DNA of 64,000 nucleotides from a virus: IMG/VR virus record IMGVR_UViG_3300042892_005063, positions 43,041-107,040 of that record; one strand, written 5' to 3'. Below, piece after piece: positions 1 through 64,000 of this stretch (position 1 is its first letter; each line of letters begins with the position of its first letter). The notes beneath the pieces are model-generated. The model saw only the letters and a list, made by a program, of their open reading frames with translations. It ran no database searches and was not told where the DNA came from. The translations under genes and the position numbers were made by a program.

Positions 1-2
1 AG

Positions 3-131
3 ACCCCCGACGAGATGAACGTCATCCTGAAGGAACTTTCGGCCGCGTTGACCAACATGCGCGATGAGCAGAAGCGGGCCCGCGACCGCTATGTGGTTCT
101 CGTTTCTCTCCTGCTGCCACCACCACAATGA
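3..131 (+). CDS. C-terminal end of an array paralog (partial)
   Basis: An open frame enters from the left edge and stops at TGA 129-131, overlapping the next start as ATGA. The visible 42 residues are a charged helix (DEQKRARDRY) followed by a hydrophobic end. The same charged-helix-then-hydrophobic ending closes each of the five downstream genes, so this is probably the sixth visible member of that tandem family. Function unknown. Confidence 0.6.
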   Translation, partial: TPDEMNVILKELSAALTNMRDEQKRARDRYVVLVSLLLPPPQ

Positions 132-490
132 TCGCCCTGTACCCCAAGGACATCGTTCCTGGATGCATTCTGATCTTCATGAACTGCAAGGCGGGGACCT
201 GGGCGGCCTACCGGGCTTCGACAGCGGATATTTCCGACTACGGCGCCGAACTCATCGAGAGCAGCGGCCAGCGGTGGGACCGCGCTTCGTCGGCACCGCC
301 GCCTCGCAGCATGAAGCTCACCATCAACCCCTACGACAGCAACTGTTCGATTTTCTCTGCCGACGATGGCGAGTCCATCTTGCCGGTCATCCGGCAGGCA
401 TTCGCAGAGAAAAACAAATCGGTCGCGGAGGCCGAGGGCAAACTGCGGCTTAAGCTCGCCCTGACGGTTCCGGGGTTCGAACTCTCATGA
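128..490 (+). CDS. Array paralog 1, unknown function
   Basis: 120 residues. Near residues 12-26 it carries the array core: a hydrophobic strand followed by a small turn and a tryptophan (ILIFMNCKAGTW). The C-terminus is a charged helix (VAEAEGKLRLKLAL) as in its neighbours. It overlaps genes on both sides by four bases, implying coupled translation within one operon running from before the window to 1952. No signal peptide or membrane segment is seen. I recognise no named domain; small single-domain phage protein of unknown role. Confidence 0.8.
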   Translation: MIALYPKDIVPGCILIFMNCKAGTWAAYRASTADISDYGAELIESSGQRWDRASSAPPPRSMKLTINPYDSNCSIFSADDGESILPVIRQAFAEKNKSVAEAEGKLRLKLALTVPGFELS

Positions 491-885
491 TCACCGTGGA
501 CGATCTAAAGGCACGGCGGAAAGAAGAGCTTGCGCTGAATCGCTTCCCAAGGGAACTCGTCGGTCGCATCAAGACCGGCAACATGATTCTGACGGTAAAC
601 CAGGACTGGTGGAGCCTCGACGTCGTCACGCGCTCCCCCAACATCGACGACGCGAACGGGCGGTGGATGAAGGGTTTTCGAATTGAAGGAAGCCGCCCCC
701 AGCAGGAACAAATCTACATCGACTCACGAGCCATCGTGGGCATATACGATGATGAGGGGCCCGCTGAGCATATCATCGAGATGATGAGGGTGGCCCATGC
801 TGAACTCATGGAGACGGTGCGCCCCGCTCGTGAAAAATTCCACACCGTGGCTGCCCTGATGGGGACGGAGGCACGCCGTGGATAA
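487..885 (+). CDS. Array paralog 2, unknown function
   Basis: 132 residues. The core motif appears as MILTVNQDWWSLDVV around residue 35, followed by a central beta-rich stretch and a C-terminal helix ending PAREKFHTVAALMG. The order and spacing of these blocks match the other array members, although overall identity is low, so these look like old tandem duplicates. Start ATG overlaps the upstream TGA (ATGA). Confidence 0.8.
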   Translation: MITVDDLKARRKEELALNRFPRELVGRIKTGNMILTVNQDWWSLDVVTRSPNIDDANGRWMKGFRIEGSRPQQEQIYIDSRAIVGIYDDEGPAEHIIEMMRVAHAELMETVRPAREKFHTVAALMGTEARRG

Positions 886-1237
886 TATTCGGACTTGGCC
901 CGAGGTCGCAGTGGTCCGCCCCGGTCAATACGTTGTCGTCGCCAATACGGACGGCGATTGGAACATTGTTCAAGCCGCGTCTCTCGACAATGGCGACGTC
1001 CGTTGCAACACAGATTTCTCGTCTCCAGAAGACAACACGCTAATGGATGTGGACCCCGATTACTATGGTCACGGTGACCCGGTGGTTTTCATGCAAAACG
1101 TTCTGGCCGTGTCCGACACTCTTGCGGAAGCCCAGGAAATCGCCGAGAGTGTAGAGGAAGCGCGCCTCCGCTACGTCCAAGAGATCAAACCGTCGCGCGA
1201 TAAACTCCACTCGAAACTGTTGTTGCTTAAATGTTGA
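878..1237 (+). CDS. Array paralog 3, unknown function
   Basis: 119 residues from a GTG at 878 that lies eight bases inside the upstream gene. Core motif YVVVANTDGDWNIVQAAS near residue 20; C-terminal helix ends KPSRDKLHSKLLLLK. The acidic segment in the middle (EDNTLMDVDPDYYGHGD) has no equivalent in the shorter members. GTG is the only start that leaves the core motif intact. Confidence 0.78.
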   Translation: MDNIRTWPEVAVVRPGQYVVVANTDGDWNIVQAASLDNGDVRCNTDFSSPEDNTLMDVDPDYYGHGDPVVFMQNVLAVSDTLAEAQEIAESVEEARLRYVQEIKPSRDKLHSKLLLLKC

Positions 1238-1602
1238 TTGAACGTCTCCCCGTCGAGAAATCCCGAGAGAACCTCCACGAGGGAAACTTCGTCTTGATCA
1301 TCGACGACAAGCTGCAATGGAATTTCTATCAGTGTAAGCGGCTCTTCAACGCTACCCTGTCCAAGGCTTTCTTGGGTGGCCACTGCCGGTTCACTCGCCC
1401 GAACATCAACCCCCATGGTGCGAAATCCAATGAGGGTGATGAACAGACCATGATCGCGATGGCAGCCCTCGTGAAGATCATCCCGACCGAGGAAGAGGCC
1501 GAAAATCTCTACGACGGTATGATGGCCGCCCACGAACGTCTGGAAGCGGAGACCAAAGGCCCGATGGCCAAGTTTGCGGCGGCGGTGCGCCTGCTCGTAT
1601 GA
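1231..1602 (+). CDS. Array paralog 4, unknown function
   Basis: 123 residues. Core motif NFVLIIDDKLQWNFYQCKR near residue 18, then a segment rich in basic residues and a C-terminal helix ending GPMAKFAAAVRLLV. Overlaps the upstream gene by seven bases and the next by four. Same presumed fold as its neighbours; function unknown. Confidence 0.8.
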   Translation: MLIERLPVEKSRENLHEGNFVLIIDDKLQWNFYQCKRLFNATLSKAFLGGHCRFTRPNINPHGAKSNEGDEQTMIAMAALVKIIPTEEEAENLYDGMMAAHERLEAETKGPMAKFAAAVRLLV

Positions 1603-1952
1603 CGTTCTCTGGCGATGACGTGAAGAATCGCTGTGTCATCTGCGTTGATGACACCGGTCAGTGGGGAATCTTCATTACGGAGGACAAGGTGTTCTCGAAA
1701 GCGATTGGCCGGAACACCAAAAAGACCACCGTCATCATGATTCATAAGCATCTCCACGGCACCGTCGTGAAGGGGATGCGGATGAACACGACAACCGGCC
1801 AGTGGTGGGCCCCGGTCGATAAAATCGCAGCCATTATTGACCGCAAGGACGTCGGCCAGCACGTCACCTACCTCAAGGAGGCCGAACTGGCTCTCAAGGA
1901 TGCCCGCAAGGCCTTTCTGATGAAGGCCATGCTGGTGAGCCTCACTCCATAA
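1599..1952 (+). CDS. Array paralog 5 (last of array), unknown function
   Basis: 117 residues. Core motif CVICVDDTGQWGIFITEDK near residue 11 and the C-terminal helix DARKAFLMKAMLVSL identify it as the last array member. It begins with an ATGA overlap and is followed within ten bases by a hairpin that ends the operon region. Confidence 0.8.
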   Translation: MTFSGDDVKNRCVICVDDTGQWGIFITEDKVFSKAIGRNTKKTTVIMIHKHLHGTVVKGMRMNTTTGQWWAPVDKIAAIIDRKDVGQHVTYLKEAELALKDARKAFLMKAMLVSLTP

Positions 1953-1979
1953 AAAATGGGGGCGGCCGAAGCCACCCCC
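1951..1979 (-). terminator. Rho-independent terminator for the 2009-2898 minus operon
   Basis: A GC hairpin (GGGGGCGGC / GCCACCCCC, loop CGAA) at 1958-1979 is followed on the minus strand by six T residues (complement of 1951-1956). The T-run orientation suits the minus-strand genes; the plus side has only a weak TTTT. Confidence 0.75.
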
Positions 1980-2008
1980 TAGAGTTTTAATCCGATGCTA
2001 CGGAAAAG

Positions 2009-2659
2009 TTAGCCGACCCGAGCCGCGCCGGTCTTCTTGGCAGCCGTGGCCTTCTTGGCAGGCGTGGCGGTCTTGACCGCTTCCACCACCGGGGCCGGAC
2101 GCAGAGAGGCGTCATGGCTGTAGGCGGCGGCCCGCTTGGTCGCGGCGATGGTCTCAAGGTCAATCGCTTCAGCCAGGAGATTGGCGGCGATTCGCTTGCT
2201 GGCGTCCGAGGAATCATTCTCGGCCGTCTGACCATAGGGATTGTACTTCGGTTCCTGCGGAACCTCAGCCGGGGCTTCCGACGACAGCGGCATGGCGTCG
2301 CCGTTTTCGGACATCTGTTCCAGAACCTTGCGGAGCGGGAACGGCATGTTCGGCATCGGCATCATGATCACGTTGTCCACCGGGGTGGCGTGCAGGAGAC
2401 CAGCTTCGTGCAGGACTTGCAGGAAGTGGCTTCCCGTCTCGGGGACCATGCGCCGACCCAGAACATGGGCCAGGATTGGCGTCGATTGCGCTTCGGGGCT
2501 CTCCAGAATGGACATCAGGGGAGCTTCGATGCGTGGCGGAAGGCTGTCCGTGGCTACGACGAGCGCGTAGTCAGGACGGTCGGGGATTTGCATGAACACC
2601 ACGACGCACCGTTGATCGGTGTTGCGGAGTTTCCCGACGTGCTTCTTCATGCCCGACAT
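2009..2659 (-). CDS. Unknown protein with histone-H1-like C-terminal tail
   Basis: 216 residues. The first ~110 residues look globular with several hydrophobic strands; residues ~115-150 are Pro/Glu/Asn rich; the last ~25 residues are a Lys/Ala/Thr tail (TPAKKATAAKKTGAARVG) resembling DNA-binding basic tails of H1 or AlgP type. This suggests nucleic-acid contact by the tail, but that is inference from composition only. Second gene of a two-gene minus operon with the small protein at 2659-2898; stop and start overlap. Confidence 0.8.
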   Translation of the reverse strand: MSGMKKHVGKLRNTDQRCVVVFMQIPDRPDYALVVATDSLPPRIEAPLMSILESPEAQSTPILAHVLGRRMVPETGSHFLQVLHEAGLLHATPVDNVIMMPMPNMPFPLRKVLEQMSENGDAMPLSSEAPAEVPQEPKYNPYGQTAENDSSDASKRIAANLLAEAIDLETIAATKRAAAYSHDASLRPAPVVEAVKTATPAKKATAAKKTGAARVG

Positions 2660-2898
2660 CAGGCGCCTTCACCTGGAGCGACGGGGACAGCCACGCTGGC
2701 GACGAAGCGAGCGAGCTTCTCGCGGGTTTCGAAGACTGAGGTGATGACTTCCCAGCCCTTGAATGCGCCCTGTTGGCAGGCGTAGTCAATCGCCGCGATG
2801 GCGGACTGGATGTCGTTGATGCTCAGTTGGGGGGAGGGAGCGGAGGCCTGATCGACCTGGGTTTCGCTCACAACGGGGGTAGTCTTTTTGGTAGCCAT
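2659..2898 (-). CDS. Small T4-like phage protein (unknown)
   Basis: 79 residues: a low-complexity N-terminus and a helical core LSINDIQSAIAAIDYACQQ followed by GAFKGWEV and a second helix. The pattern of a two-helix unit with a central R/QGAFK motif resembles small conserved proteins I associate with marine T4-like phages; no function is established for them. A Shine-Dalgarno AGGAG lies just upstream and a strong promoter at 2932-2961. Confidence 0.75.
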   Translation of the reverse strand: MATKKTTPVVSETQVDQASAPSPQLSINDIQSAIAAIDYACQQGAFKGWEVITSVFETREKLARFVASVAVPVAPGEGA

Positions 2899-2931
2899 AG
2901 TATTGGTAAAACTCCTAAGGAATATTCACCA

Positions 2932-2961
2932 ATACTAGGCCACCTATACTTGAGTTGTCAA
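2932..2961 (-). promoter_or_regulatory. Early-type promoter, minus strand
   Basis: On the minus strand TTGACA (2956-2961), an 18-nt spacer and TAGTAT (2932-2937) precede the 79-residue gene. Confidence 0.7.
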
Positions 2962-2963
2962 AA

Positions 2964-3512
2964 TTATCTTTCAACAACATTGATCAATTCTGGCTTCCAT
3001 CCCAGGTAATAGCCCCACGATTCGTGTGGAACGTAGATCGGATACTGTTGAGCCTTCTCAACCATCTCGTAGTAAGACGGAACATAGGGCTCACGCATCG
3101 GCCTGATCTTGGTATTCGTCGCCCGCGCGAGGTTGCACGGTCCACAAGCGGCCGAGATGTTAGCCCAGTTCTTGGGTCCGCCGTGCGACCTGGGTTGCAC
3201 GTGGTCCATGGTGAGCTTGGTCTCCGGGAAGACCTCGCGGCAATACTGGCACGTGAACCGGTCACGAAGGCACAGGTTGTGCTTCGAGAACGAGACATGA
3301 CGCTTGTATTTCTTGTAGGTCGTGTTGACCAGAACAGCAGGCACGTGGAACTGGGCACGGGGGCTGCGCACAATCCAATCCTCGTAGACGTGCAGGACTT
3401 GGGCGCCGTCTTCGTAGATTGTCTTGATCGCTCCTTGCCAGTCCTTCGCCTTGATGGGGAGAAGGTTCATCGGAGAACCGTCTGCGTTGAGGATTAGGGT
3501 GTGCTTTTTCAC
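2964..3512 (-). CDS. HNH endonuclease
   Basis: 182 residues. An HNH core is plain: zinc ligands C88-x2-C91 and C123-x2-C126 flank the catalytic DH pair (D103-H104) and N115 in the order expected for CxxC-type HNH nucleases. The N-terminus (LILNADGSPMNLLPIKAKDW) matches the family of free-standing phage and bacterial HNH proteins that start with a LNAD-like strand. It could be a homing nuclease or a genome-processing enzyme; no intron or split gene is next to it. AGGAGG Shine-Dalgarno upstream. Confidence 0.88.
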   Translation of the reverse strand: MKKHTLILNADGSPMNLLPIKAKDWQGAIKTIYEDGAQVLHVYEDWIVRSPRAQFHVPAVLVNTTYKKYKRHVSFSKHNLCLRDRFTCQYCREVFPETKLTMDHVQPRSHGGPKNWANISAACGPCNLARATNTKIRPMREPYVPSYYEMVEKAQQYPIYVPHESWGYYLGWKPELINVVER

Positions 3513-3568
3513 CGCAGCCTCCTCGTCTTTACGTGCTTGTTGGTCATTTTCATCTTCCAGACTGTTGG

Positions 3569-3576
3569 TATTTACC
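3569..3576 (-). promoter_or_regulatory. Late-promoter-like octamer, minus strand
   Basis: GGTAAATA on the minus strand, 57 bases upstream of the HNH gene start; variant of the T4 late consensus TATAAATA. Confidence 0.4.
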
Positions 3577-3602
3577 GGTCCAGAAGTTGCAATAACTTGG
3601 AC

Positions 3603-4748
3603 CTAGTGCATGTTGTAGTTCAAGTGGTGAAGTCCGTTTTCAGTGAATCGGAAATCTGCTGTTGAGAGGTGGCCCCCTTTACCGGAGCCGGTATCGAGGA
3701 ATACGGCTCGACCGCCATTTTCGTTGGTGCACACATACGGCGACATCATCGACCGAATGTCGTGGCCGACCATGACGGTCTTGCCTGCGGGAATGGAATC
3801 CACCCAACGGTATGATCGGACTGGTTGATCGGGTTTCGAGAGATGGTCGTCGATCTCGCCAAAGAATGCGGCGTTCTCAACAGTCCTATCAATCTGGCCT
3901 TCGTCCCACAGAGCCGAGTGAGCGGCTCCGTGAACAAAGATCACATCGCCAATCTGCCGGAATAGTCGTGAGCGGGAATAAAGGCCCCGAAATCGTCCGA
4001 GCCACCGAGATTTCGCGGTGTCTCCGAGAGCGGATAGGGCGTTCGTGGTGACACGGTTTCCGTTGCTGAGACGAACCCGCTGACCGTCTGCCCAGCGCAT
4101 GATTTTGCGCTCGTGGTTTCCGACCACGAGTTCCGCTTCTCCACGCATGACAAGACGATAGACTTCATCACCAACTTCCAGTGTCGAGGCTCCATAATCC
4201 AAAATGTCGCCGAGGAAAAGCATAAAATGGTTCCGGTCTCGGGCCCACTTGATCACGTCGAGCAACGATTGATACATACCGTGCACGTCTCCCACCACAG
4301 TGATGCCGCTCCAGTTGCTCTGGATTGCCTCCAGGGGGTCCTCCGGCAGGGGCTGGACGGCATGCACATCATGTAGGCGGAGATCGATCACATCTGCCAC
4401 TCCATCGCCTCTGGAGGCCTCTGTGTCGGTTCCACCGTCAGTGACGTAAAAGATCGGCACGCCAACCTGGGCAGCCGCGCTCGTCAATCGAGCCCGCTGA
4501 CCACGGTCAAGGCTCTCGCCAACAATGACGACCCGCTGACCAATGCGAAGCTTGATAGCCATCCTGCGCTGAACCTCAGCGAAAATGAGATCAGACAAAG
4601 ACCAATGGGGTGGAGCATCACCAATGAGGTCTTTCTGAACCTCCGTGGGGTCGATGACTTCATGGCGTGGGAAGATGCTCACCCACCCCGCGATACGCTG
4701 GACGGGCGGCAGAACAACAACCACACAATGAAGAGGCACGATTTTCAT
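3603..4748 (-). CDS. Pnkp-like metallophosphoesterase with degenerate kinase half
   Basis: About 381 residues from ATG 4748 (the frame stays open to a TTG at 4829; I prefer 4748 because the domain begins there). The C-terminal half is a calcineurin-type phosphatase: GDVHGMY, GDILDYG and GNHERK metal-binding motifs in order, then HG and GHD histidines. This matches the phosphatase half of bacterial polynucleotide kinase-phosphatases. The N-terminal ~150 residues follow the Pnkp kinase outline (DPTEVQKDLIGD; an R-x-R-L helix after a strand) but the P-loop is replaced by LPPVQRIAGWVS, so kinase activity is probably lost. Likely role: end-healing or nucleotide phosphatase. Confidence 0.85.
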   Translation of the reverse strand: MKIVPLHCVVVVLPPVQRIAGWVSIFPRHEVIDPTEVQKDLIGDAPPHWSLSDLIFAEVQRRMAIKLRIGQRVVIVGESLDRGQRARLTSAAAQVGVPIFYVTDGGTDTEASRGDGVADVIDLRLHDVHAVQPLPEDPLEAIQSNWSGITVVGDVHGMYQSLLDVIKWARDRNHFMLFLGDILDYGASTLEVGDEVYRLVMRGEAELVVGNHERKIMRWADGQRVRLSNGNRVTTNALSALGDTAKSRWLGRFRGLYSRSRLFRQIGDVIFVHGAAHSALWDEGQIDRTVENAAFFGEIDDHLSKPDQPVRSYRWVDSIPAGKTVMVGHDIRSMMSPYVCTNENGGRAVFLDTGSGKGGHLSTADFRFTENGLHHLNYNMH

Positions 4749-4829
4749 CTTTATACTATATATGATGCAGTATCGGTGGGCGATTTCTTTGTCGGCCAAT
4801 CCTCTATTATATTTGACCAAGTAGAGCAA

Positions 4830-5594
4830 AGGATTCTACCTTCCACCATATCTGGCGTTTCAGAGACAAGGTTTCTGGGCGCCCGGTATCATATCCATCA
4901 GGGGTTAATCGCGGCCAACCCCGCCGCGCGACGCAGACCGGGACGAATTTCGAAGGCCGTAAGGCCGATAGACCGGCGAGTATGAGGTAGATGGACCAGC
5001 GAGACGGATTCGGGGATTAGAACCCCCGTGACGGCAACTCGGCACGACCACTGTGGTCTCGTGTAAAAGTGCACCCCGCATACGCTATACGTGTATGCAA
5101 AAAAGATGATAGCTCTGTCTTCACGCTTTGACATCTATCGACCCGGCACGATCATCCATTCAGTCATGCCGGGAGCTTAGAACTCACCCTTCTATAACCG
5201 TTTCGATCATAACCTTCGGCCAGCGGACAACCATGGACCGTCGAGGTTAACTTGCCCTGTGCGAGACCTCGCGATCAGCCATGCCGCAGATCAGGACCCG
5301 AAAGATCAAGATATGGTGGCTATAAGCAGGTTTCGGGAAACCACCTGCTGGCGTTTATGCGCCTCGTCACTGAATGGACGGCTAGTAAACTCAGGATACT
5401 CGCTTCACTCTTCCGCGCTTTCAGTAATTCTCCAATTGCCCCCAAGGAGATTACTGGGGGCGCGGGAGAAAAACGGACCTGAAATCTAGGATTTGAAAAC
5501 CATGATGGTCTGTCAGTCTTCGAGATAGAGATGAGGGATGAAGGCGAACGTCAGTGAGCCGGGTCCCTCAGATCAGGGGTTGAGAGCGAAGCGA
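4830..5594. other. Gene-free tract, possible structured RNA
   Basis: No credible gene lies in this 0.76-kb stretch. It contains several perfect short inverted repeats (GGCCGTAAGGCC at about 4955; GACCACTGTGGTC at about 5046; AGGTTTC-GG-GAAACC at about 5329) and, on the minus strand at 5012-5028, a T-arm-like GGGGG-TTCTAAT-CCCC without a partner acceptor strand. Composition resembles the other gene-free tracts at 58.1 and 61.0 kb. The short open frames here lack start context. Confidence 0.45.
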
Positions 5595-6233
5595 TCACAC
5601 CCCTCGCGGAAGTCCAGACCACCGAGTGTATACCGACGAAACCTCGTCGATGTGGCAGTTCGACTCCAAGGCCTTCCCATACGGGTCTTCGATCTCGAAA
5701 GTTCGAGTGCGAGTCGAATTCCCAGGTTGCCCGGCGAGTTCGAAATTCGTCGGGGTATTTGCCCCCATGGTGCCGACGACAGTGCAGATCACGTTGATGT
5801 GGTCGATGGGATGATCGGACGTGTTCGTCACAGTGACGGACATCTGGCCCATGTCACATCCCCGGCAGACTTCCGAGAACTGGACGTCGGACAACTCAAC
5901 CGACGTGTTCATGATCATCTGGTAGTTGGCCGGAAGGGGCTGGCGATCAGTGAACGCAGTCAGGTAGAGGTCCCGGCCGGTGTTAATGACGAACGCCGAA
6001 GACATCCAGACCACCGCGACCAGGGCGAGGAAGATCATCGTGGCCCAGAACCCGCCGATCTCAGGCATATTGAACGTCATACCGCTCGGGTCATCGTTCT
6101 CATAATCGAGACGATTGTCGAAGTTGTTCAGGAACCTGTCGGTGTCCCGCTTCGCCATGCGCTTGCCCTTGTCGGCGAACATGGTCGCGACGCCAGCGAA
6201 GATCGCCGTGTTGGCCAGCCACTTCAACATCAC
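5595..6233 (-). CDS. Membrane protein with Cys-containing beta domain (paralog of 6230-6619)
   Basis: 212 residues. Residues ~62-83 (FWATMIFLALVAVVWMSSAF) form a membrane span; an N-terminal hydrophobic patch (ANTAIFAGVATMFA) may be a second. The C-terminal ~120 residues look like an extracytoplasmic beta-sandwich with four cysteines (EVCRGCDM, NVICTVV, SNCHID). The upstream gene encodes a shorter version of the same layout, and the two overlap by four bases. No known family recognised; a host-envelope or superinfection role is possible but unproven. Confidence 0.8.
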   Translation of the reverse strand: MMLKWLANTAIFAGVATMFADKGKRMAKRDTDRFLNNFDNRLDYENDDPSGMTFNMPEIGGFWATMIFLALVAVVWMSSAFVINTGRDLYLTAFTDRQPLPANYQMIMNTSVELSDVQFSEVCRGCDMGQMSVTVTNTSDHPIDHINVICTVVGTMGANTPTNFELAGQPGNSTRTRTFEIEDPYGKALESNCHIDEVSSVYTRWSGLPRGV

Positions 6234-6619
6234 AGCACCCTCATCATTTCAAACGATTTCCTGCACGCACTCGGATTCTCTATGCGGCCCTCGCCGTAGA
6301 AACGAACCTCGCCCTCCACGGTCTCGCCAGGATTGACGACCTTGATGAACGGCGTCGAGTTGCCGAAGCGACTGCACTCGAACCTGATCAGGCGGATTTG
6401 TTGTTTGGGCGTGTCATTCCGAACCGTGAAGTGCAGAGTCTGCCCGAAAGCATTGGCGGTGGTGAACACATTGGATACCACGACCTTGCGATCATAGTAG
6501 GAGTCCCACGGCAACATGACAGCCCTGGTTGCTAGAGCGACCACGCTCAGGACAATAAGTCCGAAGACGATCTGTCGCCAGAACGCCACCATTAGACCCA
6601 AGAGACCAGCAAGAACCAT
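6230..6619 (-). CDS. Membrane protein, short paralog of 5595-6233
   Basis: 129 residues from ATG 6619, chosen over an upstream GTG because GGAAGG sits eight bases before it. An N-terminal hydrophobic block (residues ~1-35) is followed by a beta domain with two cysteines; RFECSRFGNSTPF and GETVEGEVRFYG align with ICTVVGTMGANTPTNF and GNSTRTRTFEIE of the neighbour. First gene of a two-gene operon. Confidence 0.8.
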   Translation of the reverse strand: MVLAGLLGLMVAFWRQIVFGLIVLSVVALATRAVMLPWDSYYDRKVVVSNVFTTANAFGQTLHFTVRNDTPKQQIRLIRFECSRFGNSTPFIKVVNPGETVEGEVRFYGEGRIENPSACRKSFEMMRVL

Positions 6620-6641
6620 GTTCAAAACCTTCCTTGACCTC

Positions 6642-6669
6642 ACTCTATCGTGAAATTATGTCTTGTCAA
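6642..6669 (-). promoter_or_regulatory. Early-type promoter, minus strand
   Basis: TTGACA (6664-6669), 16-nt spacer, TAGAGT (6642-6647) on the minus strand, just before the 6619 start. Confidence 0.6.
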
Positions 6670-6763
6670 GAAAATAATACTTGACTTCGTGTTTGGGTTC
6701 CGATAACCGGGCCGGTTTTTTCGGTGAACGAGAATATTGACCAAACCTCTGATGACCTGTCAG

Positions 6764-6771
6764 AGTAAATA
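6764..6771 (+). promoter_or_regulatory. Late-promoter-like octamer
   Basis: AGTAAATA lies five bases before the 6777 start, so a transcript starting here would have almost no leader. Lysis genes are expected to be late. Confidence 0.4.
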
Positions 6772-6776
6772 CAGAC

Positions 6777-7250
6777 ATGTTCCTACTCTCAATCCTCACG
6801 GGCGGTGCCCGCCTATTCACAAACAAATCGACCATGCCCTTCATGATCGGTGGCATCTTGATTGCCCTGGTCCTCGGTGCTGGCGTCTGGGGTTGGAGCA
6901 CGATTGCTGATCTCCGCCGCGACAAGGTCGAAACCGCTCTCAAGACTGAGAATGAAGACCTTCAGGAAACAGTGGCGGAACACAACGCCATGATTGCCCG
7001 GATGTCGGCTGCTCAGGCGGACTTCGAAAATCGTGTCGGTCTGATCGCCAATGAGATGGAAGGCCTGAACCGCCAACTGTCCCGCAATGTGGTCCGCCGC
7101 CAGCAGACCTATGACAGCCTTACGGCTCCCACGGTTCCGGGTCAGCCCGTCAACACTGCTGACCTGGAAAGCCGCGCCAACACGGGCATGTCATCGCTTT
7201 TCGGCGAACTCGAAACCCACAGCCAGGAGGTCGCCAATGCGCCCCGTTAA
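6777..7250 (+). CDS. Candidate inner-membrane spanin (i-spanin)
   Basis: 157 residues: one membrane span near residues 20-42 (PFMIGGILIALVLGAGVWGW), then a long coiled coil rich in Asp, Glu, Asn and Gln up to ~110. This is the architecture of an i-spanin. It overlaps the following lipoprotein gene by 14 bases, the usual arrangement of spanin pairs. No sequence-specific motif proves the assignment, so it is made on topology and context; a different envelope-spanning protein is possible. Confidence 0.65.
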   Translation: MFLLSILTGGARLFTNKSTMPFMIGGILIALVLGAGVWGWSTIADLRRDKVETALKTENEDLQETVAEHNAMIARMSAAQADFENRVGLIANEMEGLNRQLSRNVVRRQQTYDSLTAPTVPGQPVNTADLESRANTGMSSLFGELETHSQEVANAPR

Positions 7251-7644
7251 ACTGATCGCCATTCTCGTGGCCTCGACCGCACTCTCTGGATGCGGCGGCC
7301 TGTTCGGAGGTGGACGTTTCACTCTACCCTCCTTGGTCGAAAACAAGCCCGTCCCGATCACCATCGTGCAACCCACGCCGATGGAACTCAACGACGTCAC
7401 CTGGAAGGTCTACACGCCGGAGACCCTCGCCGCTGAGGTTCAGCAGGCGCCGACCGGCACTGTTTATTATGTCCTCACCCAGGACGAGTACAATGTGCTG
7501 GCCATGAACCTGTCCGAGATGCGCCGCTACATCGAAGACCAGTCGGCGGTGAACGCCACGCTCATTAACGCGATCAAGATCAATGAGGGTGAGCGAACTC
7601 CCGCCGTTGAAGTCTCGCCCCCCGCCGCCCGTCCCGCGCAGTGA
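7237..7644 (+). CDS. Lipoprotein, candidate outer-membrane spanin
   Basis: 135 residues. Signal peptide with a lipobox ending LSGC (cysteine at about residue 18), then a C-terminal block YVLTQDEYNVLAMNLSEMRR, a pattern I know from lipoproteins of large phages located beside coiled-coil membrane proteins. AGGAGG sits six bases before the ATG. Paired with the i-spanin candidate it would span the periplasm and disrupt the outer membrane at lysis. The alternative is an unrelated phage lipoprotein. Confidence 0.7.
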   Translation: MRPVKLIAILVASTALSGCGGLFGGGRFTLPSLVENKPVPITIVQPTPMELNDVTWKVYTPETLAAEVQQAPTGTVYYVLTQDEYNVLAMNLSEMRRYIEDQSAVNATLINAIKINEGERTPAVEVSPPAARPAQ

Positions 7645-8456
7645 ACGACCCCCATAGTGTTCTCGGCGTCGCGCGAGATGCAGATGCCGCGACGATCAAA
7701 TCCGCCTATCGGAAACTTGCCAAGAAGTGTCACCCGGACCTCCACCCAGGTGACGACAAGGCTGAGGCGCGCTTCAAGGAAATTACGGCCGCCTACGATG
7801 CCTGTATGAAACCGCAGGGCCAGAGCGGACAGCAAGGCCAGCGCGAATGGGCCAACTACGACAACATGTCTGGCTTCAATCGGGCATCGTTCGAGGAAAT
7901 GTTCCGTCGCGCCGGTTTCAACGTCGAGCCGACCCTTGACGTCAACGCTGTCTGCGCGATCTCGCTTGAAAACGCTTTCTCCGGCTGTGAGATCGACGTC
8001 CAGATGCAGAGCACGGGTCAGGTTAGACGCGTCACCATTCCGATGGGGGTGCAGGATGGCCACCGTCTCAAGGTGTCGGGTGGCGGACGTCAGGGGCCGA
8101 GCGGCGTGGGTGACCTCATCCTGACCGTCCGGGTGCAGCAACATCCTGTCTGGGGTCGCGAGGGCGACGTCCTCATCCGTACTTTCGAACTGGACGCCCT
8201 GACCGCCGTAGTCGGCGGCAAGGTCATGGTCGAGACCATGGAGGGCGAAATCGTCGAGGTCGAGATTCCGGGGGGCATGCAGCACGGCGCCTATGTGATG
8301 GTCCCAGGTCGCGGAATGCCTCACGGGACGATGAATGCCCGTGGAGACATGGCAATTATCGCACAGATTGTGGTTCCCCAAAAAATTGGCCCAGAACACG
8401 CTAAAACGATCAAACGGCTGAAAGATTTATTGGCGGCCTCGAAAAAATCGGCATAG
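7641..8456 (+). CDS. DnaJ/CbpA-like co-chaperone
   Basis: 271 residues from GTG 7641 (GTGA overlap). J domain at residues 2-60 with the HPD motif at 31-33, a short Gln/Gly linker, then two C-terminal substrate-binding beta domains (VRRVTIPMGVQDGHRLKVSG; VEVEIPGGMQHGAYVMVPG) as in CbpA. There is no cysteine-rich zinc domain, so it resembles CbpA rather than DnaJ. It should recruit host DnaK through HPD. It sits upstream of ClpA, suggesting a protein-folding and turnover group. Confidence 0.92.
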   Translation: MNDPHSVLGVARDADAATIKSAYRKLAKKCHPDLHPGDDKAEARFKEITAAYDACMKPQGQSGQQGQREWANYDNMSGFNRASFEEMFRRAGFNVEPTLDVNAVCAISLENAFSGCEIDVQMQSTGQVRRVTIPMGVQDGHRLKVSGGGRQGPSGVGDLILTVRVQQHPVWGREGDVLIRTFELDALTAVVGGKVMVETMEGEIVEVEIPGGMQHGAYVMVPGRGMPHGTMNARGDMAIIAQIVVPQKIGPEHAKTIKRLKDLLAASKKSA

Positions 8457-8511
8457 GGTTCTCGAACACGGGGAGGCATTTTGCTCCCTGTCGGTGTGAC
8501 GAGTTTATTTT

Positions 8512-9153
8512 ATGCATACGGTTGGTGATTTTGATACCCACGCATCCATCCCCTACTACCCGACCCGCAAGCCCTACTGGGGCCGTTTCCCATACCGGGT
8601 GTCCATCCTCATAGACACCAAGACGGCTTCACAATACCGCAAGCTCGGCCCGCACTGGCTGGCCCACAAACGCAAGCAGCTTCTGGGCGGCGTGGCCGGG
8701 GCCGAATCGGCTGACAAGATGACGTGGCTGGCGGGCGGCGTAGCGTTTTTCTTCGATGACGCCGAGGTGGCCAAAACTTTCATCGACGCCAACGTGACCA
8801 TCATCGAAGACGTGCATCGCCCGGTCGGCGGCCAGGAAGCCGTCATGGCCGACCCCAAGGTCCGCGTGCAGAAAAATCTCTACTGGCTCCAGTTCCGATA
8901 CAAGATCAGCTTCAACGTCAAAACCTACCTTCGCGACGACTCCCGCGTGGCCGAGCTTGACGAATGGGCCCTGACTGAGTTCCCGTTCGATGACACGGAC
9001 GGGCGCGGCCTCTATAGCGTATCGGACATCCGCACCCTCTACCTTCGGGACGAGCGCGACATTCTCCTTACCCAACTGATGGTTGGCCATCATGTCAAGG
9101 ATATCGAGAAGGTTATCCTGTTTAGCGAACTCGGCAGCGACAACGAGATTTAA
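8512..9153 (+). CDS. Unknown protein with a repeated strand-helix unit
   Basis: 213 residues. Two halves each end in a hydrophobic strand followed by an acidic turn and helix: VAFFFDDAEVAKTFID near residue 75 and LYLRDERDILLTQLM near residue 185. The unit resembles the tail signature of the dispersed small-protein family in this window, so this may be a two-copy member. No catalytic motif recognised. Confidence 0.75.
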   Translation: MHTVGDFDTHASIPYYPTRKPYWGRFPYRVSILIDTKTASQYRKLGPHWLAHKRKQLLGGVAGAESADKMTWLAGGVAFFFDDAEVAKTFIDANVTIIEDVHRPVGGQEAVMADPKVRVQKNLYWLQFRYKISFNVKTYLRDDSRVAELDEWALTEFPFDDTDGRGLYSVSDIRTLYLRDERDILLTQLMVGHHVKDIEKVILFSELGSDNEI

Positions 9154-9166
9154 TCGAACTTTTCGG

Positions 9167-9194
9167 TTGCCAGATTTTCATTTTGCTCTATACG
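9167..9194 (+). promoter_or_regulatory. Promoter for clpA
   Basis: TTGCCA (9167-9172), 16-nt spacer, TATACG (9189-9194), about 40 bases before the TTG start. Confidence 0.55.
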
Positions 9195-9234
9195 TTGGGG
9201 CAATCCGTTTCACCGCTTATTTGCGAGAAATACC

Positions 9235-11553
9235 TTGAACTCAGATTCCAGCCATCCCGAACTCATTCGCTTCGCGTCGCAGATGGTGGACATCGCCCGT
9301 CGCCAGAAGCACGAAGCCGTCATGCTCGAACACGTCGTCATGACGTGCTTGAAGTCGGACGACGTCATCGAAGCCCTCGAAAAGCTGGACGTGGACGCCG
9401 AGGATGTCGAGGACGACCTGATCAACTATTTCAAGTCGGGCTACATCCCGCAAGTCCAGAATGCGAACCCGCCGCTCAGCACCACCGTCAACGAAGTGCT
9501 GTCGCGTGCCGCCCACTCGGCGAAGTCGCAGAGCCGCGCCGTCACCGGTCTGGATATCCTCGTGAAGGTGTTCGGCTATACGGCCGAAGACAGTTTCGCC
9601 GTCGAGGTTCTGACCAAGAACGGCCTGACGGGCTTCAAGCTGTCCAACTACATGGGCGAAGCCTCGGGTGAAGACCCCGCACTGGCCAACGGCAATCATG
9701 GCGGCGGCGCGTTCCAGATCACGAACGCCGACGAGGCCCGCATTTTCCTCGCCAAATACTGCGAGAACCTCAACGACCGCGCCAAGGAGTCGAAGATCGA
9801 CCCCCTGATCGGTCGCGAGGATGAAGTCGCCCTGATCGTGCAGATCACGGCCCGTCGCACCAAGAACAACGCCATCCTGGTCGGTGAACCCGGCGTCGGC
9901 AAGACCGCCATCGCGGAGGGTCTGGCCAAGCAGATCGTCGAGGGCAACGTGCCCGCCATTCTGGCCAACGCCGAAGTGTGGAGCCTCGACGTCGGCGCCC
10001 TGATGGCCGGAACGAAATACCGGGGCGAAATGGAAGAGCGTCTGAAGCAGACGATCAAGGCGTTCGAATTCATCGACGAATCCATCGTCTTCATCGACGA
10101 AATCCACACCATCATGGGTGCGGGCGGCGGCGGCTCCGCGCTCGACATCGCCAACCTGCTGAAGCCCGCCCTGTCCAAGGGCACGCTGCGCTGCATCGGT
10201 TCCACGACCTTCGAGGAGTTCCGCAAGCACTTCGAGAAGGACCGCGCCTTGCTGCGCCGGTTCAAGCGCGTGGACGTCAACGAGCCCTCGCTCGAAACGA
10301 CCAAGCTCATCCTGGCCGGGCTGAAGTTCAAATACGAAGAGTTCCACGGCGTCACCTACACCGACGAAGCCATCGACGCGGCGGCCGATCTCACCTACCG
10401 GTACATCAACAATGCCCTGCTGCCCGACAAGGCCATCGACATCATGGACGCCGCTGGTGCGGCCCAGAAGGTTCGTGGCGAGGAAGGCCTGAAGGTCATC
10501 ACCCTCGGTGAGATCGAGACCGAAGTCGCCAAGGTGGCCCGCATCCCGCTCAAGACCATCGCGGAAGACGAGACCGACAAGCTCACCCATCTGGAAACCG
10601 ATCTCCAGAAGAGCGTGTTCGGCCAGGACAAGGCCCTGACCGCCCTGTGCGACGCCGTGTTCGTCACCCGCGCCGGTCTGCGCGACACCAACAAGCCCTC
10701 GGGCTCGTTCCTGTTCGCCGGTCCCACGGGCGTCGGCAAGACCGAGGCCACGCGCCAACTCGCCGACACGCTGGGCGTGCCGCTGATCAAATACGACATG
10801 TCTGAGTTCATGGAGAAGCACACCATCTCCAAGCTGATCGGTTCGCCTCCGGGCTACGTTGGCTACGAGGACGGCGGCGCCGGGTCGGGCAAGCTCGTCA
10901 ACGACATCGAGACGCACCCCTACTGTGTCCTGCTGCTCGACGAAATCGAGAAGGCTCACCCGGACATTTATTCGATCTTCCTTCAGGTCATGGATGACGG
11001 CGTCCTGACGTCCTCGTCCGGCAAGAAGGTCGATTTCCGCAACGTCATCATCGTCATGACGACGAACGCGGGCGCGTTCGAGCAGAGCCGGAACACCATC
11101 GGTTTCGGGGTGCAGACGGGCGGCGACCCCATGGAGGCGATCAAGCGGCTCTTCACGCCGGAGTTCCTGAACCGCCTCGACGCCATCGTGGGCTTCAACC
11201 GCCTGTCCCAGGAGCACATCCTGAAGGTGGTGGACAAGTTCCTGCTCAAACTCGCCGAACAGGCCGGGGAGCGCGGCGTTACCATCGACGTCGGCCCGGA
11301 AGCCCGCACGTGGCTGGCCAAGCACGGCTTCGACGACAAGATGGGCGCGCGTCCGCTCAACCGGTCCATCCACGACCACATCAAGACGCCGCTCAGCCGT
11401 CAGATGACCATCGGTGATCTGAAGTTCGGCGGCACCGCCACCGTGACCGTGGACGGCGACAAGCTGGTCATCACCTCGGTGGCGGCCCCGGCCAAGCCGG
11501 TCATCGTTCCGGTGATCGAAGCCGAAGAAGAGAAGAGCGCGGTCTCGGTCTAA
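9235..11553 (+). CDS. clpA: ATP-dependent Clp protease ATP-binding subunit ClpA
   Basis: 772 residues, full length for ClpA. It has a Clp N-domain (to ~150), AAA+ module 1 with Walker A GEPGVGKTA (~220-228) and Walker B IVFIDEIHT (~285), then AAA+ module 2 with Walker A GPTGVGKTE (~496-504) and VLLLDEIEKAHPD. TIGFGV in the second module occupies the place of the IGL/F loop that docks onto ClpP, so it probably works with host ClpP. No clpP is in the window. Start is TTG 9235, placed to keep the helical N-domain. As ClpAP can degrade ALAA-tagged proteins, it pairs logically with the tmRNA at 62.9 kb. Confidence 0.96.
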   Translation: MNSDSSHPELIRFASQMVDIARRQKHEAVMLEHVVMTCLKSDDVIEALEKLDVDAEDVEDDLINYFKSGYIPQVQNANPPLSTTVNEVLSRAAHSAKSQSRAVTGLDILVKVFGYTAEDSFAVEVLTKNGLTGFKLSNYMGEASGEDPALANGNHGGGAFQITNADEARIFLAKYCENLNDRAKESKIDPLIGREDEVALIVQITARRTKNNAILVGEPGVGKTAIAEGLAKQIVEGNVPAILANAEVWSLDVGALMAGTKYRGEMEERLKQTIKAFEFIDESIVFIDEIHTIMGAGGGGSALDIANLLKPALSKGTLRCIGSTTFEEFRKHFEKDRALLRRFKRVDVNEPSLETTKLILAGLKFKYEEFHGVTYTDEAIDAAADLTYRYINNALLPDKAIDIMDAAGAAQKVRGEEGLKVITLGEIETEVAKVARIPLKTIAEDETDKLTHLETDLQKSVFGQDKALTALCDAVFVTRAGLRDTNKPSGSFLFAGPTGVGKTEATRQLADTLGVPLIKYDMSEFMEKHTISKLIGSPPGYVGYEDGGAGSGKLVNDIETHPYCVLLLDEIEKAHPDIYSIFLQVMDDGVLTSSSGKKVDFRNVIIVMTTNAGAFEQSRNTIGFGVQTGGDPMEAIKRLFTPEFLNRLDAIVGFNRLSQEHILKVVDKFLLKLAEQAGERGVTIDVGPEARTWLAKHGFDDKMGARPLNRSIHDHIKTPLSRQMTIGDLKFGGTATVTVDGDKLVITSVAAPAKPVIVPVIEAEEEKSAVSV

Positions 11554-11570
11554 CCGAACTGCAAACGGCA

Positions 11571-11597
11571 GGTGGGAGGTCGCGGGGGCCTCCCACC
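11571..11597 (+). terminator. Strong hairpin after clpA
   Basis: A perfect 9-bp stem (GGTGGGAGG / CCTCCCACC) follows the clpA stop by 17 bases. There is no T-run, so it may protect the 3' end rather than terminate. Confidence 0.5.
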
Positions 11598-11617
11598 GGG
11601 GATAATGACTTCCGCTG

Positions 11618-11836
11618 GTGCACACTGTGCCCCTCACATTGAAGAATGCTGCCGACAAGCTGGTCGGTCCAATATTTTCTTGGAAAAATCAGCAAGGTCA
11701 GATGACCGTCGTGGATATGCGGAATGTCTCCGTGATCTTCGAGAACAATCTCCTGATATCCGGGGTGTGGTTCAACCCGCACGCCTACACGCACAAGGAA
11801 CTACTCGACCTCTGGGACGAGTGGCGCGGCAAATGA
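11618..11836 (+). CDS. Small unknown protein
   Basis: 72 residues from GTG 11618. Beta-rich core (GQMTVVDMRNVSVIFENN) followed by an acidic/aromatic helix LLDLWDEWRGK. Isolated between clpA and the 11922 gene. No family recognised. Confidence 0.6.
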   Translation: MHTVPLTLKNAADKLVGPIFSWKNQQGQMTVVDMRNVSVIFENNLLISGVWFNPHAYTHKELLDLWDEWRGK

Positions 11837-11921
11837 CTTCACCTGGGGCGTCGTTATTGGCGTTCCGGGCATCTACATACTTGACCTCAGACCGGGCCCG
11901 CCCGGAGAAATATTTTTCGAA

Positions 11922-12329
11922 ATGGACATCACCCTAGCCCGCAAGCTGATCGCCAAGGGCGCCATCCGCCAGAAGACCGAGATCGACGCCAAGTTCCGGG
12001 GCGTCGGCATCGACGGCAAGCGTTCTGCCCTCACACAGGGGACCTTCTTCATCAAGGGCGCCCGCATGACCGTGGACAACCTCATCTTCGAGGCCGTAAA
12101 CACCCAGGATGGCGACACCATCCGCATCGACGTCAACGACATCTACAAGGTCGATGGCATGGAGCCATCCCGTTTCGCCCAGATCAATGGTCTGGACGGC
12201 GACGGGGAGCCGGTGAAGCCGGGCAAGCGTCGTGGGCGGCGGACCAACGCAGAGAAGGCCGCCATGGCGGCTGCCGCCGAAGGCCTGTCAGACGATGATG
12301 ACGATGATGATTTCGAGGATGACGCATGA
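11922..12329 (+). CDS. Unknown protein with basic linker and acidic tail
   Basis: 135 residues. Residues 1-90 form a beta-rich domain (FFIKGARMTVDNLIFEAVN, then DTIRIDVNDIYKVDGMEPSR). A basic patch GKRRGRRTNAEK and an acidic tail ending DDDDDDDFEDD follow. A charge-segregated tail like this often mediates protein or nucleic-acid contacts. First gene of a four-gene run that overlaps to 13100. Confidence 0.78.
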   Translation: MDITLARKLIAKGAIRQKTEIDAKFRGVGIDGKRSALTQGTFFIKGARMTVDNLIFEAVNTQDGDTIRIDVNDIYKVDGMEPSRFAQINGLDGDGEPVKPGKRRGRRTNAEKAAMAAAAEGLSDDDDDDDFEDDA

Positions 12330-12532
12330 CCGATCTCAAAGAACTCCTTCAAGCCAGAGACGAAGCCTTGAAGGCCCGCGAGGAAGGACGCGTCCTCGTG
12401 TTCCCCAAAGGCGTCTCGCTCGACGAAGCCAAGCACATCCACGCGAAGTTCCTCGAAGCCGGTGGAGGCAATATCCAGTTTCCCGATGATGAGGAGATTC
12501 GAGACTGGCTCCTGTTCGGAGATCAGGTCTGA
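12326..12532 (+). CDS. Small unknown protein
   Basis: 68 residues, helical N-terminus (DLKELLQARDEALKAREEG) then a short alpha/beta core. ATGA overlap with the upstream gene and CTGA overlap with the next. Confidence 0.72.
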   Translation: MTDLKELLQARDEALKAREEGRVLVFPKGVSLDEAKHIHAKFLEAGGGNIQFPDDEEIRDWLLFGDQV

Positions 12533-12798
12533 AAGTTCTGAATAAAAAGAAGGTCGGGGTTCCTCCGGGCGCGGTCTACATCGGCCGGGGCTCACCGTGG
12601 GGGAACCCCTTCGTCATGGGGCGGGATGGTGACCGAGACGCGGTCATTCGGAAGTTTGAGACCTACGCGCGTGACCGCCTATCCCGTGAGCCCGATTGGT
12701 TCTCCGCCCTACGGGGGCATGATCTCGTATGTTTCTGCGCGCCCCTGGCCTGCCACGGCCATGTGATCGCGATTCTGATTGAGGAAGAAGGCGCATGA
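12529..12798 (+). CDS. DUF4326 protein, apparent CTG start
   Basis: 89 residues. The pattern PPGAVYIGRGSPWGNPF ... CFCAPLACHG is the DUF4326 signature, found in phages and bacteria; function unknown, conserved cysteines suggest metal binding. The domain requires residues (KVLNKKKVGV) upstream of the first ATG at 12616. The only plausible start is CTG 12529, which overlaps the upstream stop as CTGA, mirroring the ATGA couplings elsewhere. Confidence 0.8.
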   Translation: MKVLNKKKVGVPPGAVYIGRGSPWGNPFVMGRDGDRDAVIRKFETYARDRLSREPDWFSALRGHDLVCFCAPLACHGHVIAILIEEEGA

Positions 12799-13100
12799 AC
12801 AATTACGTTCAGGTGTGGGACGACGCTGATCATGTTTTCAAGATCGCCGAACTCGTGTCCGCTGGCTGGCATCTCATCTACGCCGAAATACCCTACGGGC
12901 GAATGGAAACCGCGAAGACATGGTGTTCGGCAGCGGGCGAGGACGTTCTGCTGATCGGAGAGTTTGTCGAAGACAACGGCGAGGAAGACGAAGAAGAGGA
13001 AGATGAGGTCTACGAGATAGACCCCAACACCAGGGTCCGACACATTCTGCTGATCAAAGACAAACTGCGCGCCGCGCAGTTCTGCCTAGAGTTCCTCTAG
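12795..13100 (+). CDS. Unknown acidic protein, possible tail-signature member
   Basis: 101 residues with an acidic run (EDNGEEDEEEEDEVYE) near residue 58 and an ending HILLIKDKLRAAQFCLEFL that fits the tail signature loosely. Its stop overlaps the convergent gene at the palindrome CTAG. Confidence 0.75.
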   Translation: MNNYVQVWDDADHVFKIAELVSAGWHLIYAEIPYGRMETAKTWCSAAGEDVLLIGEFVEDNGEEDEEEEDEVYEIDPNTRVRHILLIKDKLRAAQFCLEFL

Positions 13101-13606
13101 GAAAAAATGCGGGACATGTTGGCCGGGAACAGAGACAACTCTTCGGGCGTGACGTCGATCACGGCGACGTCCTGCGCATCCTCGATATCGCGGATGGCCC
13201 GCTTGAGGCCGATGTAGCCGCTGTCGTCCTCGGACAGCTTGTCCATCAGAGCCGCGACCGCGTTCTGGCATGCGTCCATCACGCCGCCGTCGTCGGCGGA
13301 CTTGCACGCCTGCGGGGCGAACGGGTCATTCTCTTCATCCTCATCGTGGAGGAAACGCTTGATGGCGTCCTGTGGAATCTCCACACCCATCCGCCACAGC
13401 GATTCGGTCTCGCGCTGATCATCCTGGAGGTTGACCATCCCGGTCAGCCGTTGGGACACGAGCGCGGCGAACATCCTGGTGGACATCGGGATACCCATGA
13501 CGCACGCGAGCATGATGGTCTCGCTACCGTCCGAGTAGGCACGAAAGCGCGCATCCTCGGCGAGGTAGGAGGTCAGAAGCTCGTTGTTGATCGTCTTAAT
13601 AAGCAT
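13097..13606 (-). CDS. Unknown protein
   Basis: 169 residues, mostly helical; acidic middle (HDEDEENDPF) and two cysteines near residues 101 and 112. No motif recognised. It overlaps the downstream end of the nucleotidyltransferase-like gene by 11 bases, so the two form a minus operon. Confidence 0.72.
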   Translation of the reverse strand: MLIKTINNELLTSYLAEDARFRAYSDGSETIMLACVMGIPMSTRMFAALVSQRLTGMVNLQDDQRETESLWRMGVEIPQDAIKRFLHDEDEENDPFAPQACKSADDGGVMDACQNAVAALMDKLSEDDSGYIGLKRAIRDIEDAQDVAVIDVTPEELSLFPANMSRIFS

Positions 13607-14192
13607 CCTGGTCCAGTTCGATCATGAAGTTCGCTCCCACGTGTTTCTCCTGCAATCCGTCCACGATCTTGCCCAACGTTCCAGCCTCGGGAGTGAACCC
13701 GCTGCGGCAGTATTTGGCCAGCCGGAACATAGATTTCCGAGCGGGCCCGAGCAGTCGAAGAACCTTACGCTCGCAGTCCAACCATGCTTCGTCTCTTCCC
13801 AGAACGGATACACCATCTGTGGCAAACCGGCAAACACTAAAATCGAAGTCGTCGAAGAGTTCATTCAGGCTTTCGAAGTAATTGCTCGTGATTAGCTGAA
13901 TGCGGACGCCCCTGACCTTGAACTGATGGAAAGCCTTTGTGATCACCTCGTCATACAGGGTGTGATAGGCGTCGGTGAACCATTTCATGGTTGCCTTGTA
14001 TTGGTCCTCGTTGGCGAAGAAGATGTCGATGTCCGAGTTGCCTCGTTCGAGATGTTGGGAAATCTTCATCGCGGCACCACCCGCGACCCACGGCCCCTTC
14101 TCGTAGTCGATGAAGTCCATTTCACTAATAACGCTGGTGAATATTCCAGTCATCGTAATCGGCTTGGTGGTGCATCCCTGAAGGGTGTTCAC
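13596..14192 (-). CDS. Nucleotidyltransferase-fold protein
   Basis: 198 residues. VAGGAAMKISQHLERGNSDIDIFF near residues 36-59 fits the nucleotidyltransferase pattern GG/GS...DxD, and DDFDFSVCRF (~115) could supply the third acidic residue. Such proteins transfer nucleotides to RNA, proteins or small molecules (tRNA CCA-adding enzymes, MNT toxins-antitoxins); the substrate here cannot be told. A later start at the second Met (codon 14) is possible. Confidence 0.75.
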   Translation of the reverse strand: MNTLQGCTTKPITMTGIFTSVISEMDFIDYEKGPWVAGGAAMKISQHLERGNSDIDIFFANEDQYKATMKWFTDAYHTLYDEVITKAFHQFKVRGVRIQLITSNYFESLNELFDDFDFSVCRFATDGVSVLGRDEAWLDCERKVLRLLGPARKSMFRLAKYCRSGFTPEAGTLGKIVDGLQEKHVGANFMIELDQDAY

Positions 14193-14220
14193 AAAAAATC
14201 TCTGAGAAAAATCTACTGCG

Positions 14221-14228
14221 CATAAATA
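14221..14228 (+). promoter_or_regulatory. Late-promoter octamer
   Basis: CATAAATA, 28 bases before the first fibre gene start, matching the T4 late consensus at seven of eight positions. Confidence 0.7.
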
Positions 14229-14255
14229 TCGGGTCTTCTACATTGGTGTCAAAAT

Positions 14256-15602
14256 ATGTCTCTGCCGAACATCACGCTTCTATCGTCAACCCAAGGTGAA
14301 GTTAGCGTCACCGGTTCCGCCAAGCGTGCTAGCGGGTCGTCCCGCTCTGTCGGCAGCCTCTATACTGTCGTCATCACATCTCTGAACCTTCAGGGTCGCG
14401 TCTACATTGAGGGAACTCTCGCGGCTTCGCCGACCGAGTACGACTGGTTCGCTATCCCGATGCCGGACTCGGACACCCCCTACATTGAGTTCCCCGAAAT
14501 CCTCGGCGGCAACACCAGCGGCGCCCAAAACGTCGGCTTCAATTTCAAGGGCAATCTGGTCTGGGTTCGCGCTCGTCTCGACCGAGAGCACATGGACCTG
14601 GACGGCCTCTCCGAGCAGGCCCTGGCAGCCTACGGGTACATCGACCAGATCGTCATGAACACCGGTTCGTGGGTATCCGAAGACGGTCTTCCCGCATCCA
14701 TCGTGGATGGCGGCGTCGGCGTCACCTCGGTGCGAGGCAACAACCTCGGCACGGGTGAGCGCATCTATACGAGTTCGGTCGGTCAGGCCAACGTACTCCT
14801 CAACTTCAAGACCCTGGTCGCTGGCAGCAACGTCAGCATCACGTCGAACGCGAATTCGATCACGATCAACTCCACCACCGATGGCTCTGGTGGTGGCGGA
14901 GATTCGGGACCAGTCTCGTTCCTGGACCTCACCGAGGCCCCGAGTGCGTTTGCGAATGGTATTGTGGCCGGTCGCAACGGCGATCTTGAGTTTCTGTCCG
15001 CTCCCACCGCAGCGAACCAGTCATTGCGCTGGAACGGCTCCGCCTATTACTGGGCCAACCCGGACGCCCAGTCCCCGACTAACCTCATCATCAAGGACGA
15101 CGGCACCGTGGTGACCAACACGGGGGGCGAGATCAACTTCGGCTCGGGTCTGGCCGTCCAGAACGTCGGCGGCGTCCCGCTCGTCACGGTGCCGGTGGGC
15201 TCGGCGGCTACCGCCGACCGCGAATACGTCATGCTCCAGTACACTGCTGGTAGCTCGGGCAACCTCAACTCGGTCGATGCCATCATCTCGCAGACGAGCG
15301 GCGTGACCGTCACGATCATCGACCCGGTCAACTGCGTAGTCGAGTTCACTTTTGCAAACCGCCAGTTCCCACCGTCATCCATCGCGCTTATGGGTCAGGC
15401 CCAGCAGACCAACGATTTCATTTTCTCGAACGTCAACCCCAGCATCGGCACCCGCAAAATTCGCGGTGGCGGTTCAGCGGCTTCGCCGACCCTGCTTGGT
15501 TCTTTCGCAGGCCCGATCACCCTCCAGATTCGTATGTCAGACGTCTCGGCCAGCGCAGCGGTTGGTCAGCGGGCCAAGGCCGTCGTGATGTTCAGGTTCT
15601 AA
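14256..15602 (+). CDS. Fibre/structural protein
   Basis: 448 residues, rich in Gly, Ser, Thr, Asn and Val with few charged helices, typical of trimeric beta fibres or baseplate attachments. N-terminal ~110 residues look like a folded attachment domain (YTVVITSLNLQGRVYIEGTL; FKGNLVWVRARLD); the remainder alternates short beta segments. It opens a run of four late structural genes to 20410. Exact virion position unknown. Confidence 0.8.
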   Translation: MSLPNITLLSSTQGEVSVTGSAKRASGSSRSVGSLYTVVITSLNLQGRVYIEGTLAASPTEYDWFAIPMPDSDTPYIEFPEILGGNTSGAQNVGFNFKGNLVWVRARLDREHMDLDGLSEQALAAYGYIDQIVMNTGSWVSEDGLPASIVDGGVGVTSVRGNNLGTGERIYTSSVGQANVLLNFKTLVAGSNVSITSNANSITINSTTDGSGGGGDSGPVSFLDLTEAPSAFANGIVAGRNGDLEFLSAPTAANQSLRWNGSAYYWANPDAQSPTNLIIKDDGTVVTNTGGEINFGSGLAVQNVGGVPLVTVPVGSAATADREYVMLQYTAGSSGNLNSVDAIISQTSGVTVTIIDPVNCVVEFTFANRQFPPSSIALMGQAQQTNDFIFSNVNPSIGTRKIRGGGSAASPTLLGSFAGPITLQIRMSDVSASAAVGQRAKAVVMFRF

Positions 15603-15611
15603 GGAACACCT

Positions 15612-17582
15612 ATGAGTTATTTTGACGTCCCGGCCAAAGTTCTTGAATGCTTCGTTGAAACCCAGACGGGTGAAGAGTTCTGGCCGTTCGATGATGGCAC
15701 CAACGACCCGTTCTGGCGATTTGGTCGCTCACCGAGAGACTTCCGGTGGAAGCTCACCATGCGAGTCACCGAACAGCGTCATAGCAGCCACAAAACCCGC
15801 GACCCCTATGTCTACAACGGCATGGATATCAAGGTCGGCGACTACGTCGCGAGTGCAACAGACGGCGTGGCCGTTCGAGTTGTCCGCATCGACCGCAAGA
15901 CCGAAGACAGCGTAGTGTGCGTCGTAGAAGACGTTTTCCGCTACAACACCTTTCGGGACACCGCAGGGCTGGGTAACGGTATCTTCTCGTCCCCGACATC
16001 GGCCGTTGTATTCGAGGCCAACGATGCGGGCGTGCCCGTTGTTGACCCTCTCCCGGCATCCGGCGTCGGGCCCACGTTCTATGCCAACCTGATGTCGCGT
16101 TTCCAGAACCTGGAGAAAAACTCACACTTCCTGCTCTGGAAACCAAACCACGGCTTCGAGGTCGGCCAACTTGTGTCGGCGGACGCGGACAACAACTCCT
16201 TCGCCTTGACCGACGACGGCAACCCGTTCCTGGTCGGTCGAGTGTCGTTCGTCTATGGCGACAACCACTTCACCATCAACCCCATCCAGAAAATCATCGA
16301 TAATCTCGACAGCCTCGTCGGCGCGGTCGGCGATGTCCTCTACGCGGACCCCACAGTTCCGGGCGGCGTGACCATCAACGAGGGCACGAACGCGGTCATG
16401 ATCAAGCTCAGGGAACTCTCTGAGACTGAAATTATAGGAACGGTCATCGACGCCAGTACCGATGACGGCAACGCCATGCTGGTCAACGGCGTTGAGGTCC
16501 ATATACCAGATGGCTCCATGGAGGCATTCTGTGAAGCTATCAACGATTCGACTGATGATCACGGCGTGACTGCTCGCGTGGCGCCGATCTCGACAGTCTC
16601 CAAGACGGTCATTGATCTCATCAATACCTTTTACGACGAACCCCTGCTGGCCATCGACCGTTCTGGGCCCGGTCGCCCTTCGGCCACCATCAACGGCGTC
16701 GTGGTCGAGTTCGACACAACCCGTATCGGGGAACTCAAGTATGATGAAACGCTCGCCACCGCCGAGGACATGGCAGAAGACATCAATGCAGCCAACATCC
16801 CAAACCTGAAGGCTTCGTTTGTCGGCGTCTCTCTGGTTCTCACCCATGAACTCGGTTCGCCGATCAACATCACGAACGTTTCGCCGGATGCTCGCTCGCA
16901 CAATTTCGCGGGCTCGAACTCTGGCTCCGGCCTTCGCATGGCGGAGTTCCCCGTTGAGGGAGAATACGTCCGTCTTGCCGCCATAGACGCTCGGGCAATC
17001 AACCTCGCAAACCTGATCGGAGACCCGGTCGATGATTTCGGTCTCTACAGTGTCGAGAACGGCGTCAAGGCCGCCGCCCTTTACGTCGAGCAAGGCATTC
17101 GTCAGGCCAGCAACCTCATGGTCCCCGACATCGCGTCCAGGAATGCCCTCGTGGCCATCCCTGGCGATCAGTCTTACGTGATCAACAAAGGCGATGGTGA
17201 GTGGGGCCAGTATATCTACGATGGTTCCCAGTGGCGCATGACGACCTCACAGGAAACCTCCAAGGTTGATTCGGACACCTACTCGGCCGAGGTCATGAAC
17301 TCCACGGCCACGGTCGCTCTGGGTGAAGTCGGTGCCGGTTGCAAAGTCACCACGGTGATGATCGAGGTCACCCACGCATTCGCGTCTTCGGCCACGATCT
17401 CGGTTGGAGACGCGGCCAATAACAGCCGACTAGCCGCCAATGATCACATCGACCTCTCCACGGTCGGGACCTATGCGGTTACGCCTAGCTACATCTACTC
17501 TGTTGACACCACGATCAACGTTTACATCACCGCCGCACTGTCCAACACTGGCCGCGCCATCGTGAGTATTACCTATCAATAA
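15612..17582 (+). CDS. Large fibre/adhesin protein
   Basis: 656 residues. N-terminus FDVPAKVLECFVETQTGEEF-WPFDDGTNDPF resembles large structural proteins of T4-like phages. The middle contains repeated beta units (NGVEVHIPDGS; NGVVVEFDT). The last ~85 residues form a module (KVTTVMIEVTHAFASSATIS ... GRAIVSITY) that recurs at the end of the 17645 protein, so the two fibres share a C-terminal cap. Confidence 0.82.
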   Translation: MSYFDVPAKVLECFVETQTGEEFWPFDDGTNDPFWRFGRSPRDFRWKLTMRVTEQRHSSHKTRDPYVYNGMDIKVGDYVASATDGVAVRVVRIDRKTEDSVVCVVEDVFRYNTFRDTAGLGNGIFSSPTSAVVFEANDAGVPVVDPLPASGVGPTFYANLMSRFQNLEKNSHFLLWKPNHGFEVGQLVSADADNNSFALTDDGNPFLVGRVSFVYGDNHFTINPIQKIIDNLDSLVGAVGDVLYADPTVPGGVTINEGTNAVMIKLRELSETEIIGTVIDASTDDGNAMLVNGVEVHIPDGSMEAFCEAINDSTDDHGVTARVAPISTVSKTVIDLINTFYDEPLLAIDRSGPGRPSATINGVVVEFDTTRIGELKYDETLATAEDMAEDINAANIPNLKASFVGVSLVLTHELGSPINITNVSPDARSHNFAGSNSGSGLRMAEFPVEGEYVRLAAIDARAINLANLIGDPVDDFGLYSVENGVKAAALYVEQGIRQASNLMVPDIASRNALVAIPGDQSYVINKGDGEWGQYIYDGSQWRMTTSQETSKVDSDTYSAEVMNSTATVALGEVGAGCKVTTVMIEVTHAFASSATISVGDAANNSRLAANDHIDLSTVGTYAVTPSYIYSVDTTINVYITAALSNTGRAIVSITYQ

Positions 17583-17609
17583 AACAGCGTCTAACATTCC
17601 TCTCATTTG

Positions 17610-17617
17610 CGTAAATA
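17610..17617 (+). promoter_or_regulatory. Late-promoter octamer
   Basis: CGTAAATA, 28 bases before the 17645 fibre gene. Confidence 0.6.
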
Positions 17618-17644
17618 GAGAGATACTATTACTGAGGGAGCGGC

Positions 17645-19816
17645 ATGTCTTCTACTAAGAATTTCGGTGTGGATGGCATTGGTTCGAATGTCCAGTTCGG
17701 CAAGGGCGGCTCTCGAATCGCCAATGACAGCGGAAGCCTGAAAGTCCTGAACCCATCCGGCGCCGCATTGGCGACACTCCGAGTCGCGTCTCCGGTTGCC
17801 GATGAAGACGCGATCACGTTTCTGCTCCACAAAAACGATCTCGGGACGATCAAGACCAACGTTGGCCTCGACGGCAACGGGCATTATGTCGCGAACACGT
17901 TCTCATCCTATATTGCGTCCGCCACTTCGTTCAAGACCGCAGATGACGCTCTGGACGGCGCGCTTGCCGCGCTTCAGATCGAAGTCAACTCTATAGAGAC
18001 CGGGACGGGCCTCAACGCGAACGGGACCCTGACCGTTCCTGGCTCCACCTATCTCGCCAACTCGACATCACTCCTTAACGCGATCACTAAACTGGACACC
18101 GCTCTGAACACCGTTCAGGGCGAGTTGAACGTCACCCAAACCGGCGTCGGACTATCTACGAGCGGCACCTACGTGGTGCCGACTGGAACCAACTATCTTT
18201 CGGGCTCGACCACCCTGGCCTCGGCGACCATTCTTCTGGATACGGCCATCTTCGCCGTTCAGGGCGAACTCAACGTAGTCGAAACTGCGGTTGGTCTCGG
18301 CGGCGATGGCACCCTTCCTGCCTGGACGACCCCGAACTACATCAGCGGTTCGACCTCTCTCATCCAGGCCATTTCGTCACTCGACGATCAACTCAAGTCC
18401 ACCAACGACACCCTGACCTCAATGGGTTCCGCGCTCTCGTATCGCGGAACCGTGGCGGGCGGCGCCGCAGAAATTTCCGCGTTCGATCTCGATACCCTGT
18501 CCGAGACTACCGGCTCGTATTACAAGGTCTCGCAATCTGGTCATTTCTCTTATGACGGAGGAGACACGTTCTTCGCCAACGTCAATGACGGTATCGTCAA
18601 GAACATGGACGGTGGTTGGGATATCATCGACAACACCAACGCGGCTGTCTTTGGTTCGTCAAACCGCATCGCCGTCACGGGCTCGCTAGATGATGGCTTC
18701 ACGGTCGATATATCGTCCTCCTACGTGGGCCAGTCATCAATCACCACGCTGGGCACCATCACGAACGGCGTCTGGAACGGAACCGCTATCTCGGCCGTGC
18801 GCGGCGGCACCGGCCAGACCGTCTACGCGGTTGGCGATATTCTGGTTGCGACGTCCACGACTGCTCTGGAGAAACTCCCCCGTGGTTCTGCCAAGCAACA
18901 GCTTCGCATCAATAGCGCAGGTGAAACTCTCGAATACGCCGATCTCATTGCTGCGGACGTTGCGTTCTCGGATGGCTCGTACACAGCCACGAACGCATCG
19001 ACGGCCCTGATTGAAGTCCGCACCAAGGTCAACGCGGTACAGACCGGCGCCGGTCTGACCAGCGCGGGAGACTTCGTAGCGAACACGTCCACTACCTACA
19101 TTGCTGCCGCGACCTCGCTCAAACAGTCCGACAATCTTCTCGATGTAGCCATTTCCACTCTTGCGACCACGGTTGGGAACATGACGGAGGCGGAAATCTT
19201 TTCTCCGAACACGTTCTACTCTGTCAAAACGACCAACACCCAGACGGAGTTCTACGGCAATGTCAACGCGGCCAAGGTTCTGGTCGGCAAGGTGGTCTCG
19301 GGGAACAACACCAACACGCGTTTCTCCATCGACATGGCGACCGCTGGCCGCGCCAAGCTGGCTGTCGAGAGCGGCACCCTCTCCAACGCAGACCTCGCCC
19401 TGGTCCCGCTCGGAACCGGTTCCATTGATGCCAGCGGCGCCCGGATGACCAATCTCGCCAACGCGACCCAGAACGCGGACGCCGTGAGCTTCGGTTTCGC
19501 AAAATCGACCATGACCTCATATAAGACCGTGGCTTTCACGGAAGCCAACGCACCCGTCTCGCTCGGGACCCTGAACGGCCTCGTCAAGCGCGTCATCGTG
19601 CAGATCAACGATGCGTTCGCCGCCCCCTCCGGGGTGACGGTGGGAACGTCCGGGAACACCTCCCTTCTTGTCACTGGCGCCGACATCGACCACTCCGAAG
19701 AAGGTATCTACATCGTAGACGTCATCGCCTCGGTGAACGCAGTGGTCTCCGTTTACATCTCCGGGTCCGGTGCGGGCACCGGCACGGTGATCGTCGAATA
19801 TCTCGCGAGTCAATAA
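17645..19816 (+). CDS. Repeat-containing tail fibre
   Basis: 723 residues. At least five copies of a ~50-residue repeat (pattern TGxGLxxxGxYV...TYIxxATSL...Dx-LD-A) lie in residues ~75-260 and again ~455-515, separated by a non-repeat section. Similar repeats are known in T4-like marine phage fibres. The C-terminal ~85 residues (VKRVIVQINDAFAAPSGVTV ... GTVIVEYLA) match the cap of the 15612 protein. Likely a long fibre shaft with receptor-facing end. Confidence 0.85.
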   Translation: MSSTKNFGVDGIGSNVQFGKGGSRIANDSGSLKVLNPSGAALATLRVASPVADEDAITFLLHKNDLGTIKTNVGLDGNGHYVANTFSSYIASATSFKTADDALDGALAALQIEVNSIETGTGLNANGTLTVPGSTYLANSTSLLNAITKLDTALNTVQGELNVTQTGVGLSTSGTYVVPTGTNYLSGSTTLASATILLDTAIFAVQGELNVVETAVGLGGDGTLPAWTTPNYISGSTSLIQAISSLDDQLKSTNDTLTSMGSALSYRGTVAGGAAEISAFDLDTLSETTGSYYKVSQSGHFSYDGGDTFFANVNDGIVKNMDGGWDIIDNTNAAVFGSSNRIAVTGSLDDGFTVDISSSYVGQSSITTLGTITNGVWNGTAISAVRGGTGQTVYAVGDILVATSTTALEKLPRGSAKQQLRINSAGETLEYADLIAADVAFSDGSYTATNASTALIEVRTKVNAVQTGAGLTSAGDFVANTSTTYIAAATSLKQSDNLLDVAISTLATTVGNMTEAEIFSPNTFYSVKTTNTQTEFYGNVNAAKVLVGKVVSGNNTNTRFSIDMATAGRAKLAVESGTLSNADLALVPLGTGSIDASGARMTNLANATQNADAVSFGFAKSTMTSYKTVAFTEANAPVSLGTLNGLVKRVIVQINDAFAAPSGVTVGTSGNTSLLVTGADIDHSEEGIYIVDVIASVNAVVSVYISGSGAGTGTVIVEYLASQ

Positions 19817-19821
19817 CGGGG

Positions 19822-19857
19822 CTCCCTGACATAAATACGTCTGACGTATTCAGGGAG
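19822..19857 (+). promoter_or_regulatory. Late promoter inside an inverted repeat that covers the next ribosome site
   Basis: CTCCCTG (19822-19828) pairs with CAGGGAG (19851-19857), and AATACGTC pairs with GACGTATT inside it. The late octamer CATAAATA (19830-19837) lies in the left half; the right arm contains the GGGAG ribosome-binding site of the 19862 gene. Read-through RNA could hide the site, whereas RNA started at the late promoter would lack the left arm. Confidence 0.65.
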
Positions 19858-19861
19858 AACC

Positions 19862-20410
19862 ATGAAAGTATTTGATACTCGAAACTCGGGCGGGTCTTTG
19901 GTCGTTCTTGGCCAGTCGCTCGTGCTCCCGAAGGAAACCCTTGACGGGACCGCGACTATTCACGGTGCCCTGCGCTATAATTCATCTCTTAACCGGGTCG
20001 AGTTCCGATCATCCGGCAACGCGTGGAACCCTCTCGCCAGCGATGCTTCCACCTGGGAAAACTGGACACCGACGATCACCACGACTGTCGCTGCTGGCTC
20101 GGGTTTCGCCTACACGGTCGTGTCGGCCCGCTACACCGTCCTGAACAAGCTCGTTGTCGCCACGTTCACGGCCACCATCACCAACCTGGGCACGGGACCA
20201 TCTGCTTCTGGGTTGGTGAATGCGACGATGCCCTTCGTGGCAGCGTACCCCGCATGCGGGCAAGGCTCCGAACCCGGCATCACCGGCCACTTCCTTCAGG
20301 CCAACATGTCGTCTGCATCTAACCTCTTGACGATCAAGAAATACGACGGCTCGTCGCCAGTCGTCCTCAACGCCCAGATTCGGGCCACCATTACCTACGA
20401 GGCCCAGTAA
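19862..20410 (+). CDS. Small fibre-tip or fibre-associated protein
   Basis: 182 residues. N-terminus carries the fibre-neck phrase GALRYNSSLNRVEFRSSGNAW, common at the base of phage tip proteins; the rest is a Thr/Ala-rich beta domain ending IRATITYEAQ. Follows the long fibre, so probably its tip, chaperone-like cap or a short fibre. Confidence 0.75.
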   Translation: MKVFDTRNSGGSLVVLGQSLVLPKETLDGTATIHGALRYNSSLNRVEFRSSGNAWNPLASDASTWENWTPTITTTVAAGSGFAYTVVSARYTVLNKLVVATFTATITNLGTGPSASGLVNATMPFVAAYPACGQGSEPGITGHFLQANMSSASNLLTIKKYDGSSPVVLNAQIRATITYEAQ

Positions 20411-20412
20411 GC

Positions 20413-20955
20413 ATGTCCAGAGCAGCCCCAGCCCGAAAGCCCGCGACCCGCAAGGCGCCGCCGAAGGTTGTTCCGGCTCTTCCCAAGACCCCTTTCTGGT
20501 ATTCCTGGCGCCACCTTGCCGCCTACATCTACCTCTTCATCTGCTTCTTCGATTTTGTCGCCATGCCGGTCTATTACGAGTTCGCCCACAAGCCTCTCTC
20601 GAAGACCGAACTCGTGCGACTGGTCACCGGTCTCGACCCCACCAATCAGGTTCAGGCCATGCAGATTATCTCGACCGAGCAGCGTTGGGAGCCCCTGACC
20701 CTCGGCGAGAGCGGCCTATTCCACCTCGCCTTCGGCGCCATCCTGGGTGTCGCCGCGTGGACCCGTGGTAGCCAGCGTGGCTCCAGCAGCCGCCCCGGCT
20801 ATTTCGACAGCTACGCTGGCGGCGAGCGGGGCGATGACGATTTCGAGTTCGAAGAAGAAGAAGAACCCGCCCCGACCCGCAGTCGCGTAGATCGTTCCGC
20901 CGAAACAGCCGATGGTCTCGACCCGTTTGCTGACAATAGCGGAGGAAACACATGA
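20413..20955 (+). CDS. Holin-like membrane protein
   Basis: 180 residues. A basic N-terminus is followed by two clear membrane segments (LAAYIYLFICFFDFVAMPVY near 35-54; LFHLAFGAILGVAAW near 101-115) and an acidic C-terminal tail. The motif W-x-PLTLGESGLFHL before the second span resembles the three-span holin/gene-transfer-agent holin family, where it faces the periplasm. Probably the lysis-timing protein, though it is 13 kb from the spanin candidates. Confidence 0.68.
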   Translation: MSRAAPARKPATRKAPPKVVPALPKTPFWYSWRHLAAYIYLFICFFDFVAMPVYYEFAHKPLSKTELVRLVTGLDPTNQVQAMQIISTEQRWEPLTLGESGLFHLAFGAILGVAAWTRGSQRGSSSRPGYFDSYAGGERGDDDFEFEEEEEPAPTRSRVDRSAETADGLDPFADNSGGNT

Positions 20956-21596
20956 CCCAACTACCCCTCGACGTGGCCCAATATATCAGCCTCATCAGCG
21001 CAGAGCCGCTCGCCGAAGACGTGTCTCGTCTGTGGTTCCACTGCGTGTGCGAGAACGCCCCGTCCGGCGTCGTGACCACTCTCCAGTGTGATTCCGGGAC
21101 CGAACTCAAATCGGTCTGCATGGTGGCCCGCAAAACCGAAGACGGGACCTCCTACGTGGTTCCGGTCACCCGCGCCCTGGCCGAGCGCGAAGTCGAACGC
21201 GTGGTCAACGCTTTCACCGAAGCCTACGACGGCGACTTCGACATTGAAGCCACCACCGTGCCGCAAGGCCAGTTGACTTCCAAGGACGCGGGCCCCTCGC
21301 TCGACATCGACGAAGAACACTATAAGGAACTTTGCGCCGCGTGGGCAAAGCGGAAACACAACGAGTGGGTGAAGTCCCGCACGGAATCCGGCTGGCGTTT
21401 CGGGCAACGGGTCAGCCTGAAAGACAAGACCCATCCGCTGCTGCGCCCGTGGGATGATCTCCCAGCGACCGCCCGCCAGACCGACATGGACGAACCTCAG
21501 GAACTTCTCGATCTCATCGACGCCCACGGATACGTCGTGGTGACCAAGTCCGACCTCGAAACCCTGATGGGGCTTGTCCGTCGCGCCAAGATGTAG
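20952..21596 (+). CDS. RyR-domain protein
   Basis: 214 residues. The C-terminal ~75 residues (HNEWVKSRTESGWRFGQRV, HPLLRPWDDLPATAR, then HGYVVV) fit the RyR domain pattern known from ryanodine receptors and many phage and bacterial proteins, which is thought to bind ligands or nucleotides. The N-terminal ~120 residues are unrecognised. ATGA overlap with the holin-like gene. Confidence 0.8.
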   Translation: MTQLPLDVAQYISLISAEPLAEDVSRLWFHCVCENAPSGVVTTLQCDSGTELKSVCMVARKTEDGTSYVVPVTRALAEREVERVVNAFTEAYDGDFDIEATTVPQGQLTSKDAGPSLDIDEEHYKELCAAWAKRKHNEWVKSRTESGWRFGQRVSLKDKTHPLLRPWDDLPATARQTDMDEPQELLDLIDAHGYVVVTKSDLETLMGLVRRAKM

Positions 21597-21712
21597 GGTG
21601 CGACATTCCGCCACACATGTTGTGACGTCAGCGGAACTTGCGGAAGAAACGGAGATCGACTAGATAGGCATCACGGTCACCTTGATCGTGTGTCTTTCGA
21701 CGGAGTTCTTTA

Positions 21713-22090
21713 ATGACACGCACTCGCCCATCTTCACCCTTCGACACCAGCGACGCCCGCTGCAAGTTCCCGGTCTTCGGCGCCACCTGCGACGCGGCCC
21801 TGACGAAATCTGGCCGCACCGCGTCCGACATCGCCCGCGAATGCAAGATTTCGCCCGAGATGATGCGCGCCTATCGCCGGGGCTTCGCCTACCCCATGGA
21901 TTCGACCCTGGCCAAGCTGGAAGCCGCCCTCGGCGTCACGCTGTCCGACAAGCCCAGGACCGGCATCATGGTTCGCGACGTCGATCTGGCCACGCTGGAC
22001 GCCATCGCCGCGCTGGCCACGGGTGCCGCGCAGGTTTCCCGCGACGGTGACCAGTACGTCTTCACCGTCCGGGTTCCTGCGGCGGCATAA
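21713..22090 (+). CDS. Helix-turn-helix (XRE-like) DNA-binding protein
   Basis: 125 residues. GRTASDIARECKISPEMMRA followed by an R-R-G-x-A-x-P segment (~35-65) is a Cro/XRE-type helix-turn-helix, and KLEAALGVTL follows as the usual last helix. The C-terminal ~55 residues may be a dimerisation domain. Sits alone between the RyR gene and a terminator, so it is probably a single-gene unit; target unknown. Confidence 0.75.
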   Translation: MTRTRPSSPFDTSDARCKFPVFGATCDAALTKSGRTASDIARECKISPEMMRAYRRGFAYPMDSTLAKLEAALGVTLSDKPRTGIMVRDVDLATLDAIAALATGAAQVSRDGDQYVFTVRVPAAA

Positions 22091-22127
22091 TCCCCTCGGG
22101 GAGTTCGGTGTGGTGCTGAACGGAAGA

Positions 22128-22152
22128 GGCGGGGCGAAAGCTCCGCCTTTTC
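22128..22152 (+). terminator. Rho-independent terminator
   Basis: GGCGGGGC-GAAA-GCTCCGCC stem-loop followed by TTTT, after the HTH gene. Confidence 0.75.
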
Positions 22153-22155
22153 ATT

Positions 22156-22184
22156 TTGGTTTCCCAAAAGAGTGTGCATATACT
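22156..22184 (+). promoter_or_regulatory. Promoter for DNA ligase; predicts a leaderless RNA
   Basis: TTGGTT (22156-22161), 17-nt spacer, TATACT (22179-22184). The ATG begins seven bases after the -10 element, where transcription would start. Confidence 0.65.
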
Positions 22185-22190
22185 GCGTAC

Positions 22191-23555
22191 ATGGACGCAT
22201 CAGACATCATCGAACGCCTTGCGGCAGAACCAAGCCGCACCGGCAAAGAACAAATTCTCTATGACGCGTTCCAGAACGGTCACCGAGACTTCTTCATCGG
22301 CGCACAACTCGCCTACGACGCTCTCGTGAGCTTCGGGGTCAAGAAAGTCGCCAGCATCGAAGAGCCCGACGATGGCGACCCCGGCACCTATACGTTCAAG
22401 GACTTCCTCGAACTCGCCGATGATCTGGCCAACCGCCGTCTGACCGGCCACGCCGCGCGCGACGCCATCAACGACGCCGCCAGCCGCTGCAACATCCGCA
22501 CATGGCAGACTTTCTACCGCCGCGTTCTCCTGACGGATTTCAAATGCGGGTGCGAGACTTCCACGATCAACAAGATTCTGAAGAAGCTCAGCCAATCGAA
22601 CCCCGAGGCTGAGAAATACATGGTCCCGGTCTTCGGCTGCCAGTTGGCCAAGGACGGCGCCGACCCCGCGCACGAGAAGAAGATCAAGGGCGTGCGGATG
22701 CTGGACGTCAAGCTCGACGGCGTCCGCCTCATCACCGTTCTGGACAAAGAAGCCGGAATGGTCACCCAGTTCAGCCGCAACGGCCACGTCGTCGAGACTT
22801 TCGCTGAGGTCCGCGAGGCCCTGATGGGCCTGCTCGACGAACTGCCGGGCAGCGTCGTCCTCGACGGCGAGATCACCGCAGCATCCTTCCAGACGCTGAT
22901 GACCCGCCTCCAGCGCAAGGTCGGCAAGAACACCGTCGAAGCCAAGCTGGCCCTGTTCGACATCATCCCGCTCGAAGATTTCCGCAACGGTTTCTGCGCG
23001 ACCTCGCAGCGGGAACGCCACGCTCACCTGATCTCGCTGGTGACCTCCGGCCTCCTGAAGGCCAAGACCGGCACTCTCTGCTACGTCGTGCCCAAGATCG
23101 AACTCGATCTCGACACGCCCGAGGGCCAGGAGGCTTTCGCCGAGTTCAATCGGCAAGCCATCGAAGCCGACTACGAAGGCATCATGATCAAGGACCCCGA
23201 GGCCGCCTACGAGATCAAACGCTCTATTGCGTGGCTGAAGATGAAGCCCTTCATCGAAGTCAGCCTGACCGTGACGGAACTCCAACAGGGTGAAGCGGGC
23301 TCGAAATACGCCGACGTTCTCGGTGCCCTGATCTGTGAAGGCCGCGAAGACGGTAAGGACATTCGGGTCAGCGTCGGCTCCGGCATCACGGATGCGGAAC
23401 GGAAGCTGTGGTGGAACAACCCCGGCCTCGTGAAGGGTTTCATCGCTGAGGTTCGCGCCGATTGCTTCAGCAAGGCACAGGACGGAGAAATCTGGTCGTT
23501 GCGTTTCCCCCGCCTGAAGGGCTGGCGCGGCCGGGTCGCTGGTGAGAAGCTCTGA
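22191..23555 (+). CDS. ATP-dependent DNA ligase (T4 gp30-like)
   Basis: 454 residues. Nucleotidyltransferase motifs: I KLDGVR with the adenylated lysine at 174, FSRNG (~194), III DGEI (225-228), IV EGIMIKDP, V WLKMKP; a ~190-residue N-terminal helical domain precedes them and an OB domain follows. Length and layout match T4 gp30. Seals nicks in replication and recombination. I start at ATG 22191 rather than an upstream frame extension that crosses a terminator and promoter. Confidence 0.93.
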   Translation: MDASDIIERLAAEPSRTGKEQILYDAFQNGHRDFFIGAQLAYDALVSFGVKKVASIEEPDDGDPGTYTFKDFLELADDLANRRLTGHAARDAINDAASRCNIRTWQTFYRRVLLTDFKCGCETSTINKILKKLSQSNPEAEKYMVPVFGCQLAKDGADPAHEKKIKGVRMLDVKLDGVRLITVLDKEAGMVTQFSRNGHVVETFAEVREALMGLLDELPGSVVLDGEITAASFQTLMTRLQRKVGKNTVEAKLALFDIIPLEDFRNGFCATSQRERHAHLISLVTSGLLKAKTGTLCYVVPKIELDLDTPEGQEAFAEFNRQAIEADYEGIMIKDPEAAYEIKRSIAWLKMKPFIEVSLTVTELQQGEAGSKYADVLGALICEGREDGKDIRVSVGSGITDAERKLWWNNPGLVKGFIAEVRADCFSKAQDGEIWSLRFPRLKGWRGRVAGEKL

Positions 23556-23970
23556 GGTCAGGTGGGCCCCTCGGGCTACCTTCAAGGAAACCGGCAGCGT
23601 GGACCTGAGCGGCTACTTCAACGATTTCTGGCCTTGTGACCACTGCGCCGCCGCGACCGGTTATGTCGGCCTAGGCGATGCTGACCACTATGCGCGCACG
23701 CCAACGCGCATGATGCATGAGGAAGAGTTCCTCCCGATGATGGCGGCAAGGGGGTGGACTCGATTCGATTTCACCCGAAGGGAATGGCGCCCTACGCCGA
23801 CGACCATGACTTTGCGCCTGAAGCCGTGGACGGTTATCCAACCTGTGCACTATTTCGATATGGCCAAGTTCCCTGATCTCAACGGAGACCATGACCCCAT
23901 CCTGGTCTTCATGTCTGACCCCGAGGAATATTCTCGGCTGTTCTTCACACTAGGAATGCCCAATGGATAA
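23542..23970 (+). CDS. Tail-signature protein
   Basis: 142 residues from GTG 23542, overlapping the ligase gene by 14 bases. Contains CDHC near residue 32, then an ending PILVFMSDPEEYSRLFFTLG that fits the tail signature. Function unknown. Confidence 0.72.
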   Translation: MRSSEVRWAPRATFKETGSVDLSGYFNDFWPCDHCAAATGYVGLGDADHYARTPTRMMHEEEFLPMMAARGWTRFDFTRREWRPTPTTMTLRLKPWTVIQPVHYFDMAKFPDLNGDHDPILVFMSDPEEYSRLFFTLGMPNG

Positions 23971-24280
23971 TCTCACCGATAGCGCAGTCGCGTGGATAGT
24001 AGACCCGTTGGGGGACTATACGCCGGGGCGCGGCAAGGAGATCGTCGATTGGTTGGATGCTTGGGGGAAACCATTTTTCCCCTCTGGTCGCTACTATATG
24101 CTCAAGCAGCACGGTGACATGATCTGGGCTGGCTACAAGTTCCATATCGGTCTCGCGACCGAAGAAGACGCCGACGAGTTCATCACGCGCTGGGGCGGAT
24201 TCAAGTCTCCTGGTTCGGTGGCCAACGGCTCCTTCGTCACTGAGCCCGCGAACGCATGGGACCAATTCGGCCGTGGGTAA
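23963..24280 (+). CDS. Tail-signature protein with extended C-terminus
   Basis: 105 residues. FHIGLATEEDADEFITRWGG near residues 60-79 is the signature, followed here by ~25 further residues. Overlaps neighbours on both sides by eight bases. Confidence 0.72.
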   Translation: MDNLTDSAVAWIVDPLGDYTPGRGKEIVDWLDAWGKPFFPSGRYYMLKQHGDMIWAGYKFHIGLATEEDADEFITRWGGFKSPGSVANGSFVTEPANAWDQFGRG

Positions 24281-24776
24281 AATCTACACCACGGCGGAGG
24301 CTCAATCCCGTGCCCTGTTCCTGTTCCAGAAACCGACCCGACATATGTCGAACTGGACAGGCGACATTGAGCGCGAATTCCCGCACGTGGCCTCGATTCA
24401 CCAGAGCTATTTTGTCGTTTTCCAGGACTACCGGGACGACGATCAGTTCACGCCGATCACGCACCGAGACACCTACCTCTTCGTTGAAGAGAACTGCGCC
24501 CACGACGCCATCATGCGCCACACCGAGGTGGAGTTCTATTTCACGCCGGATTACAAGGTCAGAGAGGCACAGAAGAAATTCGTGTCCAGCTACGAGATGC
24601 GCCAGTCGGTGAAATCAGGCTGGGTGGAGTTTTTCTTCCGCTCCCACTCCGACCTCCTATTGTTCGTCCTTCATTTCGGAGAGGTGTGCTCGATCAGAGA
24701 TGATCTCGTGCATCCGAACCGCAATTTCTCCGACACTGAACGGGCCTCTATTTCGAAGCACTCGGTGCTGTTTTAA
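24273..24776 (+). CDS. Tail-signature protein (internal signature)
   Basis: 167 residues from GTG 24273. Signature WVEFFFRSHSDLLLFVLHFG at ~115-135, followed by a further ~30 residues of unlike sequence. N-terminal half beta-rich with many aromatic residues. Confidence 0.7.
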   Translation: MGKIYTTAEAQSRALFLFQKPTRHMSNWTGDIEREFPHVASIHQSYFVVFQDYRDDDQFTPITHRDTYLFVEENCAHDAIMRHTEVEFYFTPDYKVREAQKKFVSSYEMRQSVKSGWVEFFFRSHSDLLLFVLHFGEVCSIRDDLVHPNRNFSDTERASISKHSVLF

Positions 24777-24859
24777 TTTTGAATCTCGCCTACCAAAAAA
24801 CGTAGGGTGTCTTTGCCGGTCCAGTCGGGCCGGATATTTCAAAGGACACTTTACTCCCT

Positions 24860-25117
24860 ATGGCACTGAACAATCTCTCCCAGGACGACCAGCGCAAGCT
24901 CAACGAGTTCATGGACGCTGGCCTGCGCATCCTGCAAGACCAAGCTGACCTCCGTGAAGGTCTGTCGGAAAAGGCGAAAGACCTCGCCACCCACCTGGAC
25001 ATCAAGCCCGGCCTTCTGATGAAGTCGCTGCGCTCCGCCTTCAAGCAAACCCTGGCTGCCGACAAGGAAGTCATGGAAGGCGTCGAGGACATCCTCGAAA
25101 TCACTGGCCACGCCTAA
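24860..25117 (+). CDS. DsbA-like dsDNA-binding protein (late transcription)
   Basis: 85 residues, all helical: LNEFMDAGLRILQDQADLRE, then EKAKDLATHLDIKPGLLMKS and a final acidic helix. Size and helix pattern fit the T4 DsbA family, a small protein that binds double-stranded DNA near late promoters. The match is by pattern, not strong identity. A terminator follows eight bases downstream, so it is a single-gene unit. Confidence 0.68.
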   Translation: MALNNLSQDDQRKLNEFMDAGLRILQDQADLREGLSEKAKDLATHLDIKPGLLMKSLRSAFKQTLAADKEVMEGVEDILEITGHA

Positions 25118-25124
25118 GGAGCGG

Positions 25125-25144
25125 GGGCGGGGAAACCCGCCCTT
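25125..25144 (+). terminator. Hairpin terminator
   Basis: GGGCGGG-GAAA-CCCGCCC followed by TT. Confidence 0.6.
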
Positions 25145-25150
25145 CATCCC

Positions 25151-25522
25151 ATGCAGAGGCCGACGCGCGCGGACGCTATCCGCATCATCCGTGAAATGCT
25201 CTCAACGAGGCGAAACCTTATGGGCGATATGACTGGTGAGCAGGAGACCGCCTTCCTGTTCGCCGACGACTGGACCGTCGTCGCCGACTGCTCGAACCTG
25301 ACGGATTGCCACTGGGCGCATGAAGTCGTGATGACGGTCGCCGAACTTCACCAGACGCTGGGTCATCACAAGTGGTGCGTGGCCAACTGCGAGGAAAACT
25401 GGTCGTCTTATCGACAAAATCTCCGCAGCATGCAGAACAGAAACGTGATTTTTACTTTCCGTTCCCCAAAGGATGCCACGAAGTTCATTCTCCGTTTCTG
25501 TGATCAAGTGGTTCACAATTGA
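25151..25522 (+). CDS. Tail-signature protein
   Basis: 123 residues. Ends VIFTFRSPKDATKFILRFCD plus five residues. Contains three cysteines (ADCSNLTDC and VANCEEN) upstream. Unknown function. Confidence 0.72.
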   Translation: MQRPTRADAIRIIREMLSTRRNLMGDMTGEQETAFLFADDWTVVADCSNLTDCHWAHEVVMTVAELHQTLGHHKWCVANCEENWSSYRQNLRSMQNRNVIFTFRSPKDATKFILRFCDQVVHN

Positions 25523-25524
25523 TT

Positions 25525-25554
25525 TTGATTCCAGAGTAATGAAACAACTACTAT
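25525..25554 (+). promoter_or_regulatory. Early promoter; predicts a leaderless RNA
   Basis: TTGATT (25525-25530), 18-nt spacer, TACTAT (25549-25554); ATG at 25561 is seven bases after the -10. Confidence 0.55.
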
Positions 25555-25560
25555 GGAGTC

Positions 25561-25950
25561 ATGAAACCTCACTTCCCTTGGATGCTCGAATGGACCGCCG
25601 ACGACGTCGAGTGGGGGTTCTTGTCTGAGTGCAAGACCTTCGATTCCGCCTACGTCTTCGTGGACGCCATGACGTTCAAGATTCCAGTGGGGCTCTCACC
25701 TGTTCACGCCGAGGCTATCGGAATGGATGAACCCCTGCTGGCTTGTTACGCCAAGCCCGAGGACGACGACTACGATGTTCTGGTTTGGTGCGCGGACAAC
25801 TGCCGTGGACGGTGGGGCGCGGTCGGCGAAGAGCAATGGGTTTCAATCACCCGTGGCGAGTTCGCCCTCATTGTGAAGTTCGAAGATCAAAAGGACGCCG
25901 CGCTCTTCCGGCTCTCCTTCAAAAACGCCGAAGAGTTCGAGACCGCCTGA
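25561..25950 (+). CDS. Tail-signature protein preceding DNA polymerase
   Basis: 129 residues. Signature FALIVKFEDQKDAALFRLSF near the end, with ten extra residues. Overlaps the polymerase start as TGATG, so the two are co-translated. Confidence 0.75.
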   Translation: MKPHFPWMLEWTADDVEWGFLSECKTFDSAYVFVDAMTFKIPVGLSPVHAEAIGMDEPLLACYAKPEDDDYDVLVWCADNCRGRWGAVGEEQWVSITRGEFALIVKFEDQKDAALFRLSFKNAEEFETA

Positions 25951-27644
25951 TGTCTTATGTCGATGCAATGTATGACCGCGCCAAGGACATCATCCACGTT
26001 GTGGAGCGCGTCAATGGTGAGCGAATCTATCGCGAGGACCGGGTAGAACACGTCTTCTACTACGGCCACCCGATGGGGACCCACAAGTCGATTTTCGGCG
26101 ACCCCTGCAAGCGATTCGCCATTCAGGATGGTCGCAAGTTCCGCAGCGAGGTCTTCAAGAAAAAGAAAGCCGGGGTCGAAATCTTCGAATCCGACATCCG
26201 CCCAGAGTTCCGCTATCTGGCCGATCACTACATGGGGGCCGAGACCCCTATCCTCAATGTCGGCTTCTTCGACATCGAGGCCGACTTCGATCTCGAACGC
26301 GGCTTCGCTCCGACCGATGACCCGTTCAACGCCGTGACGGCGATCACGCTGCACATTTCCAGCATGGACCGTCTCTTCACCCTGGCCCTCATCCCCCCGA
26401 CCATGACGCTCGAAGAGGGCATCGCCATCGGGGAGAAGTTCGAAGACACGATGATCTTCGACGATGAAGCGGAGATGCTGAGCAGTTTCCTCTACCTGAT
26501 CGAAGACGTCGATGTCCTCTCGGGCTGGAACTCCGAAGGCTACGATATCCCCTACTTGGTCAACCGGGTGAAGCGTCTGCTCGGCAACGAGGCGTCAAAG
26601 CGTTTCTGCCTCTGGGACCAGTTCCCCCGCACGCGCGAGTACCTGAAGTTCGGCAAGGCCTTCAACACCTACGATCTCGTGGGCCGAGTTCACCTCGACT
26701 ATCTGCTCCTCTATCAGAAGCACAACCCGCAACAGCTTCACAGCTACCGGCTCGACTACGTGGCTGAGATTGAAGTCGGGGACAACAAGGTCCCCTACGA
26801 GGGAACCCTCGACGATCTCTACAAGAAAGATTTCGAGAAGTTCATCGACTATAACCGCCAGGACGTCGCCCTGCTGGTCAAGATTGACGCGAAGCGGAAG
26901 TTCATCGAGCTAGCCAACCAGATCGCGCACTCAAACTGCGTGTTGCTGAAGACCACGATGGGCTCGGTGGCTCTGGTCGAGCAGGCGATCATCAACGAGA
27001 TGCACAATCTGGGCTTCGTCGTGCCAGACCGGGTTCGCGAAGAAAAGCAGGAAAGCCTGCGACCAAAGCTGGCTCCGGCCGAAGACGATGATGAAGACGA
27101 GGATGAAGACGATGAGCGCACGCCCGTCGTCGGTGCCTACGTGGCCAAACCCAAGACGGGCATCCACCGAGAAGTCGCCTGCGTGGACATCAACTCCCTG
27201 TATCCGTCGTGCATCCGCGCGCTCAACATGTCGCCCGAAACCATCTTCGGACAGGTGCGCCCAGATGAGACCATGGCACTCGTTCATGAGCGTATTGCGG
27301 CCGGGGTTCCGAGAGCAGAAGCATGGGAGGGGTTGTTCTGCACCCTGGAAGTTTCCCATATGATGGACCGGGATGACGCCCAACTCACGGTGGATTTCGA
27401 GGACGGGTCAACGGTTGTGATGACTGGGTCGCAACTTTACGATCTGGTATACGACCCCGCCTCTAGCCTGTGCATAACTGCAAACGGAACGCTTTTCCGA
27501 ACCGACAAAGAAGGCATCATTCCCCAGCTTTTGGCGCAATGGTATTCGGAGCGTCAGAGCATGCAGGCGAAGGAAGCTGCTTTCAAAATTGCAGCCGGTG
27601 GCGTCGAGATTGATGACGAACTTGCTGTTTTGCTGGCCAACTAA
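25950..27644 (+). CDS. B-family DNA polymerase, N-terminal part only (gp43-like, split)
   Basis: 564 residues, T4 gp43 type. Exonuclease motifs are intact: ExoI FDIEAD (~106), ExoII NSEGYD (~192), ExoIII YNRQD (~301). Palm motif A DINSLYPS lies at ~412. An acidic insert (EDDDEDEDEDDE) precedes motif A. The frame ends after DKEGIIPQLL and a finger helix, before motif B (K-x3-NSxYG) and motif C (DTDS); neither occurs elsewhere in the window. gp43 is normally ~900 residues. Split gp43 genes are known in some T4-like phages, with separate subunits assembling, so this is probably a functional N-part whose partner lies outside the window. Confidence 0.9.
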   Translation: MSYVDAMYDRAKDIIHVVERVNGERIYREDRVEHVFYYGHPMGTHKSIFGDPCKRFAIQDGRKFRSEVFKKKKAGVEIFESDIRPEFRYLADHYMGAETPILNVGFFDIEADFDLERGFAPTDDPFNAVTAITLHISSMDRLFTLALIPPTMTLEEGIAIGEKFEDTMIFDDEAEMLSSFLYLIEDVDVLSGWNSEGYDIPYLVNRVKRLLGNEASKRFCLWDQFPRTREYLKFGKAFNTYDLVGRVHLDYLLLYQKHNPQQLHSYRLDYVAEIEVGDNKVPYEGTLDDLYKKDFEKFIDYNRQDVALLVKIDAKRKFIELANQIAHSNCVLLKTTMGSVALVEQAIINEMHNLGFVVPDRVREEKQESLRPKLAPAEDDDEDEDEDDERTPVVGAYVAKPKTGIHREVACVDINSLYPSCIRALNMSPETIFGQVRPDETMALVHERIAAGVPRAEAWEGLFCTLEVSHMMDRDDAQLTVDFEDGSTVVMTGSQLYDLVYDPASSLCITANGTLFRTDKEGIIPQLLAQWYSERQSMQAKEAAFKIAAGGVEIDDELAVLLAN

Positions 27645-27751
27645 GCTGAAAAAACACCGCGAGATGAAAAAAAATGTGAATGATTTTCTCGGGATACCAG
27701 TTTTTCCACTACTGCGAAGATCGCCGCAGATGGTCAACGGGATAAATCAGT

Positions 27752-27916
27752 ATGATGTCTCCTACAACCATTGAAATCATTAAGCTATTTGTCCAAGTTT
27801 GGTTGGGTGGTGCGGCCTTGATGTGGGCCTTCCAGTTCTTCTCTAACAAGGAACCAGACACATTCGACGTGGCATTGTGGCCTATAAAATGGCTCTATGA
27901 TCTGCTCTTCAAGTAA
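27752..27916 (+). CDS. Small membrane-associated protein
   Basis: 54 residues from ATGATG at 27752. A hydrophobic stretch (IIKLFVQVWLGGAALMWAFQ) followed by DTFDVALWPIKWLYDLLFK. Probably a single-span or surface-bound peptide. It lies between the polymerase half and the MucR-like gene; start context is modest. Confidence 0.6.
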   Translation: MMSPTTIEIIKLFVQVWLGGAALMWAFQFFSNKEPDTFDVALWPIKWLYDLLFK

Positions 27917-27923
27917 AAAGTAG

Positions 27924-27951
27924 TTGACGACGTCTTCAGTCTGACTATCTT
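27924..27951 (+). promoter_or_regulatory. Promoter for the MucR-like gene
   Basis: TTGACG (27924-27929), 16-nt spacer, TATCTT (27946-27951). Confidence 0.6.
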
Positions 27952-27988
27952 CTCCCAACATGCTCATTAGGGAGCACGGAGAAGACTG

Positions 27989-28624
27989 ATGACTGACACC
28001 ACTGCCCCCTCGGGCGAAACCACGAACACCCACATCGGCCTCGTCGCCGACATCGTCGCCGCCTATGTTTCGAACAACATCGTGCAGGCGTCGGACCTGG
28101 GCACCCTGATCTCGAACGTCGATCAGGCCATGCGCGCCATCGTCGGCGGCACGACCGAGGTCGAGCCCGCCGCCCCCGCCGAACCGGCCGTGCCGATTCG
28201 CAAGTCGATCACCCCCGACTTCCTGATCTGCCTCAACGACGGGCGCAAGTTCAAGTCGCTGAAGCGGCACCTGCGCACCAAATACAACATGAGCCCGGAA
28301 GACTATCGGGCCCAGTGGGGTCTGCCGCGCGACTACCCGATGGTCGCCCCGAACTACGCGCAGGCTCGTTCGGAACTCGCCAAGTCGATGGGCCTCGGCC
28401 GCAAGGCTGGTGAAACCGGCGCCGCCCACTCGGAACGCACCAAGACCGCTCCGAAGGCTTCGGCTCCGAAGGCCGCCGCCGTGAAGGCTCCGAAGGCCGC
28501 CAAGGCTCCGAAAGCCGCCGCGCCGAAGAAGACCGCCTCGAAGGCCGCTCGCCCGGCCAAGACGGTGGAACGCGAGTCCACCCAGGCCGCCGCTGATCTG
28601 GCCGCCCCGGTTTCCGCCGAATAA
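27989..28624 (+). CDS. MucR/Ros-family regulator with a histone-like tail
   Basis: 211 residues. Residues ~14-55 match the MucR N-terminal oligomerisation region; residues 69-140 match its DNA-binding core: SITPDFLICLNDGRKFKSLK with C81 and H94 ligands, then WGLPRDYPMVAPNYA, nearly as in cellular MucR. Residues ~150-200 are a Lys/Ala/Pro repeat tail (KAPKAAKAPKAAAPKK) absent from usual MucR. MucR proteins are H-NS-like silencers of A+T-rich DNA in alphaproteobacteria, so the phage copy may compete with or replace the host protein. Own promoter and terminator, so highly expressed alone is plausible. Confidence 0.9.
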   Translation: MTDTTAPSGETTNTHIGLVADIVAAYVSNNIVQASDLGTLISNVDQAMRAIVGGTTEVEPAAPAEPAVPIRKSITPDFLICLNDGRKFKSLKRHLRTKYNMSPEDYRAQWGLPRDYPMVAPNYAQARSELAKSMGLGRKAGETGAAHSERTKTAPKASAPKAAAVKAPKAAKAPKAAAPKKTASKAARPAKTVERESTQAAADLAAPVSAE

Positions 28625-28650
28625 TCCATCGGCGGATTTGAGATGAATGA

Positions 28651-28680
28651 CCCCGCTCGGGAAACCGGGCGGGGTTTTTC
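28651..28680 (+). terminator. Rho-independent terminator
   Basis: CCCCGCTCGG-GAAA-CCGGGCGGGG followed by TTTTT. Confidence 0.85.
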
Positions 28681-28697
28681 TTAGGTGAACCAAAATA

Positions 28698-28727
28698 TTG
28701 CGAGGTCATTCCCGGACAGGGTATTGT
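28698..28727 (+). promoter_or_regulatory. Early promoter; predicts a leaderless RNA
   Basis: TTGCGA (28698-28703), 18-nt spacer, TATTGT (28722-28727); the ATG at 28734 is seven bases after the -10. Confidence 0.5.
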
Positions 28728-28733
28728 CTGTGA

Positions 28734-29348
28734 ATGAGTTCAACCCGTAAAAAGAAGATCGTTGAAGAAGTAGAACAGGGCGTAGTCCGGTTCGCCCTGC
28801 GTGACCCCAACACGGGTCTCTATTGGGATTGCCAGTTCCCCAAGGTTTCACGGAACCGCCGTTTCTACTGGGAGAGCCGCTCTCCACCCCCGGTGCTGGA
28901 ACCGGTATTTCAGGCCCAGCCCACCTATCATGCTCGCCGCAACTTTCTGTCCACGATCTACACCAAGTATGAGATCGAGAGACGCTGTCGGGCCGAGGGG
29001 CTGTCCGAGTTGCCCAAGCTCGAAATGGTCGAACTCCGCGCCGTCTTCACAGTGGCCACGACATCCGAAATCGAGATCGACGACAACATCATTCAGGCCG
29101 AGCGCATCAAACGCATCCACGGCACCGTGGTGGGAGATGCGGCCAACATCCTGGTTCAGCGGGGCGAGCGGTTGGCCGATTTCGAGTATGCGATCAAGCG
29201 CAAGGGCTCGACCTTCCTCCTCCTTCAGGAAAGCATGCCAGAGGCTCGAAACGCCAACATGGTGACCTTCCTCAAGAGCGAGAAGGATTTGTTCCAGGCC
29301 AAGTTGCTCATCTCGGAAAGCATCACCAAGGTCTACAAGCTCAGATAG
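28734..29348 (+). CDS. Unknown protein, tail-signature-like end
   Basis: 204 residues. Basic N-terminus, Pro/Arg-rich segment near 40-65, then a long alpha/beta region; near the end MVTFLKSEKDLFQAKLLISE resembles the tail signature. No enzyme motif recognised. Confidence 0.75.
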   Translation: MSSTRKKKIVEEVEQGVVRFALRDPNTGLYWDCQFPKVSRNRRFYWESRSPPPVLEPVFQAQPTYHARRNFLSTIYTKYEIERRCRAEGLSELPKLEMVELRAVFTVATTSEIEIDDNIIQAERIKRIHGTVVGDAANILVQRGERLADFEYAIKRKGSTFLLLQESMPEARNANMVTFLKSEKDLFQAKLLISESITKVYKLR

Positions 29349-29405
29349 CGGTTGCCTTGTAGGCATGATGTGATAAAAGCGGTCCACCAAAAAAAGGAAA
29401 CTGAC

Positions 29406-29861
29406 ATGACTGCCCTGATCGAGAAGATCAAGTCCGACCAACTCCAGGCCCGCAAAGATCGCAACCCGGTCGCGACCGCAGTGCTGACCACCCTCATCGG
29501 TGAAGTCAGCAAGGTGGGCCCGGATGGCAATCGCGAGGTCACGGACGCCAAGGTGGTCAAGACCCTGAAGTCGTTCATCGGCAACATCGACCTCAGCCTC
29601 GTCGGAGACCCCGGAGAAGGCATCAAGCCCCTGCCTGAGACTGAAGTCGATACCCGTACCCGCCTGCAAACCGAGCGGGACCTCCTGGTCGCCTACGTTC
29701 CGCCGCAACTCACCGAGGCCGAACTCCGCGCCGCCATTGCGGGCGTGGCTCCGGGCGAGACCCTGACCATGCGGGACACCGGCCGCATCAAGGGCCTGCT
29801 GGAAGACCTTCACCCCGGCGCCGTGGACGGCAAGATGCTCTCCATGGTCCTCAAGGGCTGA
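29406..29861 (+). CDS. GatB/YqeY domain protein
   Basis: 151 residues. Pattern AVLTTLIGEVSKVGPDGNRE near the start, LLVAYVPPQLTEAELRAAI in the middle and GRIKGLLEDLHPGAVDGKML at the end match the YqeY family, which shares the tail domain of the amidotransferase GatB that contacts tRNA. Free-standing YqeY proteins occur in bacteria and some phages; a tRNA-related role is plausible and fits this phage's translation theme. Confidence 0.88.
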   Translation: MTALIEKIKSDQLQARKDRNPVATAVLTTLIGEVSKVGPDGNREVTDAKVVKTLKSFIGNIDLSLVGDPGEGIKPLPETEVDTRTRLQTERDLLVAYVPPQLTEAELRAAIAGVAPGETLTMRDTGRIKGLLEDLHPGAVDGKMLSMVLKG

Positions 29862-30076
29862 TGGCCAAGAAAACGGCCAAGATCGACGTCGCGATGTGCG
29901 AGCGCGTTGCTGGGTCAACCGGCATGCTCGCCATCGTGGCTGGTCTTCGACAGATGAAAGAGTGGGCGGCCCTTCACGACCGGACTTTCAAATACGGAGC
30001 CCGCTCGATGAGGTTCACATTTGCGAGTTCGGAAACCGCCGATTCATTTCGCGCCACGTTCGGAGAGGCCGAATGA
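29861..30076 (+). CDS. Small tail-signature protein
   Basis: 71 residues, TGATG overlap with the upstream gene. Ends SMRFTFASSETADSFRATFG plus two residues. Confidence 0.72.
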   Translation: MAKKTAKIDVAMCERVAGSTGMLAIVAGLRQMKEWAALHDRTFKYGARSMRFTFASSETADSFRATFGEAE

Positions 30077-30246
30077 GTCTGTGGCCCTTCAATCTGTCGC
30101 CGAGTTTCTGGACCAACCGGAAGCCCGGCAACGGCAATCGCCGCTACCGGTGCAGTGATAAGACCTGTCCCCACAAGACGACCAAGGGCCAACTCAAGGT
30201 CAACGGCGGCGTCTGTTTCTCCTGCAAGAGCCCGATAACGCGATGA
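30073..30246 (+). CDS. Small zinc-finger-like protein
   Basis: 57 residues. Cysteines CSDKTC and CFSC, about 20 residues apart, suggest a zinc ribbon; the rest is basic (RKPGNGNRRYR). ATGA overlaps on both sides link it to CoaE translation. Confidence 0.7.
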   Translation: MSLWPFNLSPSFWTNRKPGNGNRRYRCSDKTCPHKTTKGQLKVNGGVCFSCKSPITR

Positions 30247-30854
30247 TCATACTGGGCATGACTGGCGGCATCGGGGTCGGGAAATCGACCATCACTGCCG
30301 TGTTCCGCGCGACGAACATTCCGGTCCTCGACATGGATGCGGTCGTCCACGCCAGCTACGCTTCTGGCGCACACGGCGCGAAAGTGATCAAGCGACTCTT
30401 TCCATCGGCCATGAACGATGACGGGTCGGTCAACCGGACCAAGCTGTCCGAGATCGTCATGAATGACCCCAAGAACCTCGACGCTATCGAGGAAGGTATG
30501 TCCCCGATGATGGCCCTGAAGATGGGTGAGTTCGTCGGCACGCAGTCCCGTCTTCGCGCCCCCTTGGTCGTTATCGACGCCCCGACCCTGCTCGAAATGG
30601 GCTACAACCATTTCATGAGCCGCGTCCTGGTCGTGACGTGTGACCCCGAGGAACAGCGCAGGCGCGTCATGGCCCGCCCCGGCATGACGGAGGAAAAGTT
30701 TGCCTTCATAAACTCAAGGCAAATGCCCGAGGTCGAAAAGCTCAAACACGCCAACCACGTTATCGACACCACGGGTTCCATCCAGGAAACTGTTGAAAAA
30801 GCCGAACGTCTTCTTGTAGAACTGGCCCTTCTCGACGGAGTAGTAGAGGGGTGA
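30243..30854 (+). CDS. coaE: Dephospho-CoA kinase CoaE
   Basis: 203 residues, same length as bacterial CoaE. P-loop MTGGIGVGKS (6-15), LDMDAVV (~29-35, the DAD-like substrate aspartate), a lid region and VLVVTCDPEEQRRRVMAR, with a C-terminal HVIDTTGSIQETV strand typical of CoaE. Catalyses phosphorylation of dephospho-CoA to CoA. Phage dNMP kinases share the fold, but the GGIGVGKS and HVID-x-G blocks favour CoaE. The preceding enzyme, CoaD, is encoded at 55659. Confidence 0.88.
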   Translation: MIILGMTGGIGVGKSTITAVFRATNIPVLDMDAVVHASYASGAHGAKVIKRLFPSAMNDDGSVNRTKLSEIVMNDPKNLDAIEEGMSPMMALKMGEFVGTQSRLRAPLVVIDAPTLLEMGYNHFMSRVLVVTCDPEEQRRRVMARPGMTEEKFAFINSRQMPEVEKLKHANHVIDTTGSIQETVEKAERLLVELALLDGVVEG

Positions 30855-30860
30855 TTTTTT

Positions 30861-30888
30861 ACTTGACGAGTAATACTTTCCTGTTACC
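30861..30888 (+). promoter_or_regulatory. Early promoter
   Basis: TTGACG (30861-30866), 16-nt spacer, TACCCT (30883-30888), before an AGGAGG site and the 30909 start. Confidence 0.55.
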
Positions 30889-30908
30889 CTAAGAGCAGGA
30901 GGAAGATC

Positions 30909-31160
30909 ATGTCTCGCCAAGAAAACGCCGAAATCGCCATCGCAGACGTTATGCTGATGCGCGTGGGTGTTGCTCTCGACGAGATCGATTACAGCTTGAT
31001 GGCCGGGTATGTGGCCAGCCTGCCCTGTGATCGATATTCGGCCGAGGCGCCGACGTTCTTCCGTTCCTATCTGGAAACCGCGACGTGCGCCCGCCCCGAC
31101 ATCGAGCATTACGATGCCCTTGTCTCCCGCGTGGCCACCGCCTTGGGGAACGTTTACTGA
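30909..31160 (+). CDS. Unknown helical protein
   Basis: 83 residues, helical throughout, with YSLMAGYVASLPCDRYSAEA in the middle. First of a run of overlapping small genes reaching 32758. Confidence 0.75.
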   Translation: MSRQENAEIAIADVMLMRVGVALDEIDYSLMAGYVASLPCDRYSAEAPTFFRSYLETATCARPDIEHYDALVSRVATALGNVY

Positions 31161-31555
31161 TGACCGATGCTGCTCCCGCCGACACCCGTGTCGTTCTGTC
31201 CTTCCCGCTCGGCGAACCCGAAGCGATGACCCTGACCGGCGAAAGCGTCCGTCTGATCAAGACGCTGGAAGACCTCGATATGGCCTCCATTCTGAAAAAG
31301 GCCGATCTCCGCCCCTGCACGCGATACGAGGTCGTGATCAGCGTCAAGATGGAGCGCACCACCAGCGGCAGCCTGTGCGTGTCCGACACCCCGGTGATCG
31401 AGGCGGTGCTGCGCGGCTCCGGCGCAGGCCGCAAGCTCGCGAGCCTGCTCCAGAGTGAGGAGCATCCCGACAGCAAAATCCACAGGGCATACCGCATCTA
31501 TTCGTTCTTCGAAGACGGCTTCCAGTCCGTCGTGGAGATTCCGGCCAATGTCTGA
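31160..31555 (+). CDS. Unknown protein
   Basis: 131 residues from ATG 31160 (TGATG coupling). Alpha/beta mix with RYEVVISVKMERTTSGSLCV in the centre and an aromatic C-terminus (YRIYSFFEDGFQSVVEI). No motif recognised. Confidence 0.75.
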   Translation: MTDAAPADTRVVLSFPLGEPEAMTLTGESVRLIKTLEDLDMASILKKADLRPCTRYEVVISVKMERTTSGSLCVSDTPVIEAVLRGSGAGRKLASLLQSEEHPDSKIHRAYRIYSFFEDGFQSVVEIPANV

Positions 31556-31694
31556 CGCCATTTTGCTGTCCGCCGCCATGGCCCCGCCCATTGTCCTGAT
31601 TGTGGCCACTTTCTGGGAAATGCGTCCTCGGCTGTCCCCCGCGACGATCACGGCCATGCGCCACGCCGTCGATGAATGGGAGAGAAACCACTGA
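31548..31694 (+). CDS. Small membrane protein
   Basis: 48 residues. One hydrophobic segment (AILLSAAMAPPIVLIVATFW) followed by a short charged tail. Overlaps its neighbour upstream by eight bases. Confidence 0.65.
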   Translation: MSDAILLSAAMAPPIVLIVATFWEMRPRLSPATITAMRHAVDEWERNH

Positions 31695-32011
31695 TGAAAA
31701 ACTCTGACCGCCCCATCCGCATCGCCGCGCACATCGAATGCGTCCTCATGGACGAGAGCCGCGAGGTCGAGTCCCGTAGCGAAGACTACGTCAACAAGAG
31801 CGAAGCCAAGGCCTTCGCCCGTGGCGTCTCCAAGGGGTTGTCCGACGCCGCCTCCATCGTTCGGGTCGAGACCGACAAGGTCACCCGTAGCCCGGCCGCC
31901 CTGTTGGCCGACCGCTGCTTCGAAGCTTCCCTGGCTTGTCCGGGAAGCCCGATCTCGGCTCTGCTGGTTGAGGTCGGCAACTATCTCGATGTCTCGCAGG
32001 CCCGTGGCTAA
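31694..32011 (+). CDS. Unknown protein
   Basis: 105 residues, start ATG 31694 in a TGATG overlap. Strand-rich N-terminus and two helices (SEAKAFARGVSKGLSDA; AALLADRCFEASLA). No family recognised. Confidence 0.73.
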   Translation: MKNSDRPIRIAAHIECVLMDESREVESRSEDYVNKSEAKAFARGVSKGLSDAASIVRVETDKVTRSPAALLADRCFEASLACPGSPISALLVEVGNYLDVSQARG

Positions 32012-32246
32012 GCGAATTCGGCGCATCAAGAACAAGGACGGCCTCTATACGCCGTCAGGTTTGAAAGGTCGCCTGATTGCCGAGGAAGGTATCGGCGTCC
32101 TCTTGGAGGAACTCCGCGAACGCGGATATAGCCATTGGGACGCCCATCAACTAATGTTGGATGTCCTACAAGGACCGTGGGAAACATTCCTCCAAGTTGG
32201 CGACATCATTGCAAAACGAGAACCCCTCTCCGACGACGACGATTGA
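31989..32246 (+). CDS. Unknown basic protein
   Basis: 85 residues from ATG 31989, overlapping the previous gene by 23 bases. Very basic start (RRPVAKRIRRIKNKDG), then a helix-rich body (IGVLLEELRERGYSHWDAHQ). Confidence 0.68.
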   Translation: MSRRPVAKRIRRIKNKDGLYTPSGLKGRLIAEEGIGVLLEELRERGYSHWDAHQLMLDVLQGPWETFLQVGDIIAKREPLSDDDD

Positions 32247-32409
32247 AGACCGCGACTATCTTGTGGCCCGCGACCGCGCCGACCGCGAACTCCGTCTCGA
32301 AGCCTTGACCCTGGCGGTCAAGGTCTGCAACAACGACCCCTACGTGTGCATTCAGATCGCCGCCGACTTCGAGAACTATCTGAGGAACGGACTACAAGAT
32401 GGCGTATGA
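32161..32409 (+). CDS. Unknown helical protein, start uncertain
   Basis: Open for 82 residues from ATG 32161, but the first ~27 codons lie inside the upstream gene and read as low complexity. The credible body starts at EDRDYLVARDRADRELRLEA. An ATT at 32242 that overlaps the upstream stop (ATTGA) would give a 55-residue protein and match the coupling style here; ATT starts are rare. Confidence 0.6.
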   Translation: MSYKDRGKHSSKLATSLQNENPSPTTTIEDRDYLVARDRADRELRLEALTLAVKVCNNDPYVCIQIAADFENYLRNGLQDGV

Positions 32410-32758
32410 AGGCGACCACAGAGAGCCCGTCTACCTGACTTTCGGGGCTCTCGACCGCTTCCCAAGCGATTGCCCGTTCAGGAGAGATCGCCAGCCCCGC
32501 CGTGAGACCATGTCTGCTGAGGCCACCGCGATGGGCTGGGAAACATGCTGCCTGATTCCTCTTCCCGATACGCTGAACATGACGAGCATGAAAAGCAGTC
32601 TTCGTCGTCTCTACGGCCTTCGGGACGAGATTGACTCCTATAAGGAGGGCAACACGACGTGGCTGCTGAACAACAAATATCGAATAGAACTCGGTGGCCA
32701 TTGGGCCGTGCTGGGCCTCACAGATAGTGACGCCGTGAAATTGAAAATGTTATGGTAG
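32399..32758 (+). CDS. Tail-signature protein
   Basis: 119 residues. The end HWAVLGLTDSDAVKLKMLW is the clearest W-type form of the signature. Upstream ~100 residues include a basic patch and a helix. Unknown function; directly precedes pyrB. Confidence 0.75.
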   Translation: MAYEGDHREPVYLTFGALDRFPSDCPFRRDRQPRRETMSAEATAMGWETCCLIPLPDTLNMTSMKSSLRRLYGLRDEIDSYKEGNTTWLLNNKYRIELGGHWAVLGLTDSDAVKLKMLW

Positions 32759-32761
32759 AGC

Positions 32762-33676
32762 ATGCATATCCTTTCCGTAGATCAGTTTGATCGTGCCTTC
32801 ATAGATCGTCTCTTCTATCGCGCTGGTCGCTACGACCGCCTTTCCGCCAGGGAGCGGCATCGCGAAAGCCCGGCCGCGAACAAGCTCCTGACCAATCTCT
32901 TCTATGAGCCGAGCACGCGAACGTCCTCGTCCTTTCATGCCGCGATGACGAAGCTCGGCGGCTCCGTCATCCCGATCAACGACGTCACGTATTCAAGCGT
33001 GTCCAAAGGCGAGACCCTCGAAGACACCATACGGACGATGGCCTCCTACAGCGACGTCATCGTTCTCCGCCACACCGAGGTCGGCGCCGCTGCTCGCGCC
33101 GCTGCCGTGTCCCCGGTCCCGATCATCAACGCCGGGGACGGCGTCGGTGAGCACCCCACGCAAGCCCTTCTTGACCTCTTCACCATCCTGTCCGAGCAGG
33201 ACCGTATCGACGGCATCACAGTCACGCTCGTGGGCGATCTCAAGCATGGTCGGACGGTCCACAGCCTGTCGAAGCTCCTCCGTCTATTCGACGTCCAGGT
33301 CAACTTCGTCGCCCCTTCTCATCTCGGGATGCCAGACCAATACACTCGCCCCGAGGATGGTTTCTCCTCAACGCTCGGAGATTTCATCGACACCTCAGAC
33401 GTCATCTACATGACGCGGGTCCAGAAGGAGAGGTTCGTGGCGCGCGACCCATGGCCGGGTCAAATCGAGACCGACCCTGTTCTTGCCGACACCGACTATG
33501 GCATCACCGTCGATGACATGAAGGCCGCCAAGCCGACCATGTCCCTCATGCATCCGTTCCCCCGGAACGAGGAAATTCCAGTCGAAATCGACGCCGACCC
33601 GCGAGCGGCTTACTTCCGCCAGATGCGCAACGGCCTCCTGGTCCGCATGGCCCTCCTGGAAAGCGTTCTGGCGTGA
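32762..33676 (+). CDS. pyrB: Aspartate carbamoyltransferase catalytic chain
   Basis: 304 residues, normal length. Carbamoyl-phosphate motif STRTS (51-55), loop SKGETLEDT (81-89), and GDGVGEHPTQALLDL (126-140), with VGDLKHGRTVHSL in the aspartate domain, identify ATCase. Substrates are carbamoyl phosphate and L-aspartate, the first committed step of pyrimidine synthesis. The C-terminus ends with RMALLESVL as usual. No pyrI is nearby, so it would not have the E. coli-type regulatory subunit. It sits between orphan small genes with tight overlaps. Phage-encoded PyrB is uncommon. Confidence 0.95.
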   Translation: MHILSVDQFDRAFIDRLFYRAGRYDRLSARERHRESPAANKLLTNLFYEPSTRTSSSFHAAMTKLGGSVIPINDVTYSSVSKGETLEDTIRTMASYSDVIVLRHTEVGAAARAAAVSPVPIINAGDGVGEHPTQALLDLFTILSEQDRIDGITVTLVGDLKHGRTVHSLSKLLRLFDVQVNFVAPSHLGMPDQYTRPEDGFSSTLGDFIDTSDVIYMTRVQKERFVARDPWPGQIETDPVLADTDYGITVDDMKAAKPTMSLMHPFPRNEEIPVEIDADPRAAYFRQMRNGLLVRMALLESVLA

Positions 33677-34014
33677 TTCTCTGCGACAACAGCAACCTGC
33701 GAGACATCGGCACGGCTGGCTATCTCCTCGATAAGATTGAAGACACATTCCCAGAAGAACGTGTCGGCGCCGGGTCCATCAACCAGTGCGTTCTCGAATG
33801 GTGCGCCGCAGTTAATGGAACGCCGGATGCGAAAACGACCGACCACGATCAAGAGCACGCCCGCCTGCGAGAAATTCTCGCCGACGTAGAGCACCTTGGG
33901 TACTACTGGGTACGCGATTTTCGACGACGCCATTGCGAACCCAAGTCCCCCGGTTTCTGGGTCATCTACGGCTTGAGCGACCGCGACGTCGTCAAGCTGA
34001 AGGTAATGTGGTGA
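33673..34014 (+). CDS. Tail-signature protein
   Basis: 113 residues from GTG 33673 (GTGA overlap with pyrB). Ends FWVIYGLSDRDVVKLKVMW. An internal Asp/Glu-rich helix precedes. Confidence 0.75.
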   Translation: MILCDNSNLRDIGTAGYLLDKIEDTFPEERVGAGSINQCVLEWCAAVNGTPDAKTTDHDQEHARLREILADVEHLGYYWVRDFRRRHCEPKSPGFWVIYGLSDRDVVKLKVMW

Positions 34015-34244
34015 CCGCACCGCTCAGCACGTTCGAAGTCAAGGGAACCGACGCCACTGTGGTGGTCGAGTTCGATGACCGCAATTACTTCGATGAGTTC
34101 CTTAGATTTTGCGGCATCCTCTATGAGGTGACGGGTAAATACACAACCAGGAACGTCATCGAAGGTGGGGATGAGAAGGGGGCATGGTGGAAAGTTATCG
34201 GCCTGACCGATGCACAGGTTATTCAGATCAAAATGCTGTGGTGA
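34011..34244 (+). CDS. Tail-signature protein with two signature-like units
   Basis: 77 residues from GTG 34011 (GTGA overlap). Besides the end WWKVIGLTDAQVIQIKMLW it has ATVVVEFDDRNYFDEFLRF near residue 15, which looks like a second copy, so the fold may be a duplicated strand-helix unit. Confidence 0.72.
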   Translation: MTAPLSTFEVKGTDATVVVEFDDRNYFDEFLRFCGILYEVTGKYTTRNVIEGGDEKGAWWKVIGLTDAQVIQIKMLW

Positions 34245-34507
34245 TCAACGTGGACTGGATGCCCAGCAAGCCAGTTGATGTCCTTACCGCAGATGGCCCG
34301 AGCCGGTGCGTGCTACAGTCGCATACCCGATACACTCACAAGTTCCTCAGGCAAATAGACGAAAAGGAACTCGTCTATGAAATCCTGGGCCGCGTGGTTG
34401 AAGTCATCCGCCATATTGGACGCAATGACCAATGGGTTGTTGCCCACGACGTTACTGACTCGGAAGCCGTGATGCTGAAAATGATGTGGCCTCTTCTTAA
34501 GAAATAA
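34241..34507 (+). CDS. Tail-signature protein
   Basis: 88 residues from GTG 34241 (GTGA overlap). Ends WVVAHDVTDSEAVMLKMMW plus PLLKK. Third in a direct row of such genes. Confidence 0.72.
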   Translation: MINVDWMPSKPVDVLTADGPSRCVLQSHTRYTHKFLRQIDEKELVYEILGRVVEVIRHIGRNDQWVVAHDVTDSEAVMLKMMWPLLKK

Positions 34508-34543
34508 TTCGGGTTCTGCTTTGAGTCCGAGTAGTATCTAGGG

Positions 34544-34930
34544 ATGAAAGACACAAAAGTCATCCAACTGTTCGGCAACGCTCCTCCGGTCACCACCTTC
34601 ATCGTGGAAACCGAAGAAGACGCCCTTCAGAAGTTTTTCGACGCCCTCAAGGAACGTCGTGCGATCTTCGAACACATCACCGAAGAAACGCAGATGGATT
34701 TTGTTCTCTTCATCAACGCAACGGAGACTTGCCAGTATCGGCAAATCGTCTCCGAGATCATAGCCGACGAACGCAACCAGGACCCTGTGTCGAACGAACT
34801 GTTCCTCACCCGTTTGGTTGAAGACCTCGTCTTCGATGGCGTATCCCCTCCCGGCACCTCCATGGCGGTCTTCGTGGACCCGTGGAACACCTATATGGAA
34901 GATGTCCGCACGGTCCTGCGAGGCGAGTGA
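34544..34930 (+). CDS. Unknown acidic protein
   Basis: 128 residues, acidic, with helix EEDALQKFFDALKERRA and strand MDFVLFINATE. Preceded by TAGTAT seven bases before the ATG, another candidate leaderless start. No family recognised. Confidence 0.75.
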   Translation: MKDTKVIQLFGNAPPVTTFIVETEEDALQKFFDALKERRAIFEHITEETQMDFVLFINATETCQYRQIVSEIIADERNQDPVSNELFLTRLVEDLVFDGVSPPGTSMAVFVDPWNTYMEDVRTVLRGE

Positions 34931-34971
34931 TTTATTTTGCAGATTTTGGACCACCCGGCTAATGAGCAGGA

Positions 34972-35253
34972 ATGGACAATCTCTTCCTCGACGTCGAAAC
35001 CCCTTACGCCGATGTTCGGCGCCAGATGGAAGCGAACTTCTTCGCCACCCGGCAGCCCGGCCAGTATGATTTCTGGGTCCGCAAGGGTATCCCGACCTGG
35101 GGCGCCGTGTCAGTCTTCGACATGCCTCCCCTGCTTGACGACGAGGAGCCCTGCAAGGTGGTCCGCTTCCAGTTTGATTCTGACAACGAAGCCCTGGCTT
35201 TCTACCTCCGCAACGCCAACATCTTGCTCCGCATGGAGGGCATGACGAAGTGA
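34972..35253 (+). CDS. Tail-signature protein
   Basis: 93 residues. Signature KVVRFQFDSDNEALAFYLRN with a ~12-residue extension. Start ATG 34972. Confidence 0.73.
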   Translation: MDNLFLDVETPYADVRRQMEANFFATRQPGQYDFWVRKGIPTWGAVSVFDMPPLLDDEEPCKVVRFQFDSDNEALAFYLRNANILLRMEGMTK

Positions 35254-35510
35254 AAGCCAACAGCGCGGCTATGGGCTTGCTTCCAACCTTGGCCGATCTC
35301 ATGGAACGCAATCCAGAGGCCGAGCCCGGCGATCTCGATGTGGCTTTCACTGCGGTGAATCAACCGGCCTTCCGGGAATGCGCTCGCTATCTCGGCTACA
35401 CCCCTGATCATGGCTTCGTCTATCGGCTTCGCTTCCCGACCCGGAACGACGCGCTTGAATATCTCCTCCGGCACAACCCCAGCTACTGGTTATATCGTGA
35501 TCATCAATGA
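35250..35510 (+). CDS. Tail-signature protein
   Basis: 86 residues from GTG 35250 (GTGA overlap). Signature FVYRLRFPTRNDALEYLLRH with an aromatic extension (YWLYRDH). Close relative of the flanking genes. Confidence 0.72.
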   Translation: MKANSAAMGLLPTLADLMERNPEAEPGDLDVAFTAVNQPAFRECARYLGYTPDHGFVYRLRFPTRNDALEYLLRHNPSYWLYRDHQ

Positions 35511-35775
35511 GAGCCATGAGCACCTGACGTTGGACCGATCAGATTTCGGACCACCGGGCCCTGATGAATATGACTTCGCCATCAAGCGAAATTCACCCAC
35601 CATCAACAACCTGAATGGCGAATGCATCGGTAACTGGGAGATTGACCAGTCTCAGATAGAACGTCGGCGAAACCTCATGCACGGTTATCTGTACCGGCTC
35701 CGGTTTCCTTCAGAGACAGCCGTGCTGGCCTTCTACATGACCCACTCCGACTACGTGATCTGGTTCAGGAATTAA
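35497..35775 (+). CDS. Tail-signature protein
   Basis: About 92 residues; start taken as GTG 35497, overlapping the previous gene by 14 bases; no strong ribosome site decides it. Signature LYRLRFPSETAVLAFYMTHS, then DYVIWFRN. The RLRFP block is shared with the previous gene, suggesting recent tandem duplication. Confidence 0.68.
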   Translation: MIINESHEHLTLDRSDFGPPGPDEYDFAIKRNSPTINNLNGECIGNWEIDQSQIERRRNLMHGYLYRLRFPSETAVLAFYMTHSDYVIWFRN

Positions 35776-35810
35776 TTGACCGGTTTCGGTTTCCCCAATA
35801 GGGTGCCGAA

Positions 35811-36215
35811 ATGCAGGAGCCACTCTACAGAACAGGCACGAGCCTCCGTGTCCCATATTTTCGGGATGATCTCCTGCTCGTGAACTGCACGTCCGAGGAT
35901 GCGAGCATCGTCGTGCTCGTTATCGCTGATGGGGAACGCGAGGGCATCCTGGCTCGATACACGCCCGTCCTGCGGGGATGGGCCTATCAGTTGCACACTC
36001 GCTCCTTTGAGCTTCTCTCCCAGCCCCTGCTGGACCCTTATGAAACCGAACCCCGCAATCCCCAACCGGGCATTCGAGATGTCTTCGCCACCATCAATGA
36101 CGTCTGTAAGGGCCGCTGGGGTTTCAACGGGCGTGACATGATCGACGGCGTCGTCACTCTCATTTTCGAGGACGAACGGGACGCGGCAGTGTTCAGGCTG
36201 GCCGACCGATGGTGA
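35811..36215 (+). CDS. Tail-signature protein
   Basis: 134 residues. Ends VVTLIFEDERDAAVFRLADRW. The upstream part is beta-rich (ASIVVLVIADGEREGILARY). Preceded by TTGACC and a weak AATAGG. Confidence 0.75.
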   Translation: MQEPLYRTGTSLRVPYFRDDLLLVNCTSEDASIVVLVIADGEREGILARYTPVLRGWAYQLHTRSFELLSQPLLDPYETEPRNPQPGIRDVFATINDVCKGRWGFNGRDMIDGVVTLIFEDERDAAVFRLADRW

Positions 36216-36490
36216 ATGAGATCATTTGGCAAGGAGACCCCGTTCGGGCTCCCCGGTGCGTCCTCTCGACCAAGATCACCCACACGGGCAATTCGTCGCC
36301 GGACTACCACAGCCACATGGCTGAGCGCGACACCCTTGTCGCCCTCATCGAAGAGCTTGCCCTGAAGTCCTATGCGTCCGGCCGCCTGCTCTTCAAGCGT
36401 CAGGGCGTCGCCCGCTATGACGGCGTGTGGGAAATCTATTGGTTGAGCGACGCCGACGCCATGGCCCTCAAGATCGCGTGGGAAGGATGA
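36209..36490 (+). CDS. Tail-signature protein
   Basis: 93 residues. Ends VWEIYWLSDADAMALKIAWEG. The middle helix HMAERDTLVALIEELALKSY is amphipathic. ATG 36209 and GTG 36212 are both possible starts. Confidence 0.74.
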   Translation: MVNEIIWQGDPVRAPRCVLSTKITHTGNSSPDYHSHMAERDTLVALIEELALKSYASGRLLFKRQGVARYDGVWEIYWLSDADAMALKIAWEG

Positions 36491-36912
36491 TTCGCAAACC
36501 CTTCAGAGAGATGGTGGGTCTACACAGTTTTGGGGCTGTGGCCGACTGGATTGTCAGTCACCCCCAGGTCTTGATCGACAATCAGAACACATCCATGCGG
36601 CTCTTTTTCGCAGCCCGGTATGCCGCTCATCTCTCCCCGGTCATCGTCTGCCCGGACTTCGAGATCAAGAAGGTGAGCTTCAACATGAGACAGCCCGAGG
36701 GGCGGTTCATCTATGGGGATATGTTGATCGTGTGGTCGGGGGCCAAAGACTTCAACCCGTTCACCGGATTTGAGAGCAGTGGTCTCGTTCTGACCGGACG
36801 TGGTTGCGCGACCCGCGACGATGACGAAAACCAACGTCACCGGTATGATGTTAGGTTCACGCGCACGGTCTGGCACCGGATGATCACTCGCATGATGTTG
36901 GAAGCCGAATGA
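36487..36912 (+). CDS. Unknown protein
   Basis: 141 residues from ATG 36487. Contains two cysteines (VIVCPDFEI; GRGCATRDD) and several strands; the C-terminus RFTRTVWHRMITRMMLE is only faintly like the tail signature. Confidence 0.72.
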   Translation: MIRKPFREMVGLHSFGAVADWIVSHPQVLIDNQNTSMRLFFAARYAAHLSPVIVCPDFEIKKVSFNMRQPEGRFIYGDMLIVWSGAKDFNPFTGFESSGLVLTGRGCATRDDDENQRHRYDVRFTRTVWHRMITRMMLEAE

Positions 36913-37295
36913 CGATGCTGCGATTCTATGCTATCGACGAGGACGGTATCGAGATCAGGACCGCTCATCTGATGCGCGTGAACCCGTTCGGCGCCGAGCA
37001 CGACAAAAAAAATCGCCCGATTCGAAAAGGGACGTTTGCGCGGTATCGGAGAGGGGTTCCCAATCCCTTCATCTGCGCGCGGTTTTCCCTCCAGGCCGCC
37101 GACTATTATTCTGGGTGCCCCGTAACTCGTGATCGAATTCAGTGGATTCACGACAACACAACCGGCTGCTGGTCGATCTATTCGTACACCACGAAGGCCG
37201 CCCGCCGCATGGGTTCCTCCAATGATCTTTGGTGGTTCACCTTCGGGTTTCAGGACCGCGCCGATGCCGCCAAATACAAGATGGTGTGGGAATGA
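36909..37295 (+). CDS. Tail-signature protein
   Basis: 128 residues, ATGA overlap. Ends WWFTFGFQDRADAAKYKMVWE. N-terminal part has a basic loop (KKNRPIRKGTFARYRRG) that might bind nucleic acid. Confidence 0.75.
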   Translation: MTMLRFYAIDEDGIEIRTAHLMRVNPFGAEHDKKNRPIRKGTFARYRRGVPNPFICARFSLQAADYYSGCPVTRDRIQWIHDNTTGCWSIYSYTTKAARRMGSSNDLWWFTFGFQDRADAAKYKMVWE

Positions 37296-37498
37296 CCTCA
37301 ATCTGCCTACCGAGTAATCTCTGTGATATCGAGTTCCGACGCGCTGGCACGACCGACGCCGTGTTGAAATGGTGTGAGGAACACATAGGAAACCGCGTCG
37401 AGGTCAAGGCCGAGTGGATTACTCGACGATATGCGCAGGTGTGGATGCATTTCGAGCGCGACACGGACTTCGTCGCCTTCAAACTAGCGTGGCTCTGA
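37292..37498 (+). CDS. Small tail-signature protein
   Basis: 68 residues, ATGA overlap. Ends WMHFERDTDFVAFKLAWL. Three cysteines in the N-terminal half. Confidence 0.73.
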   Translation: MTSICLPSNLCDIEFRRAGTTDAVLKWCEEHIGNRVEVKAEWITRRYAQVWMHFERDTDFVAFKLAWL

Positions 37499-37839
37499 TG
37501 GACGAAGATGCAGAAACTGAGATCGAAGCTCTTAAGGCCAAGATCGTCACCATGTTTCACAAGTCTCAAAATTTCTTGCAAGAGAAAAAAGAGGCCGATG
37601 AAGCGGCGAACTTTATGTGGACGGTGCTGAAGAATCTCAACGATGGCTGGCATGCTTTCCATACGGCACCCCTAGACGAAGACGACAAGAATGCAATTCT
37701 CCGCTGGGTTCGCCGCTATGTGGACATGCCAGACCGGACGTGGTGCTATCGAGAGTACGGTTCCAGGATGTCCTTTATTTTCGCCTTCCGCCACGCCAGT
37801 GATTGCGCGAAGGCCAAGCTGATGTTCGATCATGATTGA
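37498..37839 (+). CDS. Tail-signature protein
   Basis: 113 residues, TGATG overlap. Helical N-terminus (ETEIEALKAKIVTMFHKSQN), ending SFIFAFRHASDCAKAKLMFD plus HD. Confidence 0.74.
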   Translation: MDEDAETEIEALKAKIVTMFHKSQNFLQEKKEADEAANFMWTVLKNLNDGWHAFHTAPLDEDDKNAILRWVRRYVDMPDRTWCYREYGSRMSFIFAFRHASDCAKAKLMFDHD

Positions 37840-38074
37840 CGAGAACTCCCACCCGGACCTCCACACAGCCAACCTGCTCTTGAAGCTCCACAACGTCCCG
37901 GCGATCATCAAGGACCGGAGCTATCGGGCCGACCGTGACCCCCGCCCGTATCGGCTCTCCTATGGGCTGGCGCGGTTTAACCGTGAGGCAGACAACGCTC
38001 GGTCCTATGAGTGGACCCGCGTATACAAGACGCCCGCGAGCCTCCTGGCTGGCGTGAGGAGACTGGTAGAATGA
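37832..38074 (+). CDS. Unknown small basic protein
   Basis: 80 residues, rich in Arg and Tyr (DRSYRADRDPRPYRLSYGLA). Overlaps both neighbours by a few bases. No family recognised. Confidence 0.7.
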   Translation: MIDENSHPDLHTANLLLKLHNVPAIIKDRSYRADRDPRPYRLSYGLARFNREADNARSYEWTRVYKTPASLLAGVRRLVE

Positions 38075-38418
38075 ACGACGATTTCATCTACGACGCCGAA
38101 CTGAAGAGGAACGTCTTTGTCGGCGATCTCGAAAAGTTGAAGGCGTCGTTCATCTGGGACAAGCCACCCGACGATCTTGATATCGCCACCTATACGGTTG
38201 CTGGTCGAGGCTTTGTCTGGCACGAGCTAAAGCGTGCCGAACTCCATTTGCTTCGGGCCGCGTTCGCGGCTGACACCTTCGAGGACTTCGAACGCCACAT
38301 GGCCTCCGCGCAGAAAACGCGGTGGGCGGCCCGCTATGCCCTACCGGTCGATGACTATTTCCACCCAGACGCTGAGGCGGCACGCCAAAAGACTATCTTG
38401 GAGAAGATGCGTCGGTAA
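38071..38418 (+). CDS. Unknown protein
   Basis: 115 residues, ATGA overlap, mostly helical; HELKRAELHLLRAAFAADTF and a C-terminal charged helix (AARQKTILEKMRR). No motif recognised. Confidence 0.72.
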   Translation: MNDDFIYDAELKRNVFVGDLEKLKASFIWDKPPDDLDIATYTVAGRGFVWHELKRAELHLLRAAFAADTFEDFERHMASAQKTRWAARYALPVDDYFHPDAEAARQKTILEKMRR

Positions 38419-38422
38419 TTAC

Positions 38423-38450
38423 TTGACGTGTGTGTCCAGTAGTGTAAAGG
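38423..38450 (+). promoter_or_regulatory. Early promoter
   Basis: TTGACG (38423-38428), 16-nt spacer, TAAAGG (38445-38450), eight bases before the ATG at 38458. Confidence 0.55.
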
Positions 38451-38457
38451 TTTTGGG

Positions 38458-38892
38458 ATGAAACTCGCGACCTATCAGTGCCAGTCCTGCAACAAGGATT
38501 TCGCCGCCCGCCCGGTTGACCGTGCGCGAGGCTGGGCGCGCTTCTGCTCCAAATCCTGCAAGGGTATTCGGCAGAAACAGAACGGCGGCACCCTCCCGAG
38601 GAAAGCCAAGCACGTGGCCGCGAACAAGACCCGTGCGGCGAACCGCAACGCGGGGATGACCGAGGTTCAAAAGCTTCGGGCACGCGCCGCAGGAGCCGCT
38701 CGCGCACAGGGCGTGGATATCAGGACGTGGTTGGAATACCGGCACACCTACGGGGGCAACCCGCAGTTTGATCGCCGGGGCAACTACGAGGGTTTCTCGG
38801 CTCGGTTCTCTGAGGAGGTCGAATACGACGAGTTCGAAGACCTCTACCGGGACATGAACATCGACAAGGTGGACGACGGCGGGCATCTGTGA
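38458..38892 (+). CDS. Zinc-finger protein
   Basis: 144 residues. CQSC (8-11) and CSKSC (~30-34) form a treble-clef-like zinc finger separated by ~20 residues, similar to fingers in HNH-associated and phage regulatory proteins. A basic middle (KAKHVAANKTRAANRNAG) and an acidic, tyrosine-rich end follow. No catalytic HNH residues are seen. Probably nucleic-acid binding. Confidence 0.76.
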   Translation: MKLATYQCQSCNKDFAARPVDRARGWARFCSKSCKGIRQKQNGGTLPRKAKHVAANKTRAANRNAGMTEVQKLRARAAGAARAQGVDIRTWLEYRHTYGGNPQFDRRGNYEGFSARFSEEVEYDEFEDLYRDMNIDKVDDGGHL

Positions 38893-39107
38893 GCGACGTC
38901 GAGATCGACCTTATAGTTCGGTCATCCGACCTCAGCTACGGAGTCCTCTCGCGCGAGCGAGAGGAACTCATCCAACTGGTCCAGCACGTTTCTCCAGGAT
39001 GGGCGTCCCATTTTGCGCTGCGATGGCCAACTGACCCCACCGAGCCCCGATGGACCGTACTCGGCCTCACCGCCCACGAGGGAAGCAAGGTCATGCTGCT
39101 ATGGTAG
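38889..39107 (+). CDS. Small tail-signature protein
   Basis: 72 residues from GTG 38889 (GTGA overlap). Ends RWTVLGLTAHEGSKVMLLW. Confidence 0.72.
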   Translation: MSDVEIDLIVRSSDLSYGVLSREREELIQLVQHVSPGWASHFALRWPTDPTEPRWTVLGLTAHEGSKVMLLW

Positions 39108-39451
39108 AGGGAACGTGGTTCTGGTCCCACGGCTTCAAAGCCCTTGAGCCCGATCAGGCACCGCGCCCGTTTCGCTATACGCTGAGTCAGCTTGAGGCGA
39201 TGTCATGGGAAGACCAGATCAAGTCATTCCTGTCGAGATGGAACGTCACCGCAGAGGGCGAGGAAAAACCCATCGAGCGAATGGCGTTCATCCTCGAACA
39301 CGGTATCAAGTTCCATAGCCATGTGGAACACCTGTCACGCGAAATGGCGACTTTCTACTATGTGAGCGTCCTCCTGCCCCCACGCCGCGCCGTTGAGTTC
39401 ACACTCCGGTGGGATTTCTGGATGGAAGACGAATCGCCGGTCCCCAGCTAG
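39101..39451 (+). CDS. Tail-signature protein
   Basis: 116 residues from ATG 39101, which overlaps the upstream TAG by seven bases. Signature YVSVLLPPRRAVEFTLRWDF with nine more residues. Confidence 0.72.
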   Translation: MVEGTWFWSHGFKALEPDQAPRPFRYTLSQLEAMSWEDQIKSFLSRWNVTAEGEEKPIERMAFILEHGIKFHSHVEHLSREMATFYYVSVLLPPRRAVEFTLRWDFWMEDESPVPS

Positions 39452-39470
39452 GCATAAATCGACGTTGTTG

Positions 39471-39478
39471 AATAAATA
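39471..39478 (+). promoter_or_regulatory. Late-promoter octamer
   Basis: AATAAATA, 31 bases before the 39509 gene; a second weaker copy CATAAATC lies at 39453. Confidence 0.6.
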
Positions 39479-39508
39479 TGGGTCAACCCCTCTTGCAGGA
39501 GACCCCAC

Positions 39509-39916
39509 ATGGTCGATATTACTGATTTCAACGCTGATTGCGCCCGCTCGTCACTTGACGACGTGCTCAAGCACCTTCCCGGCATCGTCGCCGACGTCTA
39601 CAACGATTCCGTCGTCACTGTCGCCGGAACCGCCTATACCCTCGACCCCCTGACTTCGGGCAAGGTCATTGAGTTCACCGCTGGCACCGCCGTAACGGTC
39701 ACCCTGCCGAACTCGCTGCCGGTCGGCTTCCAAGTCACCGTTCGCCAAGCTGGCGCCGGTCAGGTCGGTTTCGCGGTCGCTTCTGGCGCAGTTCTCCGCA
39801 ACCGCGCTTCGCAGACCAAGCTCAACGCCATCTGGGCTGTCGGCGCCCTGGCCGTTCGTGCCAACTCCAACGGAGCCACCGCAGAATACGTTCTGAGCGG
39901 CGACACCGGAGCCTAA
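39509..39916 (+). CDS. Small virion/fibre beta-sandwich protein
   Basis: 135 residues. After a short helical start, the segment YTLDPLTSGKVIEFTAGTAV and TLPNSLPVGFQVTVRQAGAG is a beta unit common in phage fibre and capsid-decoration proteins. Late promoter upstream and hairpin downstream support single-gene late expression. Position on the virion unknown. Confidence 0.75.
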   Translation: MVDITDFNADCARSSLDDVLKHLPGIVADVYNDSVVTVAGTAYTLDPLTSGKVIEFTAGTAVTVTLPNSLPVGFQVTVRQAGAGQVGFAVASGAVLRNRASQTKLNAIWAVGALAVRANSNGATAEYVLSGDTGA

Positions 39917-39922
39917 TACCAA

Positions 39923-39944
39923 GAGGGGCACTTCGGTGCCCCTC
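39923..39944 (+). terminator. Hairpin terminator
   Basis: Perfect GAGGGGCAC-TTCG-GTGCCCCTC stem after the 39916 stop; T-run absent. Confidence 0.6.
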
Positions 39945-39983
39945 GCCCCTTGCACCAATATGGTGTTTCGCCGTAGATCGACT

Positions 39984-40178
39984 ATGGCCAGAATCGATCT
40001 TCCGATCAAAACACAAGACCTAAAACAACTCCCCATCGAGTTGGATTTTCTGTGCGATCTCATGCGCTCCTACGAAATCAGCTATCAGATAGTGTGGCCG
40101 CCAAACAAAAACTGGTGGTTCTGGTCTATCAGTGGCCTCGACGATAGCGACGCGACCAAACTGACGCTGCTGTGGTGA
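39984..40178 (+). CDS. Small tail-signature protein
   Basis: 64 residues from ATG 39984 (an earlier ATG at 39960 is possible). Ends WFWSISGLDDSDATKLTLLW. Last gene before the tRNA cluster promoter. Confidence 0.68.
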   Translation: MARIDLPIKTQDLKQLPIELDFLCDLMRSYEISYQIVWPPNKNWWFWSISGLDDSDATKLTLLW

Positions 40179-40216
40179 CCGGCCGGAAATAAATCTCACC
40201 ACCCGCATTTTTCTTA

Positions 40217-40247
40217 TTGACGCCAAATCGTCCTCGAAGTATAAATA
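40217..40247 (+). promoter_or_regulatory. Combined early/late promoter of tRNA cluster 1
   Basis: TTGACG (40217-40222), 17-nt spacer and TATAAA (40240-40245); the latter is also part of a perfect T4 late octamer TATAAATA (40240-40247). One site could therefore serve both sigma factors. Confidence 0.75.
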
Positions 40248-40254
40248 GGACGTT

Positions 40255-40362
40255 ATGTTGATCCTGTTCACCCTCGCTGCTCTGACCGCAGCCGCTGCCA
40301 TCGCAGCGGGACAGGCCCCCGTGCGCTTCGCACCAGCCCCGGCTAGCCGACCGCGACCCTAA
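40255..40362 (+). CDS. Ala/Pro-rich leader peptide of tRNA cluster 1
   Basis: 35 codons from ATG 40255, directly after the promoter. It has a hydrophobic start (MLILFTLAAL), then 12 Ala and 5 Pro in total, ending ASRPRP. All four Ala codons and three Pro codons (CCC, CCA, CCG) are used. The genes that follow are tRNA-Ala and tRNA-Pro. A small inverted repeat (ACCCT-AA-AGGGT) covers its stop codon. It may be a regulatory leader, a tiny membrane peptide, or chance. Confidence 0.5.
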   Translation: MLILFTLAALTAAAAIAAGQAPVRFAPAPASRPRP

Positions 40363-40445
40363 AGGGTAGCGGTATATAAGCAGCCAGGATGGTGATCGGC
40401 GCGATGCCGATACGTCCAGCAAAACAATCTAGGAAACGTGGCCTT

Positions 40446-40521
<76 letters not shown>

Positions 40522-40546
40522 CGTCCTAGTATTCACGATGTGTCAT

Positions 40547-40623
40547 CGGGGTATAGCTCAGTCTGGTAGAGCACTCGCTTTGGGAGCGAGGGGTCAAGAG
40601 TTCGAATCCCTTTACCCCGACCA
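40547..40623 (+). tRNA. tRNA-Pro (TGG)
   Basis: Acceptor CGGGGTA/TACCCCG, C1-G72 as usual for tRNA-Pro, anticodon TGG (40581-40583), T-loop TTCGAAT, encoded CCA. Confidence 0.96.
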
Positions 40624-40653
40624 CACGTGAATCCTTCAAGGTATCTGCTCAGT

Positions 40654-40727
40654 CGGGGTGTAGCGCAGTCTGGTAGCGCACTGGTCTCGGAGTCCAGGGG
40701 TCGTAGGTTCGAGTCCTACCGTCCCGA
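40654..40727 (+). tRNA. tRNA-Pro (CGG)
   Basis: Acceptor CGGGGTG/CGTCCCG, D-arm GCGC/GCGC, anticodon CGG (40688-40690) in loop CTCGGAG, T-loop TTCGAGT. The 3' end is ACTG, so CCA must be added after transcription. Confidence 0.92.
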
Positions 40728-40748
40728 CTGAACAGATAGTTTGATCAT

Positions 40749-40801
40749 CGGGGGAGGCCGTGAGAGGCCAGTGCACTGAGGTGAAAATCCTCCACCCCCC
40801 G
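40749..40801 (+). ncRNA. Mini tRNA-like element without D/anticodon arms
   Basis: 53 bases: CGGGGG (40749-40754) pairs with CCCCCG at the end; inside are a GGCC...GGCC hairpin and a T-arm-like GAGG-TGAAAAT-CCTC. Too short for a cloverleaf. Lies between tRNA-Pro(CGG) and tRNA-Ala(GGC). It could be a tRNA relic or a processing signal. Confidence 0.45.
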
Positions 40802-40814
40802 TCCAAACCATCTT

Positions 40815-40890
40815 GGGGTCTTAGCTCATCTGGTAGAGCGCAACACTGGCAGTGTTGAGGTGGCGGGTTCGAGTCCCGCAGATTCCACCA
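40815..40890 (+). tRNA. tRNA-Ala (GGC)
   Basis: Acceptor GGGGTCT/AGATTCC with G3-U70, anticodon GGC (40848-40850) in loop CTGGCAG, T-loop TTCGAGT, encoded CCA. Confidence 0.95.
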
Positions 40891-40994
40891 TTCATGGGCG
40901 TGTCGGCGACAACGGGGGCTACCCCGCTAGGCCACCTGCGGTCGGCCCGAAAGGGGGCTTCAGGGAGAGGTGCAAGGCCTCTCGCGTTCCACCA
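40891..40994 (+). ncRNA. tRNA-like 3' half ending in CCACCA
   Basis: GAGAGG-TGCAAGG-CCTCTC (40965-40983) is a T-arm-like stem, followed by GCGTTCC and ACCA. No matching 5' acceptor strand is found upstream, and several hairpins fill the rest. Possibly a degraded or permuted tRNA-like RNA. Confidence 0.35.
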
Positions 40995-41027
40995 ACCCCG
41001 GCGCAATCCCGCGCCACGAGAACCGAT

Positions 41028-41198
41028 ATGGACAAGAAGACGGAGAAGAAAAAGAAGAAACTGCTAGATCGCATCGCCGAACTGGAAACCGAACTCCGGC
41101 AGTCGCTGGGGAAGAAGGATAGTCGCACCGTCGAGATCGACGTGCCGTCCCAGATGCGGAAGATCGCCGATTTGCAGGCACAAGTATCGCGGATGTAA
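41028..41198 (+). CDS. Small coiled-coil protein inside the tRNA cluster
   Basis: 56 residues from ATG 41028: Lys-rich start (DKKTEKKKKKLLDRI), heptad-like AELETELRQSL, then the block DSRTVEIDVPSQMRKIADLQ and a second coil. I have seen this KDS-R-TVEIDVP pattern in small proteins of unknown function in other phages. Only protein gene between the tRNAs besides the AlaRS-like gene. Confidence 0.75.
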   Translation: MDKKTEKKKKKLLDRIAELETELRQSLGKKDSRTVEIDVPSQMRKIADLQAQVSRM

Positions 41199-41204
41199 AT
41201 CCAC

Positions 41205-41279
41205 GGGGATATAGCTTAACGGGTAAAGCGCGCCCCTCGCACGGGCAAGTCTGCGGTTCGATTCCGCATATCTCCACCA
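41205..41279 (+). tRNA. tRNA-Ala (CGC)
   Basis: Acceptor GGGGATA/TATCTCC with G3-U70, anticodon loop CTCGCAC, T-loop TTCGATT, encoded CCA. Completes reading of all four Ala codons with TGC and GGC. Confidence 0.95.
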
Positions 41280-41284
41280 ACAAC

Positions 41285-41356
41285 GGGCGGCACAGCCAGT
41301 GCAATGGGAATAAGCTTTCCCAGAAGAGTGGGAGTGGCTCTCCCCTCCGTCCACCA
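41285..41356 (+). ncRNA. tRNA-like RNA with G3-U70 and CCA
   Basis: 72 bases. Acceptor GGGCGGC pairs six of seven with TCCGTCC, including G3-U70, followed by ACCA. Inner hairpins TGGGAA/TTCCCA and GGGAG/CTCCC are present, but the D-arm is not recognisable and the T-loop is abnormal. Its ends carry the alanine identity pair. Confidence 0.5.
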
Positions 41357-41361
41357 AACAG

Positions 41362-41440
41362 GGGCCAGAGAACCACAGGCGTGGTTCGACGGTGAAGGGG
41401 GTCGCTCCTCCATGGGGTTCGATGCCCCACTGGTCCACCA
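41362..41440 (+). ncRNA. tRNA-like RNA with G3-U70, T-arm and CCA, abutting the AlaRS-like gene
   Basis: 79 bases. Acceptor GGGCCAG/CTGGTCC forms seven pairs including G3-U70, then ACCA; the T-arm TGGGG-TTCGATG-CCCCA (41413-41429) is standard. The D and anticodon arms are replaced by a perfect GAACCAC-AGGC-GTGGTTC hairpin and a GGGGG/TCCTCC stem, so there is no anticodon. It ends 30 bases before the likely start of the AlaRS-like gene, so it could be a charged RNA or a tRNA mimic controlling that gene. Confidence 0.6.
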
Positions 41441-42323
41441 TTTCAACACCAACATCCTGGGAGGATGCTATGACACTGCGGGACGCCTAACAGAGACCTA
41501 CCGGACTTTCTGCCTCGAACGCGGCATTGAGTTTCATGAGGTCAAGAGTGTGAGACCACACGACAACACGACCTTGTTCTGCCCTGCGGGGATGCAGCAG
41601 TTCAAGGAAGACTACCGGGGACATCGTCGCGGGACCGTATCCAATATTCAGTCCTGCATCCGGCTCAATGATCTGGATGAAATCGGCGACCAAACCCACC
41701 ACCTAACCTTCGACATGATCGGGCTGTTTTCGTTCCGTGACATGAGCGTTCTGGAGACCATCGATTTCTGGTTCGAATTCCTCTCCAAGATTGGCATCAA
41801 GCCCGACGTGGTCACCATCCACCCGGACAAGATGCTGGACTGGCGAGAACTCTATCGGGGCCGCGACGTAGAAATACGGCCGGACCCGGAGTGCACGTGG
41901 TCGGACGGCGGCATGGGTGGATACTGCACGGAGTTCTACGTCAGAGGCGTGGAGATCGGCAACATCGTGAATACCAACGGAGATTCAATCGACGTCGGTT
42001 TCGGGATGGAACGCCTTCTCTGGGTTCTCGGCGAAGAAACGCCACCGCGTGGGGACATCCTGGTCCGCACCATCGACCGCATCGTTGAGTCGGGATACCG
42101 GCCCAGCGGCAAGCAGCAGGGTCATGTGCTCCGGCGCCTGATCGGGTTGCTGACAGACGAGGGCAGCCATCCCAACCACCCCGAGGTCGTCAGCGAGACG
42201 TCCAGACGGGTGAAGCTCTCGGAACGCTTCGACCGCCTTTGGCCGAAGCATCAAGACAAGTCGCCAGAGTGGTGGCTGGACACCCACGGTATCGTGGTGT
42301 CTGAAATGGTCCTCAGGGTGTAG
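41412..42323 (+). CDS. Minimal alanyl-tRNA synthetase-like protein
   Basis: Up to 303 residues from ATG 41412. Class II AlaRS catalytic blocks are in order: NTTLFCPAGMQQFKEDYRG (motif 1 region), DQTHHLTFDMIGLFSFRD (motif 2), SIDVGFGMERLLWVL (motif 3), then GKQQGHVLRRLIGLL and WWLDTHGIVVSEM at the end. Cellular AlaRS is ~870 residues; the editing and C-Ala domains are missing here. It lies in a cluster of tRNA-Ala and G3-U70 tRNA-like RNAs. The true start is unclear: ATG 41412 lies within a tRNA-like T-arm, while the best ribosome site (GGGAGG) serves ATG 41470 in another frame. Its stop lies inside the next tRNA. Confidence 0.85.
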   Translation: MGFDAPLVHHFNTNILGGCYDTAGRLTETYRTFCLERGIEFHEVKSVRPHDNTTLFCPAGMQQFKEDYRGHRRGTVSNIQSCIRLNDLDEIGDQTHHLTFDMIGLFSFRDMSVLETIDFWFEFLSKIGIKPDVVTIHPDKMLDWRELYRGRDVEIRPDPECTWSDGGMGGYCTEFYVRGVEIGNIVNTNGDSIDVGFGMERLLWVLGEETPPRGDILVRTIDRIVESGYRPSGKQQGHVLRRLIGLLTDEGSHPNHPEVVSETSRRVKLSERFDRLWPKHQDKSPEWWLDTHGIVVSEMVLRV

Positions 42324-42388
42324 CTCAGTGGCAGAGCGCACGGTCGGGAATCGTGAGGCCGGGATTTCAAAATTCCCCACCCTGACCA
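42314..42388 (+). tRNA. tRNA-Pro (GGG), unusual C33
   Basis: Acceptor CAGGGTG/CACCCTG with C1-G72 and A73 as in tRNA-Pro, D-arm GCTC/GAGC, anticodon loop TCGGGAA giving GGG (42346-42348), T-loop TTCAAAA, encoded CCA. Position 33 is C rather than the near-universal U. The first ten bases overlap the end of the AlaRS-like gene. Confidence 0.82.
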
Positions 42389-42420
42389 TTTCATCTGAAC
42401 CTCAGCACATGAGGTCCGAA

Positions 42421-42428
42421 GATAAATA
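42421..42428 (+). promoter_or_regulatory. Late-promoter octamer
   Basis: GATAAATA, six bases before the HNH gene start at 42434. Confidence 0.5.
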
Positions 42429-42433
42429 GATGC

Positions 42434-42862
42434 ATGAAGTCATGCACCAAATGTAAACACATACTCACAGACGATCAGTTCTCAGCGAAAAATTTGACTA
42501 AAAACGCTGCGTGGTGTCGCCCCTGCATCAAGGCATATGATCAGGCCAGATGGTCTGCCGGTTCTCGACGAGAAACCAAAATCGAACAGACAAAAATTTG
42601 TCGCCGAAGAAACCGTCAGCATGTTTGGGACTACCTGACTAGGAATCCATGTCCTTGCGGCGAGACAGACCCCATCGTTCTAGAATTTGACCACCGCGAT
42701 GGAATGGAAACAAAACGAGGCAATATATGCGAGATGGCCTCACGGGGCCTGTCGATAGAAACTATCGATGCGGAGATCGCCAAATGCGACGTGCTATGTG
42801 CGAACTGCCATAGACGAAAAACGGCAAAGCAGTTCGGCTGGCACGCCGATCTTATTACTTGA
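42434..42862 (+). CDS. HNH endonuclease with zinc fingers, A+T-richer
   Basis: 142 residues. N-terminal CTKCKH...CRPC finger, then CPCGETDPIVLEFDHRDG and LCANCHRRKTAKQFG: the H-N-H pattern with DH and CxxCH typical of phage homing-type HNH nucleases. Codon use is visibly more A+T-rich than in its neighbours, suggesting recent transfer. Its place right after the tRNA cluster is typical of free-standing homing nucleases. Confidence 0.87.
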   Translation: MKSCTKCKHILTDDQFSAKNLTKNAAWCRPCIKAYDQARWSAGSRRETKIEQTKICRRRNRQHVWDYLTRNPCPCGETDPIVLEFDHRDGMETKRGNICEMASRGLSIETIDAEIAKCDVLCANCHRRKTAKQFGWHADLIT

Positions 42863-42886
42863 CAAGTATCCCACGGCTGCTATGTT
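42859..42886 (+). promoter_or_regulatory. Early promoter
   Basis: TTGACA (42859-42864), 16-nt spacer, TATGTT (42881-42886); overlaps the HNH stop. Confidence 0.65.
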
Positions 42887-42915
42887 GGTCCCTACACAGA
42901 CCCGAGGAACGCCCC

Positions 42916-43233
42916 GTGGACGCCATCGATTTCCAAGACGCCAAGCTGCGCATGATGCCGACCGGCCAGGAGCGGGAACTCGCCCTGATGCTGTGGCGCG
43001 CGCAAGCCGAGGTCAAGCGTGCCGAGGAGGCCATGGAAGCCTACTACGCCCCGCTCGTTCATGCCTGCTCGACCCCGGAAGAGTTGCAGAAGATCATGCC
43101 CCGGATGCCCGACGCGGTGTTCAAGGTCTTCGTCTGCGACTATCTCAAATACGGTCGCGACTGGTCGAAGACCCACGAGGCCAGCGAAGCCGCTCGCATC
43201 GCCGCCAACGAAGCCAGGAAGGCCGCCCAATGA
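42916..43233 (+). CDS. Unknown helical protein
   Basis: 105 residues from GTG 42916, chosen because the promoter lies inside the longer frame and GAGGAA precedes GTG. Helical, with RAQAEVKRAEEAMEAYYAPL and an Ala/Arg-rich end. Starts a five-gene overlapping run. Confidence 0.72.
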   Translation: MDAIDFQDAKLRMMPTGQERELALMLWRAQAEVKRAEEAMEAYYAPLVHACSTPEELQKIMPRMPDAVFKVFVCDYLKYGRDWSKTHEASEAARIAANEARKAAQ

Positions 43234-43400
43234 CCGAAGCCGAACTCCTCAAGATCGAGGACAACGAGGAATTCCTCAAGGCCCTCGCAGCCACCCTGTC
43301 GCCTGCTCTGCGGGAGCGCGTCGTGGATTGCGCCGATTCGCTTGGCAGCTACGCCGCTGACGACTATGACCGCCAACAAGGAGACGGAACGTGCCGTTGA
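43230..43400 (+). CDS. Small unknown acidic protein
   Basis: 56 residues, ATGA overlap. TEAELLKIEDNEEFLKALAA is an acidic helix; two cysteines follow (VDCADSL; GTC). No family recognised. Confidence 0.68.
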   Translation: MTEAELLKIEDNEEFLKALAATLSPALRERVVDCADSLGSYAADDYDRQQGDGTCR

Positions 43401-43648
43401 GACCTGAACTCCAGCCCGCCTTCAATGCCGCACAGGACGAGCGGGACAAATGGCTCAAGGCCGCGCTGAAGCACAAGCGGCCCAGCGGCGCCCATTCCGA
43501 CCACGCTGCTCGCGATCTCGAACGCGCCAAGATCGCGCAGAACATCATGAATCGCATCGAGGCCATTCAGCCCATGTCCGAAGCAGAATCCGCGTATACG
43601 GGTCCTGATGCGAAAGCATGGGAACGGTTAGAGGGAGCGACCGGGTGA
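43391..43648 (+). CDS. Small unknown helical protein
   Basis: 85 residues from GTG 43391; basic helices DKWLKAALKHKRPSGAHSDH and DLERAKIAQNIMNRIEAIQ. Overlaps neighbours on both sides. Confidence 0.7.
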   Translation: MPLRPELQPAFNAAQDERDKWLKAALKHKRPSGAHSDHAARDLERAKIAQNIMNRIEAIQPMSEAESAYTGPDAKAWERLEGATG

Positions 43649-43917
43649 TGATCGACCCCAAGGACCCCTGGCTCAAGATGGCCGAAGAGTGCCGCAAGAT
43701 CGGCCCCCGGCCCGCGAACCCCGCTCTGGGCTTCGTCGCCAACCTGATCATTCAGGACCCCGAGATCGTCTCCCGCACCCACGACGAGGGCTTTGACGCC
43801 CGCGTGGCCGGGAAGACGCTGGACGAAAACCCCTACCACCTCGACGGCACCTACGGGTTCTGGCGCACTGGCTGGTTCGCCGCCGACAGCGAACTCGACC
43901 AAGGAGACGAAGCATGA
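43648..43917 (+). CDS. Rmf/CrpP-fold protein
   Basis: 89 residues from ATG 43648 (TGATG). The C-terminal half reads EGFDARVAGK...NPYHLDGTYGFWRTGW, the G-x-x-A-x-x-G ... NPY ... W-x-x-GW pattern of ribosome modulation factor and its relatives such as CrpP. Family members act in ribosome hibernation or have disputed antibiotic-modifying roles; phages carry short versions. A ribosome-related role would fit the window, but is inference. Confidence 0.72.
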   Translation: MIDPKDPWLKMAEECRKIGPRPANPALGFVANLIIQDPEIVSRTHDEGFDARVAGKTLDENPYHLDGTYGFWRTGWFAADSELDQGDEA

Positions 43918-44117
43918 GGAGCCTCATCAACAACGTGACCGGCTGGGTCGCGGCACTGCTTGCGATCTTTGGCGTCCTTGCCATCGCCGATGGTGGCCAG
44001 CCGTGGTTTTTTTTCTCCTGCATGGGTGGAGCCGTACTGGCCCTGGTGGTCGGCGTCGGCTCCCGCATCGTGTTCGACCGCTTCGGCGCCCCCGACATCA
44101 TCGCGGACGACGATTGA
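43914..44117 (+). CDS. Small two-span membrane protein
   Basis: 67 residues: two hydrophobic segments (VAALLAIFGVLAIA; FFFSCMGGAVLALVVGVG) and an acidic C-terminus. ATGA overlap. No family recognised. Confidence 0.72.
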   Translation: MRSLINNVTGWVAALLAIFGVLAIADGGQPWFFFSCMGGAVLALVVGVGSRIVFDRFGAPDIIADDD

Positions 44118-44154
44118 TTTTCGACTTCCATGAAGGCATTTGCCATAATGTCTC

Positions 44155-44592
44155 ATGGACCTAGAAATCAAAGTAGACGAGCACGGACAGCGATGGTTGG
44201 TTGATGTCCAGGTTCCCTGCGAGCCTAACGATCACCTTCAGTTTTACGGCCACTACGAGTGCCTCGTCCGTCTCGAAGGCGACGAAGACCCGTTCAGTGG
44301 CGAAGGCCGCTGGGAACATTTTGCGCCCCGCCCGTTCTTCTACCTTCAGCGCGTGACCGGCGTCGCCACCGTGAACCAGAAACGCCGGGCGTTCTTGATG
44401 CGGTTCGACTACGAGCGCATCGGCGACCTCATCGACGTGGCTGCCGGTCTGGCCCGCGAATCCTGGAGCATCGTCTCCGACTACAGCGAAATCCATTTCT
44501 GCTTCGAGAGTGAGCGGGACTGCATGGAATTTTCGCTGTCGTGCCCGGAGACCATCCGCCACGCCGAAAGCATAATAATGTTGAATGATTGA
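44155..44592 (+). CDS. Tail-signature protein
   Basis: 145 residues. Signature EIHFCFESERDCMEFSLSCP with ~15 more residues. CATAAT ends five bases before the ATG, another candidate leaderless start. Confidence 0.74.
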   Translation: MDLEIKVDEHGQRWLVDVQVPCEPNDHLQFYGHYECLVRLEGDEDPFSGEGRWEHFAPRPFFYLQRVTGVATVNQKRRAFLMRFDYERIGDLIDVAAGLARESWSIVSDYSEIHFCFESERDCMEFSLSCPETIRHAESIIMLND

Positions 44593-44598
44593 CGATCT

Positions 44599-45099
44599 GT
44601 GATAGTAGAACCCATGGTTCACCTGATCAGACGTCGCCCGGAAGTCGCTCCTGTTTCGCGCCTCAACGCCGCGATGGACGCAGAGACTGTCTACTTCACG
44701 TTCAAATATGACATCTCGGTCGGTGATCGGGCTCTGATCGCCGAAACTCTCGCCGACAAACACTTCGGCTATTCGCTGGCCGCGTTCCGCATCGAGTGTG
44801 TGGATATCGACGACAGTGAGTTCAACGCCGCCATTCGAGTTGATGGCCGCCTTGCTCGCCTGAGCCTCACGCCGCAAGAACACATCGTGGTCCTGCTCGC
44901 CTATCCGAAACAAGCATCAAACTGGGCGAACGTCCAAGACTCTCTCTTCACCGACACGACTGACGCCATCGACTGGATTGCTCAGAACACGAAGGGGCTC
45001 TGGTCGATGATGCCCGCTATCCTACCTGATCGTCTTGCTCCGGCGTTCTCGTTCACGGATGAGCGAGAGGCCCTGACCTTCCAGATGACCTTCGGCTAG
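44599..45099 (+). CDS. Tail-signature protein
   Basis: 166 residues from GTG 44599 (ATG 44614 is an alternative). Ends PAFSFTDEREALTFQMTFG. The first half contains VYFTFKYDISVGDRALIAET, possibly an older second copy of the unit. Confidence 0.73.
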   Translation: MIVEPMVHLIRRRPEVAPVSRLNAAMDAETVYFTFKYDISVGDRALIAETLADKHFGYSLAAFRIECVDIDDSEFNAAIRVDGRLARLSLTPQEHIVVLLAYPKQASNWANVQDSLFTDTTDAIDWIAQNTKGLWSMMPAILPDRLAPAFSFTDEREALTFQMTFG

Positions 45100-45100
45100 A

Positions 45101-46447
45101 TCACCCGATTTGGGCGGCGATTTCACTCGACGCCACCTGGAGGTACTGAACAGTCGTCGTGCTCGCTTCCGCAACTGCGACGAGGTTCGGGGTCGTCAGA
45201 GCCAGCCACCAGCATGCCGTGGTCGCGACAAGCATCACGGCGCGGCTCAACCACCGTCCCTTCGGCTGAACGACCGGCACCACAACCGGCACAGCAGGCC
45301 GTACAGGGGTGACCGGCGTCGCCGTCTGAACTCGCACAGGCTTGGCGGCTTTCGGTTTCTCAATCGCCTTCGGGTGAGAGATTATTTTCTCCATATCGAT
45401 GCGGGTCCGTTGCACCATCTTGGGCACACCGTTCTCGTCCAGGAGGGACACCAGGGCCTCACCAACGCCGAGCGTTTGAATCGTCTGGGCGGTGTCGAAG
45501 GCCGGGTTCGGCCGGAACGAGGACGCGGCTGCCTTCAGGGCTTTCTGCTCGGTCGGCGTATAGGCCCGCAGCGCGTGCTGGATGCGGTTGCCGAGTTGGG
45601 CGAGCACCGGGTCCGGGATGTCGGCGGGGCTCTGGGTGACGAAGTAGACGCCAACGCCCTTGGAGCGAATCAGGCGCACAACTTGCTCGACTTTCTGGAG
45701 GAAGGTCTTGGACGCGTTCTGGAACAAGAGGTGGGCTTCGTCGAAAAAGAATACCAGCTTGGGCGCGGGCAGATCGCCGACCTCGGGCAGTTTGCGGAAC
45801 AGTTCACTCAGGAGCCAGAACAGGAACACGGCATAGACGCTCGGCTCGTGAATCAAATCCTCGGCGCGGAGGATGTTGACGCCCGGCTTGATGTCGTTGA
45901 TCGAGAAGTTGGTCTTGCCGAAAAACTTCCCGGCCCCGCCTTCGCGGAGCATCAGGAGCTTGCGCTGAATGGTGGCAATCGTTCGGGCATCGACATGGCC
46001 GTAGTCCTGAGCCACGGCGGCTTGGTCCTCGACGATGGTATTGAGAACCTTGCGGACGTCCAGCAGGGTTTCCAGCTTGAGACCGTTCTCCCGCGCGTAG
46101 ACGAACAAGATCGTGACGACACCTTCCTGAGTTTCGTTCAGATCGAGCAGACGCGAAAACAGCGTCGAGCCAATGTCATGGACCGAGACGGTGATTCGTT
46201 TGCCCCGCTCCCCGCCCAGGTCCCAGAACACGGTCGGGGTATTGGACGAGATGGCCGACAGGTCGCCCTTCACATCGGGGGCGAATACGGGCACGCCTTG
46301 CTCGGCCAGCCGAATCGCCAGGGTCTGGAGCGTGACGGTCTTGCCGGTGCCGGTCGCACCAGCAACGACCCCGTGGCGGTTGATGCGGCGGAGCAGAAGG
46401 GTTTCATCGCCCTGATCAGATGCGCCAACACGAATGCCAATGGTCAT
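45101..46447 (-). CDS. HerA-like (DUF853/YjgR) ATPase with C-terminal membrane span
   Basis: 448 residues from ATG 46447 with GAGGA upstream. Walker A GATGTGKT (30-37), VPVFAPDVKGDLSAIS, and Walker B LVFFFDEAH match DUF853, a HerA/FtsK-superfamily ATPase of bacteria. A Pro/Val-rich linker near 375-410 leads to a hydrophobic segment (RAVMLVATTACWWLAL) not usual in YjgR, which may anchor it to the membrane. Possible DNA pumping or genome-handling motor; real role unknown. Confidence 0.88.
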   Translation of the reverse strand: MTIGIRVGASDQGDETLLLRRINRHGVVAGATGTGKTVTLQTLAIRLAEQGVPVFAPDVKGDLSAISSNTPTVFWDLGGERGKRITVSVHDIGSTLFSRLLDLNETQEGVVTILFVYARENGLKLETLLDVRKVLNTIVEDQAAVAQDYGHVDARTIATIQRKLLMLREGGAGKFFGKTNFSINDIKPGVNILRAEDLIHEPSVYAVFLFWLLSELFRKLPEVGDLPAPKLVFFFDEAHLLFQNASKTFLQKVEQVVRLIRSKGVGVYFVTQSPADIPDPVLAQLGNRIQHALRAYTPTEQKALKAAASSFRPNPAFDTAQTIQTLGVGEALVSLLDENGVPKMVQRTRIDMEKIISHPKAIEKPKAAKPVRVQTATPVTPVRPAVPVVVPVVQPKGRWLSRAVMLVATTACWWLALTTPNLVAVAEASTTTVQYLQVASSEIAAQIG

Positions 46448-46472
46448 TTTCAGTCCTCGTTTTTCTGTTCCC

Positions 46473-46500
46473 CTTTTAGACGAAAACCTCGTTCTGTCAA
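46473..46500 (-). promoter_or_regulatory. Promoter for the HerA-like gene
   Basis: Minus strand TTGACA (46495-46500), 16-nt spacer, TAAAAG (46473-46478). Confidence 0.65.
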
Positions 46501-46569
46501 CATTTGATTGACAAATGAAGCCAACCATTCGGGTTGACATTTGGTTGATTATGCCGTTGATCTATTTGG

Positions 46570-46845
46570 ATGTCGCGCGAACTCCTTGAAGACGAATACC
46601 GTATCCTGATGAAGATCATTTTCCGCCTCAGTGCTGGGCGCGATGATTTCTTCGAGGGCGAGAAGGTCATAGATTGCGGGTTCGATCTCAAGGTCACCAC
46701 TATGCCGTCCATGGCGGGCACTCGCTACTGGCTCTTTCAGGCACCGACCTGGACCGCCAACATCCACCTCACCGATTTGGTCGAGTTCTCTGACGCCGAC
46801 CAATTTGACCGCGACCTTGTCGCCATCCGGCTCGCAACATCATGA
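46570..46845 (+). CDS. Unknown protein
   Basis: 91 residues; helix LLEDEYRILMKIIFRLSAG then strands GFDLKVTTMPSM and ANIHLTDLVEFSDADQFD. Divergent from the HerA-like gene. No family recognised. Confidence 0.72.
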   Translation: MSRELLEDEYRILMKIIFRLSAGRDDFFEGEKVIDCGFDLKVTTMPSMAGTRYWLFQAPTWTANIHLTDLVEFSDADQFDRDLVAIRLATS

Positions 46846-47156
46846 AGCCGAAATGGAGAGAAGCCACCGTCGCGGAGATCGACATTGCGAGACAGGTCTT
46901 TCATCTCGGCGTTACTGCCTCGCGAGGAAGACGCGGCCCAGCTTGGAAAGATGAATGGCACGCCTCCGTGCACCTAAACGGCGTGACAGTTCATGTCCGG
47001 GGTGGCGACTCGCCGATGTGGGTCTCGGGAGGCTCCGGCAAGACCCGTTGGCGAATATCGCTCGGTGACCGTGCCGGTAGTTTCTTCGGCGTGCGGGCAT
47101 TCTGCGAGGAGACGCTGAAACGTGACCTCGCCAAAATCATGCTGGTGATCGACTAG
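46842..47156 (+). CDS. Unknown protein
   Basis: 104 residues, ATGA overlap. Beta-rich with ASVHLNGVTVHVRGGDSPMW; C-terminal helix CEETLKRDLAKIMLVID. Ends base-to-base with the convergent gene. Confidence 0.72.
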   Translation: MKPKWREATVAEIDIARQVFHLGVTASRGRRGPAWKDEWHASVHLNGVTVHVRGGDSPMWVSGGSGKTRWRISLGDRAGSFFGVRAFCEETLKRDLAKIMLVID

Positions 47157-47627
47157 CTATTCGTCGGCGCCGAAGGTCCCCCAGAGTTTGGGGTCACCAT
47201 AGTAGGTGTGAATTTCTTCCTGATCGGCCGGGTCCTGTAGGTCCAACACCGCATTGGGTCTGCCGGGAAAAATCTTGGCCCAACTGTCAATCAGGTAGCG
47301 ACCGTCCAGAACGGCGAAGTCGTGCCCGTCATAGCCATCGGCGTGAAGGGCAGGGGAGTTTTTCGACAGCACGTATTTGATCTCGGCACGGTCACCGTAA
47401 TGGTCTCGCACCATGCGGGCCCAGTTCGTACAGGTGGCGGCGTATTTGCCGTTGGGTAGATGTGACGCCCCCATATCGCGCTCGGGGTCGTCGCCTTCTT
47501 CGGCATCCGGGTAATGGATGCCCCAGTCCTCATCCTTGTCTCGGCCCCAGTGGGCTTCGAGGTCGGCCTTGCTCTCCGGCTGTTCTCCCAGGATGCTTTC
47601 AACGATGATGTCTGCGTAGGTCTTCAT
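47157..47627 (-). CDS. Candidate papain-like cysteine hydrolase
   Basis: 156 residues from ATG 47627. TCTNWARMVRDHYG (cysteine heading a helix), then DGHDFAVLDGRYLIDSWAK gives a Cys...His...Asp order on strand-turn-strand, the layout of papain or transglutaminase-like hydrolases. The N-terminus (KTYADIIVESILGEQ) resembles leader segments of phage internal proteins. A late-type octamer ends five bases before the ATG. Catalytic assignment is by motif layout only. Confidence 0.7.
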   Translation of the reverse strand: MKTYADIIVESILGEQPESKADLEAHWGRDKDEDWGIHYPDAEEGDDPERDMGASHLPNGKYAATCTNWARMVRDHYGDRAEIKYVLSKNSPALHADGYDGHDFAVLDGRYLIDSWAKIFPGRPNAVLDLQDPADQEEIHTYYGDPKLWGTFGADE

Positions 47628-47632
47628 GGGCG

Positions 47633-47640
47633 TATTTAGG
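47633..47640 (-). promoter_or_regulatory. Late-promoter octamer, minus strand
   Basis: CCTAAATA on the minus strand ends immediately before the 47627 start; would give an almost leaderless RNA. Confidence 0.4.
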
Positions 47641-47653
47641 TGAAAAAAAGTTA

Positions 47654-47682
47654 TTGACACATGGTGGAGCTTCAGGCATATT
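47654..47682 (+). promoter_or_regulatory. Promoter of a candidate small RNA
   Basis: TTGACA (47654-47659), 17-nt spacer, CATATT (47677-47682). Confidence 0.6.
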
Positions 47683-47689
47683 GATCATG

Positions 47690-47796
47690 CAGAAAGCGCA
47701 TAGGCGTGCTTCCTTCTATTTTATTTTTGGAAAAAACCAGCTACCTGATTTGCTGTCTGCACCTGAAAGGGCCCCTCCTCGGAGCGGGCCTTTTTC
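47690..47796 (+). ncRNA. Candidate ~105-nt small RNA ending in a terminator
   Basis: Between the 47654 promoter and a stem-loop with T-run (GCCCCTCC-TC-GGAGCGGGC, then TTTTT, 47766-47796) there is no complete gene: the only open frame runs through the terminator. Promoter plus terminator define a short transcript of unknown role. Confidence 0.5.
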
Positions 47797-47813
47797 AATT
47801 CCAGATTATTTGG

Positions 47814-47841
47814 TTGACGAAATAAAGTCACCGGCATAGGT
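47814..47841 (+). promoter_or_regulatory. Promoter for the RING/TerD gene
   Basis: TTGACG (47814-47819), 16-nt spacer, ATAGGT (47836-47841). Confidence 0.5.
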
Positions 47842-47865
47842 TGTCCTCAAATCGTGAGGACTACA

Positions 47866-50016
47866 ATGCAAAACGAACTCCTGATCAGCCTGTTCAACCG
47901 CATCCGCGTCACCGAGCCGACGAGCGGCGAAACCGTTGACCCGACCTGGGTCCATGGGCTGAATCTCGAACTGGGCGTTCTGGGCTTCACCCTCGACGGT
48001 CCCACCATGGACGCCATCAAGGGCCTGTCCAGGGATGCCTTCATCGCCCTTCAGAGCGAAGTCCGCACCGCCGTCGTGACCATCTCGGGCACGGGCGTGA
48101 ACCACCGCGTGCTGTTCAACAAGTTCCCCTACGCGACGCCGGAACAGAACCTCTACATGGCCAAGCGCATTCTGGGTCATTTCGATTCCCAGACGGCGTC
48201 CAACTATCAGGTGCTGTCGTGCGGCCACGCCATCGACCCCGATCTCTTCAACCTGTCGGATTTCGGCGCGTGCCCGATCTGCCAGCGTGAGGTTCCCGAA
48301 CTGGCCTCGAACGAAAACATCCGTCACGACTTCCGCTCCATCACGCCGCTGCGCGTGCTCGGTGCCGCCGATGACGCCTTCCTTGCGGAGGCCGCCACCG
48401 CCCTGCTGGGCCGCACCTCCTCGCTGTCCGTGCAGGAGCGACAGTTCGTCCTTGAGGCCGCCACGTTGGTGGAAATCACGGGACCGACCCAGACCTTCCG
48501 CGAAACCCTGCCGCTCGTCTACGCCGTATCGGGTGTCGAGGGCGTGCGCCCGCTGGTCAACTCGGCCACGGATGTGCTCCGCATCGCCACGTTCCTGAGC
48601 GACGTCAACTCGGACCTGTCGCTGTCCACGAACGTGAAGTTCAAGATCAAGACGCGCGACAAGAAGAACCTCCTGTCGTTGCTCGACCAGACCGGCAACC
48701 TCGGCGAAGACATGATGCGTCATCGCGAGCGGTGGCTCCGCTTGGGCGAACGCCTGAACCCGGCTGCCAAGGTCAACGCCGCCCGCTATCCGTTCGCCGC
48801 CAAGGCCTTCGACGAACTCCGCAACGCGCCCAAGACGATCTCGACGTTCAACCGCGTCGTGGAGAAGAAGACGCGCGCCTACCAGATCGACACCGTCCTG
48901 CTCGAAACGCTCAAGAAGCGTCCGGGCGAACTGATGCGCCGGTTGGACAATCTGCTCCGTCACGCGGGCGATGACGTGACCTCGGCAAAAGTTCTGGCCG
49001 CCCTCGACGACGTCCTGCACTCCGTACCGACGAAGCTCATCTTCGACGTGCTGAAATATTTCAACCACCGTCTGTCCGTGCAGGGTGCGTCCGCCGACCG
49101 GGTGTTCTTCCTCAAGGGCGAGAAGACCAAGATGGTCGTCATCCCCGATAACAGGCTGCCGGTCGATGCTACGAGCATCACCCTGGCCTGCAACCTGATG
49201 CGCGGCGAGCTTCAGCGTCGTTTCGCTAAGCTGCCCCGGATGGGCAAGGTCTTCCTGGCCGAAGACCTCAAGGGCGTCGTGCTGCCCTTCAACCGTCGCG
49301 GCGACTCGGCGACCGCCCAACCGGTCGTGAAGGGTTCGCGGTATCCGATCAACCCTCTGACGGAGGTCGTCCGTCTGTTCGTATGGTGGAAGGGATACAT
49401 CGACGTCGATCTGTCGGCCGTCCTGCTGGGTGAGAACTTCGACTACGTCGAGCAGGTTTCCTATACGAACCTGCGCTCGCGCAAGGTCGTGCACAGCGGC
49501 GACGTACAGTCGGCCCCCAACGGAGCCACGGAGTTCATCGACTTCGACATCGCCGATCTGCGCCAGCAGGGCATCCGCTACGTCGCCATCGCGGTCATCT
49601 CGTATCGCGGTCAGGCCTTCAATGAGTTCCCGTGCTTCGCCGGGTTCATGGAGCGCGACGGGCTCAAATCCGGCGCCCGCTACGAGCCCGAGTCGGTGCG
49701 GCTGAAGTTCGACATCGACACCAACTCGACGTCGCACCTCCCGCTTGCGTTCGACCTCGAAACCCGCGAACTCGTCTTCGTCGATCTCACCCAACAGGCC
49801 GGTCGTCACCAAGGGGTGGCCGGTCAAGGCGACCGCTATGCCGCCGCGACCCGCTCCGTGCTGGAGACCACCCAGCGGAAGCCGACCTTCCACGATGTCC
49901 TGTTCGCCCACGCGTTGGCGCGCGGAACCATCGTCTCCACTCGCGAGGAGGCCGACACCGTCTATGAACTCGACGGTCTCGATATCGAAGCCATCATGGG
50001 GGAGATGCTTGCCTGA
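47866..50016 (+). CDS. RING-like plus TerD-domain protein (MXAN_6230/SCO0854-like)
   Basis: 716 residues from ATG 47866 (GAGGA upstream). Residues ~119-146 hold a RING/U-box-like half-finger: CGHAI ... FGACPICQREV. A long helical region follows. Residues ~505-650 match TerD: YIDVDLSAVLL, SYTNLRSRKVVHSGDVQSA, PNGATEFIDFDIADL and CFAGFMERDG. The combination recalls the bacterial MXAN_6230/SCO0854 family of RING-domain proteins linked to tellurite-resistance (Ter) systems, which have been tied to phage and stress response. A phage copy is unexpected. Biochemical function unknown. Confidence 0.85.
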   Translation: MQNELLISLFNRIRVTEPTSGETVDPTWVHGLNLELGVLGFTLDGPTMDAIKGLSRDAFIALQSEVRTAVVTISGTGVNHRVLFNKFPYATPEQNLYMAKRILGHFDSQTASNYQVLSCGHAIDPDLFNLSDFGACPICQREVPELASNENIRHDFRSITPLRVLGAADDAFLAEAATALLGRTSSLSVQERQFVLEAATLVEITGPTQTFRETLPLVYAVSGVEGVRPLVNSATDVLRIATFLSDVNSDLSLSTNVKFKIKTRDKKNLLSLLDQTGNLGEDMMRHRERWLRLGERLNPAAKVNAARYPFAAKAFDELRNAPKTISTFNRVVEKKTRAYQIDTVLLETLKKRPGELMRRLDNLLRHAGDDVTSAKVLAALDDVLHSVPTKLIFDVLKYFNHRLSVQGASADRVFFLKGEKTKMVVIPDNRLPVDATSITLACNLMRGELQRRFAKLPRMGKVFLAEDLKGVVLPFNRRGDSATAQPVVKGSRYPINPLTEVVRLFVWWKGYIDVDLSAVLLGENFDYVEQVSYTNLRSRKVVHSGDVQSAPNGATEFIDFDIADLRQQGIRYVAIAVISYRGQAFNEFPCFAGFMERDGLKSGARYEPESVRLKFDIDTNSTSHLPLAFDLETRELVFVDLTQQAGRHQGVAGQGDRYAAATRSVLETTQRKPTFHDVLFAHALARGTIVSTREEADTVYELDGLDIEAIMGEMLA

Positions 50017-50017
50017 A

Positions 50018-50378
50018 ATGGAAACGGTGGAGATCACGAACGTAGAGCGCGCATTTCTCATTAACGTGCTGGAGGAGGTTGCTCCTGGCATATCGGATAC
50101 GCACTCCATCGAGCCGTTTGGGAGTCCCCGGCGTTTACTCCGTGATGGTCGGCGGCATCAACATGACCGCCACGCTGATCGGAAACCACAAGAAAAATAT
50201 TGCGACCGAATACATCCTTGAAGGAGACGGGTGGCTTCTATTCTACAGAATCATTGCTGGAGAAACAGACGAAACCACCATCGCCACATCTGGTTGTACG
50301 ATTTCCAACCGAGAACACTACCTCCGTCAACTGGCCATTTTGCGCCTAGCAGGGATTGAACTATGGCCTACACAGTAA
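50018..50378 (+). pseudogene. Small gene apparently broken by a frameshift
   Basis: Frame 1 from ATG 50018 gives a sensible helical start (VERAFLINVLEEVAPGIS) but after about 50115 turns into an Arg/His-rich stretch to 50221. The next frame, open 50079-50378, becomes sensible at the same point (GVPGVYSVMVGGINMTATL) and ends LRLAGIELW. Together they read as one ~119-residue protein. Either a real frameshift, a programmed shift or a sequencing error; two overlapping genes are less likely. Confidence 0.55.
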
Positions 50379-50710
50379 ATTTCTTCGGCTGGTGCACCGA
50401 CCAGGGCCACGACAAGGTCTGGGGCTACGTCACTCTCGGCGGTGGCGAACTCTATAATTTCTGGGGCAAGCGCGGCGCCAAGTTCACTTTCCAGGAGCAT
50501 CCGGGGTCCTATCGGGATTCCATCATGCTCCAGAAGCGTGCAGCCCAGAAGGTCCGTCGCCGCGCCAATGGCCGCTATGACGAGATCGACGTCACCAAGA
50601 TCGAGACAGTAATCCCCGGCTTCTACGACGAGTTCGAGAAGCAGTTGATGATGGCCAAACTGTTCGACAATTTCTTCGGCAAGAAACCAGACGAGAAGGA
50701 CGACGGATGA
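50363..50710 (+). CDS. WGR-like small protein
   Basis: 115 residues. KVWGYVTLGGGELYNFWGKR followed by a basic AAQKVRRRANGRYDEI and a helical end resembles the WGR fold (a W-G-R strand pair that binds nucleic acid) but the exact W-G-R is only approximate. Overlaps the previous frame by 16 bases. Confidence 0.7.
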   Translation: MAYTVNFFGWCTDQGHDKVWGYVTLGGGELYNFWGKRGAKFTFQEHPGSYRDSIMLQKRAAQKVRRRANGRYDEIDVTKIETVIPGFYDEFEKQLMMAKLFDNFFGKKPDEKDDG

Positions 50711-51420
50711 CCTATACGATGACCCTGATGCCTCGCGAAGAGGACGAGGCGACGAAGGCCCGCAACGCCCAGAGGGAAGCCGTGCGGGACATGTTCGCCG
50801 ACTCCCTGAAATATCCCAAGATCGAGCCCAAGCTCGATGCGGTGATGCGCGAGGCGCCGATGTGGGACATGGCACCGGCCAGTCAGCGCGACAAGCCGCC
50901 TGTGTTGGCCATCATCGGGCCGCAGCACGAGGCCCTGGTAGAGTTCCAGCAACTCTCGTTCGAGACCACGGACGGTGTCCGGCGCATGAAGGCCCAGCCA
51001 GCCATCGCCAAACGGGGCTCCTTCGGAGGTCAAGAACATGGCCCATTCCGCAAGCCGCTTCGTCTACCGAAGGTTCCCGAGCACGTTACCTTCAACGTCA
51101 GTGATCTCTCGGCTTTCGAGCGGGAGTTCTCGGCATGGTGGGCGAAAAACCGCACCAAGGCCCGCGAGGCACTCTGGGGACTCCCGGTCGAGGAAGTCTA
51201 TTTCGCCATCGGCTTCGGTGGCAAATACGAGATGCGGGGGCCGAGTTTCACGGTCGGCCTCCACGGCACCGACAAGCTTTCGGCCTTGAAAGAAGCGAAG
51301 GCCTACATCGACCGCCACTGCACGGGCAAGCACGTCATCATCTTCGACGGCCCGCAGCGGCCGGAGACGCTGGTGCAGTTCTTCACACCCGTCGCGAAGT
51401 CCAGCGTTCGATTTACTTGA
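50707..51420 (+). CDS. Unknown protein
   Basis: 237 residues, ATGA overlap. N-terminal charged helices (EDEATKARNAQREAVRDMFA), a middle basic segment with RKPLRLPKVPEHV, and a C-terminal alpha/beta region. GRGSL-type motifs are absent. No family recognised. Confidence 0.75.
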   Translation: MTYTMTLMPREEDEATKARNAQREAVRDMFADSLKYPKIEPKLDAVMREAPMWDMAPASQRDKPPVLAIIGPQHEALVEFQQLSFETTDGVRRMKAQPAIAKRGSFGGQEHGPFRKPLRLPKVPEHVTFNVSDLSAFEREFSAWWAKNRTKAREALWGLPVEEVYFAIGFGGKYEMRGPSFTVGLHGTDKLSALKEAKAYIDRHCTGKHVIIFDGPQRPETLVQFFTPVAKSSVRFT

Positions 51421-51467
51421 CAAGTCTCTCCGTTGGTGGCACAAGAGATCATCAACGGAGAGCAGTC

Positions 51468-51665
51468 ATGCCCAACACGGAACTCGACAACGCCCGCACC
51501 GAATGCCGCAAGCACGCGTTCGGCACGCCGGAATACGACGCCGCGTTCGCCGCTGTGCAGGCCATCACCCGCCGCCTCACCGACGCCGAAGTCGGCAAGC
51601 ACGTCTACAACTCCATTGAGGGTGACGTGTTCGCCCCGCCGCAGACCGGCCGCCGTAGCTGGTAA
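51468..51665 (+). CDS. Small unknown protein
   Basis: 65 residues from ATG 51468; ribosome site GGAG upstream. Helices ELDNARTECRKHAF and DAAFAAVQAITRRLTDAEVG. TTGACA at 51417 is a possible -35 but the -10 is poor. Confidence 0.72.
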   Translation: MPNTELDNARTECRKHAFGTPEYDAAFAAVQAITRRLTDAEVGKHVYNSIEGDVFAPPQTGRRSW

Positions 51666-51910
51666 TGCGCCAGCTTCATCCCACCTATCATACTGACAAC
51701 GGCTACCCGTTCACCATCCGCGCGAAATGCGTGGATACGCTGTGGCTGGAACTCTTTCTCGATCACGAGCAACAAGTCCACCGTTTCGGAAAATGGGTGG
51801 TCCTGCTTGAAACCGATGAGCGTCAGTTTCCAAGCGGGAACGTCATCATCTCGTTCGCCCGGCAGGAAGACGCCATCGCGGCAGCCCTGCTCCTGGACGG
51901 TCCCGTCTGA
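51665..51910 (+). CDS. Tail-signature protein, tandem duplicate a
   Basis: 81 residues, starts within the upstream stop (TAATG). YPFTIRAKCVDTLWLELF and HRFGKWVVLLETDERQFPSG align with the next gene; ends VIISFARQEDAIAAALLLDG. Confidence 0.76.
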   Translation: MRQLHPTYHTDNGYPFTIRAKCVDTLWLELFLDHEQQVHRFGKWVVLLETDERQFPSGNVIISFARQEDAIAAALLLDGPV

Positions 51911-52176
51911 TGGCTCGCAGGTTGGACTGGGAGTTCGCCACTAGGGAAGAACAGTATCCGTTCACGATCATAGTCCGCTGCGTTTCCCACAGCCGTCTCG
52001 GAGACCTGGGATTCGCGGAGTATCGGCTCGACTACGAGCAAGACGTGCACGTCTTCGGGGACTGGGTGACATGGTATGAAATCAACGACGAGCGTCCTAC
52101 CGGTAATGCGTTCATGGGCTTCAAGACCGCAGAGGATGCCACGATGGCGGCCCTGCTCCTGGATGAGACGGCCTAG
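51910..52176 (+). CDS. Tail-signature protein, tandem duplicate b
   Basis: 88 residues. YPFTIIVRCVSHSRLGDLGF, HVFGDWVTWYEINDERPTGN and the end AFMGFKTAEDATMAALLLDE mirror the preceding gene, a clear tandem duplication. Stop overlaps the convergent gene at CTAG. Confidence 0.76.
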   Translation: MARRLDWEFATREEQYPFTIIVRCVSHSRLGDLGFAEYRLDYEQDVHVFGDWVTWYEINDERPTGNAFMGFKTAEDATMAALLLDETA

Positions 52177-52340
52177 GCGGTTTCTTCTTCTACCGTCTGC
52201 GATACCACAATGGTGAATTTCTTGTTCCGAATGACCTCCGACATGGCTTGGCTTTCGGCGAGGAGATCGGCAACAGCCTGCTCCAGTGCTTCCTTTGCTG
52301 CCAATGCTTTTGCTGCCCTGTTGCTTCGGGGTGCGCTCAT
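52173..52340 (-). CDS. Small protein under a late promoter
   Basis: 55 residues on the minus strand. Helix SNRAAKALAAKEALEQAVAD then strand KKFTIVVSQTVEEETA. ATG 52340 has GGAG upstream and a late octamer 25 bases before it, which supports this very short gene. Stop shares the palindrome CTAG with the convergent neighbour. Confidence 0.7.
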   Translation of the reverse strand: MSAPRSNRAAKALAAKEALEQAVADLLAESQAMSEVIRNKKFTIVVSQTVEEETA

Positions 52341-52364
52341 TGCGGTCTCCGGTGGTTGGATTTA

Positions 52365-52372
52365 TTTATCCA
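52365..52372 (-). promoter_or_regulatory. Late-promoter octamer, minus strand
   Basis: GATAAATA on the minus strand, correct distance from the 52340 start. Confidence 0.6.
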
Positions 52373-52424
52373 ATTGTACGGAAGCGTTCACAAACCAAAA
52401 AATGCCGAAAATGCTAAATAAGAT

Positions 52425-52453
52425 TTGACAGCAGGAACCCTCCTCTGTATATT
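52425..52453 (+). promoter_or_regulatory. Promoter of tRNA cluster 2
   Basis: TTGACA (52425-52430), 17-nt spacer, TATATT (52448-52453), close to the bacterial consensus. GCTAAATA at 52413 is a weaker late-type site. Confidence 0.8.
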
Positions 52454-52462
52454 CGAGAAACT

Positions 52463-52576
52463 ATGACAAACCTGTTCAACACGTCTGGCCTGAACGCCGC
52501 CCTCCTGGGCGGTCGCGGTGGCGTGCGCGGTGCTGGGGAACGAGAACGTTCCGCCGGGCTGCGAGGTTGTCTCTAA
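52463..52576 (+). CDS. Gly-rich leader peptide of tRNA cluster 2
   Basis: 37 codons from ATG 52463, ten bases after the -10. Nine Gly (GGC, GGT and GGG codons), two Glu and six Arg; core LLGGRGGVRGAGERERSAG. The downstream tRNAs are Gly and Glu. The layout (promoter, tiny frame, tRNAs) copies cluster 1. Could be regulatory or chance; no strong ribosome site. Confidence 0.45.
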   Translation: MTNLFNTSGLNAALLGGRGGVRGAGERERSAGLRGCL

Positions 52577-52647
52577 ACACCTCTTCCTTCCTATAGGAAC
52601 AGTCCGGCGAAGATCACATAGGTTGGCCCCTGTGTGACATTGCTGAT

Positions 52648-52721
52648 GCGGGTGTAGCTCAATGGTAGAGCCGCTGCCTTCCAAGCAGAAGACGAGAGTT
52701 CGATTCTCTCTATCCGCTCCA
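52648..52721 (+). tRNA. tRNA-Gly (TCC)
   Basis: Acceptor GCGGGTG/TATCCGC, anticodon TCC (52680-52682), T-loop TTCGATT, encoded CCA. Confidence 0.95.
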
Positions 52722-52736
52722 GCAAATCTCCAGTCT

Positions 52737-52808
52737 GTTCCAGTAGCTTAAAGGCAGAGCAACTGATTTTCAATCAGTCAGGTGGCGGTTCGACTCCGCT
52801 CTGGAATA
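52737..52808 (+). tRNA. tRNA with anticodon TTC (Glu), atypical
   Basis: Acceptor GTTCCAG/CTGGAAT, anticodon stem ACTGA/TCAGT with loop TTTTCAA (TTC), T-loop TTCGACT. CCA is not encoded. The body is unlike the neighbouring tRNA-Glu, so identity is less certain than the anticodon suggests. Confidence 0.72.
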
Positions 52809-52809
52809 C

Positions 52810-52884
52810 GCGGCTATAGCTCAGTGGTAGAGCGTCTGCTTGCCAAGCAGAAGGTCGGGGGTTCGAGCCCCCCTAGCCGCTCCA
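52810..52884 (+). tRNA. tRNA-Gly (GCC)
   Basis: Acceptor GCGGCTA/TAGCCGC, anticodon GCC (52842-52844), T-loop TTCGAGC, encoded CCA. Starts two bases after the previous tRNA. Confidence 0.95.
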
Positions 52885-52918
52885 TTCCTCCAACGCATAC
52901 CCCATTACTCATCTTCGC

Positions 52919-52993
52919 GGTCCCTTCGTCTATCGGTTAGGACGCTAGACTTTCAATCTGGAAAGACGGGTTCGATTCCCGTAGGGACTACCA
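52919..52993 (+). tRNA. tRNA-Glu (TTC)
   Basis: Acceptor GGTCCCT/AGGGACT, D-arm GTC/GAC as in bacterial tRNA-Glu, loop CTTTCAA with TTC (52952-52954), T-loop TTCGATT, encoded CCA. Confidence 0.94.
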
Positions 52994-53007
52994 AGAATAT
53001 TGGCTCT

Positions 53008-53082
53008 GTCGCCGTAGCTTAACGGTGGAGCGTCCGCTTCTCAGGCGGTTGGTTGCGAGTTCGATTCTCGTCGGCGACACCA
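53008..53082 (+). tRNA. tRNA-Glu (CTC)
   Basis: Acceptor GTCGCCG/CGGCGAC perfect, loop TTCTCAG with CTC (53040-53042), T-loop TTCGATT, encoded CCA. Confidence 0.94.
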
Positions 53083-53115
53083 ATTTTCTTGTAATATAAT
53101 AGTCCGAAGTCGGAA

Positions 53116-53123
53116 CATAAATA
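53116..53123 (+). promoter_or_regulatory. Late-promoter octamer
   Basis: CATAAATA, 31 bases before the 53154 start. Confidence 0.6.
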
Positions 53124-53153
53124 CCTCGAAGCCCCAACAGAGGAGGCCAAGAG

Positions 53154-53348
53154 ATGAAGACGTATACACGCCCAGAGTGGCAGATTGTTTCGCGGACAGG
53201 TTTCCGCCAAGACCTCTCGAAAGAGATCAAGACCGTGCTGAGCGAGTGTCATGTCCGCGCGAGCGTGATCTGGGACCGCAACGGACCCTGCGTGGCCTTC
53301 GAGACCGAGGCCGACCGCAAAGCGTTCGACGACCACTTCCACCACTAG
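53154..53348 (+). CDS. Small tail-signature protein
   Basis: 64 residues. Ends PCVAFETEADRKAFDDHFHH, a histidine-rich version. Late octamer upstream; stop overlaps the convergent gene at CTAG. Confidence 0.74.
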   Translation: MKTYTRPEWQIVSRTGFRQDLSKEIKTVLSECHVRASVIWDRNGPCVAFETEADRKAFDDHFHH

Positions 53349-53758
53349 AGGGTCGTCAACATCCGATATTTGGTAGCGTCGGCCACGGAATAGAAACCGA
53401 ACGTCATGTCAATGTGACGGGTGTAGTGGATGGTGGGCCCAGGACGAATGTATGCGACGGTCACGTCAATGATAGTCCACGGGTCCACTGAACTTTCTTC
53501 TATAAGTTCGGCCTCGACTTCAACGGCGTTTTCGAAGTCCCTGTACGGCCTTTCCTCTGACCACTTGACGGTGATTTGATGATCGAAGTCGGCGTCGAAC
53601 GCCATCTTGGGAAAGAATAGTCCGAGACCCAGGCGGGTCCCCTTTATGATCACCATGGGGCCACCACCGGACAACCCGCTGAATTTGGGGTTAACGCACA
53701 GGCCGGGGGTGGGTTTGAAGGTGTTGGGGTCTACGAAATCGGAGAAGAACGGTCTCAT
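53345..53758 (-). CDS. Tail-signature protein
   Basis: 137 residues from ATG 53758. Ends HIDMTFGFYSVADATKYRML plus TTL. N-terminal part has Gly/Pro loops (FSGLSGGGPMVIIKGT). TGATG coupling to the upstream minus gene. Confidence 0.74.
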   Translation of the reverse strand: MRPFFSDFVDPNTFKPTPGLCVNPKFSGLSGGGPMVIIKGTRLGLGLFFPKMAFDADFDHQITVKWSEERPYRDFENAVEVEAELIEESSVDPWTIIDVTVAYIRPGPTIHYTRHIDMTFGFYSVADATKYRMLTTL

Positions 53759-54132
53759 CAGAACGCCAGTTGAAATTGGACAGCTTCTCGGGGGTCGTCG
53801 AAACCCCACACGCCTCGCCCCTGATAACCCCACCGTCCAGGAAACATGTGGTCAAGCCAGTCTGCCGCCGCCTGCCAATCCGGGGGCCAGTTGGTGATGC
53901 GGTGGGCCCTGGTACATGGCGCCACCAATGACGCCGGAACCAAGATGTCTCGTTCAATCCATCCACGCACGACGGCGACCACGTTACCTTCGCGCACCTC
54001 TGTGACGATTCCGAACTGTTCATCACCGATAAGGCCAATGACGGGGACCTTGAGTATCGAGAGCCTGGGGCCGGAGAAAAGTTTCTCAAAAGCCAGCCAA
54101 GGCATCCCCGAGTAGAAGTTATTATCGCTCAT
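53758..54132 (-). CDS. Tail-signature protein
   Basis: 124 residues from ATG 54132 with AAGG upstream; a longer frame to 54468 is antisense to the 54196 gene and is not used. Ends GVWGFDDPREAVQFQLAF. Includes beta-rich VIGLIGDEQFGIVTEVREGN. Confidence 0.73.
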   Translation of the reverse strand: MSDNNFYSGMPWLAFEKLFSGPRLSILKVPVIGLIGDEQFGIVTEVREGNVVAVVRGWIERDILVPASLVAPCTRAHRITNWPPDWQAAADWLDHMFPGRWGYQGRGVWGFDDPREAVQFQLAF

Positions 54133-54160
54133 GGCCGACCTTAACTCGCCCGCGCCCAAA

Positions 54161-54168
54161 GATAAATA
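54161..54168 (+). promoter_or_regulatory. Late-promoter octamer
   Basis: GATAAATA, 28 bases before the 54196 start. Confidence 0.6.
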
Positions 54169-54195
54169 TTTCCATGAAGGCTTTCCGGTAAGCTC

Positions 54196-54534
54196 ATGGA
54201 CGACCGTCTCGCCTATTGGTTCGACGGTGGACATCAACCAGATCGGCACGTGCCGGTCAGGGTGCTGGTCGAGTCTGAGGTCTTCGGGGACATCAACGCC
54301 TACGACCGCGTTCTCAATCATCTGGCCTACATGGGCTTCTCCCACATCGTCGAAGTAGCCTACGACCCAGAGATCAAGGTCGAGACCTGTCTGGCCATCC
54401 ACGACACCTGCCATGAGTTCGCCTACGCGTGCAGCGGCGAGTGGACGTCTTTCTATTCCCACGGCCACAAGGCCGTCATGATGGTCTTCGTCGAAGAGCG
54501 TGACGCCTTCACCCTCCGTCTATTTTTTGGTTGA
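54196..54534 (+). CDS. Tail-signature protein
   Basis: 112 residues. Ends KAVMMVFVEERDAFTLRLFFG. The region VRVLVESEVFGDINAYDRVL may be a second, weaker copy of the unit. Confidence 0.75.
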   Translation: MDDRLAYWFDGGHQPDRHVPVRVLVESEVFGDINAYDRVLNHLAYMGFSHIVEVAYDPEIKVETCLAIHDTCHEFAYACSGEWTSFYSHGHKAVMMVFVEERDAFTLRLFFG

Positions 54535-54558
54535 TCGAACTGAGGTCTCCTCTATAGC
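54531..54558 (+). promoter_or_regulatory. Early promoter with hairpin over the ribosome site
   Basis: TTGATC (54531-54536), 16-nt spacer, TATAGC (54553-54558). GTCTCC...GGAGAC (54545-54564) is an inverted repeat whose right arm holds GGAG just before the ATG. Confidence 0.55.
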
Positions 54559-54564
54559 GGAGAC

Positions 54565-55017
54565 ATGCACCATCCGGCCTTCAAACCTACGCCGCCGCCA
54601 GAGCGATTCGAAGACGTCTTCGATGACTATTCGTTCCTCATCGACCCAAGCTCGTTCCGGTGGGTGCGTTCCTTCAGCGGGTCTGGTGAGGAAACATCTT
54701 CGAGGGTCGAGTATGACCGCTCGGCCATCAGCCGCGAGGGAATGTTCTACGCTGGCGTAGTCCTTCAGCGACGAACGCCTCTCGACCAGTTCAAACGTGC
54801 GACTTACGAAATCACGATGGGGACGCAGCGGTCTGGGCGCGGCGCCGTCGAGATCGCCCTGGCGAAAATGTTCGCTCACCTGAACGACATTCGTCCCTGC
54901 ACCCTTCGCCCTCGCTATTCGAGCGATAAGGTGCTGGGCTCTGTTGTCGATCTCGACGAACAACACCTGATGATTTTGCGAATGATCTTCAAGGACTACC
55001 TGCCCAAACTTCCTTGA
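54565..55017 (+). CDS. Unknown protein, tail-signature-like end
   Basis: 150 residues. Ends GSVVDLDEQHLMILRMIFKD plus YLPKLP, a relaxed signature. A Pro-rich N-terminus and RVEYDRSAISREGMFYAGVV follow. No other motif. Confidence 0.73.
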   Translation: MHHPAFKPTPPPERFEDVFDDYSFLIDPSSFRWVRSFSGSGEETSSRVEYDRSAISREGMFYAGVVLQRRTPLDQFKRATYEITMGTQRSGRGAVEIALAKMFAHLNDIRPCTLRPRYSSDKVLGSVVDLDEQHLMILRMIFKDYLPKLP

Positions 55018-55041
55018 CAAGTAAACGATCACCGCTATGCT
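55014..55041 (+). promoter_or_regulatory. Early promoter; predicts a leaderless RNA
   Basis: TTGACA (55014-55019), 16-nt spacer, TATGCT (55036-55041); the ATG at 55048 is seven bases after the -10. Confidence 0.65.
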
Positions 55042-55047
55042 TCCAGA

Positions 55048-55662
55048 ATGGCATCCATCCGCGACAGACTGATAAGGAACTCACGCCCCGCCGTGAAATC
55101 CGAATGGGTTGACGTCGCGCGCAGCATTGATCTCGATGGGCTGGGTGAAACCATCGTGGCTCTGCGGTTTTGCCGCCAGATCGAATGGTTCCGCGATAGC
55201 GAGAGCCGCGTTGATATCGTGATCGAAGGAAACCGCCACGCTATATCTGGCACCTACAACGATTTCTACGGTCTGATGACCTCCAAGGACGACCCGTTGG
55301 AGATGGCCCCCAAGCTGGCCTCGGGCCGGGGCATCGGTCGCACATCCGCAGAAGCCGTAGAGGTGATCATCAACATCATTGACCACGCGGGCGTTGTTCC
55401 GCCTCGTGGCGTCATGGACGGGCCCTACTACGGCAATTTCCCCTACGTGTTGGTCCCCGACGATTGGGCTCTTGACGACGCCCAGTTTGAGCGATGGCTC
55501 AAGCTCACAGAAGGCGACGGACACGCTGATCGTTTCCTCGAAATCAACCGTCGAAACTTCGTTAAAGACATGATAAAGCCGGTCGATCTCATCATCTGGT
55601 CGTCCCGGAACACCGCCGCCGAAAACGCCGCCGCCCTGACCCAACTGGATGCTTTCCGATGA
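55048..55662 (+). CDS. Unknown protein upstream of coaD
   Basis: 204 residues. Strand/helix mix with ETIVALRFCRQIEWFRDSES, VDIVIEGNRHAIS and TSAEAVEVIINIIDHAGVVP. ATGA overlap couples it to coaD, so it may belong with CoA metabolism, but no motif supports that. Confidence 0.75.
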   Translation: MASIRDRLIRNSRPAVKSEWVDVARSIDLDGLGETIVALRFCRQIEWFRDSESRVDIVIEGNRHAISGTYNDFYGLMTSKDDPLEMAPKLASGRGIGRTSAEAVEVIINIIDHAGVVPPRGVMDGPYYGNFPYVLVPDDWALDDAQFERWLKLTEGDGHADRFLEINRRNFVKDMIKPVDLIIWSSRNTAAENAAALTQLDAFR

Positions 55663-56159
55663 AAACTTTCGCCCTCTACGCCGGTTCGTTCGACCCCATC
55701 ACCAAGGGGCATCTGAACATCGTTGAGCAAGCCCTGACGATGTTCGACCGCGTTCACATCGGCGTCGGCCGCAATCCGGGAAAGACGGGTCGCTTCTGGC
55801 CGAGCATCCGCTCCGATCTCATCAAGGGAGCCATCGACCAAGCCCTACCGGAATCGCTGGATAGAATTTCTGTGGGTCAGTTCGACGGCGGCCTCGCCCC
55901 CTATGCACGTGAGCTTGGCTGCACCCACATCGTGCGCGGCCTGCGCCAGATCAGCGACTTCAACGATGAGTTCACCCTGCACGGCGTCCTCCAGCGAATC
56001 TCGCCCGACATCCCGATGGTGCACCTGATCTGCCAGCAGCAGTTCCTGCACGTGTCGTCGTCCACGGCCCGCGCGCTCGCTGATCTGAAAGAAGACCTCT
56101 CCTGGTTGGTGACCGATAATGTCGCCATGGCACTGAGGAATTACAAATGTCCCAAGTAG
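55659..56159 (+). CDS. coaD: Pantetheine-phosphate adenylyltransferase CoaD
   Basis: 166 residues, usual length. YAGSFDPITKGH (7-18) is the T/HxGH nucleotidyltransferase motif; RGLRQISDFNDE (93-104) and VSSSTAR (132-138) complete the CoaD signature. Transfers AMP from ATP to 4'-phosphopantetheine to make dephospho-CoA, the substrate of the CoaE at 30243. Overlaps the next gene by 13 bases. Confidence 0.95.
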   Translation: MKTFALYAGSFDPITKGHLNIVEQALTMFDRVHIGVGRNPGKTGRFWPSIRSDLIKGAIDQALPESLDRISVGQFDGGLAPYARELGCTHIVRGLRQISDFNDEFTLHGVLQRISPDIPMVHLICQQQFLHVSSSTARALADLKEDLSWLVTDNVAMALRNYKCPK

Positions 56160-56368
56160 TCAATGGTCTCCTGGAAGTCATCGACGGTGATGAAAAGCTC
56201 CGCAAGCAGATGCTGCGTAACCTCGGCTTCATGAACGCCGAACTCCTCGCCGAAATGCCCGACGAGGAACGGGTCGCCACCATCCAGAAGTGCATCATCG
56301 AAATGATCGATCAGATCGGCTCTCAGGCAGAGCGTGCCGCTATAATTCTCGACCGTCTCCGAGAGTAA
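56147..56368 (+). CDS. Small helical protein
   Basis: 73 residues, entirely helical (GDEKLRKQMLRNLGFMNAEL; EERVATIQKCIIEMIDQIG). Converges with and overlaps the 56340 gene by 29 bases. No family recognised. Confidence 0.72.
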   Translation: MSQVVNGLLEVIDGDEKLRKQMLRNLGFMNAELLAEMPDEERVATIQKCIIEMIDQIGSQAERAAIILDRLRE

Positions 56369-56816
56369 CCTTCTCCTGGTCGGGCTCGAAGGTGAGAACC
56401 CGGCGCCCTTCGCCTTCCAGTTCCGTGATGACGGCGTAGCGGAGCGCATCCCTGGCCTGCTTGGCGTTTCTCTCTGCCATCCAGATAGCATCTTTCTTGG
56501 CTTTGAAATCCGCGAATCGCCAGCCTTCGGCGCGTTGGAATTTCTGCACCGCCAAAATGGCCGCATCAAGCGTTGTGAACACCGAGACGAACAGGTTCTT
56601 GAGGAGCTTCTCCTCATGTGGCCCCATGTCTCGCAACGTCGCCTCCACGAAGGTCGGGTCATTCGCCCTAGTGGTGTCGTAGACGGGTAGGCAGATAGCC
56701 CAGAGGACGTCCTTGTGGTTGAGGAACTTGTAGACCTTCAATCCCTCGTCTGATGGGACGATGGCGAACTTGTGGGTCTCAAACAGGCCGTCGAGAACGT
56801 CGAAGGGTCTGGTCAT
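56340..56816 (-). CDS. Unknown protein
   Basis: 158 residues, alpha/beta: DVLWAICLPVYDTTRANDPT, helix KLLKNLFVSVFTTLDAAILA and a charged C-terminal half. Second gene of a minus operon with the 56813 gene (ATGA overlap). Confidence 0.74.
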   Translation of the reverse strand: MTRPFDVLDGLFETHKFAIVPSDEGLKVYKFLNHKDVLWAICLPVYDTTRANDPTFVEATLRDMGPHEEKLLKNLFVSVFTTLDAAILAVQKFQRAEGWRFADFKAKKDAIWMAERNAKQARDALRYAVITELEGEGRRVLTFEPDQEKVTLGDGREL

Positions 56817-57589
56817 GACAGGGGGTCCTTACCCAGCATCTGGGCCTGTGTGAGCGGTGACATCTTGAGAGCGAACTCGGCCGTCAAGCTGGTATGGCGC
56901 GTCTCATAGTACGGCGTGTCGAGCCACTTCATCAACTCGGTCGAGGTATGGAGACCTTGCGGCAGTCTGCGGAAGTGCTCCGCGATGGCGGCTTCGCGGG
57001 CGATGCGGCTGGCGCGTTTTCCGATGTCGGGCTGATTGGCTTCGATCATCTGTGATGTTGGTCCGAGGCGGGCATCGTTGTTGATGATCTTGGCGATCAG
57101 GCCCAGGTCGGCCGGTACATACGAACTCGAAAAGATTTGATTCCAGACATCGCGCCGGGCGGCCCATTCGGTCTTGGTGATCGATTCGGGTCGGTCTGTG
57201 CTGTCCTGATAATGCCAATCATGAACACCCGGTTGTGCGAGCATGTCTTTCCGCCAGTCACCGTAGAGGATGCCGTAGACGCGTCCCGCCAACGGGATGA
57301 AGCAAATCTGGCATGAGATGTCGATCTCGGGGTCGGCGTGCCCGCCCTCCGTCTTGTTGATGCGGCCCTGCAAATCCTGGTAGGATTTCGACATGTAGTT
57401 GATGTGGCCGGTCGGGGATGGGATGGTGACGAAACGGTCGAGGTCCATCCGATAGGCGATGTCCGTGGCCAGAAATACCGCGAGGCGGTCCATTGCCAGC
57501 GGGATGAAGGCCTTGCGGATTTGCTGCGACAGAGCAACCATGTCGTTCATGTCGCCGTCGAACGCGAAACCGTTTATATTCTTGCTCAT
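56813..57589 (-). CDS. Unknown protein
   Basis: 258 residues. Helical start (NDMVALSQQIRKAFIPLAMD), central CQICFIPLAGRVYGILYGDW, and basic helices after 180 (IGKRASRIAREAAIAEHFRR). Divergent from def with only 27 bases between, so the promoters overlap. No family recognised. Confidence 0.76.
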   Translation of the reverse strand: MSKNINGFAFDGDMNDMVALSQQIRKAFIPLAMDRLAVFLATDIAYRMDLDRFVTIPSPTGHINYMSKSYQDLQGRINKTEGGHADPEIDISCQICFIPLAGRVYGILYGDWRKDMLAQPGVHDWHYQDSTDRPESITKTEWAARRDVWNQIFSSSYVPADLGLIAKIINNDARLGPTSQMIEANQPDIGKRASRIAREAAIAEHFRRLPQGLHTSTELMKWLDTPYYETRHTSLTAEFALKMSPLTQAQMLGKDPLS

Positions 57590-57616
57590 CTGTTTCTTGT
57601 ATATTATTGATCAGAT

Positions 57617-58111
57617 ATGGCAACCCAAAATATCCCTCCCCTCGTCCTTCTCCCGGACAGCCACCCGATGCTCCATCAGGCCTTGCCTGAGTTTGAGTTC
57701 GGCATTCCGGGCATCGACCCAGTCGCCCTAACGGATGCGATGTGGGAGTTCCAGCACAGTCAGAACGCCATCGGACTGGCGGCCAATCAGGTCGGCCTCA
57801 ACTATCGGGTCTTCGTCATGGGCGACGAGGAGAAAATCGTCTGCTTCAATCCCAGCGTGGTCGAAGAGACGGTGTCGGTCGTCGGGCCCGAGGGATGTCT
57901 GTCCTTCCCCGGTCTAGCCCTCAACGTCGTGCGGCCAGACCGCGTTCTGGCTCACTTCCAAACCGCAGACGGGACCCGCATCGAGCGCGAGTTCACCGGC
58001 ATGCTGGCGAGGTGTTTCTGCCACGAGACCGACCACCTCAACGGGGTGACCTTCACTGAGCGGGTCTCGAAGCTCAAGCTCGAAATGGCCCGCAAGCGGA
58101 TGCGAAAATAA
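57617..58111 (+). CDS. def: Peptide deformylase
   Basis: 164 residues. Motif 1 IGLAANQVG (52-60), motif 2 EGCLSFPG (92-99, metal ligand C94), motif 3 HETDHL (136-141, ligands H136/H140, catalytic E137). Removes the formyl group from nascent N-terminal Met. Phage deformylases are known in marine T4-like phages; here it accompanies an initiator tRNA at 60873. C-terminal tail is short and basic. Confidence 0.95.
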   Translation: MATQNIPPLVLLPDSHPMLHQALPEFEFGIPGIDPVALTDAMWEFQHSQNAIGLAANQVGLNYRVFVMGDEEKIVCFNPSVVEETVSVVGPEGCLSFPGLALNVVRPDRVLAHFQTADGTRIEREFTGMLARCFCHETDHLNGVTFTERVSKLKLEMARKRMRK

Positions 58112-58116
58112 ACTCG

Positions 58117-58146
58117 TTGACGAAAAGTGCCCACCGGAGGTAAAAG
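58117..58146 (+). promoter_or_regulatory. Promoter into a gene-free tract
   Basis: TTGACG (58117-58122), 18-nt spacer, TAAAAG (58141-58146), right after def. Confidence 0.55.
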
Positions 58147-58149
58147 GTC

Positions 58150-58590
58150 CGGTCATCCAATAGATGGTCACGGTGGTGGTGGGCTTAAGGGCAGCCATCC
58201 ATAAAGAGTTGCGAGAGGAAGAAAGTAGGCGCGAGCCAAAATCAAGAGTCCCGTCTGCTATGATGGGGGTGTAATGACCTCCTAGCTTGGATACCTGAAC
58301 GGACGGGCTTAGAACCTCAGGGAGTGTGACAGACTACAAAACGCCCGGAAGGCGTGGGAAGCCCAAGGCCAGCGATGGTTCTGAGTTCCGCCCTGCTTCA
58401 CTGGAGTCGAAAACGTCGGGTAGCACAGTTGCAGTTTTGCCCGCGTATTACAAGCGGAACTGCGGGTTTGACTTGGGAGCCGATGGTGTAGGTAGCCGGA
58501 GCTTCTGGGGACGACTGCAACGGCCCTTAGAGCATTTAGCGTAGCAGCAAGCCACTGTGGCCTTCTATTGGATGATGAGTTGGAGGAATA
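58150..58590 (+). ncRNA. Gene-free transcript, probable structured RNA
   Basis: 0.44 kb with a promoter at its start and no convincing gene (the 72-codon frame at 58326 has no supporting context). Rich in short complementary blocks (CGCCCGGAAGGCG; CCCGCG...AAGCGG near 58440; GCCACTGTGGC near 58552). It could be an independent RNA or a long leader of the ATP-grasp gene. No tRNA, RNase P or intron core recognised. Confidence 0.5.
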
Positions 58591-58591
58591 A

Positions 58592-59518
58592 ATGAGCGGC
58601 CATATCGAACGCCTGCACGACCTCGCCGACGCCCTGGCAGCGCACGCCCTGCTCGATACCGATCTTCAGGTGATGGCCCACGACGCCGCTCTGCACGCGG
58701 TCGATCTCCGTGCCCTGCTGGCCGGGCAGTCCAAGTCGGTCACCTGGGTCCTTGAGAGCAACGTCTTCGCCGAAACCTGCTTCGACCGCATGATGGAACA
58801 TTTCCGTCAGCGCGGCGTCGAGCACCACGTCGTGCGCATCATCCCCTTCGTCCATGAGATCGAGGGACGGGTTCCCGACGTCAATGGACCGTGCGTGGTC
58901 TATGGAAGCATCGGCATCCAGAAACTGGCCGACCGCCACGGCTGGTCGCCCGGCGTTTTCCCGGTCCCGACCGAGGACGAGGCCGCCATCGCGCTCGGCG
59001 ACCTGTATTTGAATTCCGACGCCATGATGATGAAGATGTCCGAGGTCGAAGCCTATCTGGCTAAGACGATCACGGGCGAAGAAGTTTTCATCAAGCCCGA
59101 TACCGACACCAAGGAGTTCGCCGGTCAGGTGATCGACGCCGCCCAGTTCTCGTCCTGGTATGCCGGGATGATCGATTCGGGCTACCTCGACGGTAACGAT
59201 TTTTACGTCGTCGTGTCCTCGCCGAAGAAACTCGGCTGCGAGTGGCGTGTGGTGGTCGTGGACGGCAAGATCGTCACGTCGTCCCTCTACCGGCAGTGGG
59301 GCATGGTGAAGGCCGAGGAGCATATCCTTCCCGAGGTGGTCGAGGTCGTCATGGCTGCGCACGCCAAACTGGTCCCTGGCCCCGTCTATGTGATCGACAT
59401 CGCCCAGCACGGTGATGAGTTCAAAGTCATCGAATACAACACCTTCAACTCGGCGGGCCTCTATGAGTGCAACGTCGAGGCCATCATCGACGCCGTCTCG
59501 GAGTATGTCGGGCGTTGA
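58592..59518 (+). CDS. ATP-grasp protein (DUF4343-like)
   Basis: 308 residues. ATP-grasp features: EEVFIKPDTDTKEFAG (the lysine strand), DFYVVVSSPKKLGCEWRVVV, then GPVYVIDIA and VIEYNTFNSAGLYECN (metal-binding E/N). Resembles DUF4343 proteins of large phages. ATP-grasp enzymes join a carboxylate to an amine or thiol via acyl phosphate; substrate unknown. Start ATG 58592 with GGAGGA upstream. Confidence 0.87.
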   Translation: MSGHIERLHDLADALAAHALLDTDLQVMAHDAALHAVDLRALLAGQSKSVTWVLESNVFAETCFDRMMEHFRQRGVEHHVVRIIPFVHEIEGRVPDVNGPCVVYGSIGIQKLADRHGWSPGVFPVPTEDEAAIALGDLYLNSDAMMMKMSEVEAYLAKTITGEEVFIKPDTDTKEFAGQVIDAAQFSSWYAGMIDSGYLDGNDFYVVVSSPKKLGCEWRVVVVDGKIVTSSLYRQWGMVKAEEHILPEVVEVVMAAHAKLVPGPVYVIDIAQHGDEFKVIEYNTFNSAGLYECNVEAIIDAVSEYVGR

Positions 59519-59532
59519 AGGGTCACCTCACC

Positions 59533-59796
59533 ATGTCGGTGGACGAGGTTCGTGATGCCATTCGCGACGACAGGGCCAGACTAGAAATCGAACTCGTCCT
59601 CCGCGTCGGATATGATGCGAAGATCGATTACATCCCGCACACCAAGGGGTACAAGATCGGCGGCGGATGGTCGCGTATGCGTGCCAACGTTCGCCGGTCC
59701 AAGAGACCCTTCGTGATTATCATGCCGGGCGGTACGTCTCGCTGGCGCCGGTTCGAAACCTGGGAAGCCCTGTCCGAAGCCGTGCAGGCAATGTGA
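59533..59796 (+). CDS. Small basic protein
   Basis: 87 residues from ATG 59533. Helical acidic start, then YIPHTKGYKIGGGWSRMRA and a W-R-R-F ending region. Basic, possibly nucleic-acid binding. TGATG coupling to the next gene. Confidence 0.7.
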   Translation: MSVDEVRDAIRDDRARLEIELVLRVGYDAKIDYIPHTKGYKIGGGWSRMRANVRRSKRPFVIIMPGGTSRWRRFETWEALSEAVQAM

Positions 59797-60371
59797 TGGA
59801 AGTCCTCTTCAATACATTGCGGGCAGTGGGCGCCGTCTTGCTCTTCGTCGGCATCCTCTATGGAGGCGGCAAGCTTATCCAGAAAGCCACCATGGCCCCG
59901 ATGGGCTGGTTGTTGCGCGGGTGCATGAAAGATTTCTGGTTCCATCTTCAGTCCGCCATGCCGGGAAACTACGAGGTCAACAAGATCATCTATAGCAGGG
60001 CCCCGACTTTTCTCAGTCGGTTCTCTCCGTATCGGCATTTCCTTATCCTAACCCCCATCGTCGGATGTTTGGCACTAGATGCCATCACGCGAGATATGCG
60101 ACGTGAGAGCAAATGGATTGCGCGCGGCCTCGGCGTATGGGGGCTGGACAGCTTTCGAAAGCATTTCTATCAGAACGATATCGAAATCATCGAATGGTTG
60201 AGCGACAACTGCGAAGGCAAGTTCGAGTTCATCTTTACTGAGATGGGCCGCCGCATACCGAGTCGTTTCTCTGTGTCCCAGCGGGACGTGATGATTTCGT
60301 TCTCGTCCCCGGCCGATTTCCTCAAGGTCAGATTGGTGTTCGACGCCAAGCTGCCATCGGAACATAATTGA
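59796..60371 (+). CDS. Membrane-anchored tail-signature protein
   Basis: 191 residues from ATG 59796. Hydrophobic segments at ~8-25 (LRAVGAVLLFVGILYGGG) and ~83-97 (FLILTPIVGCLALDA), then a soluble part ending VMISFSSPADFLKVRLVFD. The only signature member seen with membrane anchors. Confidence 0.74.
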   Translation: MEVLFNTLRAVGAVLLFVGILYGGGKLIQKATMAPMGWLLRGCMKDFWFHLQSAMPGNYEVNKIIYSRAPTFLSRFSPYRHFLILTPIVGCLALDAITRDMRRESKWIARGLGVWGLDSFRKHFYQNDIEIIEWLSDNCEGKFEFIFTEMGRRIPSRFSVSQRDVMISFSSPADFLKVRLVFDAKLPSEHN

Positions 60372-60844
60372 TGATCTGGCTCTGTCAGCGGTTTAGGCAC
60401 CAGACTGGCTGGGAGGGTGCCGACGAATGGGAGTCGCCGAGAAGACGCGCCACAAGACTTAACTGCAAGACCTTTGTGTTCGAGTTTTCTACCGGAGTCG
60501 CGCACCTGTTCCGCCGCTATCGCCAGCCTCTGCGTTTCCCCCTGTCAGGCTTTCCGTTCAGCCCGGCAGACTGGCAGGCCACGATCTCTCTGCGGACCCA
60601 TCTGAAACGCTCGGTCGATACGACCGACGACCATTTGCCCATCTTCCCCATTGGTGAAAACGACGCCCTCGACTGGCTGATCAAGAACCTCAAAGGGAAG
60701 GTGAAGTTCACCGCTGTCCTCGACCGAAATGACGTAGCTGGTCTCGTCAACGATGCCGCGTATGCCGTCCTGGCATTCACCGACACCCGCGATGAAGCCG
60801 CCTTCCAACTTTTTTTCGATGGCGGCGAAGTTTTTATTGACTAA
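60371..60844 (+). CDS. Tail-signature protein
   Basis: 157 residues from ATG 60371 (TGATG). Signature YAVLAFTDTRDEAAFQLFFD with eight further residues. N-terminal part is basic with several aromatics. Confidence 0.74.
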   Translation: MIWLCQRFRHQTGWEGADEWESPRRRATRLNCKTFVFEFSTGVAHLFRRYRQPLRFPLSGFPFSPADWQATISLRTHLKRSVDTTDDHLPIFPIGENDALDWLIKNLKGKVKFTAVLDRNDVAGLVNDAAYAVLAFTDTRDEAAFQLFFDGGEVFID

Positions 60845-60866
60845 AGGTCACCCGTGATACTAAATA
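60837..60866 (+). promoter_or_regulatory. Promoter of the initiator tRNA
   Basis: TTGACT (60837-60842), 18-nt spacer, TAAATA (60861-60866), the latter part of a late-type octamer ACTAAATA. Seven bases before the tRNA. Confidence 0.65.
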
Positions 60867-60872
60867 GGGGCT

Positions 60873-60949
60873 CGCGGGGTAGAGCAGTCCAGTAGCTCGT
60901 TTGGCTCATAACCAAAAGGTCGGCGGTGCGAATCCGTCTCCCGCACCCA
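60873..60949 (+). tRNA. Initiator tRNA-fMet (CAT)
   Basis: 77 bases. Begins CGCGGGG and ends TCCCGCACCCA, giving the C1-A72 mismatch diagnostic of bacterial initiators; D-arm and loop AGCAG...GTAGCTCG follow E. coli tRNA-fMet closely; anticodon CAT (60907-60909). The anticodon stem is TTTGG/CCAAA, so only two of the three hallmark G-C pairs remain (29-41 is U-A), and the T-loop starts TGCGAAT. Confidence 0.93.
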
Positions 60950-60954
60950 TTTCG

Positions 60955-60985
60955 AAAAGCCCTCGGTCTCACCGGGGGCTTTTTC
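60955..60985 (+). terminator. Rho-independent terminator after tRNA-fMet
   Basis: AGCCC-CGGT-CTC-ACCG-GGGCT stem with a bulge, followed by TTTTT. Confidence 0.8.
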
Positions 60986-61000
60986 AATTCTATTTTTTGG

Positions 61001-61029
61001 TTGACATAAAATCCGACTTCGGCGATAAC
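61001..61029 (+). promoter_or_regulatory. Promoter into the 1.1-kb gene-free tract
   Basis: TTGACA (61001-61006), 17-nt spacer, GATAAC (61024-61029). Confidence 0.65.
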
Positions 61030-61034
61030 GGCGT

Positions 61035-62143
61035 CGAGGTTAACTCGCAACGATAGAGCAACGGCCCGGAGGGACCGGGACAGGCAGCGGTGTCTGTTCT
61101 AGGCTGACGGCGGCACTCTAGAGGGGCTTGCAGACGGGGATAGGGCCCACCAGCCCGATTCCCCGTCGCCTCAATGTGGTCAGATGGGTCTCCGTCTGGC
61201 ATCACCATCCTAACCTTCATGGACGTTGGTGCGTTCGCCGGAGGGACAAGTATGTGAACGCGGCCCTCAAAAGCCGAAATGTTGCTGGGTCAGGCGCAGT
61301 GCGCGCTGAGACCAAATACTGGAGTTGGGCGGTGGTCCTTCTGACCACATTAGGTCTTTGACATTCGTCGCCTGTCTTTGATAGGGCGTAGGTCGATGGT
61401 CGGGCCCGTGGTCGCCCGCACTCAAGCGAGTGGTGGGGTTCGATTCCCCGAGGCCCGGTGTAGTTCTCGAATGGATAAGCGGTTCGTCCCTCATCCGAGA
61501 TCGTTTGCGCCTACAGGCGACGTCTACTAAAACTAAGGGGCTAGTCCTGGCCCGCTGAGAAGTGTCGCCCGACCAGCCAAGAGTGCTCCGGGATAGTCGC
61601 TCAGCATAAGCCTACAGGACACACCGTGGGGCGCGACACCCCGCGATGAACACGCGTTGCTATTGCGCGTCCGGGAAACAACTGTTGGTCCGGTTAACTG
61701 GCAAACACTTAGATTAGTCGGGATTTTTTTCCGACTTATACCCTCCCTCTATACCTGTCGGCCCCGATGTGCTGTTTAGAGCAAAGCATATCCCCGACTG
61801 ACTGCACCAGATGCGGCTGAAATGCCAAATCGTCTACCCAGTATACAGGCGTATGCTGGGGGTCTTGAGCGCAAGGTCTGAACGCTTCGGCGTTCCGGTG
61901 GGGGAAGGGGGCTCTGTTGGTGGCGCAGATGCGCCTAGGCTGTGGGTCCACGTCAACTGAACGGCCCCATTAGATTTCGGTGCCAGGGGTGGAAGGCCTT
62001 CCTGAACCTGTGGCTGGAGTCTCGAAATGCAGTCGAGGCGGGTAGAAAGCGAAACCGGACTGGGACTGACCCTAGCACCGGGCCGCGTTGACAAGCACCG
62101 CCCCGCAAGCGCGGGTAAGTCGTGTGCGCTTCCTACAGACGAA
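61035..62143 (+). ncRNA. 1.1-kb gene-free transcript, structured RNA of unknown type
   Basis: Promoter at 61001 and terminator at 62144 bracket ~1.1 kb without a credible gene; open frames inside are short and unsupported. Numerous perfect stems occur (CCCGGAGGGACCGGG near 61061; AGTCGG...CCGACT at 61715; GGCGCAGATGCGCC near 61922; CCCCGC..GCGGG near 62102). A T-arm-bearing element at 61401-61458 is the only recognisable part. It may hold several RNAs. No rRNA or RNase P core seen. Confidence 0.5.
61401..61458 (+). ncRNA. Mini tRNA-like element
   Basis: 58 bases: acceptor CGGGCCC/AGGCCCG (six pairs), one hairpin CACTC-AAGC-GAGTG, and a canonical T-arm TGGGG-TTCGATT-CCCCG. No D-arm, no anticodon loop of normal size and no CCA. 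Same plan as the element at 40749. Confidence 0.5.
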
Positions 62144-62172
62144 GGGGCGGGGGAAACCCTGCCCCTTTTTTT
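62144..62172 (+). terminator. Rho-independent terminator
   Basis: GGGGCGGG...CCCTGCCCC stem with a GGAAA loop and a run of seven or more T. Confidence 0.85.
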
Positions 62173-62173
62173 C

Positions 62174-62201
62174 TTGACAAGATTTCCGTCCGTGGTAGCA
62201 G
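62174..62201 (+). promoter_or_regulatory. Early promoter
   Basis: TTGACA (62174-62179), 16-nt spacer, TAGCAG (62196-62201), before the 62222 gene. Confidence 0.55.
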
Positions 62202-62221
62202 TACGGAAACAGGAGAGTCTT

Positions 62222-62887
62222 ATGAACCGTCGTACTTTCTTCGCCAGCATTCTCGGCGCCTCAGTTGCGGGCACGCTCGGCAGTCTCGCAGTTCCCGCAT
62301 GGGCGCGCGCCGACGAGAGCCTGAACATCTATGTTCGCCTGATCGACCTCCAGAAGGCGATGCTGGCCAACCACGAAACCTGGAAGAGCGGCCCGGCGTT
62401 CGCCCACGTGCCCGAACTCGACGACCCCTTGGATACGCGCCCCGATGTCGAAAAGCGTCGCCGCCACCTCGTCGAACAGCGAATCGCTGACCGCCACGCG
62501 GCCCGCAAGAACTACGATCTGACCCCGGCTGACGCCGTCCTCGCGCACCTGAACGCCCATTTCGCCCCCGACGCCAGCGACGTCAGCGAGGCCCTCGTGC
62601 GCCAAGCCCGCGCCGAGGCCAACGCGGTTGGCGGCGTGAAAATGTCCAGAACGGATTTCCGTCGCGAGGTCGCCATTGAGCAGGCTCGGCGAGAAGTCCG
62701 GGCCGTGTTCAACCGAGAAATCGAGATCGACACCATGTCGGAGGCCAGCATGCGCCGCGTGCTGAAATCGACGGTCGCCGTCGCGGTCGTCAAGGGCATG
62801 CTGTCGGTGCACAAGATGCCCCTCGACCCCAAGAAGATGGGCGCCTTCAACGAGTTCGCGACGAAGTTCAGGCACATCATCCTTTAA
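62222..62887 (+). CDS. Exported protein with twin-arginine-type signal
   Basis: 221 residues. N-terminus NRRTFFASILGASVAGTLGS ending PAWARA looks like a Tat signal peptide (RR followed by a mild hydrophobic core and A-x-A cleavage). The mature part is helical and charged (EKRRRHLVEQRIADRHAARK), without cysteines. GGAG ribosome site upstream. Secreted phage proteins of this kind could act in the periplasm, for example on lysis or exclusion; function unknown. Confidence 0.78.
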   Translation: MNRRTFFASILGASVAGTLGSLAVPAWARADESLNIYVRLIDLQKAMLANHETWKSGPAFAHVPELDDPLDTRPDVEKRRRHLVEQRIADRHAARKNYDLTPADAVLAHLNAHFAPDASDVSEALVRQARAEANAVGGVKMSRTDFRREVAIEQARREVRAVFNREIEIDTMSEASMRRVLKSTVAVAVVKGMLSVHKMPLDPKKMGAFNEFATKFRHIIL

Positions 62888-62888
62888 C

Positions 62889-62918
62889 TTGACAGTTTCC
62901 GGCCAAGGTGATTAAATA
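62889..62918 (+). promoter_or_regulatory. Promoter of the tmRNA
   Basis: TTGACA (62889-62894), 18-nt spacer, TAAATA (62913-62918), immediately after the 62887 stop. Confidence 0.75.
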
Positions 62919-62924
62919 ACTGCG

Positions 62925-63326
62925 TGTTGGTGACCAAATCAACCGCTTAGGCAGGACCGGGGTGCGAATCCCCGCGCCTCCACCAAAAACACATAGCCCG
63001 CTGAGATACGCGGGGAGCCGACTGTCATGTAAGCCGGGTTGGGGTTTCTAGAGCCCTGGCTATCAACGGTAGATCGGGGACAGTCACAAGGCGGCTAGAG
63101 TTCCTTAGCGGGGGCAACAGTCTAGGCTCGCTACGACCGATATGGTCTGTGTGTTTTTGATGGGGGCGAATAGCTATCGACTGATAGGCGTAGAGGCGAG
63201 AGACACCGGTAAGAAACGACCGAAAATCAGTTCAAATTTCTACCTGCCAACGACAACGTTGACATGGGTTCCTACGCCCTCGCGGCGTAAGGAACTCGGG
63301 GCCCACTGGGGGCCTAGCAACAGAAG
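62925..63326 (+). ncRNA. ssrA: Circularly permuted two-piece tmRNA
   Basis: Acceptor piece first: T-arm CGGGG-TGCGAAT-CCCCG (62958-62974), acceptor strand CGCCTCC and ACCA to 62985. The coding piece begins at 63162 with GGGGGCGAATAGCTATCGAC, whose first seven bases pair with CGCCTCC including G3-U70, the alanine identity pair. The tag frame starts at GCC 63246 and ends TAA 63288-63290: ANDNVDMGSYALAA. Sequences near 62943 (GCTTAGGC) and 63312 (GCCTAGC) can form the helix joining the pieces. The 176-nt interval is long for a permuted gene. Rescues stalled ribosomes and tags products for Clp proteolysis. Confidence 0.93.
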
Positions 63327-63355
63327 GGGAGACTTCGGTCTCCCCACCTTTGTTT
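63327..63355 (+). terminator. Terminator of the tmRNA
   Basis: Perfect GGGGAGAC-TTCG-GTCTCCCC stem (63327-63346) followed by a T-rich stretch. Confidence 0.8.
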
Positions 63356-63415
63356 CGGTTGACCGTTTCGAAATCTCCGACTAAACCGGTCTACGAAATA
63401 ATCCGAGAAAAGCCC

Positions 63416-63853
63416 ATGACCATCGAAGCCCGTATCGCCCTCGTAGAAGACGTCCGTCCGCACGGTGATCACATGTCCATCGTGACCATCTCCGGTCATG
63501 AGGTCGTGGCCAATCGTGACGAGAACGGCGAGTTCCGTTTCCGGGTCGGCGAAGCCGCCATCTACGTGCCCGAGAATGCCATCATCCCCGAGGAGTTCCT
63601 CAAAGACCGTGGCTACTGGGACGAGACCAAAGGCAAGGGTCTGCTCGGCGGCTCCAAGGGGAACCGGGTCAAGATGCAACGCTTCATGGGCTTCGAGAGC
63701 CGTGGGTTGGTCTGGAAGGTCCGCGAGTCCACCGAGCCGGGCACCTACATCGTGGACCGTCACTGCGGCAACCCTGGTTTCGAGTCCGGTGAAGCCAGCG
63801 TCGGCGACGACTGTGCTGCATTCTTCAATCTGTCCGAATACGTCGCGGCCTGA
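63416..63853 (+). CDS. RNA-ligase-type OB-domain protein (no ligase core)
   Basis: 145 residues from ATG 63416. EARIALVEDVRPHGDHMSIV, VGEAAIYVPENAIIPEEFL, then KGNRVKMQRFMGFESRGLVW match the N-terminal OB-like domain that precedes the catalytic core in a group of phage RNA ligases. The lysine nucleotidyltransferase motif is absent, so this is either a free-standing RNA-binding domain or one half of a split ligase. Position beside the tmRNA hints at RNA handling. Confidence 0.75.
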   Translation: MTIEARIALVEDVRPHGDHMSIVTISGHEVVANRDENGEFRFRVGEAAIYVPENAIIPEEFLKDRGYWDETKGKGLLGGSKGNRVKMQRFMGFESRGLVWKVRESTEPGTYIVDRHCGNPGFESGEASVGDDCAAFFNLSEYVAA

Positions 63854-63880
63854 TTTTGATCTGAAGTCGAAGGCGCGAAA

Positions 63881-63888
63881 CGTAAATA
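63881..63888 (+). promoter_or_regulatory. Late-promoter octamer
   Basis: CGTAAATA, 34 bases before the gene at 63922. Confidence 0.5.
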
Positions 63889-63921
63889 GCGTATCGCCGA
63901 CGTCGGGAGTAGAATGTCATC

Positions 63922-64000
63922 ATGAGTTTTCTGAGCAAACTTAAAGAGGCCAAAGAAAAGCTGGGAGGCGTCGTCCTCGATAGCAGCAAAGAGGAAGAGC
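63922..64000 (+). CDS. Start of a gene cut by the window edge
   Basis: 26 residues visible from ATG 63922: a Lys/Glu-rich helix (SFLSKLKEAKEKLGGVVLD). GGGAG lies upstream and a late octamer before that. Too little to identify. Confidence 0.6.
   Translation, partial: MSFLSKLKEAKEKLGGVVLDSSKEEE

Follow-up and report, generated by a model that had tools for sequence, protein, structure and literature searches.

Circularly permuted tmRNAs, which are encoded acceptor-first and consist of two pieces, are known from alphaproteobacteria such as Caulobacter (Rfam families RF01849 and RF04321), where they carry a G3-U70 pair, an encoded CCA, a T arm and an ANDN-type tag. Two-piece tmRNAs have also been published for phages. 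ARAGORN identified 53 such structures among 18,146 phage genomes (PMC9004378), and methylophage Melnitz and others have a complete permuted tmRNA in a lytic phage genome. According to the published view, most phage tmRNAs belong to the same lineages as those of their hosts (PMC9004378), and they have hitherto been read as genes taken from hosts. The gene analyzed here is a divergent further example of a phage two-piece tmRNA. Judged from its sequence and its relatives, it is probably (at about 0.78) a functional permuted tmRNA of an alphaproteobacterial jumbo-type myophage that descends from a long-standing phage-borne lineage and was not recently captured from the present host.

The window, a stretch of 64,000 nucleotides, comprises bases 43041–107040 of a 107,040-base virus record. 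An earlier note on this DNA had described a phage-encoded, permuted tmRNA with the acceptor-first order of alphaproteobacteria and a 14-codon tag ending in ALAA; ARAGORN and two Rfam models agree on the permuted gene, its order and its tag, which the translation reproduces. ARAGORN called a single tmRNA in the window, of the permuted type (tmRNA*), at 62889–63381 (+), with the tag ANDNVDMGSYALAA. The tmRNA_permuted model (RF04321) matched 62930–63290 with 95.3 bits (E 3e-17, gathering threshold 47), and the alpha_tmRNA model (RF01849), the check proposed in the note, matched 62885–63334 with 71.6 bits, over its gathering threshold of 50. The gene scores low by both models; alphaproteobacterial tmRNAs typically reach 130–165 bits with RF04321. 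The complete two-piece gene spans about 62,925–63,345 (+). Position 62889, the 5' end reported by ARAGORN, was rejected as an RNA end, as it belongs to a promoter-like site. The acceptor piece is followed by an intervening segment and then by the coding piece, with the following elements:

62889–62917 (+), weak promoter-like site read from the sequence: TTGACA (62889–62894), 17-nt spacer, TTAAAT (62912–62917)
62926–62943 (+), hairpin GTTGGT...ATCAAC in the 5' part of the acceptor piece (two-strand fold)
62958–62974 (+), T arm with a 5-bp stem CGGGG/CCCCG and the loop TGCGAAT (fold and Rfam alignment)
62975–62985 (+), 3' strand of the acceptor stem, CGCCTCC (62975–62981), then A73 and the encoded CCA (pairing)
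62986–63161 (+), intervening segment of 176 nt between CCA and G1, overlooked in the earlier note
63162–63168 (+), 5' strand of the acceptor stem, GGGGGCG, the predicted 5' end of the coding piece
63169–63181 (+), D-arm analogue AATAGCTATCGAC, a variant of the usual AAATAGGATCGAC (sequence)
63207–63222 (+), first helix, CGGT/ACCG, of the pseudoknot preceding the tag (Rfam alignment)
63246–63290 (+), tag frame ANDNVDMGSYALAA plus TAA (ARAGORN, Rfam and translation)
63326–63345 (+), terminator-like hairpin GGGGAGAC-TTCG-GTCTCCCC of 8 bp with a UUCG loop

The elements required for charging and for frame setting are all present. GGGGGCG and CGCCTCC form seven of seven acceptor-stem pairs, with U70 facing G3, and the T stem has five pairs; both stems are recovered by the two-strand minimum free energy fold. 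The CCA is the 3' end of the acceptor piece at 62985, and the two ends proposed earlier, 62985 and 63162, fit the acceptor stem exactly. The T loop is uninterrupted and Rfam gave no intron match at E up to 5, so an intron-type tmRNA, with a group I intron in the T loop, was rejected. The tag codons (63246–63287) read GCC AAC GAC AAC GTT GAC ATG GGT TCC TAC GCC CTC GCG GCG; the frame ends with a hydrophobic degron followed by the stop codon TAA at 63288–63290. The resume codon is preceded by U at -5 and A at -4, which we take to be the kind of signal known to set the tmRNA frame. This tag had been considered unlike the usual alphaproteobacterial types in its middle, and it is indeed absent among the approximately 210 alphaproteobacterial tmRNAs sampled; it is reasonable to expect that phage-tagged products may be distinguishable from host-tagged ones.

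Other parts of the gene depart from the common form. The D-analogue is present, as the earlier note held, but its departure from the usual form had been overlooked: the window has GAATAGCTATCGAC in place of GAAATAGGATCGAC, without the usual GG, and the variant pattern GGGGGCGAATAGSNATCGAC had zero matches in 84,980 prokaryote genomes. A rearrangement also appears to have affected the 3' domain, where the terminator-like hairpin stands in place of the usual last pseudoknot strand. That hairpin is real, but the T run after it (ACCTTTGTTT) is weak. Both hexamers of the suggested promoter are also there, the first of them perfect; the second, however, matches TATAAT at only four of six positions, and a consensus promoter scan scored no site at this place. 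Together with the low Rfam scores and the very long branch of the gene in the trees described below, the altered D-analogue and 3' domain and the weak promoter are what would be expected of a decaying, non-functional remnant of a phage tmRNA. We consider such decay unlikely, because it would be expected, if random, to break some of the landmarks that are intact, namely the perfect acceptor and T stems, the G3-U70 pair, the encoded CCA, the tag frame and an 11-bp stem closing the intervening segment. That every charging and frame landmark is intact despite the very long branch points to a tmRNA in which the parts needed for function have been kept.

The phage origin of the gene, also claimed in the earlier note, is borne out by the same record, which encodes terminase, tail sheath, tail tube, DNA polymerase, DNA ligase, tyrosyl-tRNA synthetase, a ClpA-type unfoldase and DnaJ. 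Because its ClpA and tail sheath have their best matches in Sinorhizobium phage Phosso (469 kb) and Agrobacterium phage Atu_ph07 (490 kb), at 45–53% identity, the record is probably a fragment of an alphaproteobacterial jumbo myophage. Over 5,974 bp that include the tmRNA, the record and a second viral contig (L127, 198,512 bases) do not differ. The genes relevant to the tmRNA are:

62027–62887 (+), upstream neighbor, 286 aa, of no known family
63416–63853 (+), downstream neighbor, 145 aa, resembling only the N-terminal (OB-fold) part of phage RNA ligases (phrog_968, E 1e-11)
9235–11553 (+), phage ClpA-type unfoldase with TIGFG at the ClpP-docking loop, a possible downstream partner

The downstream 145-aa protein scored under the family cut-off against PF21189. 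The alignment of the phage ClpA with E. coli ClpA covers nearly the full length of the protein (696 bits). The phage ClpA may handle tagged proteins. A DnaJ gene lies close upstream of the unfoldase gene, at 7641–8456 of the window. SmpB was not found in either contig, in Phosso, in Atu_ph07 or in the Rhodobacter phages, and ClpP was not found in the two contigs, both of which are possibly incomplete; since neither was found in the phage contigs, rescue would need the SmpB and ClpP of the host. ARAGORN also reported 12 tRNAs in the window: two clusters (40446–42388 and 52648–53082) hold a narrow set of only Ala (3), Pro (3), Gly (2) and Glu (3) tRNAs, and a lone tRNA-Met lies at 60873–60949. 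In the part of the record outside the window (L004:4653–8502, -), the terminase large subunit is split over two ORFs about 720 nt apart, and the first of them has a LAGLIDADG homing-endonuclease domain, intein-like, between the terminase parts.

Unannotated permuted tmRNAs were found in three named phages. Phosso (PV764938.1, 349553–350242, -; L484:1501–2190) has one with the tag ANDNVSTKVALAA that scores 108 bits with RF01849 and is not called by ARAGORN. The Rhodobacter phages RcSimone-Hastad (L002:2199–2637) and RcRudolph (L003:2223–2637) share the tag ANDNVRMDAQALAA; the RcRudolph annotation places a hypothetical protein across part of the tmRNA gene. Atu_ph07 gave no tmRNA match.

To compare phage-borne and chromosomal permuted tmRNAs, we scanned viral contigs with a degenerate D-region pattern, which returned at least 120 stretches. 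The matches listed, together with the two Rhodobacter phages and the window, yielded 70 permuted tmRNAs called by ARAGORN. An even draw of alphaproteobacterial genomes supplied 99 control tmRNAs, and an exact-pattern scan supplied 111. The figures describe this sample, because its members were collected by the D-region pattern, owe their viral status to IMG/VR calls and are interrelated. The median length of the intervening segment was 81 nt in phages and 30 nt in the even draw (Mann-Whitney p 2e-13, kinship ignored), and the median closing stem was 10 bp versus 4 bp. GAT preceded G1 in 50 of 70 phage genes versus 6 of 99 in the even draw, and the tag ended in an aromatic residue followed by ALAA in 40/70 versus 6/99. 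The G3-U70 pair was common to both groups (70/70 and 98/99). The window gene has each of the phage-type features: a segment of 176 nt, a stem of 11 bp, GAT and YALAA. A hand-composed, consensus-like query had no match in the phage collection. One bacterial sequence, the Rhodobiaceae MAG MED766 (L236), has a tmRNA with a 184-nt intervening segment, a phage-like closing stem and the host-type tag ANDNYAPVAVAA; its segment contains an ORF for a 49-aa membrane protein with a ribosome-binding site.

We constructed maximum-likelihood trees from both tmRNA pieces, with the intervening segment left out and with chromosomal controls without named SAR11. The 69 phage-borne permuted tmRNAs, including those of the window, the Rhodobacter phages and Phosso, lay on one side of a single branch that separates them from the alphaproteobacterial chromosomal tmRNAs, with an SH-aLRT support of 99 without the divergent phage tmRNA L136 (described below) and 94 with it. 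In the careful run, the branch had UFBoot 100 and SH-aLRT 92 and appeared in 100% of the bootstrap trees, although the bootstrap had not fully settled; support was 87 when only well-filled columns were used. The tRNA-like part alone gave a tree that needs two changes between phage and chromosomal states, as did the first tree, made before Phosso was added. The tip of the window gene is very long, and its exact place in the tree is therefore not fixed. With controls that hold no named SAR11, the single phage branch looks like a departure from the published view of phage tmRNA lineages cited above.

These data bear on the possibility that a host ssrA gene was captured recently, for example by imprecise prophage excision or by recombination, and has no phage-specific role. 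Such capture has been proposed for phages (PMC9004378), and the alphaproteobacterial form of the window gene would be compatible with it. However, used as a blastn query, the window tmRNA matched only 4 of 289 alphaproteobacterial genomes, and these in short pieces; its D-analogue variant is absent from the prokaryote genomes scanned, the trees group it with phage tmRNAs, and it resembles the phage genes in its tag end, closing stem and GAT. Recent capture is therefore, in our judgment, very improbable, and we favor descent within a phage-borne lineage.

The intervening segment of the window is closed by its own ends, which pair over 11 bp (62986–62996 with 63147–63157) and are followed by TGAT and then G1. 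With a few flanking bases, the segment folds better than shuffled sequences (z -3.9); the core without the closing stem has a z of -1.7 and is not significantly structured. Since the segment without this stem does not clearly beat shuffles, the well-supported feature is the stem. A group I intron, a ribozyme or another known RNA was rejected as an identity for the segment on the basis of the core z-score and of a search with Rfam that gave no match. The 176 nt contain no ORF with a ribosome-binding site; a nested frame of 51 open codons runs to the TGA of TTTTTGAT but has no evident start preceded by such a site. The segments of the window and Phosso have a weak collinear similarity at their 3' ends, with a score of 35 versus a maximum of 34 in 200 shuffles. 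The string GACCRATATGG, common to the two, was not confirmed as a conserved element in viral scans: one scan led to a locus (L491) that is not a tmRNA, and in a second scan 12 of 13 stretches were not tmRNA loci, the remaining one being the second contig of this same phage.

In marine relatives, such segments can hold a conserved protein gene. A family of membrane proteins of 38–44 residues has 268 confirmed loci in viral contigs; among the best 80 of these 268, 62 are located within a permuted tmRNA, in the stretch from CCA to G1, and 18 lie outside a tmRNA or where none was called (examples of the nested gene are found in L402–L481, e.g. L402:3001–3132, and in L105, L091, L070, L022 and L041). 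In the 37 distinct segments extracted, the ribosome-binding site AAAGGAGA directly after CCA opens the segment, and the stop codon of the ORF is the TGA of TTTTGAT or TTCTGAT, 1 nt before the mature 5' end. The pN/pS ratio is 0.16–0.18 in the frame of the ORF and above 1 in the other two frames, and the ORF is thus a real protein gene. A second short ORF with a GDSDEE motif precedes and overlaps it. It would be an unusual arrangement for a protein gene to lie within the portion of a tmRNA precursor that is discarded. Our literature search on a membrane-protein gene in the intervening segment of a tmRNA found nothing, and in the portion of a 2025 tmRNA database paper considered here, the intervening-sequence contents mentioned are only a tRNA gene and a repetitive element (PMC11915505). 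Because the ribosome-binding site lies within the closing stem, the question arises whether production of the nested protein and of the tmRNA may compete.

A scan with the tag DNA, which mostly returned matches without a tmRNA call, led to a further divergent phage tmRNA (L136:8861–9690) with the tag ANDNVDMDAVRLAA, the one that begins most like the window tag. Both sides of its acceptor stem, GGGCUAG/CUAGUCC, have changed, with G3-U70 kept. Between the first pseudoknot and the tag, it contains a 147-aa gene of the endonuclease VII/HNH type (9139–9582; phrog_3322, E 1e-31) with its own ribosome-binding site, and the insert leaves too little space for a group I intron. It would be unusual for a homing-endonuclease gene to lie within the mature mRNA-like part.

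The strong enlargement of intervening segments in phages, the conserved coding cargo in some of them and the 3'-end similarity between the window and Phosso raise the question of whether the 176-nt segment is itself under selection, for example as a regulatory RNA or another cargo that cleavage of the precursor sets free, the tmRNA being also its carrier. In the window, though, the segment lacks an ORF with a ribosome-binding site and matches no Rfam family, the core is not significantly structured, and the scans did not find the 3' motif in other viral tmRNAs. We regard selection on the segment itself as improbable for this gene.

On the preferred reading, that of a functional tmRNA of a phage-borne lineage, the transcript would fold with the 11-bp closing stem beside the acceptor stem. 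RNase P would cut at 63162 and 3' processing would leave CCA at 62985, so that the 176-nt middle would be discarded while the two pieces remained paired. Host AlaRS could then charge the RNA via G3-U70, and host SmpB would deliver it to stalled ribosomes, where stalled chains would receive alanine from the charged RNA followed by ANDNVDMGSYALAA. The tagged chains would pass to host ClpXP or ClpAP and possibly also to phage ClpA docked on host ClpP. We hypothesize that the phage tmRNA keeps ribosomes working and allows amino acids to be recycled if mRNA is cleaved or host tmRNA becomes limiting in infection.

A broader proposal, which we put forward tentatively and at slightly less than even odds, is that the permuted tmRNAs of alphaproteobacterial phages form a single old lineage adapted to infection. 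It would have its own class of aromatic-ALAA degron, an enlarged, stem-closed cargo segment (small membrane-protein genes in marine phages, possibly RNA in the window and Phosso) and a need for the SmpB of the host; in this jumbo phage, the phage ClpA could also route tagged proteins to host ClpP. The window gene would be among the most divergent members. If there is one phage lineage with shared non-host features, phages maintain and adjust ribosome rescue as a trait, and both the tag and the intervening segment offer handles for tests.

Compared with the known systems, the window gene shares with the alphaproteobacterial permuted tmRNAs all the features listed at the outset. It differs from them in its intervening segment (176 nt versus a median of 30–33), its closing stem (11 bp versus 4–6), its SYALAA tag end, its variant D-analogue and its low score. 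Like the published phage genes, it is a complete permuted tmRNA, but it comes from a relative of jumbo phages and not from a marine phage of the SAR11/OM43 type; Rfam found no glutamine riboswitch in the window. The tmRNA of Phosso likewise belongs to a jumbo phage with related ClpA and tail sheath and has the closing stem and GAT before G1; unlike the window gene, it has a 410-nt intervening segment, higher scores (108 and 113 bits) and the acceptor stem GGGGCUG. The closest DNA match of the window gene in the phage collection is to the Rhodobacter phage tmRNA (79% over 81 nt, in the tag region). The Rhodobacter phage genes also have a stem-closed segment, ending in TTGAT or TTGCT, but this is only 97–98 nt long, and the phages, of 63–65 kb, are unrelated. 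Relative to what has been described, the new elements are the grouping of the phage genes on one side of a single branch, the long, stem-closed segments, GAT and aromatic-ALAA tag ends that they tend to have in common, and the protein genes nested in the tmRNAs of relatives.
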